From Actinomycetes bacterium (GTDB taxonomy: Bacteria > Actinomycetota > Actinomycetes > Streptosporangiales > Streptosporangiaceae), in NCBI GenBank assembly GCA_021792405.1, contig JAJYUU010000044.1, positions 1 to 35,145 on the forward strand: a stretch of DNA of 35,145 bases, given 5' to 3'. The notes under the pieces are model-generated. The model was not told the DNA's origin and ran no database searches. It worked only from the letters and a program-made list of their open reading frames with translations. A program made the translations under genes and the position numbers. Positions 1 to 35,145 of the stretch are shown one piece after another. Position 1 is the first letter of the stretch; every line of letters begins with the position of its first letter.

Positions 1-120
1 CGCGCCACCCGGCCCGAGGCGTTCCACGAGCAATGGTCAGCCTGGCGCCGCCGTCACCAGGCCACCGCCCGCAAAGCCCACTATGCCCGGCGAGCTAGAG
101 ATCACAGCCCGCCGCTGTAG
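1..120 (+). pseudogene. C-terminal end of a transposase, cut by the window edge
   Basis: Reading frame 1 is open from the first base to a TAG at 118-120. It encodes about 39 residues that include FHEQWSAWRRRHQATARKAH, followed by a short basic tail. A Trp-rich, Arg/His-rich ending of the form W-S-x-W-R-R-R-H-Q-A-x-A-R is what I remember from the C-termini of several actinobacterial insertion-sequence transposases; the exact IS family is uncertain. Only the end is inside the window, so it cannot be told whether the element is intact. The stretch from 121 to about 200 would hold its right end, but I could not define a terminal inverted repeat without the left end. The 3' part of the minus-strand ORF at 37-366 overlaps this fragment, so the two cannot both be normal genes. 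Confidence 0.5.
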
Positions 121-366
121 TACTAGGAGTTGCAGCAGTTGGCCGGCGGCCGAGCCGGGCTGCGCGGCCTGAGCGATTATGCCAACGGTCTGGAAGCTGA
201 GCACTCGCGTGGGCAGCGACGGTTCATGGCGCGCGGCGGGACGTTGTGCCACCAAATAGATCGTCACAGCCGCGCTGGCGAGTAGCAGCGCGACACCCAG
301 CCCGGCCAGCCTGGCCAGCCTGGATCCGGCGACTCGCTGGCTGGCAGATCGGCGCTGACCGGGCAT
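37..366 (-). CDS. Small hypothetical protein with one N-terminal membrane segment
   Basis: A 109-residue frame starting at an ATG. It has a basic N-terminus (about residues 1-20, rich in Arg), one hydrophobic segment at about residues 21-40 (LAGLGVALLLASAAVTIYLV) and a soluble tail without a recognisable domain. This would make it a single-pass membrane or secreted protein. The Shine-Dalgarno region is weak (GAGG about a dozen bases upstream). Its last 28 codons overlap the transposase tail read on the other strand, so the C-terminus may have been created by an IS insertion, or the ORF may be partly spurious. No function can be assigned. Confidence 0.4.
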   Translation of the reverse strand: MPGQRRSASQRVAGSRLARLAGLGVALLLASAAVTIYLVAQRPAARHEPSLPTRVLSFQTVGIIAQAAQPGSAAGQLLQLLVLQRRAVISSSPGIVGFAGGGLVTAAPG

Positions 367-462
367 ACCGAACGAATACCTCTATCTGTTTCCCGGTGAG
401 AGTAGATAGCGCGAAAAAGTCAGCCGCGGCGCAGCCGCGAACGTCGCCGCCTGAGCATTTCG

Positions 463-1035
463 TTGGTCTTTGTCAAAATTCATACCGGCCCTGGCGTATC
501 CGCGGGCGGTGATGGCTTCAATCTCGCGCACGATGGGCTAGCCTGCTTAGCCGTGCCAGTGCGCGGTCCCGACCTCGGTCGCCTGCTCGCCGCCGTCAAT
601 GGGCAGCGGGAGGCTCTCGGGCAGCCGGACTGGCACGGCCTGGTGACCGAGCGGGCGCTGGGCGCGGCCAGCCTCTGCGCGGTCCTGGCCGCCACGGCAT
701 CGGGGGCTGAGCCGCAGCGCGAGGCGCTGCGCGCTGCGGTCCGCTATAGCCTGGGCCTGCTGGCCGAGAAGGCGCCAGGCCGGACGGTGGAAGTTCGCGT
801 GCCGCCCTTCGCCGCGATCCAGTGCGTGCCGGGCCCCCGGCACACTCGCGGGACGCCGCCGAATGTTGTCGAGGCCGATCCGCTGACCTGGCTTGATCTG
901 GCGGCGGGGCGACTGCCCTGGGCGGCTGCGGTGGCAGCCGGCCGGCTGCGCGCAAGCGGCCAGCGAGCCGACCTCAGTGCTTACCTGCCGCTGGTCGCCG
1001 CCGCTGACCAGCCGCCGGTGCGCGCGGAGGAGTGA
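463..1035 (+). CDS. Sterol-carrier-family protein (SCP_3-like), short form
   Basis: The C-terminal two thirds carry the signature of the small actinobacterial SCP-like family encoded just upstream of pur[21 protein letters not shown] followed by [19 protein letters not shown] and a closing [13 protein letters not shown]. Family knowledge: in many Streptomyces this domain is preceded by a maleylpyruvate-isomerase-like N-terminal half, whereas mycobacterial versions are short; this one is of the shorter kind. The biochemical role is unknown, although the fold suggests a hydrophobic ligand pocket. The start is uncertain: TTG at 463 has no good ribosome binding site, the frame is open back to 406, and an in-frame GTG lies at 553. 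It is 56 bases upstream of purF on the same strand, so co-transcription is likely. Confidence 0.75.
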
Positions 1036-1091
1036 GGAGAGGGCTGCGCCATAGGTGCGCCGAAGCCGCCGGAAGTCAATAGACTTGACCA

Positions 1092-2582
1092 GTGATTAAG
1101 CCCGACGGCGTGTTGTCACATGATCCAGACCCAGCCGACCGGCCACCGCGGGACGCTTGCGGGGTGTTCGGCGTCTGGTCGCCTGGCGAAGACGTCGCCA
1201 AGCTCGCTTACTACGGGCTGTACTCGCTGCAGCACCGCGGCCAGGAGTCCGCAGGGATCGCGGTGAGCGATGGGTCACGGATTGTCGTGTATAAGGACAT
1301 GGGCCTGGTCGCGCAGGTGTTCAACGAATCGGTGCTCAACACGCTGCGCGGGCACGTCGCGGTGGCGCACTGCCGGTACTCGACCAGCGGTTCATCGGTC
1401 TGGGAGAACGCCCAGCCCACCTTCAGGGCCACTCCGTCGGCGAATCTTGCGCTCGGCCACAACGGCAACCTGATCAATACCCTCGAGCTTGCTGGCCTGC
1501 TTGGCGACCAGTCGGCTTCCCCCGCCGGGCGGGCGACCTCGGACACGGACGTGCTGACCGCGCTGTTCGCCGCCGCCGGGATCGGTGCCAGCGGTGCCGG
1601 GCATCCGGGCGTGGAAGCTGCGGCCCTTGCCGTCCTGCCGCTGGCCCGGGGCGCGTTTTCGCTGGTCTTCATGGACGAGCAGACTCTGTATGCGGCGCGC
1701 GACCCGCAGGGTTTCCGGCCGCTGGTGCTCGGCAGGATGGCGCGGGGCTGGGTCGTAGCCAGCGAGACCGCCGCGCTGGACATTGTCGGCGCTGCGTTCG
1801 TCCGGGAGATCGAACCCGGCGAGCTGGTGGCCATCGACGGGGCTGGAGTCCGGTCCCATACCTTCGCTCCGGCGAAACCAGCCGGCTGTCTGTTCGAGTA
1901 TGTCTACCTTGCCAGGCCCGATACCGCCATTGCCGGACGCAGCGTGCAGGCAACGCGGGTAGCGGTAGGCCGGCGACTGGCCGCCGAGTACCCGGCGGAC
2001 GCCGATCTCGTGATCCCCGTCCCGGAGTCGAGCACGCCGGCTGCGATCGGGTACGCCCAGGCCAGCGGCATCCCGTATGGTCAGGGCCTCGTCAAGAACT
2101 CCTACGTGGGGCGGACTTTCATTCAGCCGAGCCAGACCATCAGGGAGCGCGGCATCCGGCTGAAGTACAACCCGCTTCGTGCTGCCATCGCCGGACAGCG
2201 ACTGGTCGTTGTCGACGACTCGATCGTCCGCGGCAGCACGCAGCGCGCGATCGTGGCAATGCTGCGTGAGGCCGGGGCAGCCGAGGTTCACGTCCGGATC
2301 TCCAGCCCGCCGGTGGCATGGCCATGCTTCTTCGGCATCGACTTCCCTAGTCGGGACGAGCTGATGGCGGGCAATCTCACCATCGACGGGATACGGGAGT
2401 CGATCGGAGCGGACTCGCTGGGCTTCGTCTCACTGGCCGGGCTCATCGAGGCCACCGCGTTGCCGGCTAACCGGCTCTGCCGGGCGTGCTTCGACGGAAA
2501 GTACCCGGTGCCGGTAGCCGAGGGCGAGAAAGGCAAGCACCTGCTAGAGATGGCCGGCTCGCCAGCCGCGGGGATCAGGTGA
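1092..2582 (+). CDS. purF: Amidophosphoribosyltransferase (PurF)
   Basis: Catalyses the first committed step of purine synthesis in the cytosol, transferring ammonia from glutamine to PRPP to give 5-phosphoribosylamine. The 496-residue protein begins with a propeptide of about 22 residues before Cys23 of DACGVFGVW, the expected N-terminal nucleophile after processing. The glutaminase half contains YGLYSLQHRGQESAGIA. The phosphoribosyltransferase half carries the PRPP loop VVVDDSIVRGST near residues 372-385. Four cysteines in the places used by the [4Fe-4S] cluster of the Bacillus-type enzyme are present: GCLFEY (~266), WPCFFG (~412) and the pair in CRACFDG (~462-466). Start chosen at GTG 1092, the first start that keeps a short propeptide; no clear Shine-Dalgarno is visible. 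Its TGA overlaps the purM start (GTGA), so the two are translationally coupled. Confidence 0.97.
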   Translation: MIKPDGVLSHDPDPADRPPRDACGVFGVWSPGEDVAKLAYYGLYSLQHRGQESAGIAVSDGSRIVVYKDMGLVAQVFNESVLNTLRGHVAVAHCRYSTSGSSVWENAQPTFRATPSANLALGHNGNLINTLELAGLLGDQSASPAGRATSDTDVLTALFAAAGIGASGAGHPGVEAAALAVLPLARGAFSLVFMDEQTLYAARDPQGFRPLVLGRMARGWVVASETAALDIVGAAFVREIEPGELVAIDGAGVRSHTFAPAKPAGCLFEYVYLARPDTAIAGRSVQATRVAVGRRLAAEYPADADLVIPVPESSTPAAIGYAQASGIPYGQGLVKNSYVGRTFIQPSQTIRERGIRLKYNPLRAAIAGQRLVVVDDSIVRGSTQRAIVAMLREAGAAEVHVRISSPPVAWPCFFGIDFPSRDELMAGNLTIDGIRESIGADSLGFVSLAGLIEATALPANRLCRACFDGKYPVPVAEGEKGKHLLEMAGSPAAGIR

Positions 2583-3658
2583 CCGGTCAGCCTCAGCCGG
2601 TGATCGGCCAGCCGGCCAGCTACGCCTCGGCCGGCGTCGATATTGCCGCGGGCGATCGGGCGGTCGAGCTGATGAAGGCCTCCGTCACCAGGACTGCGGG
2701 CCCGGAGGTGATCGGCGGCATCGGCGGGTTTGCCGGGCTGTTCGATGCTGCCAGGGTGGCCCGGATGCGCCGTCCGCTGCTGGCGACATCGACAGACGGA
2801 GTCGGCACCAAGGTCGTCATCGCCCAGCGGATGCGCCGGTACGACAGCATCGGCCTGGACCTTGTCGGCATGGTCGTCGATGACCTCGTGGTCTGCGGTG
2901 CGGAGCCGCTGTTCATGACCGATTACGTGGTGTGCGGCCGGGTCCAGCCGGAGCGGATCGCGACTATCGTGACGGGTATCGCCGACGGCTGCCTGACGGC
3001 CGGCTGTGCCCTGGTCGGCGGCGAGACAGCCGAGCACCCCGGCCACTTCGGTGCCGATGATTTTGACCTCGCAGGGGCAGCAACTGGCGTAGTTGAGGCG
3101 GACCGGCTCCTCGGCCCGCAGCGGGTCCGGGCTGGAGACGCCATCATCGCAATGGCCTCCTCGGGTCTGCATGCCAACGGATTCTCGCTGGTCAGGTCGA
3201 TCATTGACGCTGCCGGAGCAGCCCTTGACCTGGACAGCCAGCCGACCGGGCTCGGCCGCACCCTAGGTGAGGAACTGCTGACGCCGACCCGGATCTACGC
3301 CAGGGACTGCCTGGCGCTCGCGGACAGTTGCGCCGTGCGGACGTTTGCCCACATCACTGGCGGCGGCCTGGCCGCGAACCTGGCGAGGGTACTGCCGCCA
3401 GATGCCGATGCCATGGTCGACCGGGCTAGCTGGCAGCCGGCGCCAGTGTTCCGGCTGCTGGCCGAGCGTGGCCGGGTAGGCGCCGCGGAGATGGAGCGTG
3501 TCTTCAACATGGGAGTGGGCATGCTCGCGGTGGTGGACGAAGACGACCGCGAGGCCGCGCTGCGCCTGCTGACTGAGCGCGGCCTGCCCGCATGGGTGAT
3601 CGGCCAGGTCACCGCAGGCACCGGCAGAGTCCGGCTCACCGGTCAGCATCCGGATTAA
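2579..3658 (+). CDS. purM: Phosphoribosylformylglycinamidine cyclo-ligase (PurM, AIR synthetase)
   Basis: ATP-dependent closure of FGAM to aminoimidazole ribonucleotide, the fifth step of purine synthesis. The frame is open further upstream, but the family begins close to YASAGVDIAAGDRAVELMK, so the GTG at 2579 overlapping the purF stop by four bases is the natural start, giving 359 residues. Visible signatures are STDGVGTKVVIAQ near residue 70, DLVVCGAEPLFMTDY, VGGETAEHPGHF near residue 146, ASSGLHANGFSLVR and HITGGGLAANLARVLP, in the order expected for the AIR synthase N- and C-terminal domains. The 3' end faces the DUF3073 gene on the other strand across 65 bases containing two copies of TTATCGCG and a GGGCGCCC palindrome, but no clear classical terminator. 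Confidence 0.97.
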   Translation: MTGQPQPVIGQPASYASAGVDIAAGDRAVELMKASVTRTAGPEVIGGIGGFAGLFDAARVARMRRPLLATSTDGVGTKVVIAQRMRRYDSIGLDLVGMVVDDLVVCGAEPLFMTDYVVCGRVQPERIATIVTGIADGCLTAGCALVGGETAEHPGHFGADDFDLAGAATGVVEADRLLGPQRVRAGDAIIAMASSGLHANGFSLVRSIIDAAGAALDLDSQPTGLGRTLGEELLTPTRIYARDCLALADSCAVRTFAHITGGGLAANLARVLPPDADAMVDRASWQPAPVFRLLAERGRVGAAEMERVFNMGVGMLAVVDEDDREAALRLLTERGLPAWVIGQVTAGTGRVRLTGQHPD

Positions 3659-3723
3659 GCACTAGCGCGAGGGCGCCCGCGTGAATTATCGCGAGCTACG
3701 CGTGCGTTATCGCGTGCTGACTG

Positions 3724-4011
3724 CTATGCCTCAGATGACCGGGACTGACGGACGAGTCCGTCGGCGGTGTAGCCGCCGTAGTCTTCGCCGGACTCCCAGT
3801 CTTCGTCCTCGTCATCCGGTGCGTGATCAGAGTCGTCGTCCGCGGAGTAGCGGTCGCCCAGGTCCGCGTAGGCGGAATCCCCGCTGGCACCACGCTGGTC
3901 CGAGTCGACGCCCAGCTCAGCCCGCAGCCGGTCAAGGTCGGTTCCGCCGCCGCTGTACTTCAGCTGGCGTGCCACCTTGACCTGCTTGGCCTTGGCTCGG
4001 CCGCGCCCCAT
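3724..4011 (-). CDS. DUF3073 family protein
   Basis: A 95-residue protein starting MGRGRAKAKQVKVARQLKYS and continuing GGGTDLDRLRAELG, which is the hallmark N-terminus of the actinobacterial DUF3073 family. The rest is a very acidic tail rich in Asp and Glu (about residues 45-85). The start is the internal ATG at 4011 rather than an upstream in-frame ATG at 4044, because homologues begin with MGRGRAKAKQ and an AGAGGGGG ribosome binding site lies about eight bases before it. The basic head plus acidic tail suggests a nucleic-acid or ribosome associated protein, but no function is established as far as I know. It sits between purM and vdh, as I recall for Streptomyces. Confidence 0.88.
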   Translation of the reverse strand: MGRGRAKAKQVKVARQLKYSGGGTDLDRLRAELGVDSDQRGASGDSAYADLGDRYSADDDSDHAPDDEDEDWESGEDYGGYTADGLVRQSRSSEA

Positions 4012-4169
4012 TGGCTCGACCCCCTCTAACGTACGGAACCCCACGGGTCCCTGGTCACCGCACTCTTCGTTAACCCGATATGACGCAAGTGCTCATGGCT
4101 AGGTGCGCACAAGGCTCACCCGCCGCCGCCCCGTCAGTCGGAGTGCGCCGTGCTCGCCTCTACGTGTTA

Positions 4170-4187
4170 CAGGTACAACCGTACCTG
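4170..4187. promoter_or_regulatory. Inverted repeat upstream of the DUF3073 gene, possible operator
   Basis: CAGGTAC-AACC-GTACCTG, two perfect 7-base arms around four bases. It lies in the 227-base gap between the end of vdh and the start of the DUF3073 gene, about 160 bases upstream of that start. It could be an operator or part of a promoter; as RNA it would be a weak 7-bp hairpin. The binding factor is unknown. Confidence 0.4.
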
Positions 4188-4238
4188 CTTTGGGCGGCTA
4201 GCGCTTGCGATGATTGCGGCGGACCCGCGCCAGCCCTG

Positions 4239-5333
4239 TCAGCCCCCGAGGTAAATGCCCCGGAGCCGGCCCACTTCAGCGATCCGCCGCTCGGCGAGGC
4301 GATCCGCCGCCACGGCAGGCGGAACTCCGTCGGCATCTGCCGCAGCCAGGATCTCCCTGGTGGTGCCGAGGATCTGGGCCGCCCGCGCCTTGGCCCGGTC
4401 GAAATTGAATCCGTGCAGCTCATCGGCGACCTGGATCACCCCGCCAGAGTTCACCAGGTAGTCCGGAGCGTACACAATGCCCAGGTCAGCCAGTACCTTC
4501 TCGACCCCTGGATGCGCCATCTGGTTGTTCGCCCCGCCGCAGATGATCTTAACGCCCCGGTCGCCGAGGATTGCCGCGGTCTCGTCGTCGACCGCGCCGC
4601 CAAGAGCACAGGGTGAGTACACCTCAAGCGGGCTGCGCAGCAAGTCCGCCCGGCTCGGCGCGACAGTTACCTCGTGATGCTGGGCGCGCACTCGCTCCAC
4701 CGCCGACTCGCTGGTGTCGAAGATGACGACCCTGGCGCCATCGGAGACCAGGTGGTCGACAAGCCGGTGGCCGACTTTGCCGACGCCCTCGATGCCGACG
4801 GTCCTGCCATCCAGGCTCGCGGCGCCCCAGACGTGCTCGGCTGCTGCCCGCATGCCCTGATAGACGCCGAACGCCGTCAGCACCGACGAGTCGCCCGCCC
4901 CGCCATTGGGCACCGTCCGGCCGGTAACAAACGAGCACTCGCGCGCGACGACGTCCATGTCCTCGCTGTCGGTACCGATGTCACAGGCAGTGATGTAGCG
5001 GCCGTTGAGCGACTGGACGAAGCGGCCGTAGGCCCGCAGCAGCGGCTCGGACTTCAGCCGGTCCGGGTCACCGATTATGACTGCCTTGCCGCCGCCGAGA
5101 TCGAGCCCCGCGAGCGCATTCTTGTAAGCCATCGCCCTGGACAGGTTCAGCACGTCGGCGAGTGCCGCGTCTTCGCTGGCGTAGGGGTAGAACCGCGTCC
5201 CGCCGAGCGCCGGCCCGAGCGCGGTCGAGTAGATGGCGATGATGGCGCGCAGTCCGGACTGCGCGTCCTGACAGAAGACAACTTGCTCATGCCCGGCCGG
5301 TCCGTCGTGGCCGGCGCCAAAGACAGTGGTCAC
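4239..5333 (-). CDS. vdh: Leu/Val/Phe dehydrogenase, probably valine dehydrogenase
   Basis: NAD-dependent oxidative deamination of branched-chain amino acids; it supplies branched acyl-CoA precursors and nitrogen. The 364-residue length matches the Streptomyces valine dehydrogenase I remember. Visible features: the glycine-rich substrate region [10 protein letters not shown] (~42-51); the catalytic lysines in [19 protein letters not shown] (Lys71 and Lys83, matching the two lysines of leucine dehydrogenase); [11 protein letters not shown] (~117-127); and the dinucleotide-binding loop [11 protein letters not shown] (~180-190). The C-terminal half contains [12 protein letters not shown] and [15 protein letters not shown]. 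Start is GTG 5333 with CAGGAG about ten bases upstream. Substrate preference between Val, Leu and Phe cannot be read from sequence alone; the neighbourhood purM/DUF3073/bldC supports vdh. Confidence 0.9.
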
Positions 5334-6042
5334 CTGGTGGGCTCCTGCGGTCGGCCCGCGTCATCGTTGACGCAGGATCGCCATCAAGCCTATATCTGCG
5401 TCCCGGCTCGAAGGAGACTCACGTGTGCCCTACCCACGGGTAGTGCAATCTTCCGGGCAAACATTCTCGAATCTGATCATCTAACCGCACTACGGGGATT
5501 AACCGAAGAGTCCGGCTGGTTGTACGGAAACGACGCGGTTAACCCGCATCGGGATATCCGCTACGGGCGTCGGCGAAGGCGCCGCGGTAGCCGATTGGCA
5601 GCCGGATCTCGTGATGAGCGCCGGATGGCGGGAGGGAGGACTACCGGCAGTCGCCAGCGTGGGCCTGCGTCGTCTCACGTATTGACCTGCGCCCCGAAGG
5701 TGCCGACTTGGAGGAGATCGGCAGCTCGGCAAGGCGGGCACAGGACCTGGCGGCAATCGAAGCTAAGTGTTCGATGGGAGGCGCGGATGACTTTTCCCAA
5801 TCCGCCGCCGTTGCCACGGTGCGTGTCGCTAGAATCACTCAGCGTGACAAGTCGCGGACGGGGGCGTCATGGCGACTCGCGAAGAATCTTTGCTCCCGGT
5901 TGTCGACGCGTTACCGCTGGTGATGGCAATATGGTCTGAGCGGACTATATAGGACATCCGAGGCAGGCTTCGCGAGAAGCCGCGAACAGTAAGAGAAGCA
6001 GGTACGGATCGCAGTACTGGTCCAGGAGGAGAGGCCGTCAAC
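5334..6042. other. Intergenic region between divergent vdh and bldC
   Basis: About 700 bases with no convincing gene; the short open frames in it lack family resemblance or good starts. It must hold the vdh promoter on the minus strand and the bldC promoter on the plus strand. Candidate -10 elements for bldC are TATATA at about 5946-5951 and TAGAAT at about 5829-5834, but neither has a convincing -35, so no promoter is called. A long bldC leader (about 90 bases or more) is therefore possible. Confidence 0.5.
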
Positions 6043-6246
6043 ATGTCAGCACGTACACCAGAGGCTGAGCCGCTGCTTACGCCCGCAGAAGTTGCCACGA
6101 TGTTCCGGGTTGACCCGAAAACGGTAACCAGGTGGGCAAAGGCCGGGAAACTCACGTCGATCCGGACCCTCGGCGGGCACCGCCGATACCGGGAGACCGA
6201 GGTCCGCGCCCTTCTGGCGGGCATCCCGCAGCAGCGCTCAGAATGA
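6043..6246 (+). CDS. bldC: Developmental regulator BldC (MerR-type helix-turn-helix)
   Basis: A 67-residue DNA-binding protein, almost identical over its length to Streptomyces BldC as I remember it: LLTPAEVATMFRVDPKTVTR, then WAKAGKLTSIRTLGGHRRYR and the ending LLAGIPQQRSE. It consists of a winged helix-turn-helix of the MerR type (HTH at about residues 13-35, wing around GGHRRYR) with no effector domain. Family knowledge: BldC binds cooperatively to direct repeats and delays sporulation by controlling many developmental genes. A strong ribosome binding site (AGGAGGAG) sits about ten bases before the ATG. It is transcribed alone, followed by a hairpin at 6260-6279. Its presence implies a developmental life cycle, although non-sporulating actinobacteria can carry it too. 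Confidence 0.96.
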   Translation: MSARTPEAEPLLTPAEVATMFRVDPKTVTRWAKAGKLTSIRTLGGHRRYRETEVRALLAGIPQQRSE

Positions 6247-6259
6247 GGCATGGCCGCGG

Positions 6260-6279
6260 TCCGGCATCACAATGCCGGA
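6260..6279 (+). terminator. Hairpin just after bldC
   Basis: TCCGGCAT-CACA-ATGCCGGA: a perfect 8-bp stem with a four-base loop, starting 14 bases after the bldC stop. There is no U tract, which is common for actinobacterial terminators. It could also stabilise the short bldC mRNA. Confidence 0.6.
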
Positions 6280-6979
6280 AAGGCTGGAGCGCCGTGCTGC
6301 GCGCTCAGCCGGCGGCCAGTTGCCTGAGCAGTTTGGGGGGGTCGACCCCGGCAGCCAGCACACCGCATCGGGGGGCGCGCTTCGCGTTCGATGCGATGGT
6401 GAGCATTGGTCAATGGAAGCCGGGGTCGATCCGGCCTCCCGGGCAAGGTCTCCGGGAGCGCCACGAAGATCTTCTTAGTTAGAACAGGGAACGGGCTCTA
6501 TTCAGCCCAGCGGTGAGGCTGTGATCAGCCCCCTGGGTGCCGGCGGTTCCCGGCAATCTCCACCGCCGTTGGCGGCGACTCGGCCGAGCGGGCCAAGTCA
6601 GGCTCGCCATCCCCACGCCGATGCGAGGACTACGCGCAACGGCGCCGTCTGGCTTGTCGCGGCGGGGCGAGTGACGGAGCATCGGGCCGGCTCCGATGCG
6701 CCCGTTCCGGGAATCTCAGGTCGCATCAGCAGCTGCCCGGCTAGCTGGCGCCAGTAACTATTCGTAGTCTCTCAATAACTTTTCGTAATCGCCACTCCTG
6801 CTGCCTGGTCGCCGCGATACTGGGGAAACCTGCCGGCGCAAGCCGAGTGCCGCGGCGGAAGGATCGCGTCTTACGTCGCCGTGACCAGCGTTTCCTGCGT
6901 CCGGCACGGTATGTAACGTTCCCGGGGGATCCCGCCTGCGGGCGGAAGTGTGCGGTGCTTTGGAGGGGAGGTACGCACA
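6280..6979. other. Gene-poor region downstream of bldC
   Basis: About 700 bases with no supported gene; open frames on both strands look like chance frames. It contains a 12-base palindrome GGGGTCGACCCC at 6338-6349 and a short inverted repeat GCATCG/CGATGC near 6366-6402. The promoter for the gene starting at 6980 must be in its right part. No tRNA or other RNA gene was recognised. Confidence 0.45.
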
Positions 6980-8266
6980 ATGCGTGATCCGGATTTGGTT
7001 CAGCGAGCTGAGCGGGCTGCTTTCGCATTGGAGCGGGCGTGGGGTCACTGGCGTGCCATGCACGGCCTGGGCACAGATCCGCTACCGCCGGTGTCGAGTT
7101 ACGTCGGTTACTCGCTAGAGGAGCCGTGGGGGCAGCCAAGGGTGGTCTTCGGCGTCGGCGCGGATGAAGCCGAGCGGCTGGCGGCGCTGCTCGCCGGTCA
7201 CGATTGCGTCGGGCCGGTGCATGCCGAGGTATCTGCGCGGCCGGACTGGCGGCTGGCAGCGCCGAGCACTCCGCCGACCGGGCAGGGCCGGGCGTTTGAC
7301 GGCGCAGTCAATGTTCCGGCACAAGCGCCACGGCCGGCTGCCGAGCCATTCATTGAGCAGGACGCCGGATATGGGTCGCCGAATGCCGCCGGTGCGAATG
7401 CCGCCGGTGCGAATGCCGGCGATGCGGAGGCCGGCGCCTTTGAGGCCGGCGCCTTTGAGGCCGGCATCCGGGAGGCCGGCACTGTCGGCGCCGGGGACGT
7501 CGGCCTGCAGGATGCTGACGCTGCCGACAGCGCGCAGATGGCCGACAGAACCGGCCTGACGGCGACCGACGGCACGGCAGCCAGCCACGGCAAGGCCAGC
7601 CCGGCTGGGTCGGCGGATAGCCTGGCTCAGGCAATCCCGGCGCCGCCCGCGGACGCCGCCCCGGCCGGTGAGCCCGGCGCTCACTCGCTCCGCCAGCCGA
7701 GCCATGAGAGCCGTCCTGAGGCAGTGGAGGCCAGTTCTGGCCAGGACTGGTCCGGTCAGCACGGCGAGCCGGCCGGACCGGTTCAGTCGGCCGATGCCGA
7801 ACAGCCGGACGCCATCCCCTTCCGGCCGCCAGGGAAACCCGCTCAGCCAGCGGAGTCGGCCGGATATGCGGGCAGCGGCGGTGATGACCCGGCGCCCACC
7901 CAGGGCCCCGGTTATGGCGGGCCGCGATACCAGGGGGTACCGCCTCAGTACCAGCCTGGCCCTGGCCGACCGGATGGCCGCGAGGAACTCGGCGCTCGCC
8001 GTGCAGACGCGGAAGCTGACCGGCCGGCCGGAACCGGCGCACCGGGTGCGGGGCGGCCCGGTGCGGAGCCGTCCGGTGCGGAGCCGTCGTGTGCGGAACC
8101 GTCCGGTGCGGGCCAGACGGGTGCCAGTCGGGCTGACGTTCGCCGCTCCCGTGGCAGCCAGCCTGGTGGCGGGCAGAGTGTCGCCGGGCAGTCTCGGCAG
8201 GCATCTCGTCCCGGCCGGCCGGCTAGTGCCGCCGGCCGTGAGTCGGGCAAACGGCCGCGGAGCTAG
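6980..8266 (+). CDS. Hypothetical protein: ordered N-terminal domain plus long low-complexity repeat tail
   Basis: A 428-residue protein. Residues 1 to about 95 look like a folded domain (MRDPDLVQRAERAAFALERA, then LPPVSSYVGYSLEEPWGQPR, VVFGVGADEAERLAALL). The remainder is a Pro/Ala/Gly/Glu-rich region that is probably disordered. The tail contains two tracts of five-residue repeats: NAAGA/EAGAF-type at about residues 134-170 and GAEPS-type at about residues 356-381, each encoded by 15-base DNA repeats. The start was chosen at ATG 6980 because GGAGGGGAGG precedes it; an in-frame start 30 bases upstream would lie before that ribosome binding site. No signal peptide or membrane segment is seen. 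Function unknown. It lies 97 bases upstream of the polymerase gene on the same strand and may be co-transcribed with it. Confidence 0.7.
   Translation: MRDPDLVQRAERAAFALERAWGHWRAMHGLGTDPLPPVSSYVGYSLEEPWGQPRVVFGVGADEAERLAALLAGHDCVGPVHAEVSARPDWRLAAPSTPPTGQGRAFDGAVNVPAQAPRPAAEPFIEQDAGYGSPNAAGANAAGANAGDAEAGAFEAGAFEAGIREAGTVGAGDVGLQDADAADSAQMADRTGLTATDGTAASHGKASPAGSADSLAQAIPAPPADAAPAGEPGAHSLRQPSHESRPEAVEASSGQDWSGQHGEPAGPVQSADAEQPDAIPFRPPGKPAQPAESAGYAGSGGDDPAPTQGPGYGGPRYQGVPPQYQPGPGRPDGREELGARRADAEADRPAGTGAPGAGRPGAEPSGAEPSCAEPSGAGQTGASRADVRRSRGSQPGGGQSVAGQSRQASRPGRPASAAGRESGKRPRS
7381..7486 (+). repeat. 15-bp tandem repeats inside the hypothetical protein gene
   Basis: Seven consecutive 15-base units: GAATGCCGCCGGTGC twice, a variant GAATGCCGGCGATGC, then GAGGCCGGCGCCTTT twice and two diverged GAGGCCGGC copies. 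The period is a multiple of three, so unit number can change without frameshift. Confidence 0.8.
8045..8119 (+). repeat. Second 15-bp tandem repeat tract in the same gene
   Basis: About five units related to GGTGCGGAGCCGTCC, clearest at 8060-8074, 8075-8089 and 8090-8104, encoding GAEPS, GAEPS and CAEPS. The flanking units at 8045-8059 and 8105-8119 are more diverged. Confidence 0.75.
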
Positions 8267-8363
8267 GGCCACCGGGGCGGACGTCCGGGTTCGCGCTGAC
8301 GGGTGCGGGCCGACTCCCAGCCGCCGCCCTCGTCCTGTCGGTGCTGTCGAGCACAATCTGGGT

Positions 8364-10061
8364 GTGCGGATAGCGCTGGTTCCCGGCCGCGGCCCAGCCG
8401 GTCTGCTGGCCCGGCTCCGGGATGACGGGACACCGTACGGCCCGCCGGATCAGGTACCGGACCTGGCGGAGGCAGTCGCGGCCGCGGAGCGAGCGGGCGA
8501 TGTCAGGTGGGTCTGGCAGTCGACTCAGCTGCTGTACCCGGCGCTGCTGAAGGCAGCGGTGCGGGTGGCCCGGTGTCACGACACCGAACTTGCCGGATCG
8601 CTGCTGGCGACACGTGACAGCCCGGTGAGACCGCAGTCGGCCTTCGCTGCGGTCTCACCGTCGGCTGCGTCGCGGCCGATGGAACTGCCATTTGAGCCGG
8701 GCAGTGATGCCCTCGCCGACCAGCGTCGTGAAATGGCAGCCCTGATCGGTACCCACGCCGATCAGCTGCGCCGCATCAGCGCCGATACCGATCCGGCCAG
8801 GTTCGGCCTGCTCGTGGCAGCCGAGTCGGCAGGCGGTTTGGCGGCAGCGGAAATGAGCGCAGCCGGGCTGCCCTGGCGGGCAGACATCCACGACCGGCTG
8901 CTCACCGAACTGCTCGGCCCGCGCCCGCCAGCAGCTGCCGGATCGCAGCTGCGCCCCGCCCGCCTGGCCGAGCTGGCGGCTGACATCTCCCGTGCCCTCG
9001 GCGCGGTCAGGCCGGTCAACCCCGACTCGCCCGCGCAGCTGCTTCGCGCGCTGGCGGCGAGCGGCATCAGGGTACGATCCACCAGGTCGGCCGAGCTGCG
9101 GCAGGTCGATCATCCGGTCATCAGCCTGCTCCTGCAATACAAGGAGCTGGCCAGGCTGCATGCAGCCAACGGATGGTCCTGGCTGGACAGCTGGGTAGCA
9201 GACGGCCGGTTCCGGCCCGAGTACGTCGTGGGCGGCGTGGTCTCCGGCCGCTGGGCTTCCCGTGGTGGCGGTGCATTGCAGATACCTAAGCTTTTGCGCA
9301 AGGCGGTCGTCGCCGATCCCGGCTGGGTGCTCGTGGTCGCCGACGCCGCGCAGCTTGAACCCCGGGTGCTCGCGGCGCTGGCCGGAGACTCGGCGTTCGC
9401 CCGGGCGGCGAACGCCGATGACCTGTATTCCGCGGTGGCGGCGGCGATCGGCGCGGACCGGGCCAAGGCCAAGGTTGCCCTGCTGTCCGCCATGTATGGC
9501 GGCACCGGCGGCGACCGCGGGCAATCGCTGGCATTGTTGCGCCGGCGCTTCCCGGACGCGTCCGCTTTCGTGGAGAGCGCGGCCAGGGCAGGCCAAGAGG
9601 GCAGAGTCGTCAGGTCTGTTCTCGGGCGGGCTTGCCCGCCGCCGTCAGCGGCATGGCGGACGCTGACCAGCGAGGCGGCCGACCCGGAGCAGCAGCGTGA
9701 CCCGGCGGCGGCGGCCGCGGCCCGTTCTCGCGGGCGGTTCACCCGCAACTTCGTGGTCCAGGCGAGCGCAGCGGACTGGGCCCTGGTGCTGCTTGCCCTG
9801 CTGCGCATCCGGCTCGCCGCGATCACCAGTGCGGCGGCGGGCGGCGCCGCGGCGCTGGGCGGCGGCGCGGCCGGACGCCCGCAGCTTGTCTTCTTCCAGC
9901 ATGACGAGGTCATCGTGCATTGCCCTGCCAGCCTCGCGGCTGAGGTAGCCGCAGCTATCGGGATGGCTGCGACAGGCGCCACTCAACTCGTCTTCGGGGC
10001 GACCGCGGTGAGCTTCCCCATGACGATCGCGGTCGTCAGCTGCTACGCCGACGCGAAGTGA
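8364..10061 (+). CDS. Bifunctional 3'-5' exonuclease/DNA polymerase, actinobacterial PolA-like
   Basis: A 565-residue family A DNA polymerase of the short actinobacterial type. The polymerase motifs are all recognisable: motif A as VVADAAQLEPRVLAAL (equivalent of DYSQIELR), motif B as DRAKAKVALLSAMYGG, and motif C as FFQHDEVIVHCP with the HDE triad residues. Before them are LQYKELARLHAANGWSWLDS and SGRWASRGGGALQIPKLLRK. The N-terminal region (RWVWQSTQLLYPALLK, RVARCHDTELAGSLL) corresponds to the exonuclease-like domain, whose catalytic acids look incomplete, so exonuclease activity is doubtful. The frame is open back to 7668, but family members begin with VRIALVPG-like sequence, so GTG 8364 is chosen. 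It probably serves in repair or gap filling. A 14-bp perfect hairpin lies in the domain linker. Confidence 0.85.
   Translation: MRIALVPGRGPAGLLARLRDDGTPYGPPDQVPDLAEAVAAAERAGDVRWVWQSTQLLYPALLKAAVRVARCHDTELAGSLLATRDSPVRPQSAFAAVSPSAASRPMELPFEPGSDALADQRREMAALIGTHADQLRRISADTDPARFGLLVAAESAGGLAAAEMSAAGLPWRADIHDRLLTELLGPRPPAAAGSQLRPARLAELAADISRALGAVRPVNPDSPAQLLRALAASGIRVRSTRSAELRQVDHPVISLLLQYKELARLHAANGWSWLDSWVADGRFRPEYVVGGVVSGRWASRGGGALQIPKLLRKAVVADPGWVLVVADAAQLEPRVLAALAGDSAFARAANADDLYSAVAAAIGADRAKAKVALLSAMYGGTGGDRGQSLALLRRRFPDASAFVESAARAGQEGRVVRSVLGRACPPPSAAWRTLTSEAADPEQQRDPAAAAAARSRGRFTRNFVVQASAADWALVLLALLRIRLAAITSAAAGGAAALGGGAAGRPQLVFFQHDEVIVHCPASLAAEVAAAIGMAATGATQLVFGATAVSFPMTIAVVSCYADAK
8623..8660 (+). 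repeat. Perfect 14-bp inverted repeat within the polymerase gene
   Basis: CGGTGAGACCGCAG at 8623-8636 and CTGCGGTCTCACCG at 8647-8660 are exact reverse complements separated by ten bases. It falls in the linker between the exonuclease-like and polymerase domains. Confidence 0.85.
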
Positions 10062-10214
10062 CGGCGTTCCGGCCGGCAGACGAGGCAGGCCGTGGCGTCA
10101 GTTCGCGGCCGCCGGAATCAGTTCGCGGCGCTGTGATAGGCAGGCATCATGCGTCCTTTCGAGTGCACGCTGCCTGAATTGGGTTCACCGACGGACCACG
10201 GACACTGACGCACG

Positions 10215-10649
10215 ATGACAACCGAAGTGACGGTGCGCGGGATCACGATCCCGCCGGATGAGCTTTCCTGGCGGTTCTCCCGGTCCTCCGGGCCCGGGGG
10301 TCAGTCCGTCAACACCACCGACAGCCAGGCCGAGCTTTCCTTCGACCTCGCTGGCACGGTTGCGCTGCCGCCGGTTCTGAGGGATCGCGCGCTGGGCGCG
10401 CTGTCCGGCCGGCTGTCCAGGGGCGTTCTGACGGTGGCAGCCAGCGAGTACAAGTCACAGTTGCGCAACCGGGAAGCTGCTGCCGCCAGGCTGAGCGCGC
10501 TGCTGACGCAGGCTACGGCACCGCCGCGGCCCCCGCGACGGCCAACCCGCCCGACGCGAGCCTCAGTGGCGCGGCGCCTGGCTGACAAACAGCGCCGGGC
10601 GCGGCTCAAGCGGCTGCGCGGCAACCGGGCTGGCGGCGGAGAGGATTGA
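10215..10649 (+). CDS. arfB: Peptidyl-tRNA hydrolase ArfB (YaeJ family), ribosome rescue
   Basis: A 144-residue class-I release-factor-like protein without the stop-codon recognition domain. It carries the GGQ catalytic motif in RSSGPGGQSVNTTDSQAEL (GGQ at 28-30), and a long basic C-terminal tail (about residues 104-139: PPRPPRRPTRPTRASVARRL and on to KQRRARLKRLRGNR), which in this family enters the empty mRNA channel of stalled ribosomes. The expected activity is hydrolysis of peptidyl-tRNA on non-stop complexes. Start at ATG 10215; MTTEVTVRGITIPPDELSW agrees with homologues. It is 93 bases upstream of the erm gene on the same strand. An alternative reading as a full release factor is excluded by length. 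Confidence 0.93.
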   Translation: MTTEVTVRGITIPPDELSWRFSRSSGPGGQSVNTTDSQAELSFDLAGTVALPPVLRDRALGALSGRLSRGVLTVAASEYKSQLRNREAAAARLSALLTQATAPPRPPRRPTRPTRASVARRLADKQRRARLKRLRGNRAGGGED

Positions 10650-10742
10650 CCGGAGGCGGCCGCGAAGCGCACGCGGCGCGCGCCGGAGCAGTTGCCGGGT
10701 GCGCCGTCCGCCCCGTGCGGTCACCATCGCTAACCTGGACTG

Positions 10743-11708
10743 ATGAATTCGGCGCCTGGCCAGGACCGCAGCGGTGCAACCGCCCGTTCCTCCCGCCGCC
10801 GGGCTGCCTCCGCAGCCCGGCCCGTTCCGGCAGCCAGCAGGCGGCAGGCGCATGGTGGCGGCAGGGGCGCGCGCAGCGAGGCTGACCGGCGGCGCCGCGA
10901 ACTCTCGCAGAACTACTTGCGCAGCCCGGAGGCTGCCCGGCAGTTCCTCAAGATGGTGCATCTCGACCCGGATGGCCTCTGCATCGAAGTCGGGGCGGGT
11001 GACGGCATCCTGACGGCGCGGCTTGCTGCCATGGCGGGGGAGGTGATCGCCTACGAGATTGATCCGGCGCTGGCCGGCCGCCTCATGGCCAGGGTCGGTG
11101 ATCGCCGGAACGTCCGTGTCAAGACGGGGGATTTCCTTGCCGCCCGCCCGCCGGGTCGCCCTTTCCAGGTAGTGGGGAACGCGCCCTTCTCGCTGACATC
11201 CCCGATCATCGACTGGTGCCTGCGGGCTTCCCGGATGACGACGGCGACGCTGATCACGCAGCTTGAGTACGCCCGCAAGCGGACGGGCGGGTACGGCCGG
11301 TGGAGCCAGCTGACGGTCAGCACCTGGCCGCAGGTTCGGTGGGAGCTGCTAGGGACTATCGCCCGGACAGAGTTCCGGCCGGTGCCGCGGGTAGACGCGG
11401 CCATCGTGCGGCTCGGGCGCCGACCGGAACCCCTAGTCGACCGGGCGCGGCTGGCGGCCTACCGGCGGATGGTACAGACGGGATTCTCGGGTGTCGGCGG
11501 TTCGGTGCAGGCATCGCTAAGGCGGGTGTACCCGGCGGAGACTGTGGCGGCGGCGTGCGGCGCGGCCGGGGTAGACCGCCGCGCGGTCGTCGGTTACGTC
11601 AGTCCAGATCAATGGGTGCGGATATTTGCCGAGCTGGACACGGGTTCGCGGGCCCGGCCGGACGTCAGTGACGCGGCCAGGCCACCAGCGGGCCGCAAGA
11701 CGCGGTAA
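10743..11708 (+). CDS. ErmE-like 23S rRNA (adenine-N6) methyltransferase
   Basis: Predicted to methylate the 23S rRNA adenine of the macrolide/lincosamide/streptogramin B site (A2058 in E. coli numbering). The 321-residue protein has an Arg/Ala-rich N-terminal extension (1-50). It is followed by RRELSQNYLRSPEAARQF, the SAM loop IEVGAGDGILT (~81-91), YEIDP (~104-108), TGDFLA (~128-133) and the catalytic-loop motif GNAPFSLTS (~145-153). The region TATLITQLEYARKRTGGYGR and the C-terminal GVGGSVQASLRRVYP and GYVSPDQWVRIF align well, from memory, with ErmE of the erythromycin producer, so Erm is favoured over the housekeeping KsgA. ATG 10743 has no obvious Shine-Dalgarno sequence, so leaderless translation is possible. 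No macrolide cluster is in the window, suggesting intrinsic resistance. Confidence 0.88.
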   Translation: MNSAPGQDRSGATARSSRRRAASAARPVPAASRRQAHGGGRGARSEADRRRRELSQNYLRSPEAARQFLKMVHLDPDGLCIEVGAGDGILTARLAAMAGEVIAYEIDPALAGRLMARVGDRRNVRVKTGDFLAARPPGRPFQVVGNAPFSLTSPIIDWCLRASRMTTATLITQLEYARKRTGGYGRWSQLTVSTWPQVRWELLGTIARTEFRPVPRVDAAIVRLGRRPEPLVDRARLAAYRRMVQTGFSGVGGSVQASLRRVYPAETVAAACGAAGVDRRAVVGYVSPDQWVRIFAELDTGSRARPDVSDAARPPAGRKTR

Positions 11709-11753
11709 GCCGGCTGCGCCGCTGTCGGTGCCAGCTGCCGGTGCCAGTCGGCT
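11708..11753. terminator. Hairpin between convergent erm and cupin genes
   Basis: AGCCGGCTG at 11708-11716 pairs with CAGTCGGCT at 11745-11753 (eight Watson-Crick pairs and one G-T), enclosing a GC-rich 28-base loop with further pairing potential. It fills the 48-base gap between two convergent genes, as expected for a bidirectional terminator. Confidence 0.45.
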
Positions 11754-11756
11754 TGA

Positions 11757-12185
11757 TCACGGCGCCTTGGTGCCGGTACGACCGTAGTTGTCCTCCAGCC
11801 GGACCACGTCCTCGCGCCAGCCGGGCTGAGCAGTGGAAGCCTCGGCGAAGGTCAGGTCGGTGATCGCCGTGATGCGGTGCACGGTACGGGGCGGAAGGTG
11901 GATGGTGTCACCCGGCCCGAAATGCTGACTAGCCAGGTCGTCTGCTGATGCCCCGTACTCGATGAGCGCGGCACCGGACAGCACGCTCACGGTTTCCTCC
12001 TTCTGGAGGTGGTACTGCAGGCTCAGGGCATGGCCGGCCGTCACATGGATGATCTTGCCCACGTACTTGCCGTCGATGCCGGCGAAGATCACCTCGTGGC
12101 CCCAGGGCTTCTCCTGCCGCGGGGCCTGGTAGATCTCCGTAGCGGATGCCGGCCCGGCCTGGCTACTGTCCTGCGCTGGGGTCAC
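11757..12185 (-). CDS. Cupin-domain protein (mannose-6-phosphate isomerase type II-like)
   Basis: A 142-residue single-cupin protein. Visible features are QEKPWGHEVIFAGIDGKYVG, the metal-site motif in LSLQYHLQKEETVSVLSG (His and Glu of cupin motif 1) and GDTIHLPPRTVHRITA (motif 2, with its His). This arrangement resembles the C-terminal cupin of type II phosphomannose isomerase/GDP-mannose pyrophosphorylase proteins, so a sugar-phosphate isomerase or ligand-binding role is possible but unproven. The start is GTG 12185, preceded by GGAGG seven bases upstream; an upstream in-frame ATG at 12230 lacks such a site. The gene overlaps the 3' end of the aminotransferase gene by 23 bases, so the two are translated from one transcript. 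Confidence 0.8.
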   Translation of the reverse strand: MTPAQDSSQAGPASATEIYQAPRQEKPWGHEVIFAGIDGKYVGKIIHVTAGHALSLQYHLQKEETVSVLSGAALIEYGASADDLASQHFGPGDTIHLPPRTVHRITAITDLTFAEASTAQPGWREDVVRLEDNYGRTGTKAP

Positions 12186-13443
12186 GATGCCTCCTGCCTT
12201 CCACGACGCGCCCGCTCTGGCGCTGGGCAACGACCATCCTAGTTAGGCCGGCCGGCTCTCCGGCCGCTGGCGCTGTCAGCGGGCCGTCAAGCCTCGCAAG
12301 CCGGGCCGCGGCGTCCGCCAGGACTTCGTCTCGCTTGCAGAACGCGAACCGTACGTGGCTGCGACCTGCCGCCCGGTCGTCGTAGAACACCACGTTCGGT
12401 ACTGCGACGACACCACAGCGGTGCGGCAGTTCCCGGCAGAAGTCCAGCCCGTCGGTCTCACCCAGCGGAGCGATGTCCGTGGTGATGAAGTAGGTCCCGT
12501 GCGGGACGAAGACCTCGAAGCCAGCCGCCCGCAATCCGTCCGCGAGCAGGTCTCGCTTTCGGTGCAGGCTCGCGGCCAGGTCGGCGTAGAAGGCGTCCGG
12601 AAGCGCCAGCCCGGCAGCAATGGCGTACTGGAACGGGCCGCCGTTGACGTAGGTGAGGAACTGCTTGGCGGTCCGTACTGCGGTAACAAGATCGCGCGTT
12701 CCCGTGACCCATCCGATTTTCCAGCCGGTGAAGGAGAAGGTCTTGCCGCCCGAACTGATCGTCACAGTTCGCTCCCGCATGCCGGGCAGGGTCGAGATCG
12801 GAATGTGCTGGCCGTCGAACACCAGGTGCTCGTAGACCTCGTCGGCGACGACCAGCAGATCGTGCTCGACCGCCAGGCCGGCTATGGCGGTGAGCTCGTC
12901 GCGAGTCGCGACCATGCCGGTCGGGTTGTGCGGGGAATTGAGCAGGATCAACCGGGTGCGACTGGTAATCGCGGCGCGCAGGCGGTCCAGGTCGGGCCGG
13001 AAGCACGGTGGCCGCAGCGTGACCGGTACCCGCACGGCGCCGGCCATCGCGATGCATGCTGCGTAGGAGTCGTAATAGGGCTCGAAGGCGATTACCTCGT
13101 CACCGGGCTCGAGCAGGGCCAGCATCGCGGCCGCGATCCCTTCGGTAGCGCCGGCCGTGACCAGCACCTGCGTCTCCGGATCCAGATCCAGGCCGTAGAA
13201 GCGCTTCTGGTGCGCGGCCACCGCTGTCCGCAGCTCGGGGACGCCGGCGCCAGGCGGATACTGGTTGCCGCGCCCCGCGAGCACTGCCTCGGCGGCCGTC
13301 CTCGCGATCTCCGCTGGTCCGTCCGTGTCAGGAAACCCCTGGCCGAGGTTGATCGAGCCGGTTTCGACGGCCAGTGCGGACATCTCTGCGAAGATCGTCG
13401 TTCCCATCCCGGCCAGCGCGCTGTTGAGCAGTGGACGAGTCAT
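12163..13443 (-). CDS. Class I/II PLP-dependent aminotransferase (DapC/KAT-like)
   Basis: A 426-residue fold-type I aminotransferase. Motifs in order: INLGQGFPDTDGP (~31-43), NQYPPGAGVPELR (~60-72), VTAGATEGIAAA (~95-106), AFEPYYDSYAA (~119-129), NSPHNPTG (~169-176), VADEVYEHLVFD (~199-210) and the PLP lysine Lys234 in SSGGKTFSFTGWKIGW. The pattern matches the group containing kynurenine/methionine aminotransferases and mycobacterial N-succinyldiaminopimelate aminotransferase (DapC); the substrate cannot be fixed from sequence. Start at ATG 13443 because GGAAGG lies seven bases upstream; ATGs at 13449 and 13488 are in frame but less well placed. The cupin gene follows with overlap. Confidence 0.88.
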   Translation of the reverse strand: MTRPLLNSALAGMGTTIFAEMSALAVETGSINLGQGFPDTDGPAEIARTAAEAVLAGRGNQYPPGAGVPELRTAVAAHQKRFYGLDLDPETQVLVTAGATEGIAAAMLALLEPGDEVIAFEPYYDSYAACIAMAGAVRVPVTLRPPCFRPDLDRLRAAITSRTRLILLNSPHNPTGMVATRDELTAIAGLAVEHDLLVVADEVYEHLVFDGQHIPISTLPGMRERTVTISSGGKTFSFTGWKIGWVTGTRDLVTAVRTAKQFLTYVNGGPFQYAIAAGLALPDAFYADLAASLHRKRDLLADGLRAAGFEVFVPHGTYFITTDIAPLGETDGLDFCRELPHRCGVVAVPNVVFYDDRAAGRSHVRFAFCKRDEVLADAAARLARLDGPLTAPAAGEPAGLTRMVVAQRQSGRVVEGRRHRDPSAGQ

Positions 13444-13956
13444 CGGCATGCCTTCCGCCATCGGGCCGGCCATCGCGGGGTGCCGCATGTCGCGCGGCGG
13501 CCGGCACCGCCCGACGCCGTGACGATACCGTCCTTGGCTGCAGTCGGCGGCGCTGCTGTCGCTTCCGCACGCGCCCGCCGCGATCGGGGGCGCTTGCGGC
13601 TGCTACCGCAGGTCCGGCTGATACGAATGTGATTTTCGGTTGATGTGCCGATAGTTATTGCAATTAGGACGTTACCGATCGGTCAAGGCGATAGCCACCA
13701 TGAAGGTAATCGGATGGCTTACCAGACAGCTATCAGATGATGGCCTCTAGAATATTGATGCCGGTTAACCGCGATTTAGGCCAAGAGTGCAGAGTGCGGG
13801 TCGGCTGGTCGTCTTGCCCGCTTGCCGGGACTTGCGACATGCCCGAACATGCCGACATGCGTGAGGGGCGACCCCGGCGAACCGGGGCCGCCCCCTTGCC
13901 GTCATGCAGAGCTTGCCGCTATGCGTGCGGTGACCGGCCGACTCGGCCGGATCTGG
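13444..13956. other. Intergenic region upstream of the aminotransferase gene
   Basis: About 500 bases without a supported gene, markedly richer in A and T around 13620-13790. It should contain the aminotransferase promoter: on the minus strand a TTGACC box near 13680-13685 overlaps the 10-base palindrome ACCGATCGGT (13674-13683), which could be an operator. A second palindrome CGGTTAACCG is at 13762-13771. The hairpin at 13865-13894 is listed separately. Confidence 0.45.
13865..13894 (-). terminator. GC-rich hairpin downstream of the cold-shock gene
   Basis: A stem of 12 pairs with one mismatch and a CGAA tetraloop (GGGGCGACCCCGG pairs with CCGGGGCCGCCCC). It begins about 60 bases beyond the cold-shock gene stop as read on the minus strand. 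No U tract follows. Confidence 0.65.
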
Positions 13957-14160
13957 TCAGAGCGGTCGGACCTGCTCAGCCTGGGGGCCCTTGGCGCCCT
14001 GGCCTGCGGTGAACTCGACTCGCTGGTTCTCTTGAAGGCTGCGGAAGCCATCAACCTGAATCGCGGAGTGGTGCACGAAGACGTCGGCGCTGCCGTCGTC
14101 CGGGGCGATGAACCCGTAGCCCTTGTCGGCGTTGAACCACTTCACGGTGCCCTGAGGCAT
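13957..14160 (-). CDS. Cold-shock protein (CspA family)
   Basis: A 67-residue single cold-shock domain, [18 protein letters not shown], with RNP1 at KGYGFI (13-18) and RNP2 at VFVHHS (27-32). It ends in [16 protein letters not shown], the typical end of streptomycete Csp proteins. It binds single-stranded RNA and DNA and acts as an RNA chaperone. The start is the ATG at 14160, preceded by AGGAGAAGG; an upstream extension of the frame lacks family similarity. It is transcribed alone with a leader of roughly 115 bases (see promoter and hairpin entries), which fits the long structured leaders of cold-shock mRNAs. Confidence 0.95.
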
Positions 14161-14184
14161 GTGCCTTCTCCTACTGGGTGATCT

Positions 14185-14210
14185 CCGGGATCCACGGACG
14201 AGGATCCTGG
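14185..14210 (-). promoter_or_regulatory. Hairpin in the cold-shock gene leader
   Basis: CCGGGATCC at 14185-14193 and GGATCCTGG at 14202-14210 form a stem of eight pairs out of nine around eight bases. It ends about 25 bases before the start codon and could act as a temperature-sensitive leader structure, but this is inference. Confidence 0.5.
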
Positions 14211-14283
14211 GTCGCCACGACATCAGGCGCCGCCGCCGGGCGAGACATCTTGCCCAGCGATCGCCGGCCTGCGTCGCGTACGC

Positions 14284-14311
14284 AAAATACGAATGCAACC
14301 ACATCTATCAA
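14284..14311 (-). promoter_or_regulatory. Candidate sigma-70-type promoter for the cold-shock gene
   Basis: On the minus strand TTGATA (14311-14306) and TATTTT (14289-14284) are separated by 16 bases, close to the housekeeping consensus. Transcription would start near 14277, giving a leader of about 117 bases. The rest of the gap up to 14599 is comparatively AT-rich and holds no gene I can support. Confidence 0.5.
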
Positions 14312-14599
14312 ACACCATCCGGCCGACAGGTGTATCAGGGTCCGGCCTAGTTAGCGATATGACCGGCGCGACAGGCTGACAAGCTGTCCGGCAATTCCGG
14401 ATTGGTCGGGGGCGACAGGATGCTCGCTCTGGACAATAACGCTAGAACGTAATTTAGGGTGAATTACGAATTAAAGTCCAAGTAGCGCTCGATGGATGGC
14501 ATCGGCATCCGGTGATGTACAAAGCGGTTCGAACTTCGCATAATGCAGCCCAGGGTTCAGGCGCACAGGGTACAGGCTGGGCACTTGCAGGCGCCGCAC

Positions 14600-15973
14600 C
14601 TAGCCGCTACCTGCCCGCCGCGCTCGGTGCCCGGCCGTGGCCGTTCGGTACTCCGCCGTGGCCGTTGCGTGCTCGACGATCGGCGCCGGGTAGCCGCATG
14701 CCCGCCGTGCGTCCGCGGGCGGGTCGTGAATTCGGTCCGGTGGCAGACCGGCCAGTTCCGGCAGGTACTTCCGCAGGTACTCGCCATCCGCATCGAACCG
14801 TTCGCTCTGCCGTATCGGGTTGAAGATCCGGTTCGGGTTCGTGTCGGTGCCGGTTCCGGCGACCCACTGCCAGTTCAGCTGATTGCAGGCCACGTCGCCG
14901 TCGGTCAGGGCACGCATGAAGTGGGCAGCGCCGGACCGCCAGTCCAGGTACAGGTCCTTGGTGAGGAATGACGCGACGATCATCCTGGCCCTGCCAGGCA
15001 TGTATCCCTCGGTAGCGAGCTGGCGCATCGCGGCATCCACGACCGGGTACCCAGTGCACCCGGCCTGCCAGGCCTGCAGCGCGTCCCGGTCGTCCCGCCA
15101 CTGGTCGCCCCGGCTCCGGAAATCCCGCCTTGCGGAGCCTGGCCATGCGGCCAGCATCTGGTGGAAGAAGTCGCGCCAGGCTAGCTGGCGCCGGAATTCC
15201 TCGCTGCCGGGCTGCCCGGCCAGTTGGGCGGCCACAGCGCGGGGCGAGAGACAGCCGAGGTGGAAATACGGCGACAGGCCCGAGACGTGGCCAGCCGCCA
15301 GCAGGTCGCGACCCGCTGCGTATCCGGCCAGCCCGCCAGCTTCGAAGGCCCGCAGCCTGGCGTTTGCCATGCGCTCGCCGCCGGGGGCGCGGGCTGGTGC
15401 CGGACACGCTGTGGTCAGCTCCGCGAGGGCGGGCAGCCGTCCCGGGTTGAGCCCGGCGGGCAACCTGATCCGGTCCGGCGTTGCCGCAATCGGTCGCACG
15501 GGCAGTTGCTGCCAGCGACGGTAGTACGGGCCGAAAACCTGATAGGCGCGACCGCCGGCGGGCGCCGGGTTACCGGGCTCCGCGACCGTGATACCAGGAT
15601 GCCGGACCACTTCGATGCGGTCCGCAGCCGCTCGAGCAGTCAGGCTGGCTAGCCGCCGCTGCGCGTAGCCGGAGTAGTCGTCGGCGACGTGGATTGCCGT
15701 GGCGCCGGACTCCCTGGCCAGTGCCAGCACGGCGGCTGGCCACCGGCCCCGCCGGATGACCAGCGAACCGCCGCGTAGCCGCAGGCTTTCGTCGAGGTCA
15801 GCCAGGGACTCGGTCAGGAACGCGAGCCTATTCGCGTGCGCGCTGAATCGGCTCACGATGTCGTCATCGATGACGAATGCAGGGACTACGGCGGGCGATG
15901 ACGCGGCCGCCGCCAGGGCGGGATTGTCCTGCAGGCGGAGGTCACGCGTGAAGACCGCCAGCGAAGTCCGCAT
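14600..15973 (-). CDS. phr: Deoxyribodipyrimidine photolyase (CPD photolyase)
   Basis: Light-dependent repair of cyclobutane pyrimidine dimers. The 457-residue protein starts TSLAVFTRDLRLQDNPALAA with the antenna-binding alpha/beta domain. It ends with the helical FAD domain: SGLSPYFHLGCLSPRAV, FRRQLAWRDFFHQML, TGYPVVDAAMRQLATEGYMP, RMIVASFLTKDLYLDWR and the signature CNQLNWQWVAGTGTDTNPNR followed by IFNPIRQSERFD. Class I bacterial CPD photolyases have this layout; a cryptochrome role cannot be formally excluded, but the N-rich FAD motif favours photolyase. Start at ATG 15973. The final 30 residues form an Ala/Thr/Arg-rich tail that is probably unstructured. It is transcribed divergently from the transglycosylase-like gene. 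Confidence 0.93.
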   Translation of the reverse strand: MRTSLAVFTRDLRLQDNPALAAAASSPAVVPAFVIDDDIVSRFSAHANRLAFLTESLADLDESLRLRGGSLVIRRGRWPAAVLALARESGATAIHVADDYSGYAQRRLASLTARAAADRIEVVRHPGITVAEPGNPAPAGGRAYQVFGPYYRRWQQLPVRPIAATPDRIRLPAGLNPGRLPALAELTTACPAPARAPGGERMANARLRAFEAGGLAGYAAGRDLLAAGHVSGLSPYFHLGCLSPRAVAAQLAGQPGSEEFRRQLAWRDFFHQMLAAWPGSARRDFRSRGDQWRDDRDALQAWQAGCTGYPVVDAAMRQLATEGYMPGRARMIVASFLTKDLYLDWRSGAAHFMRALTDGDVACNQLNWQWVAGTGTDTNPNRIFNPIRQSERFDADGEYLRKYLPELAGLPPDRIHDPPADARRACGYPAPIVEHATATAEYRTATAGHRARRAGSG

Positions 15974-16114
15974 CCCGGCACTCTAACGGCGCATGTCAGG
16001 CCCGCCGACTGCCGGCACGTTCGCCGGTCCATCCGGCCGCATATGTCCGAAAGAATCATAAATGATCCATTGGTGTTAGCCCATTCAATTTTGGGAATCA
16101 CGATCGGGTAAATA

Positions 16115-16130
16115 TGTGATTTAGATCATA
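16115..16130. promoter_or_regulatory. CRP-like binding site
   Basis: TGTGA-TTTAGA-TCATA, one mismatch from the TGTGA-N6-TCACA consensus of CRP/FNR-type regulators, with AT-rich flanks. It lies about 210 bases upstream of the transglycosylase-like start and about 140 bases upstream of the photolyase start. Confidence 0.4.
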
Positions 16131-16279
16131 GAGTTCTAATTCGATTTCGCGAGCAATTAGATAAGACATAAGGCAAAGTGTCCCTTCGACAGCACCCTGC
16201 GCGCCTGACGGCTGCCTCGTGAGCGGCGACGTCGCCCTGCACCCGCGACACGTCTGCGCGCTGCCGGCCGTCATTCCGG

Positions 16280-16308
16280 TCGGCCTAAGAGAACTGGGTG
16301 GAGGCCGA
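16280..16308 (+). promoter_or_regulatory. Leader hairpin before the transglycosylase-like gene
   Basis: TCGGCCT (16280-16286) and AGGCCGA (16302-16308) form a perfect 7-bp stem with a 15-base loop about 30 bases before the start codon. It may affect translation of the mRNA. Confidence 0.4.
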
Positions 16309-16340
16309 GCGCCGTCCCGGCGCCCGACAGAAGGTTTCTC

Positions 16341-17033
16341 TTGTCCCGCTTCAGGGCACTTTCCTACGTCAAGTCAGTCAAGTTTCATCACGCAGTAACG
16401 GGTTCCGCGGTCGCCGTCGTGGCCGTGGTGGCCGGCGCAGTCGGCGCCTGGCCGGGTGGCGCCCAGGGCCAGCCGACGGTGACCGTCAGGCAGGACAGCG
16501 TCGTCAGGGGGCTGCCCGCTGGCCAGGCAGGGCCCGCTCGCACCCTTGGCACCCGGTCATTCACCACCTCGCGCTACCATCCCGGCACTGCCTCCGCTGC
16601 CCTCTCCGCTGCCCTTTCCGCCGCCCAGCCTGCCCGGCTTGATGCCTTCCTCGCTACGGCATCGCAGCATGGCAGCGACATGGCTGTGAGCACCGGCGGC
16701 GTGGCCGGGCGGCGCACCAGGAGGAAAGCGGAGACGGCGCGGCAGATCGCCGTCCGGCTGCTGCACCGATTCGGCTGGTCACGGCGGCGGCAGTTCCGTT
16801 ACCTGAACCCGCTCTGGGAAAGGGAGAGCAGCTGGAACGTCCGCGCGTGGAACCCGTATTCAGGTGCCTACGGCATCCCGCAGGCTGATCCGGGCGCGAA
16901 GATGGCCTCGGCGGGGTGGCACTGGCGGTCCTGCGCCAGAACGCAGATCTTGTGGGGACTGCGTTACATCAAGGCGCGATACGGCACGCCGGCGGCCGCC
17001 TGGCGGCACGAGCTAGCGACCGGCTGGTACTAA
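16341..17033 (+). CDS. Secreted transglycosylase-like protein
   Basis: A 230-residue exported protein. The N-terminus has basic residues followed by a hydrophobic stretch (about residues 19-42, TGSAVAVVAVVAGAVGAW), fitting a signal peptide. A Gly/Ala/Ser-rich linker follows, and the last 95 residues form a lysozyme-like domain: RQFRYLNPLWERESSWNVRA, SGAYGIPQADPGAKMASAG, TQILWGLRYIKARYGTPAAA and a final W-Y. The probable catalytic Glu is Glu162 in RESSWN. Such domains occur in many actinobacterial cell-wall hydrolases and cut peptidoglycan glycan strands. The start is TTG 16341, preceded by AGAAGG. It ends just before a strong hairpin (17049-17091), so it is probably monocistronic. Confidence 0.85.
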   Translation: MSRFRALSYVKSVKFHHAVTGSAVAVVAVVAGAVGAWPGGAQGQPTVTVRQDSVVRGLPAGQAGPARTLGTRSFTTSRYHPGTASAALSAALSAAQPARLDAFLATASQHGSDMAVSTGGVAGRRTRRKAETARQIAVRLLHRFGWSRRRQFRYLNPLWERESSWNVRAWNPYSGAYGIPQADPGAKMASAGWHWRSCARTQILWGLRYIKARYGTPAAAWRHELATGWY

Positions 17034-17048
17034 GCCGGAGCGCGGTTA

Positions 17049-17091
17049 CCGGCCGGGGCCGGGAGCACTGCACGCTCCTGGCGCCGGCCGG
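17049..17091 (+). terminator. Strong hairpin after the transglycosylase-like gene
   Basis: Two 18-base arms (17049-17066 and 17074-17091) pair at 16 positions by Watson-Crick rules plus one G-T, with a seven-base loop. It starts 16 bases after the stop codon. No U tract. Confidence 0.7.
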
Positions 17092-17248
17092 GGTGCGCCG
17101 CGGATCCGGCGCGGTCCCCCGCTGCCTGACAGGCCCGCGGGAACGGGCTAGTTCGGCGCCGGCCAACTTGGACTTGTGCGGCTACTGGCTGCCGCGCGAG
17201 CCTATGTCAGCGCGACTATGCGCGGCCAGCGACGATGAGGAGCCAAGC

Positions 17249-19636
17249 GTGGCGTACCGGACCCCGGCGAGCGATATCGTCTCGATCATCGATGCGCCGC
17301 CGACGCCTGCCGTCTCGCTCGGGCCAGGACGCCGGTTCGTCGCGCTGGTGCATTACGAAGCTCACCCGCCAGTGGCGCACCTGGCGAGGCCGTACCTTTC
17401 CCTGGCGGGCTTGCGGATCGACCCTGCGCTCGCTGGCCGGCAGCGTACCCGGCGGCTGACCGGGCTGTCAGTGCTGGCACTGCCCGGCGGCCAGCCGCGC
17501 CGGGTTGAACTGCCAGCGGGCGCGTCGATCAGTGTCCCGGCCTGGGCTCCGGACGGGCGGCGATTCGCCATGACTGTCGATGAGCCGGACGGCATTGCCG
17601 TCTGGGTCGCCGACGCGCAGTCCGCGACGGCGGCGCGGGTGCCCGGCCTAGCCGTCCGTGATGTTCTGGGCGGCGACCCGATGTCGGTGGGTTCCACGGT
17701 GCGCTGGTCACGAGATGGCAGCGCGCTGCTGGCACTGGGATCTCCGGCGCCGCCCGCGGAACCTGCCCCCGAGCCGACCGGGCCGCGGGAGGAGGAAACG
17801 GCCGGCAAGCGGACTCAGATGGCCACGTTCACCGACCTGCTGCGCACGGCCGCGGACGCCGACGTCTTCGAGGCGCTCGCCACCACGATTCCGCTGCGAG
17901 TCGAGCCGTCCTCCGGGGCCGCTACCAAGCTTGGCCCGCCTGGCCTGTACTACCACATGAGCGAGTCACCCGACGGCGAGCACTTGCTTGTCTGGCGGCT
18001 GCAACGGCCGTTCTCCTATCGCGTTCCCTTTCCGTACTTCGCCCGCCGGGTCGAAGCGTGGTCAGCCACCGGGCAACTTGAGCGGGTCATCGCCGACCTG
18101 CCCGTCAGCGACGAGGTGCCCCGGCATGGCGTACCGACCGGGCCTCGGATGGTCTCCTGGGAGGAGTCGGTACCAGCCAGCCTGATCTGGACTGAGGCGC
18201 AGGACGGCGGCGATCCGCTCGCGGCGGCCGAGCACCGGGACCTGATCTTCCGGCTGCCTGCTCCGTTCGACGGCTCGCCGCAGCCTTCCGTCCTCGTCAC
18301 GCACCGCTGCCTGGGCTGGCTCGACATGGCAGCGCCAGGCAATTTGCTGGTGACCGAGCACGACCGGGACCGCCGCTGGCTTACCTCACGGCTGGTCGAC
18401 CTGGACGCGCCCGACGACGGCAGGGTCATCTTCGATCACTCCGCCGACGAGGCCTACAACGATCCCGGCTCGCCGCTGATGACCGTGCACCCGGACGGGA
18501 CCCGCACCGTGCTGCAGGACGGCAACTACATTTACCTGCGCGGTGAGGGTGCCAGCCCGGAGGGCGACCGGCCGTTCCTCGACCGGCTGGAGCTAGCCGA
18601 GCTGAGCAAGCAGCGCCTGTGGCGCAGCCCGTCTGGGGCTTACGAACAGGTGCTCGGTTTCGCTGGCGAGGATCGTGACCAACTGCTGATCTGGCACGAG
18701 AGCCGCACCGAGCCGCCGAACCTGGCGATAGTTCGTCTCGACAGCGGTGAGCGGACTCAGCTGACGTCCTGGCCGGATCCGCATCCGCAGCTGACCGGGA
18801 TGGACAAGCGGCTGCTGGCGTATGACCGTGGTGACGGGGTGCAGCTCACCGGCATGCTGCACTTGCCGCCGGGATACGACGCGGTCCGCGACGGTCCGCT
18901 GCCGCTGGTCATCTGGGCGTACCCGCTCGACTATGGCGATGCGGCAACCGCGGGTCAGGTGCGCGGCACCACCGAGCGTTTCACCCGCTTGGCGGCTTCC
19001 GACCCGATCTGGTTCGTGCTGCGCGGGTACGCGGTGCTGCAGGGCGCGACGATGCCGGTCATCGGCGACCCGGAGACGATGAACGACAGCTATGTCGAGC
19101 AGATCTGCGCTGCCGCGGCCGCTCACGTCGCAGCTCTCGTTGACCTAGGGGTTGCCGATCCGCGCCGCGTCGCGGTCGGCGGGCACAGCTACGGCGCGTT
19201 CATGACGGCCAACCTGCTGGCGCACACCGACCTGTTCGCCGCGGGCATCGCCCGCAGCGGAGCCTACAACCGCAGCCTGACGCCCTTCGGTTTCCAGACC
19301 GAGCGCCGCAACTTCTGGGAGGCGACCGCCGTCTACGACCGGCTCTCGCCCTTCCGGTACGCGGACAAGATCTCCGCGCCGCTGCTGCTCGTGCATGGCG
19401 AGCGGGACGCCAACTCCGGCACGTTCCCGATCCAGTCGGAGCGGCTCTTCCAGGCCATCCAGGCCACCGGCGGCACGGCCAGGCTCGTGGTCTTGCCGCA
19501 CGAGAATCATGGCTACCTCGCGCGTGAGTCGGTGCTGCACCTGCTCGCCGAGCAATTCAGCTGGCTTGATCGCTGGCTTGGCGGCGCGGGCGACCACGCC
19601 GGGCAAGCCGGGACTGACCCGAACGCCCCTGGGTGA
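17249..19636 (+). CDS. S9-family serine peptidase (prolyl oligopeptidase/glutamyl endopeptidase-like)
   Basis: A 795-residue protein with a beta-propeller N-terminal part (residues ~1-530, repeating W-S-x-D-G/A-P-D-G-R-style blades such as SVPAWAPDGRRFAMTVDEPD) and a C-terminal alpha/beta hydrolase. The catalytic triad can be read: Ser647 in VGGHSYGAFMTANLL, Asp720 in VHGERDANSGTFPIQSE and His754 in LPHENHGYLARES. The start region DIVSIIDAPPTPAVSLGPG is that of S9 peptidases resembling plant chloroplast glutamyl endopeptidase. The frame extends upstream to 16916, across the transglycosylase gene, but GTG 17249 has GAGGAG six bases upstream and fits homologues. No signal peptide, so it is probably cytosolic and degrades peptides. 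Confidence 0.9.
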   Translation: MAYRTPASDIVSIIDAPPTPAVSLGPGRRFVALVHYEAHPPVAHLARPYLSLAGLRIDPALAGRQRTRRLTGLSVLALPGGQPRRVELPAGASISVPAWAPDGRRFAMTVDEPDGIAVWVADAQSATAARVPGLAVRDVLGGDPMSVGSTVRWSRDGSALLALGSPAPPAEPAPEPTGPREEETAGKRTQMATFTDLLRTAADADVFEALATTIPLRVEPSSGAATKLGPPGLYYHMSESPDGEHLLVWRLQRPFSYRVPFPYFARRVEAWSATGQLERVIADLPVSDEVPRHGVPTGPRMVSWEESVPASLIWTEAQDGGDPLAAAEHRDLIFRLPAPFDGSPQPSVLVTHRCLGWLDMAAPGNLLVTEHDRDRRWLTSRLVDLDAPDDGRVIFDHSADEAYNDPGSPLMTVHPDGTRTVLQDGNYIYLRGEGASPEGDRPFLDRLELAELSKQRLWRSPSGAYEQVLGFAGEDRDQLLIWHESRTEPPNLAIVRLDSGERTQLTSWPDPHPQLTGMDKRLLAYDRGDGVQLTGMLHLPPGYDAVRDGPLPLVIWAYPLDYGDAATAGQVRGTTERFTRLAASDPIWFVLRGYAVLQGATMPVIGDPETMNDSYVEQICAAAAAHVAALVDLGVADPRRVAVGGHSYGAFMTANLLAHTDLFAAGIARSGAYNRSLTPFGFQTERRNFWEATAVYDRLSPFRYADKISAPLLLVHGERDANSGTFPIQSERLFQAIQATGGTARLVVLPHENHGYLARESVLHLLAEQFSWLDRWLGGAGDHAGQAGTDPNAPG

Positions 19637-19659
19637 CCCCGAACCGGCCGGGCGGTCAG

Positions 19660-20163
19660 TTACCGGCTGTAGTGATCTTGCGGCGAGCTGTAGTCATGGA
19701 TCTCGTCCTTGGCGAACCAGACCCCGATTTCGTGGGCCGCATCCTCGGCACTGCCGGAGGCGTGCACGAGGTTGGCCACCGCGATACCGCGCTCATTGGC
19801 GTAGGCCCTGCTCATGTGAGCGAAATCGCCGCGGATCGTGCCAGGCGGCGCCTGATCGGGGTAGGTGGAGCCGACGAGCTTGCGGGTGCAGGCGACCGCT
19901 TCGACGCCTTCCAGGATCAGCGCGATGACGGGACCGCTCTCCATGAACCCGGCCATCGCGTTGAATACCTCGGGCCCGAAGCGTTCCTCAAGGTCGAAGT
20001 AATGCCGCTTGGCCAGGTCGGCATCCATCCAGACCATCTTCATCGCGACGATCTTCAGCTGGGCTTCTTCAAAGCGCGTGAGCACTCGGCCGACCAGACC
20101 CCTGGCCACGGCATCGGGCTTGAGCAGCACCAGTGTCCGCTCGACTCCGGTGTCGTTAGTCAT
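19660..20163 (-). CDS. ndk: Nucleoside diphosphate kinase, atypical form
   Basis: Transfers the gamma phosphate of ATP to other NDPs through a phosphohistidine. Key residues are present: Lys15 in LVLLKPDAV, Arg111 in PGTIRGDF and His134 in ANLVHASGSAEDAAHEI. At 167 residues it is about 30 longer than usual bacterial Ndk. The extra sequence is an insertion HMSRAYANERGIAV after TIRGDF and a C-terminal extension AKDEIHDYSSPQDHYSR. That combination reminds me of Ndk forms in archaea and candidate-phyla bacteria rather than the usual actinobacterial enzyme. Start at ATG 20163, with GAGAGGAAA before it; the frame continues upstream, but the extra residues have no family match. It is convergent with the S9 peptidase gene. 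Confidence 0.92.
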   Translation of the reverse strand: MTNDTGVERTLVLLKPDAVARGLVGRVLTRFEEAQLKIVAMKMVWMDADLAKRHYFDLEERFGPEVFNAMAGFMESGPVIALILEGVEAVACTRKLVGSTYPDQAPPGTIRGDFAHMSRAYANERGIAVANLVHASGSAEDAAHEIGVWFAKDEIHDYSSPQDHYSR

Positions 20164-20370
20164 GAATTTCCTCTCGGTGCGCCACGCCCACCGCACTGGG
20201 GGCCCGCACAGCTTAGCGATCTGACTAGGGTGCCCCGCTGCTATCCCCGCAAATCGGCCCGGCGGCCCAGCGAACCGCGCATTGGCGCTGCTTGCCGGCG
20301 CTAGTTGCCGGTAGGCTGAGAACTGCCGGATACACTGACCCCGCGCTGAGCGCCAGGGCCGACCCGACGA

Positions 20371-21123
20371 TTGAGGGACGCGGCTAAGCCGCCTGCGGCC
20401 ACCCGCCAGATCCCGGTAAGGCAGATGTTCGTGCATGACACCTGGGCAGCCAGAGACCTGCCCGTCCTGGATGCCACGGTCAGCCTGCTCGAGCAAAGTT
20501 ATATGGTCACGGTCACCGACATCGCGACCAGTACCGGGCTCGACGAGGCGACGGTGGCAACGGCCCTGGAGGCTCTTGACCCGGTCTACGTGGACTTCCG
20601 TAAGACCACGACCGGCGGCGATCCGCGTTTCTGGTATGTGTTCAAGGTCACCCCGGAGGCCCGCCGCGCCGTCGGTCAGTGGCCGACGGCTGAGGCACTG
20701 GCAGGCCGGCTTGCCGAGGAGCTTGCGGCGACGGCACGGGAGGAAACTGACGCCGAGCGACAGGGACTCCTGGCCTATGCGGCGCGGCTGGTCGGGGACA
20801 CCCTGCGGGACGCGACGGTGCGGGCTGCGGCTCAGGTCCTGTCGCCTGCGTTCGGTGGCGTACCCCAGCCCGAACTCGGCTCGCCGGTGCCCGAGCCCGT
20901 CGCCCGCCCGGCCGACGAATTCGACAGCCTTGTGCCGCTGCCCGAGCTGCCGGAACTGCTCCGCTCGCCGGCCGCCGGCCAGCGCGACACGGCTGCGCAG
21001 CCACCGGACGCTGGCGGGAGCGCCGCCCCGCCCGGCGGCGGCACCGACTCAGTCGACCCTGACGCCAGCGACACCGGCCTTGACCTGATCCGCTCGCGCC
21101 CGGATGCGGCAACGACCGGTTAG
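20371..21123 (+). CDS. Hypothetical protein with winged-helix-like N-terminus
   Basis: A protein of 250 residues from TTG 20371, or 232 residues from ATG 20425; the second start has TAAGG five bases upstream and is preferred by context, though the first cannot be excluded. The N-terminal 80 residues (LPVLDATVSLLEQSYMVTV, TDIATSTGLDEATVATALEA, FWYVFKVTPEARRAVGQWP) resemble a winged helix. They are followed by a helical Ala/Glu-rich stretch (~110-155) and a Pro/Ala/Gly-rich C-terminus. It could be a DNA-binding regulator, but no family is recognised. Its TAG lies in the first unit of a short tandem repeat array that fills the gap to the next, convergent gene. Confidence 0.65.
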   Translation: MRDAAKPPAATRQIPVRQMFVHDTWAARDLPVLDATVSLLEQSYMVTVTDIATSTGLDEATVATALEALDPVYVDFRKTTTGGDPRFWYVFKVTPEARRAVGQWPTAEALAGRLAEELAATAREETDAERQGLLAYAARLVGDTLRDATVRAAAQVLSPAFGGVPQPELGSPVPEPVARPADEFDSLVPLPELPELLRSPAAGQRDTAAQPPDAGGSAAPPGGGTDSVDPDASDTGLDLIRSRPDAATTG

Positions 21124-21188
21124 TTCCGGGCCGGTCAGTTCTGGGCCGGTCAGTTCTGGGCGGTTAGCTCTGGACCCGGTCAGCTCTG
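21116..21188. repeat. Five tandem 14-15-bp repeats between convergent genes
   Basis: Units CCGGTTAGTTCCGGG, CCGGTCAGTTCTGGG (twice), CGGTTAGCTCTGGA and CCCGGTCAGCTCTG follow one another without spacers. They span the stop codon of the upstream gene (21121-21123) and the last codons of the membrane protein gene on the other strand. Confidence 0.85.
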
Positions 21189-22346
21189 CGTTGGCTTGCC
21201 GGGGCTCGGAGCAGCCGGATGCTGGGCGCCAGCCCGGCCGCGCGGCGGCCGGATTGGCCGGATAGCAGGGCTGTCCTTCCGGCGGCGCGGGCCGGACCAC
21301 AAGGCCGGCACTGCGTCGATATTCAGGGCGATCGCGTAGGCCGCCTGCTCGTAGTTGACCCGCCAGCCGACGAAGTCCGGCCACGCGTCCTCGGGCTTGC
21401 GCTCGATCGGGAAGTCCACTTCTTTGAGCCGGGCGATGGCCTCCAGGAACTCTTCGTAGCTGACCGCGATCCCCTGCGCAGGGTCGGGTTCGGCCGGGAT
21501 CGGCAAACCCATCGCCCTGGCGACGTCGATGAAGCAGGTGAAGCCGGCGCGCAGGCAGAGCCTGGCCGGCACTTCCGGTGCCGCGGCGGGACTCAGGGCC
21601 AGCAGCAGCGCCGCCGAGTCGAGCACTGCCAGCAAGGAGGTCACCCAGGACGAGAGCGACTTGGGGGACCGGAACCGCACTAGCGGCAGGTACGTTGTGT
21701 GGCTCTCGCCCACTTCCGCGGCCCACCGCTCCCAGCTGGCATACAGCTCAGGCAGCGTGTCAATGGTGGAGACGCCGGAGCCGAGCGCGTAATGCGTGCG
21801 CGCCAGCAGCTCAGGTCCCCAGCTCGGCACGCCCGCCCTGGCATTGAGCAAGGCCACTTCGTTCTCGCGGCGGTTGAACTCCGAGTAGAGGGTGGGCAGA
21901 TAGGCGATCTGGAGCGTGACGGTGACGATCCCGGTTAGCGCGGCAACGTCCAGGATGGCCTCTTGCAGTCCGCCGCGCGCTATGTCGGTGCCGATCTGCC
22001 ATAGTCCGGGCCCGGCTAGCCGGAATGCCTCGGTGATCCCGGCGTGAGTCAGCGGCCAGAAGATCAGCGCGAACCCGACGAAGAACATGCCCAGCCAGGC
22101 GACGATCTGGCAGATCAGCAGCGTTGCGGCGTGCGCGGCCAGAAGCCGGTCTCGCCGGTGGAAATCTCGGATGCCAGCGGTCAGCAGCACGAAGAAGCAC
22201 GCGACGAACTGGTCGACGCGCTTGGTCAGCCAACTCGCTACCGAGCGGGGCACGATGAGCGTGCCGATCACGCTGCTGGCCGATGTGACTACGAGGCCAG
22301 CGCCGACGACGGCCGCGACGTAGCGTGCCGCCAGCGGAACGACCAT
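21180..22346 (-). CDS. Integral membrane protein of unknown function
   Basis: A 388-residue protein with about four hydrophobic segments in the N-terminal 160 residues (roughly 8-32, 44-62, 72-98 and 128-152). A large soluble part follows (THYALGSGVSTIDTLPELYA, SWERWAAEVGESHTTYLPLV) with a helical section containing ERKPEDAWPDFVGWRVNYEQ, and the tail is Pro/Arg-rich. I do not see a potassium-channel filter or transporter signature, so only membrane location is claimed. Start at ATG 22346, with AAGGAGAG just upstream; an ATG at 22382 is in frame but precedes this site. It follows the sigma-factor gene by 50 bases on the same strand and could be read through from it. Confidence 0.7.
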   Translation of the reverse strand: MVVPLAARYVAAVVGAGLVVTSASSVIGTLIVPRSVASWLTKRVDQFVACFFVLLTAGIRDFHRRDRLLAAHAATLLICQIVAWLGMFFVGFALIFWPLTHAGITEAFRLAGPGLWQIGTDIARGGLQEAILDVAALTGIVTVTLQIAYLPTLYSEFNRRENEVALLNARAGVPSWGPELLARTHYALGSGVSTIDTLPELYASWERWAAEVGESHTTYLPLVRFRSPKSLSSWVTSLLAVLDSAALLLALSPAAAPEVPARLCLRAGFTCFIDVARAMGLPIPAEPDPAQGIAVSYEEFLEAIARLKEVDFPIERKPEDAWPDFVGWRVNYEQAAYAIALNIDAVPALWSGPRRRKDSPAIRPIRPPRGRAGAQHPAAPSPGKPTQS

Positions 22347-22396
22347 TGCTCTCCTTGCCAGGACCGCGCCGGGCAAAGCCACGGCGCGCCGGCAGA

Positions 22397-23428
22397 CTAA
22401 CCCATGGTCCCTGACTGGCCTGCTGGCGGCTGGCGGGTTGGCCCGCTCCGCTGGTGCAGCAGTTCGGCCAGATCAGCGAGCGGTCCGAGGTGCCGGAGCT
22501 TCGGCCGGCTGATCACTGACCGGACGGTCTGGATCTGGCCGCCCGCCACGTCGATGCTCAGCACCGCCAGGAGGCGGCCGTCGGGGCCGCGAGCGAGCGC
22601 CCCTGGCTGGCCATTGACCGCGGTGAGCTCGAGCCAGCCGTCCACGTGGCGCAGTTGGTTGCCGAGCGCGATCAGGAGGCTGGCAACATGCTGGCGCCCG
22701 GTGATCGGCCTGCGCCAGTATGGCGGCACGCCACCGCTATCGCCATGCACTTCGACGTCGGCTGCCAGCATGTGCAGCAGGCCGTCCATGTCACCAGCGC
22801 GGACCGCGGCAAAGAATCGCCCGGCCAGCTCATCGCGTTCGCGTCCGGCCACATCGAATCGCGGCCTGGCCGCCTCGATGTGCTGCCTGGCCCGGTGCGC
22901 GAGCTGACGGCAGGTGGCTTCGCTTCTGCCAACGACGCCCGCCGCTTCGGCATATCCGTACCCGAACACCTCGTGCAACAGGAATACCGCTCGCTCCGGC
23001 GGCGTCAGCCGCTCCAGCAGCAGCAGGAAGGCCATCGAGAGCGAGTCTGCCTGCTCGGCTGCTGCTGCCGGGTCGGCCAGGGGATGGTCGGGCGGCACGT
23101 CGTACATCCCGCGCGCCGTGCCGGTCAGCAGCGGCTCGGGGAGCCATTCGCCGACGTAGGACTCGCGCCTGGCACGCGCTGACCGGAGCTGGTCGATGCA
23201 CAGCCGGGTGACGATCGCGGACAGGTAAGCCTTCGGCGAGTCGGGCGCGCCCTGGCGAGTCACCGCGCTGTGGTAGCGCAGGAATGCCTCTTGCACGATG
23301 TCCTCGGCCTCTGTGACGCTGCCGAGCATCCGGTAGGCGATCGAGAACAGCAGTGGCCGCAGCGCCTTGTAGACGGCGGCCGTCTCATCGCCGCCAGCGG
23401 AGGTTTCGTCCGCCCGCCTGGCAGTCAC
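22397..23428 (-). CDS. ECF41-type sigma factor with fused SnoaL-like domain (SigJ-like)
   Basis: A 343-residue ECF sigma factor. Sigma region 2 is at about residues 22-85 (LLFSIAYRMLGSVTEAEDIV, then QEAFLRYH), followed by the linker motif WLPEP at 95-99. Region 4 is at about 130-185 (LTPPERAVFLLHEVFGYGYA and GRSEATCRQLAHRARQH). A C-terminal SnoaL-like domain (~200-320) carries DSGGV at 230-234 and SRPKL at 307-311, in the positions of the DGGGK and NPDKL motifs of ECF41 proteins. Family knowledge: the fused domain regulates the sigma factor in place of a membrane anti-sigma factor. It is encoded 25 bases after the epimerase gene, in keeping with the ECF41 habit of pairing with carboxymuconolactone decarboxylase, oxidoreductase or epimerase genes. 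Start GTG 23428 with a modest AGG upstream. Confidence 0.92.
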   Translation of the reverse strand: MTARRADETSAGGDETAAVYKALRPLLFSIAYRMLGSVTEAEDIVQEAFLRYHSAVTRQGAPDSPKAYLSAIVTRLCIDQLRSARARRESYVGEWLPEPLLTGTARGMYDVPPDHPLADPAAAAEQADSLSMAFLLLLERLTPPERAVFLLHEVFGYGYAEAAGVVGRSEATCRQLAHRARQHIEAARPRFDVAGRERDELAGRFFAAVRAGDMDGLLHMLAADVEVHGDSGGVPPYWRRPITGRQHVASLLIALGNQLRHVDGWLELTAVNGQPGALARGPDGRLLAVLSIDVAGGQIQTVRSVISRPKLRHLGPLADLAELLHQRSGPTRQPPAGQSGTMG

Positions 23429-23453
23429 TGACCTGCCACTCGACTTTCCAGGC

Positions 23454-24404
23454 TCACGACTGCCCGGCCGGATAGGCCCGAGCGAGCCCGCCGCCGAACC
23501 CGGTGCGCCAACTTGGCCAGACCGGCTGCCAGCCTAGTTCCTGCTTGGCCCTGGCGTTCGAGCATCCGCGGACCTGGGTCATCATCACCAGGCCAGCCTC
23601 TCCGGCGGCCAGGCGGCCGACCCAGGCCGGCACCCGCAGCGGCGGCCTCGCGCCGGCCGCACGGGCCATCACCGGCAGCCACTCGGAGACCGCGGCCGGC
23701 TCGTCGTCGACGATGTTGTAGATGCCCGGCGCGCCGCGTTCCACGGCGGCGACTGTCGCGCCTGCCGCGTCGGTGACGTGCAGGAATGACCACACCCCGG
23801 CACCGCTGCCGATCACTGGGACCTGCCGGCGGCGTAGCAGCCGGACGAATGCCTCCGACGAGCCTGGCCCGTACAAGCTGCCATAACGCAGCGCGAGCCC
23901 ATCGAGCGGCGCTGTGGTCACCGCGTGCTCCAGATACCGGATGGCGTCCAGAGTAGTACGCATAGCGGCCGGCGGGTCAGGGTCCAGCGGGTCGTCCTCG
24001 GTCTTCACCGATCCACCGGAGCGAGCGTTCGGCCAGCCGGCGTAGCTCTGGGCGATGAAGCGCCGTACGCCGTGCGCCCGCGCCGCGGCGAGCAGATGAT
24101 CGAGACCAGTGGTCCGCAGCTTGTTAGTCGCGGCGAACGTCTGCCCGAACTTGCGGAAGTTCATGGCGGCGGGAATCGCCGTCATCTCGTGCACGATCAC
24201 TTCCGGCTCAGTGCGCGCTACGAGGGTGCCGACGGCGGCCGCGTCCAGACCGTCGAGCATCAGCGGGTCCGCCCCGGCGGCACGGAGCGCGTGCAGCTTG
24301 GCAGCGCTCCGGGTGGTCGCGGTGACCTGGTGCCCGGCGGCTACCAGTTGCGGGATGAGTTGCCGGCCGATGGCGCCCGTCGCCCCGGCTACCAGTACGC
24401 GCAT
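23454..24404 (-). CDS. NAD(P)-dependent epimerase/dehydratase, ECF41 target
   Basis: A 316-residue extended short-chain dehydrogenase-like protein. It has the nucleotide-binding loop GATGAIG at residues 7-13, IVHEMTAIP, the segment ARAHGVRRFIAQSYAGWPN with a Ser/Tyr pair near the usual active site, and LRYGSLYGPGSS. The exact substrate is unknown; it may act on small carbonyl or quinone-like compounds. Start at ATG 24404, nine bases after GGAGG; the longer upstream frame crosses the promoter. It is the first gene of a two-gene unit with the ECF41 sigma factor and is preceded by a close match to the ECF41 promoter consensus, so it is the likely target of that sigma factor. Confidence 0.85.
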   Translation of the reverse strand: MRVLVAGATGAIGRQLIPQLVAAGHQVTATTRSAAKLHALRAAGADPLMLDGLDAAAVGTLVARTEPEVIVHEMTAIPAAMNFRKFGQTFAATNKLRTTGLDHLLAAARAHGVRRFIAQSYAGWPNARSGGSVKTEDDPLDPDPPAAMRTTLDAIRYLEHAVTTAPLDGLALRYGSLYGPGSSEAFVRLLRRRQVPVIGSGAGVWSFLHVTDAAGATVAAVERGAPGIYNIVDDEPAAVSEWLPVMARAAGARPPLRVPAWVGRLAAGEAGLVMMTQVRGCSNARAKQELGWQPVWPSWRTGFGGGLARAYPAGQS

Positions 24405-24452
24405 CGCGAAGTGCCTCCTGCTGTCTAGAGTCCGTACCTGCCCAGACTCAAA

Positions 24453-24479
24453 GACGAGGCAGCCCGCGCCGGCGTGACA
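24453..24479 (-). promoter_or_regulatory. Probable ECF41-dependent promoter
   Basis: On the minus strand TGTCACG (24479-24473), a 16-base spacer and CGTC (24456-24453) match the ECF41 promoter consensus TGTCACA-N16-CGTC as I remember it, with one difference. It lies about 45-50 bases upstream of the epimerase start codon. Confidence 0.75.
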
Positions 24480-24553
24480 CGCATCGCGCATCACGCAGAT
24501 GCCATGCGGCCAACTGCCGGGGCACGCGCACAATGCCCATTGACGTTGAGTTG

Positions 24554-25612
24554 TCACCGGTCAGGCCCATCTGCCGGGGTGGGCGGCTCGGTGTCCGCGA
24601 ACTCGGCACGCACGCCGAGCAGTCGTACCGGCCGCCGGTCGGTGAACTTCTCCAGTGCGGCGAGCGTGGCCCGCTCGATGGCGCTGCGCTCGCTAGACGG
24701 CTGGTCCAGCGTCACGCCGTGGGTGCTGGTAAAGAATGGCCGGTAGCGGACCTTGACGACGATCCGGATGGCGGGCCGCTGCTCGGCCAGCACGTCCTCG
24801 GTCACCCGCCCCGCGATCTCGAGCACTTCGGCCCGGACTTGGTCCCAGTCGGTGACGTCCTGCTGGAACGTGACTTCGCGGCTGCGGGACCTGGGCAGGT
24901 ACGGCTCGGCGCTGACTTCGTCGGAGCCGATGCCGCGTGCCGTCAGCACCAGCCATGGCCCGGTCGTCGGGCCGAACCGGGCGGCGACTGCCCGGACATC
25001 GGCGGTGGCGAGCTGGCTTACTGTCATGATGCCGAGCTCGGCGAGCTTGCCTGCGGTCTTGGCGCCGATGCCCCACAACGCGCTGGTCTGCTGCCCGCCG
25101 AGGACATCGAACCAGTTCTGGCTGGTCAGCCGGTAGATCCCGGCAGGCTTGCCGAGCCCGGTGGCCAGCTTGGCCTGCAGCCGGTTCTCGCCGATGCCAA
25201 CCGTGCTGTCCAGCTGCGTCGCAGCCCTGATCCGCTGCTGGATCTGCCGCGCGAAGCTCTCCGGGTCATCGGAGTCCACCGCGACGAACGCCTCGTCCCA
25301 GCCCATCACCTCGGTCACCGCGCCGAGGCTGCGCAGCGCCGCCATTACTTCCTCCGACACCGCCTCGTAGGCCGCGCGGTCGGCCGGGAGGAACACGCAA
25401 TCCGGGCAGCGCCGCACCGCGGTGCGCAGCGGCAGCCCGGAATGCACGCCGAAGGCGCGGGCCTCGTAGGAGGCCGTCGCAACGACGCCGCGCTTGGCCG
25501 GGTCGCCGTCGCCGCCCACGACGACCGGCAGGCCACGCAACTCCGGTCGTCGCAGCACCTCCACGGCGGCGATGAACTGGTCGAGGTCGACGTGCAGCAC
25601 CCACGCGGTCAC
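24554..25612 (-). CDS. dinB: Y-family DNA polymerase IV (DinB)
   Basis: Error-prone translesion polymerase. The 352-residue protein carries the first catalytic Asp in LHVDLDQFIAAVEVLRRPE, the fingers motif VVATASYEARAFGVHSGLPL, and the second acidic pair Asp106-Glu107 in EVMGWDEAF. These are followed by STVGIGENRLQAKLATGLGKP, the helix-hairpin-helix LWGIGAKTAGKLAELGI and the little-finger region RSREVTFQQDV. Sub-type within the family cannot be settled. Start is GTG 25612, which places the catalytic loop at the normal N-terminus; the frame is open further upstream across the divergent YbaK gene, but that extension has no family match. It is divergent from the YbaK gene and upstream of the epimerase gene, which has its own promoter. 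Confidence 0.92.
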   Translation of the reverse strand: MTAWVLHVDLDQFIAAVEVLRRPELRGLPVVVGGDGDPAKRGVVATASYEARAFGVHSGLPLRTAVRRCPDCVFLPADRAAYEAVSEEVMAALRSLGAVTEVMGWDEAFVAVDSDDPESFARQIQQRIRAATQLDSTVGIGENRLQAKLATGLGKPAGIYRLTSQNWFDVLGGQQTSALWGIGAKTAGKLAELGIMTVSQLATADVRAVAARFGPTTGPWLVLTARGIGSDEVSAEPYLPRSRSREVTFQQDVTDWDQVRAEVLEIAGRVTEDVLAEQRPAIRIVVKVRYRPFFTSTHGVTLDQPSSERSAIERATLAALEKFTDRRPVRLLGVRAEFADTEPPTPADGPDR

Positions 25613-25641
25613 CGCTCTAGTGTCGCGGCAGTTAGCCGGTC

Positions 25642-26157
25642 GTGGCGCTAGGCTCACCCAACGTGGCAGGACGCGGCGGCACCAGGGCGACGCAGCGGCT
25701 CGCCAGCCTGGGCATCGCGCACACGATCCACCGGTACGACCACGATCCGGCATGCTCGTCCTACGGCCGGGAGGCGAGCGAAGCTCTCGGCGTGCCGCCC
25801 GACCGGATGTTCAAGACGCTGGTCGCGGACGTGGACGGGCAGCTCACGGTGGCGGTCGTGCCGGTGTCGGGCAGCCTGGACAGCAAGGCCCTGGCCGCCG
25901 CTGTGGGCGGCAAGAAGGCCGCCATGGCCGACCCGGCACTGGCCGAGAAGGCATCAGGTTACGTAACGGGCGGTATCGCGCCACTCGGGCTGCGCAGGCC
26001 GCTGCCTGTCGTGGTCGATGAAACGGCGCTGCGCCATCCGACTGTCTTCTGCAGTGCCGGCCAGCGCGGGATGCAGCTCGAACTGGCTCCCGCCGACCTG
26101 GTGAAAGCCGCCGGCGCCCGGGTTGCGCCGATCGCCCGCGCGACGGCGCGCGGCTGA
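25642..26157 (+). CDS. ybaK: YbaK/EbsC-type aminoacyl-tRNA deacylase
   Basis: A trans-editing enzyme that hydrolyses mischarged Cys-tRNA(Pro) in the best studied members. The 171-residue protein shows ATQRLASLGIAHTIHRYDHD, PPDRMFKTLVADVDGQLTVA (with the conserved Lys of the family), VPVSGSLDSKALAAAVGGKK and SGYVTGGIAPLGLRRPLPVV, ending with FCSAGQRGMQLELAPADLV. The start may be GTG 25642 or GTG 25663; neither has a strong ribosome binding site. Divergent from dinB with about 30-50 bases between them, so their promoters must be very compact or overlap. Convergent with the GH15 gene, ten bases apart. Confidence 0.92.
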   Translation: MALGSPNVAGRGGTRATQRLASLGIAHTIHRYDHDPACSSYGREASEALGVPPDRMFKTLVADVDGQLTVAVVPVSGSLDSKALAAAVGGKKAAMADPALAEKASGYVTGGIAPLGLRRPLPVVVDETALRHPTVFCSAGQRGMQLELAPADLVKAAGARVAPIARATARG

Positions 26158-26167
26158 TCAGCCGAGG

Positions 26168-28240
26168 TCACTCGGTCCGGTCCTTGCGGCGCTTTTGCCT
26201 GCCCAGGTGCCGCGGTCGTTCCGCAGCACCTGCCATTGCCTGGTGTGCCTCCTCCTCGTCGTGCTCGATGACGTGCATGACCGCGTTGATCAGCGCCAGG
26301 TGCGTGAATGCCTGCGGGAAGTTGCCGAGATGCCGGCCGGAGCTCGCCTCGATTTCCTCGGCATACAGCAGCAGCGGACTGGCGTAGGACAGCACCTTCT
26401 CGCACAGGTCCCTGGCGCGGTGATGCTCGCCGATCTCAGCCAGCGCCGAGACCAGCCAGAACGAGCAGATCGTGAACGTGCCTTCCTCGCCGGGAAGTCC
26501 GTCGTCGGTCTCCTCGACTTGGTAGCGGCGTACCAGGCCATCCACGGCGAGCTCATCGGCGATCGCCAGCACGGTCGCCCGGAGCCGCGGGTCGTCGGGC
26601 GGCAGGAACCGCAGCAATGGCATCAGCAGCAGGGACGCGTCCAGCGCCGTCGTCTCATAGTGCTGGCAGAACACGCCCCGGTCATCGACCGCGTTCGCGC
26701 AGATGTCGGCATGGATCTCGTCCGCCGCCTGCTGCCAGCGCCGCGCCGCGTCCGGGTCTTCCCTGATCCGCGCGAGCCGGGCGCCCCGGTCGGCCGCGAC
26801 CCAGCACATCATCTTCGAGGAGGTGAAGTGCCGGGGAGCCCCGCGAACCTCCCAGATGCCCCGGTCCGGCTCGCGCCAGTGCTCGAGCGCGTGCTCGACC
26901 TGGTGCCTGGCCATCTGCCAGACGCGCTCGTCGAGCCGGTCCCTCGACCTGGTGTGCAGGTAGAGCGAGTCCAGCACGACGCCCCAGACGTCGTTCTGCT
27001 GCTGGGCATAGGCGTCGTTGCCGATCCGCACTGGCTGAGCCCCGTCGTAGCCATGCAGGTGCTTGAGCGTGTGCTCGGACAGGTCACGTCGGCCGTCGAT
27101 GCCGTAGACGATCTGCATGTTGCCGCGGTCGCGCTCGACCAGGTCGGCAAGGAACGCGAAGTAGTCGCTGGCCTCCCATTCGAAGCCGAGCGTGAACAAT
27201 CCCCAGAGAGCGAACGTGGCGTCCCGGATCCAGCTGTACCGGTAATCCCAGTTTCGCTCGCCGCCCGGTTCCTCCGGCAGTGAGGTGGTGGAAGCGGCGG
27301 CGATCGCTCCGGTCGGCGCGAACGTCAGGCCTTTCAGCGTGAGAGCGCTGCGGGCCAGGTAGCTACGCCAGCGGTGGTCAGGAAAGTCGCCGCGGGCCAG
27401 CCAGTGCTGCCAGTGGTGGGCCGTCCAGACGAGCCGCTGATAGGCCTCGCCGAAGTCCTTCGGCGGGGGAACCCGGCCCCATGACAACGCGACGAACCTG
27501 GTCTCGCCCTCGTGCAGCATCGTGCGCGACCGGGCGCTAGAGCCCTCCAGGCCGATCCTGATGTCGGAGGTGAGAGTGAGCGTGAGGTCGCTCTCCTCGG
27601 GCGCCACCTGCGCCTGGTAGTAGCCGCGCTCGGTGTGGCGCCAGTCGCACCGGAGCCGGCCGTAGTCGAAGACCGGGTCGCAGTCCATGACGAGCTGCGC
27701 GTTGCCGTGCACGCACCGGACAGTGCGCAGCAGCGTGTGCTCGGCGTCGTAATCGGTCGGCGGCCTGGTGTGCGAGCTGCGGCCCGGATGCTCGTGCCGC
27801 CAGGGCCCCATCAGCAGGCAGTCGCGGACTATGATCCAGCCATCGCCGCAGTCCCAGCTAGTCTCGACGACGAGCGTGCCGGGCAGATAGCGGCGGTCGG
27901 CCGGCTCGCTGAAATTCTCCGGCCCGAGCCTGAACCGCCCGGCATCCCGGTCTAGGAGTGCGCCGAACACGCTGGCGCTGTCCAGCCTCGGCAGGCACAT
28001 CCACTCGATGGTGCCGCTGGGCGCGACGAGGGCAGTGACCTCGCAGTCGGACAGGAACGCGTAGTCGGCGATCGGCGGGAACGGCGAGGCGGCCGGACCT
28101 GGCCGGCCGTCCCAGCCAGGTGACACTGTCAGGTAGCCGGGCGCTTCGCCGGGCGTCAGCGAAACCGAGACCTCGGCAGGCCGGGCAAGCGCCTCAGCTG
28201 ACGTGCGTGCTGCCGGTGGCCTCCCGTCCCCCGCGGTCAT
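26168..28240 (-). CDS. Glycoside hydrolase family 15 protein (trehalase/glucoamylase-like)
   Basis: A 690-residue GH15 enzyme. The N-terminal beta-sandwich domain begins near PIADYAFLSDCEVTALVAPS with GTIEWMCLPRLDSASVFG. The (alpha/alpha)6 barrel holds ERNWDYRYSWIRDATFALWG, IGNDAYAQQQNDVWG, RGIWEVRG, SSKMMCWVAADRGARLA, EEGTFTICSFWLVSALAEIG (with a likely catalytic Glu) and YAEEIEASSGRHLGNFPQAF (the second likely catalytic Glu). Family knowledge: many mycobacterial and streptomycete members of this size are trehalases. The substrate (trehalose or alpha-glucan) cannot be decided here. No signal peptide, so it is probably cytosolic. Start ATG 28240 with a weak Shine-Dalgarno. Confidence 0.9.
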   Translation of the reverse strand: MTAGDGRPPAARTSAEALARPAEVSVSLTPGEAPGYLTVSPGWDGRPGPAASPFPPIADYAFLSDCEVTALVAPSGTIEWMCLPRLDSASVFGALLDRDAGRFRLGPENFSEPADRRYLPGTLVVETSWDCGDGWIIVRDCLLMGPWRHEHPGRSSHTRPPTDYDAEHTLLRTVRCVHGNAQLVMDCDPVFDYGRLRCDWRHTERGYYQAQVAPEESDLTLTLTSDIRIGLEGSSARSRTMLHEGETRFVALSWGRVPPPKDFGEAYQRLVWTAHHWQHWLARGDFPDHRWRSYLARSALTLKGLTFAPTGAIAAASTTSLPEEPGGERNWDYRYSWIRDATFALWGLFTLGFEWEASDYFAFLADLVERDRGNMQIVYGIDGRRDLSEHTLKHLHGYDGAQPVRIGNDAYAQQQNDVWGVVLDSLYLHTRSRDRLDERVWQMARHQVEHALEHWREPDRGIWEVRGAPRHFTSSKMMCWVAADRGARLARIREDPDAARRWQQAADEIHADICANAVDDRGVFCQHYETTALDASLLLMPLLRFLPPDDPRLRATVLAIADELAVDGLVRRYQVEETDDGLPGEEGTFTICSFWLVSALAEIGEHHRARDLCEKVLSYASPLLLYAEEIEASSGRHLGNFPQAFTHLALINAVMHVIEHDEEEAHQAMAGAAERPRHLGRQKRRKDRTE

Positions 28241-28336
28241 GCCCGCTACTTTGCCCTGACGCGCCGGCCGCCAACCATGTCAGGGGCTATGACAAACCAG
28301 CGGTAATGCGGCAGACCGCCGGACGGCGGGCGGTGC

Positions 28337-28379
28337 GCCTACCGGACTCCGCGCGGTGAGCCTACCGGACTCCGCGCGG
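28337..28379. repeat. 20-bp direct repeat at the 3' end of the AlkB-like gene
   Basis: GCCTACCGGACTCCGCGCGG occurs at 28337-28356 and again at 28360-28379 with three bases between. The second copy contains the last codons and stop of the AlkB-like gene; the first lies just beyond it. Confidence 0.85.
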
Positions 28380-28988
28380 CCGGAACTGCACGCTTATCCG
28401 CGGGCCGGTCGGCCGGGCAGATTTCGGTATCGCGTGCTGCCAGGTGCGCTGGCAACTGCCGCCCATGACCAGCAGGTCGCCGTGGCCGATGTCGTACCGC
28501 AGGCCGGGACCGCCGCCAAGCGGCCGGAGCAGCAGCGGGCGGGGCGTGCCCAGCGACAAGATTGCCACGATGGTGTCCTGCCAGCTGCCCCGCCCGATCG
28601 TGTCGCCGTGCCAGGCCACGCTGTCCCGGCCATCCCGGTACAGGCACAAGCCGGCTGTCGCGAATCGTTCGCCGAGCTCGGCTTCGTAGTGCTCGTCGAG
28701 CGCCTGCATGGCCCTGGTCAGCAGCGGATCAGGCAACCGCTCACCCTCGGCATAGAAGCAGAGCAGCCGCGGTACGTCGATGACACGGTCGTACATCCGG
28801 CGCCGCTCGGCGCGCCACGGCACGACCGCGAGCAGCCGGCTGAAGAGCTCGTCGGCGCCGGTCAGCCAGCCCGGCAGGACGTCGATCCAGGCACCGCGGG
28901 CAAGCTCGGTGCGCTGCAGCCCGTCGAGCGAGCCCGGACCCGGCTGCCTGGTCAGGTCCAGCAGCGAGGCCTGCAATGCTTCGTTCAT
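28362..28988 (-). CDS. AlkB-like 2-oxoglutarate/Fe(II)-dependent dioxygenase
   Basis: Oxidative demethylation repair of alkylated bases is the expected role. The 208-residue protein contains the iron ligands in SVAWHGDTIGR (His127, Asp129) and His185 in RTWQHAIPKSARPTGPRISV, with arginines in ISVQFRPRG for 2-oxoglutarate and substrate binding. The beginning resembles AlkB homologues of actinobacteria (PRLLCFYAEGERLPDPLL). Start ATG 28988; an ATG at 29012 is in frame, and neither has an obvious ribosome binding site. It is divergent from a glutamine amidotransferase across a region that carries the 38-bp palindrome. The substrate may be DNA, RNA or protein. Confidence 0.88.
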   Translation of the reverse strand: MNEALQASLLDLTRQPGPGSLDGLQRTELARGAWIDVLPGWLTGADELFSRLLAVVPWRAERRRMYDRVIDVPRLLCFYAEGERLPDPLLTRAMQALDEHYEAELGERFATAGLCLYRDGRDSVAWHGDTIGRGSWQDTIVAILSLGTPRPLLLRPLGGGPGLRYDIGHGDLLVMGGSCQRTWQHAIPKSARPTGPRISVQFRPRGVR

Positions 28989-29044
28989 ACGTTCGAGACT
29001 ACATCGCTGCATCGGCCGGGAGTTCGGAAATCGGACTTGATCGT

Positions 29045-29082
29045 TGTTGGTTTTCTGTCGCTATAGCGACAGAAAACCAACA
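29045..29082. repeat. 38-bp perfect palindrome in a divergent promoter region
   Basis: Each arm is TGTTGGTTTTCTGTCGCTA and the second arm (29064-29082) is its exact reverse complement, with no spacer. After a three-base mismatch on each side, a further 6-bp pair (CTTGAT at 29036-29041 and ATCAAG at 29086-29091) extends it to 56 bases. The arms are AT-rich compared with the genome. It lies between the divergent AlkB-like and amidotransferase genes. Confidence 0.95.
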
Positions 29083-29138
29083 TCCATCAAGATCGCGAAG
29101 GGCGCTGGGCGCCAAGGCCGCGCACGAGGGAGGGCGAG

Positions 29139-29210
29139 ATGCGGAATGAAGCCCGTTCCCGGAGAATGAAGGCGGACGCACGCGATCACGGGAGGCGCAG
29201 GTGCGGGTAG
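29139..29210 (+). CDS. Candidate 23-codon upstream ORF before the amidotransferase gene
   Basis: ATG 29139 is preceded by a strong GGGAGGG site and opens MRNEARSRRMKADARDHGRR followed by RCG and a TAG at 29208-29210. Its stop lies ten bases inside the amidotransferase gene, which would couple translation. The peptide is highly basic. There is no evidence beyond the ribosome binding site and overlap, so it may be chance. Confidence 0.3.
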   Translation: MRNEARSRRMKADARDHGRRRCG

Positions 29211-29884
29211 TCGTGGTGCGGCATCACGCCATCGACGATGCCGGGTTCATTGCCGACGCGTTCCGGGCGCGCGGTGCCGAACTGGCGGTGCATCAGTTCC
29301 CTGCGGGCGGGCCGTTGCCGTCGCTGGACGGCGTTGACCACGTCGTCGTGCTCGGCGCGGCCTGGTCGGTCTACGAGGAGCGGATCCGCGACTGGATCGG
29401 CGCCGAGCTCGACTGGCTGCGGGCGGCTGATGCCGCCGGCATTCCGGTCCTGGGCATCTGCTTCGGCGCGCAGGCGCTGACCGCTGCGCTCGGCGGCCAG
29501 GTAGAGGCGGCACCGCGGAGCGAGGTCGGCTGGACGACGGTGCAAACGCTCGAGCCGGAGCTGATCGAACCCGGGCCGTGGCTGGAGTTCCACCACGACA
29601 GGTGCCTGCCGCCGCCGACAGCGCGGGTGCTCGCCCGGAACGAGTTGTGCGCGCAGGCATTCACCATCGGGCCGCACCTGGCAGTCCAGTTCCATCCGGA
29701 GGTCGACGCGGCGCAACTGGGCCGCTGGCTCGCCGATGGCGGCAAGGCCGAGGCGCAGCGGGCAGGCCAGGATCCGGACAAGCTGATCGCCCAGACCGAG
29801 GCGGAGGAGCAGCAGGCGGCGCTGCGCGCGGACCGGCTGGTCGCCGTTGCGCTGCGGCTCGCGAAGCCCGCCGCGGCCGCCTAG
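29201..29884 (+). CDS. Class I glutamine amidotransferase domain protein
   Basis: A 227-residue stand-alone glutaminase of the GMP-synthase-like type. The nucleophile is Cys87 in PVLGICFGAQALTAALGG, and the His/Glu of the triad are His165 and Glu167 in AVQFHPEVDA. The N-terminus RVVVVRHHAIDDAGFIADAF and GVDHVVVLGAAWSVYEE are normal for this family. The C-terminal 50 residues are an Ala/Glu/Arg-rich helix. The partner or acceptor substrate is unknown; no synthetase gene is adjacent, so an isolated glutaminase or an enzyme acting on a free amino acid derivative is possible. Start GTG 29201 with GGGAGG six bases upstream. The divergent region to its left carries the large palindrome. Confidence 0.85.
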   Translation: MRVVVVRHHAIDDAGFIADAFRARGAELAVHQFPAGGPLPSLDGVDHVVVLGAAWSVYEERIRDWIGAELDWLRAADAAGIPVLGICFGAQALTAALGGQVEAAPRSEVGWTTVQTLEPELIEPGPWLEFHHDRCLPPPTARVLARNELCAQAFTIGPHLAVQFHPEVDAAQLGRWLADGGKAEAQRAGQDPDKLIAQTEAEEQQAALRADRLVAVALRLAKPAAAA

Positions 29885-30076
29885 CGCAGGGCCCTGCTGC
29901 CCCGCACGCCGGGGGCTGGCCGAGTTCGAGCGGCACAGCACGGCCGGACGGAGCTGCCGCGCGCCGGGTGGCTATCTGGCTGCCGCAGATAGTGACAACC
30001 GAGCGTGATTCGGTACAGGGTGTACCTGAGGAACTTCGGGCTGCCCGATGCCCGCGAGAGAACGAGAGCAGGTGCG

Positions 30077-31633
30077 ATGCCAGACATCCTGACGGCTTAT
30101 GCCGAGAGCCAGCCGGACAAGCTCGCCGTCGTCGATGACAAGGGCGAGGGTGACATAGTCCAGTGGACGTACGCCGAACTGGAGGCGGCGGCGAACCGGC
30201 TCGGGAATGTCCTGCTGGAGCTCGGCGCCAAGCCCGGCGGCAAGGTGATCTGGTGCGGCCCTAACTCGGTGCCAGTGGTTACGGTGATCAACGCCACCCG
30301 GAAGATCGGCGTGGTGGCCGTGCCGCTGAATTACCGGCTTACCGCGGACGAGGCCAGGTACGTGATCGGCCATTCGGACGCCGAGATCGCGTATGTGGAC
30401 GCGGAGTACGCGCACCTGTTCGAGGGGCTGGTCGGTGACCTCGCGACCCTGCGGCACGTCATAGTCTTCGGCGGCGCGCCTGGCGCCGGGATGCTGAGCA
30501 GCGAGGACCTCACCGCCAGCGCGCCGGCTGACCCGCCCGATGTCGGTGACGCGGTGGGAACCGGCGGGACCATGATCTACACCTCCGGCACCACCGGCAA
30601 GCCGAAGGGCGCGGTCCGGTACGCCACCGACCAGGAGACCGGCCTGGCGCTGATCAGCCTGCTCGGCTACCGGCCGGACGACATCTACATCACCTCGGGG
30701 CCGCTCTACCACAGCGGGCCCGGCGCCTTCATGGGCATCGGCCTGCTGTTCGGCCAGACCATCGTGGTACAGCGCAAGTTCGATGCGGAGGACTGGCTCC
30801 GGCTGGTGGAGAAGTACCGGGTCACCTCGACCTTTTCCGCTCCGGCGCTGATCCGGATGGTGTGCGCGCTGCCGGAAGAGGTGAAGGCTAAGTACGACCG
30901 GTCGTCCATGCGGGTGATGATTGCCAACGCGGCACCGTGGAGCTTCGCGCTCAAGCAGCAGTACGTCAATGACTTCCCGCCGGAGTCGCTGTGGGAGGTG
31001 TACGGCTCGACCGAGCTGGGCGTCGACTGCGTGCTCAGGCCCGAGGACCAGATGCGCAAGCCGGGCTCGTGCGGCCAGCCGGCTCCCCTGATCGAGATCG
31101 TGCTCTTCGACGCGGAGGGCAACGTCGTGACCGGCACCGGGCCGGAGAACTCCGGCGAGCTGTACGTCCGGTCGAAGGGCGTGTTCAACGAGTACTACAA
31201 GCAGAAGGACAGCTACGACGCGGCCAGCCGGGGCGACTTTCACACTGTGGGTGACATCGCGTACTGGGATGACGAGGGCTACCTGTACATCTGCGACCGC
31301 AAGAGCGACATGATCATTTCCGCTGGCATGAACATCTACCCAGCGGAGATCGAGGCGGCACTCGAGCAGCACCCGTCGATCTACGACGTGGCGGTTTTCG
31401 GCATCCCATCCGAGGAGTGGGGCGAGATCGTGCACGCCACCGTCGTGCTCGCGCCCGATGCGTCGCTGACGCCCGAGGAGATCAAGGCGTTCGGGAAGCA
31501 GCACCTGGCCGGCTACAAGGTTCCGCGGTCGGTGGACTTCGTCGCGGAGCTGCCGCGTACCGGCTCTGGCAAGATCCTCAAGAGGCAGCTGCGGGCGCCC
31601 TACTGGGCCGGCCGGACCGCGCAGGTCGGCTGA
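30077..31633 (+). CDS. Fatty-acyl-CoA synthetase (FadD-like AMP-binding protein)
   Basis: Adenylates a carboxylate and transfers it to CoA. The 518-residue protein has the P-loop-like motif MIYTSGTTGKPKGAVR near residue 166, LYHSGPGAFMGIGLLFGQT, WEVYGSTELGVDCVL, the hinge motif YICDRKSDMIISAGMNIYPA and the C-terminal catalytic lysine in ELPRTGSGKILKRQLR. This is the fatty-acid CoA ligase pattern; chain-length preference is unknown. Start at ATG 30077, with AGCAGG seven bases upstream; a longer frame to 30005 has no such site and no family match. It is followed after 34 bases by the ligase gene on the same strand, so a three-gene transcript is possible. Confidence 0.9.
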   Translation: MPDILTAYAESQPDKLAVVDDKGEGDIVQWTYAELEAAANRLGNVLLELGAKPGGKVIWCGPNSVPVVTVINATRKIGVVAVPLNYRLTADEARYVIGHSDAEIAYVDAEYAHLFEGLVGDLATLRHVIVFGGAPGAGMLSSEDLTASAPADPPDVGDAVGTGGTMIYTSGTTGKPKGAVRYATDQETGLALISLLGYRPDDIYITSGPLYHSGPGAFMGIGLLFGQTIVVQRKFDAEDWLRLVEKYRVTSTFSAPALIRMVCALPEEVKAKYDRSSMRVMIANAAPWSFALKQQYVNDFPPESLWEVYGSTELGVDCVLRPEDQMRKPGSCGQPAPLIEIVLFDAEGNVVTGTGPENSGELYVRSKGVFNEYYKQKDSYDAASRGDFHTVGDIAYWDDEGYLYICDRKSDMIISAGMNIYPAEIEAALEQHPSIYDVAVFGIPSEEWGEIVHATVVLAPDASLTPEEIKAFGKQHLAGYKVPRSVDFVAELPRTGSGKILKRQLRAPYWAGRTAQVG

Positions 31634-31667
31634 CTGGCGCACTGCCCGGTGGGTAGATGATCGTGTT

Positions 31668-32654
31668 GTGGCAGACCAGGAATGGCGGGATCCGCCGCCG
31701 GGGCTGCGCCCGATGCTGGCGACCGCGGGCACCTTGCCGTCGGACGACTCCGGCTGGGCCTATGAGATGAAGTGGGACGGCCTGCGCGCGCTGGCGTTCG
31801 TCGCCGACGGCCAGGTCAGGCTCACCTCGCGCACGACCCGCGACATCACCCAGGTCTACCCCGAGCTGGCCGGGCTCGCTACGGCGTCCGGGGTGCGGCA
31901 GGCGGTGCTGGATGGCGAGATCGTGGCATTCGGCGGCGGCGAGTGGCCTGACTTCGAGGCGCTCCAGCAGCGGATGAACATAGTATCGGCCGCGCAGGCG
32001 AGGCAGCTCGCCGACCGGGTGCCAGTCAGCTACCTGGCCTTCGACCTGCTCTGGCTGAACGGGCGTTCCCTGCTCGACCTGCCTTACTCGCAACGCCGCG
32101 CGCTGCTTGAGGGTCTCGGCCTGACCGGGCCTAACTGGCAGGTGCCGCCATCGTTCACCGGGGAGAGCGGCGCCGACGTGCAAGCGGTCTCCCTGGCGCA
32201 CGGCATCGAAGGCGTGATGGCCAAGCGCCTCCGGTCACGCTACGAGCCCGGCCGCCGGTCTGCCTCCTGGCGGAAGATCAAGAATGTCCGGAGCCAGGAG
32301 GTTGTAATCGGCGGCTGGAAGCCGGGCGAGGGCGGCCGGGCAGGCTGGATCGGGTCGCTGCTGGTGGGCGTCTACGAGGACGACCGGCTTGTCTACGCCG
32401 GCCATGTCGGGACCGGGTTCAGCCAGCAGACGCTGCGCATGCTGGGCGAGCGGCTCGAGCCGCTGAGCCGGACGGCCTCGCCATTCGGCACGACCGTTCC
32501 GCCGGAAGACGCGCGGCACGCCCGCTGGGTAGAACCGGTGCTCGTGGCCGAGGTGACGTTCGCGGACTGGACCAGGTCCGGCCGGCTGCGGGCACCGTCC
32601 TACAGAGGCCTGCGCGGCGACAAGATTCCGGCCGAAGTGACCCGTGAGCCCTGA
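31668..32654 (+). CDS. ATP-dependent DNA ligase, LigD ligase domain as a separate protein
   Basis: A 328-residue ligase with the nucleotidyl-transferase lysine Lys35 in YEMKWDGLRALAF. It also has LDGEIVAFGGGEWPDFEALQ, SYLAFDLLWLNGRSLLDLPY, EGVMAKRLRSRYEPGRRS and SWRKIKN, followed by the OB-fold part (GWKPGEGGRAGWIGSLLVGV). It joins nicks or ends in repair. The beginning GLRPMLATAGTLP is that of LigD ligase domains; the mycobacterial LigC form differs. Start GTG 31668. The polymerase-domain gene begins 11 bases before its stop, so the two are coupled; together they amount to a LigD split into two polypeptides. No Ku gene is visible in the window. Confidence 0.9.
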   Translation: MADQEWRDPPPGLRPMLATAGTLPSDDSGWAYEMKWDGLRALAFVADGQVRLTSRTTRDITQVYPELAGLATASGVRQAVLDGEIVAFGGGEWPDFEALQQRMNIVSAAQARQLADRVPVSYLAFDLLWLNGRSLLDLPYSQRRALLEGLGLTGPNWQVPPSFTGESGADVQAVSLAHGIEGVMAKRLRSRYEPGRRSASWRKIKNVRSQEVVIGGWKPGEGGRAGWIGSLLVGVYEDDRLVYAGHVGTGFSQQTLRMLGERLEPLSRTASPFGTTVPPEDARHARWVEPVLVAEVTFADWTRSGRLRAPSYRGLRGDKIPAEVTREP

Positions 32655-33564
32655 CGCGCGGAAGGTTCAGGTCGACGTCGAGGGACGCAGCCTCATGCTG
32701 TCCAACCTGGACAAGGTGCTGTACCCCGACGCGGGCTTCACCAAGGCGCAGGTGATCGACTACTACCAGCAGATCGCGCCGGCAATGCTGCCGCACATCG
32801 CGTCCCGGCCGGTGACGATCAAGCGGTATCCCGATGGAGTCAGCGGCGAGTTCTTCTTCCAGAAGAACGCTCCCGCGCGCCGGCCTGACTGGGTGCCGAC
32901 CGCGCGGATCGCTTCGCCCGGCTCGGCCAGGTCACGCGACAGCATCGAGTACATCCTGGGCGGTGACCTGCCGACGCTAATCTGGGCCGCTAACCTGGCT
33001 GCGCTTGAACTGCACGCTCCGATGTGGCGGTACCCAGCGGTGGGCAAGCCCGACCTGCTGGTGTTCGACCTCGATCCGGGACCGCCGGCCACCGTCGTGG
33101 AGTGCTGCGAGGTTGCGCTCATGCTGCGGCCCCTGCTTGCCGAACGCCAGCTCCGGCCGGCCGCGAAGACCTCCGGCAGCAAGGGCCTGCAGTTGTACGC
33201 CGCGGTATCGGGGATGACCTCTGAGGCGACCAGTGAGCTGGCGAAGGACCTGGCCGAGCGACTGGCGGCAAGGCATCCGGAGCTGGTGGTGTCACGGATG
33301 GCGAAGGCGCTGCGACCCGGCAAGGTGCTGATCGACTGGAGCCAGAACAACGCCGCGAAGACCACCGTGGCCCCTTACTCGCTTCGTGCCGGGTCAGCGC
33401 CGACCGTGTCGACGCCGGTCAGCTGGGATGAGGTGGCTGCCTGCCGCCGCCCCGCAGACCTGGTCTTCACCGCTGACGACGTCGTCGGGCGCGTCGGCGA
33501 GTCCGGCGACCTGTTCGCGGCGACGCTGGCTCCAGGGTCAGAACGACCGCTATCGGCTCGATGA
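32644..33564 (+). CDS. LigD-type primase-polymerase domain protein
   Basis: A 306-residue archaeo-eukaryotic-primase-like polymerase that fills gaps during end joining. Signatures: LSNLDKVLYPDAGFTKAQVI, RPVTIKRYPDGVSGEFFFQK, the catalytic aspartates Asp142 and Asp144 in LLVFDLDPGPP, AAKTSGSKGLQLYAAVS and GKVLIDWSQNNAAKTTVAPY. These are the order and motifs of the PolDom of LigD. It lacks the nuclease and ligase domains, so it works with the ligase encoded just upstream (11-base overlap; start GTG 32644). The last 30 residues are diverged. The following 196 bases hold no gene and lead to the SARP start. Confidence 0.92.
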   Translation: MSPDARKVQVDVEGRSLMLSNLDKVLYPDAGFTKAQVIDYYQQIAPAMLPHIASRPVTIKRYPDGVSGEFFFQKNAPARRPDWVPTARIASPGSARSRDSIEYILGGDLPTLIWAANLAALELHAPMWRYPAVGKPDLLVFDLDPGPPATVVECCEVALMLRPLLAERQLRPAAKTSGSKGLQLYAAVSGMTSEATSELAKDLAERLAARHPELVVSRMAKALRPGKVLIDWSQNNAAKTTVAPYSLRAGSAPTVSTPVSWDEVAACRRPADLVFTADDVVGRVGESGDLFAATLAPGSERPLSAR

Positions 33565-33760
33565 GCCCGGTCAAGGTTACCCGCGGATGGCCCAGGTGTT
33601 ACTGGTCGCCATGTGCCGAATGTGTCGGGACGTTTCGGCATGCGCTGAGCCTTGAATCCGGGTACGAATACCAATCTGCGACATGCTGGCGAAGCAAGGC
33701 GCTGGTGCAATCGCGGACTTGGGTATTGGCTGCTTGGCGCTCGCTCCCCAGGGAATCGCT

Positions 33761-34528
33761 ATGCGTTTTTGCGTCCTCGGGCCGTTACTGGCCGAGGCTG
33801 ACGATGGCACGACGCTCGTACTCGGGCGGCCGTCGCAGCGCACCACGTTGGCAGCGCTGCTGCTGCACCCGGTGCAGCCGCCGCCCAGGAGCCTGCTGAT
33901 TGACGCCCTCTGGGGGGATCACCCGCCCGCAGACGCCGAGACGGCGCTTCGGGTCCGGATGCGCGATGTGCGCCGGGCGCTTGGCGGCCACGACCGGCTG
34001 GTAACGCACAATTCGGGCTATCAGCTGATCGTCGCACCCGGCGAGTTCGACGTGGCCAGCTTCCGCAGTCTCGCCGCGCAGGGCCGGGCCGCCCTGGACG
34101 ACGGCGACCCAGCGGGCGCTGTTGGCCTGCTCGAGCGGGCCTGCAGCCTGTGGCGCGATCCGCCGCTCGCCGACGTGCCAGACACGCCGCGGATGCAGAC
34201 GATCGCCAGCACGCTGCTCGAGCAGCGCCGGGAAGTGCGCGAGTGGCTGATCGACGCGCGACTGCGGCTAGGTCAGCATCATGAGGTCCTCGCCCAGGTC
34301 CGCGAGCTCATCGCGGCTGATCCGATGCCTGAACATCCGCATGTACAGCTGATGCTCGCGCTGTACCGGTGCGGCCAGAAATCGGCGGCTCTCGCTGCCT
34401 ACACCAGACTGCGTGGCCTGACCGCTCGCGAGTTCGGCCAGGATCCGGGGCCGGAGGCGCAGGCGCTGCTCGGGCAGATCCTCGCTGACAGCCCGGACTT
34501 GATGTTCCGGTCAGCGCTGCTCACCTAA
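33761..34528 (+). CDS. Small SARP-type transcriptional activator
   Basis: A 255-residue activator of the Streptomyces antibiotic regulatory protein type. The N-terminal winged helix is at about 1-90 (LGRPSQRTTLAALLLHP, RSLLIDALWGDHPPADAETA, YQLIVAPGEFDVASF), followed by the bacterial transcriptional activation domain at about 95-240 (LLERACSLWRDPPLADVPD, LMLALYRCGQKSAALAAYTR). Small SARPs usually switch on a neighbouring biosynthetic cluster. Start at ATG 33761 with AGGGA seven bases upstream, where the family sequence RFCVLGPLLAEADDG begins; the longer frame from 33683 is less likely. No biosynthetic gene set is inside the window, so the target is unseen. A hairpin follows. Confidence 0.88.
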   Translation: MRFCVLGPLLAEADDGTTLVLGRPSQRTTLAALLLHPVQPPPRSLLIDALWGDHPPADAETALRVRMRDVRRALGGHDRLVTHNSGYQLIVAPGEFDVASFRSLAAQGRAALDDGDPAGAVGLLERACSLWRDPPLADVPDTPRMQTIASTLLEQRREVREWLIDARLRLGQHHEVLAQVRELIAADPMPEHPHVQLMLALYRCGQKSAALAAYTRLRGLTAREFGQDPGPEAQALLGQILADSPDLMFRSALLT

Positions 34529-34565
34529 CCGCCCGGCATTACCCGCGGGCTAACGCCGCGCTAAC

Positions 34566-34583
34566 CGGGCGCTTACGCGCCCG
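34566..34583 (+). terminator. Hairpin after the SARP gene
   Basis: CGGGCGC-TTAC-GCGCCCG, a perfect 7-bp stem with a four-base loop followed by TCTTAT. It lies about 40 bases after the stop codon and would separate the SARP gene from the lipoprotein gene. Confidence 0.65.
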
Positions 34584-34666
34584 TCTTATGGTCCGGAACG
34601 CTGGCTGGCAAGCGAGCGGGCTGCGCAGCCGGCGGTGCCGGGCAAGCCGACGTTCTGGAGGCCGTG

Positions 34667-35145
34667 GTGACGACATCCCGTCCATGGCACAGCGCCATGT
34701 GGAAAAGGCGCGTTCCCGCAGTGGTGGTGGCCTTCTGCGCGGTGCCGCTCCTGACCGCCTGCTCCGGCGGGGTCCCCAGGGTAGAACTTCCCGTGAAAGC
34801 CGCAGCCTCGACGCCGGCGGCAACCCTTGCCGGGCTGGGCCGGCCAGCCAGGATGACGCTGCGGCAGCAGGTGGTGGCCGCACTGGCGGGATATACCGCG
34901 GCGCTCGGCCGCGCCGAGCAGTCCCGCAGCGATGCCGTGGCACGTCGGCTGCTGCGGCCGTATCTGGCCGCCAGCCGCGTCGGCGGCATGGTTCAGGCCG
35001 TCAGCGCGATCTGGGCTAGGGGTGACCGCTTCTACGGGAGTGATGTTCTGCACATCCTCGGCGTGCGCATCGACGGCACGCGAGCGTTTGTACACGAATG
35101 CGATGACACCAGCGGCATGGGGCTGGAGAACGCGGCGACCGGGCG
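34667..35145 (+). CDS. Lipoprotein of unknown function, 3' end outside the window
   Basis: Open frame from GTG 34667 to the end of the window (159 codons visible), preceded by GGAGG five bases upstream. The N-terminus has basic residues (WKRRVPAVVVAFCAVP) and a lipobox LLTACSGG with the lipid-modified Cys at residue 32. The mature part includes AALAGYTAALGRAEQSRSDA and SAIWARGDRFYGSDVLHILG. No domain is recognised. It is probably exported and anchored to the membrane. The SARP gene upstream may regulate it, but a hairpin lies between them. Incomplete; the C-terminal part is not seen. Confidence 0.75.
   Translation, partial: MTTSRPWHSAMWKRRVPAVVVAFCAVPLLTACSGGVPRVELPVKAAASTPAATLAGLGRPARMTLRQQVVAALAGYTAALGRAEQSRSDAVARRLLRPYLAASRVGGMVQAVSAIWARGDRFYGSDVLHILGVRIDGTRAFVHECDDTSGMGLENAATG

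Follow-up and report, generated by a model that had tools for sequence, protein, structure and literature searches.

A long palindrome between two divergently transcribed genes raises the question of whether it is an operator serving those genes or a copy of something more widely dispersed. The case considered here lies in the window, by which we mean the whole 35,145-bp stretch of DNA analysed, contig 16 of a 5.39-Mb draft genome (G000). We found that the palindrome is a copy of a genus-specific family of short intergenic self-complementary repeats. With a probability of about 0.72, this family works in the manner of REP/REPIN elements and has a core that is copied between loci.

The palindrome and its surroundings

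The whole element covers 56 bp (29036..29091, without strand), with 93% of its 28 positions paired. Inside it lies a perfect palindrome of 38 bp (29045..29082, likewise without strand), made of two directly adjoining 19-base arms (29045-29063 and 29064-29082) that match as exact reverse complements; its centre, GCTATAGC, occupies 29060-29067. The first position outside the 38 bp is a T/T mismatch, and a CTTGAT/ATCAAG pair follows beyond it. The element divides into an inner core of 34 bp (29047..29080, no strand; TTGGTTTTCTGTCGCTA and its reverse complement), which is the most divergent part between orthologous loci, and two outer feet. The left foot (CTTGATCGTTG; 29036..29046, + strand) is of the type that we call B and has one base different from the same locus in the close relative G004; the right foot (CATCCATCAAG, then ATC; 29081..29091, + strand) is of type A and identical to its G004 counterpart. 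The flank of this copy is imperfect because each side carries a different foot type. The palindrome sits in a 188-bp gap between an AlkB-like 2OG-Fe(II) oxygenase gene (PF13532; 28362..29012, - strand) and a class-I glutamine amidotransferase-like gene (PF00117; 29201..29884, + strand), and it is AT-rich in a GC-rich setting, with 42.9% G+C in the 56-bp element, 61.2% in the intergenic region and 69% in the window. An earlier note on this DNA had described the palindrome with its flank, its base composition and its divergent neighbours in these terms, and the description holds. An ATP-dependent DNA ligase gene (PF01068, PF04679) also lies near the locus, at 31668-32654 of the window.

An origin by chance or by faulty assembly is extremely improbable. 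The assembly is a draft, and several family copies in G002 lie near contig ends, which would fit an artefact. However, the next longest spacerless perfect palindrome in the window has 20 bp, 20 mononucleotide shuffles of the window gave none longer than 24 bp, and 676,913 shuffled bases of G000 held no hairpin above threshold. Moreover, the amidotransferase locus of G004, in another assembly, has kept a family palindrome of related but different sequence, and copies in other genomes already refute this reading.

As RNA, the window palindrome is predicted to fold at -36.9 and -38.9 kcal/mol on its two strands (z about -10). A scan of the window copy found no terminator with a T-run at the palindrome, the single terminator-like site nearby being a weak stem that touches only the left end, and an Rfam search of the window returned 0 matches at gathering score.

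A family of intergenic palindromes in the genus

The earlier note had counted a dispersed palindromic element among its possibilities and had proposed a search for repeats in this and related genomes, and that search bore the idea out. Allowing up to 3 mismatches, a 24-bp core pattern occurred at ten places in G000 and its reversed control at 0, and a related pattern occurred at twelve places. A covariance model built from 11 copies and applied at E up to 1 gave, counted as strand-matches, at least 44 in G000, 58 in G004, and 43, 14 and 10 in G002, G003 and G001, three further species of the same genus; G005, G006, G007 and G008 gave 2, 2, 1 and 4. These counts are possibly low, as the model scored 150 of the 1387 first-look candidates in G000. 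We read 76 copies in all, 20 from G000, 26 from G004 and 30 from the three further species (22 in G002, 6 in G003 and 2 in G001).

Of 345 genomes in an order-wide search, 4 were positive: G000, G004 and two others, from another genus and another family respectively. The 18-bp centre matched 23 stretches in a named genome collection, of which 4 were in G004, 1 in G348 and 18 in unrelated organisms; because these 18 are close to our own chance estimate of about 15, the centre alone defines no wide family. A plasmid search with the palindrome region returned 11 records with short, weak matches only, and in the open-licence PMC literature we recognised no description of the family. Nor were half-arms found as single units: all 21 places of ATGTTGGTTTTCTG (up to 1 mismatch) lie inside known palindromes. 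Long palindromes were also sampled at large, in 432.6 kb that consisted partly of contigs chosen for holding copies, and in 244 kb chosen without regard to copies. The 244-kb sample, which did include several contigs that flank queries had hit, held 2 long palindromes, neither of them a family member. One G000 palindrome (L188:9414-9464) has quite different arms (TGATCCCGAAGACTTA...) around the same centre, GCTATAGC. Family copies about 110-240 bases from the starts of G002 contigs 437, 317, 438 and 387 and of G003 contig 12 look as if palindromes break short-read assembly.

Judged by eye, the copies measure about 46-66 bp and vary in how perfect the palindrome is; they share the layout of outer feet around a 34-bp inner core. 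The centre seen in the window recurs in 14 of 20 copies in G000, 15 of 26 in G004, 2 of 22 in G002, 0 of 2 in G001 and 1 of 6 in G003. Outside the inner 34 bp, three recurrent kinds of foot can be told apart, type A (GATGATCTT, C or G, ATGGATG and variants), type B (CATGATCGATG/CATGATCGTTG) and type C (TTCGCT...GGTGAATG). A crude typing of the 44 copies from G000 and G004 left 29 of 88 ends without a type; among the 18 copies typed at both ends, 13 have the same type on both sides and 5, like the window copy, combine A and B.

Changes in one arm are matched by changes in the other. Across 74 aligned copies (L094 and L032 left out), standard pairs make up 88.9% of cells, two-sided changes occur in 18 of 22 pairs, and the covariation score is 0.395, against 0.166 for shuffled and at most 0.101 for slid controls. 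The score lies above all 500 of 500 shuffles, although these ignore relatedness, so that the figures are not probabilities. In the 44 copies from G000 and G004 alone the score is 0.325 against 0.179 shuffled; the G002 copies, 22 in number and nearly uniform, do not score above shuffles. Several inner positions are nearly invariant among copies, and no constant tetranucleotide tag appears in the 10 columns on each side of the stem in the 74 aligned copies. Paired changes of this kind are no proof of RNA function.

With genes called by a simple codon-position script, a crude gene caller, the 32 non-redundant copies from G000 and G004 fall into 14 codirectional, 12 convergent and 3 divergent gaps, with 3 inside a called frame. 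Against a background of sampled G000 gaps of 80-1000 bp (125 codirectional, 34 convergent, 51 divergent), convergent positions are in excess (12 of 29 classed copies against 34 of 210 gaps; Fisher p 0.004) and divergent ones tend to be scarce (3 of 29 against 51 of 210; p 0.10). All 76 copies, with orthologues counted twice, give 29 codirectional, 20 convergent and 6 divergent, with 7 inside frames and 14 at contig edges. The repeats are non-coding, non-autonomous and mainly downstream of genes, and the divergent region of the window copy is unusual for the family. The earlier note had thought a simple terminator unlikely since the two genes diverge; the argument stands for the window copy. 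In the family, 26 of 29 classed copies are downstream of one gene or more.

These observations bear directly on the suggestion, also made in the earlier note, that the palindrome is an operator for a dimeric or tetrameric regulator. Such a regulator would control the two neighbouring genes, and the palindrome would be one site of its regulon. We consider this very unlikely. The divergent promoter region, the near-invariance of several inner positions and the copy kept at the same place in G004 would all suit an operator, as would the different long AT-rich palindrome (GATTGGGWTTCTCAGT arms) that G001 and G003 carry upstream of the amidotransferase gene; in neither genome was an AlkB-like gene found beside that gene. 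However, the genes next to family copies are unrelated: among 74 neighbour proteins (frames of 90-480 aa, with longer frames dropped) we found no common neighbour, and none of their 123 Pfam families occurs in more than 3 proteins. Together with the 3 of 29 divergent copies and the paired changes between arms, this is not the pattern of an operator, whose half-site would be fixed and would recur in the promoters of genes related in function. In addition, no palindrome scoring above 9 lies upstream of the amidotransferase gene in G005-G008, compared with 22 for the window copy, and the GATTGGGWTTCTCAGT-arm palindrome is itself present at four places in G001 (C261, two on C273, C302) and at one in G003 (C271). 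We read the locus as a gap that two repeat families have independently occupied; regulation may be the explanation instead, but the case for it is weaker. Long palindromes in promoters should thus not be taken for operators too readily, and the hairpin at the window's divergent locus probably has no specific regulatory role. One GATTGGGWTTCTCAGT-arm copy in G001 lies 45 bp before a called gene start, and G002 gave no amidotransferase match.

A second possibility is that the copies are hairpin terminators or stabilisers of mRNA 3' ends, in which RNA pairing is selected and the shared sequence reflects descent and conversion. The stable fold on either strand, the excess between convergent genes and the paired changes are what this would produce, and at L010 the same gap in another species (L168) is filled by an unrelated hairpin. 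As a full account it nevertheless seems unlikely, since the scan found nothing terminator-like at the palindrome of the window itself and some copies occupy gaps between divergent genes. Selection for pairing alone also leaves unexplained why nearly identical cores are present at several loci but not at the orthologues of these loci.

Core turnover at shared loci

That last point emerges from a comparison of G000 with G004. By their flanks, 14 of the 20 G000 copies could be matched to an orthologous copy in G004; one further shared locus, L074, the fifteenth, has a core that differs at 8/40 and stands outside all counts. Across the 14 pairs, differences amount to 95 of 476 positions in the core (20.0%), 13 of 196 in the feet (6.6%), 168 of 1786 in the near flanks (26-100 bp; 9.4%) and 556 of 11957 in the far flanks (100-600 bp; 4.6%), so that the loci persist while their cores change faster (core against near flank, p 1.6e-9; core against feet, p 8.6e-6). 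These rates include all 14 loci; two groups of five loci had been picked post hoc, and their figures are not for use.

At seven of these loci, the G000 core lies 0-3/40 from a G000 paralogue and 7-17/40 from its own G004 orthologue: L017 (0/40 and 13/40), L019 (0/40 and 9/40), the window copy L020 (1/40 and 7/40), L022 (2/40 and 7/40), L024 (1/40 and 10/40), L027 (2/40 and 14/40) and L028 (3/40 and 17/40). Being the smallest of 19 values, the distance to a paralogue is biased toward paralogues. The difference of 7/40 at the window locus does not by itself exceed what the near-flank rate would give (p 0.08), whereas differences of 9, 10, 13, 14 and 17 are significant. Because these seven cores are close to a paralogue and far from the orthologue, cores seem to have been overwritten in place. 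Locus-by-locus differences further suggest that well-paired copies tend toward block replacement of their cores and poorly paired ones toward drift. Among 28 two-sided changed pairs at the 14 loci, Watson-Crick pairing is kept in both species in 22; at L022 all 7 core changes are one-sided, and at the imperfect palindromes L068-L072 the cores differ by 1-5 with 0 two-sided pair changes. Both core versions occur in both species, so that either lineage may have changed at a given locus. Homogenisation is not general, since G004 copies differ among themselves (11.2/40) almost as much as from G000 copies (12.0/40; L071, L094 and L032 left out).

Could the arms simply be copying each other? Local template switching, in which one arm is copied onto the other and old repeats are re-perfected without selection or mobility, is a described mechanism that gives multi-base paired changes within one locus (PMC8794818). 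It would explain arm symmetry, but not one core common to several loci: acting within a locus, it does not bring seven G000 loci to their paralogue-like state, and the imperfect copies at L068-L072 show none of its two-sided changes. We regard it as quite unlikely to be the whole explanation.

The elements are able to form a long hairpin when single-stranded, whether as DNA or as RNA. In the reading that we prefer, the core would be copied from one dispersed element to another, perhaps by gene conversion or by template switching at the hairpin, or else by some transposase or recombinase that would recognise the hairpin. At some loci, a transcribed hairpin may also act on RNA ends through termination or 3'-end protection. 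The earlier note had further mentioned a recombination-related site, which the palindrome may be, since cores appear to be exchanged among loci. A more specific version, which we offer tentatively and hold to be doubtful, is a two-part cassette in which locus-bound feet, of at least three recurrent types and sometimes one per side, enclose an exchangeable 34-bp core, and one version of the core is written into several loci, on both arms together, by a process that needs no RAYT. If true, bacterial hairpin DNA would have a new way of evolving in concert or of moving in place.

Whole elements also differ between genomes. The G004 copy at L079 is cleanly missing in G000, with flanks 96-97% identical, and at this one clean presence/absence site no target-site duplication is obvious by eye. 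In six outgroup genomes the site shows no such palindrome by eye and has its own spacers of 53-145 bp, leaving the event unpolarised. Elsewhere, one arm has apparently been deleted (L085 against L167, L083 against L166) or a remnant of the element is left (L025 against L152). A search for an empty site joined foot to foot gave one match in the DNA searched, which we judged to be chance.

Relation to known palindromic repeats

Short dispersed inverted-repeat elements between genes are familiar as MITEs, among them Correia/NEMIS, RUP and ERIC. In the present family, no partner insertion sequence was identified, and no target-site duplication was seen by eye at L079. REP elements offer a closer comparison, although their copy numbers are usually higher than the tens found here. 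As in the GTAG and CGTC super-families of REPs (PMC3733652), the copies are dispersed intergenic palindromes with a position bias and form dimers of like or unlike units; REPs, too, lie mostly between convergent or co-directional genes, and those of the CGTC group, according to that paper, have no dedicated transposase. In contrast to REPs as described there, our copies lack a constant GTAG or CGTC tag, are without a spacer and perfect in the best cases, measure about 46-66 bp rather than 20-40, and are actinobacterial, a group whose name ("Actinobacteria") is absent from the main text of PMC3733652.

REPINs (PMC3116915) share with our family a doublet of inverted arms that forms one non-autonomous hairpin, and single arms were not found here; they differ in having a spacer between the arms and a Y1 transposase (RAYT) as presumed driver, and in our family cores appear to be exchanged at fixed loci. 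A search for Y1_Tnp (PF01797) gave 0 matches in 9 genus genomes, some of them 72-98% complete, while 5 of 14 control genomes were positive; a Y1 transposase as partner enzyme was thus not found in the nine genomes searched. Among the 25 families listed of the 123 in neighbour proteins, a transposase is likewise absent. The family thus resembles REP/REPIN elements in being palindromic, dispersed, mainly extragenic and placed between convergent or co-directional genes, and because tagged ends and a RAYT are missing, we describe it as working like REP/REPIN without classing it as one. Our verdict is that this dispersed family is new and REP-like, lacks a RAYT in the genomes searched and shows concerted exchange of its cores. 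Dispersed palindromes have been studied best where a Y1 transposase is the presumed driver (PMC3116915). The present family, in Streptosporangiales-like actinobacteria, has no Y1 in the searched genomes, and its cores outpace their flanks at fixed loci, often by changes in both arms together; it thus lets one test in a natural setting how short hairpin DNA gets copied from one genomic site to another.

Other long palindromes were seen in more distant relatives. G027, from another family, has dispersed hairpins of its own (ACCCGTGAGGGGCACCCTCACC... and ACGTGGACTTCACCTCGT..., L215-L224), the two types lying about 86 bp apart at two places, and in 200 kb it has 9 long palindromes, L011's included. 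A 62-bp perfect palindrome around CTGTCGCTATAGCGACAG occurs in G027. In G348, from a sister genus, palindromes of the form GCCTAAGTTCGCGGTTCCTGTCG... (L229, L030) have an inner part that resembles the window's family.
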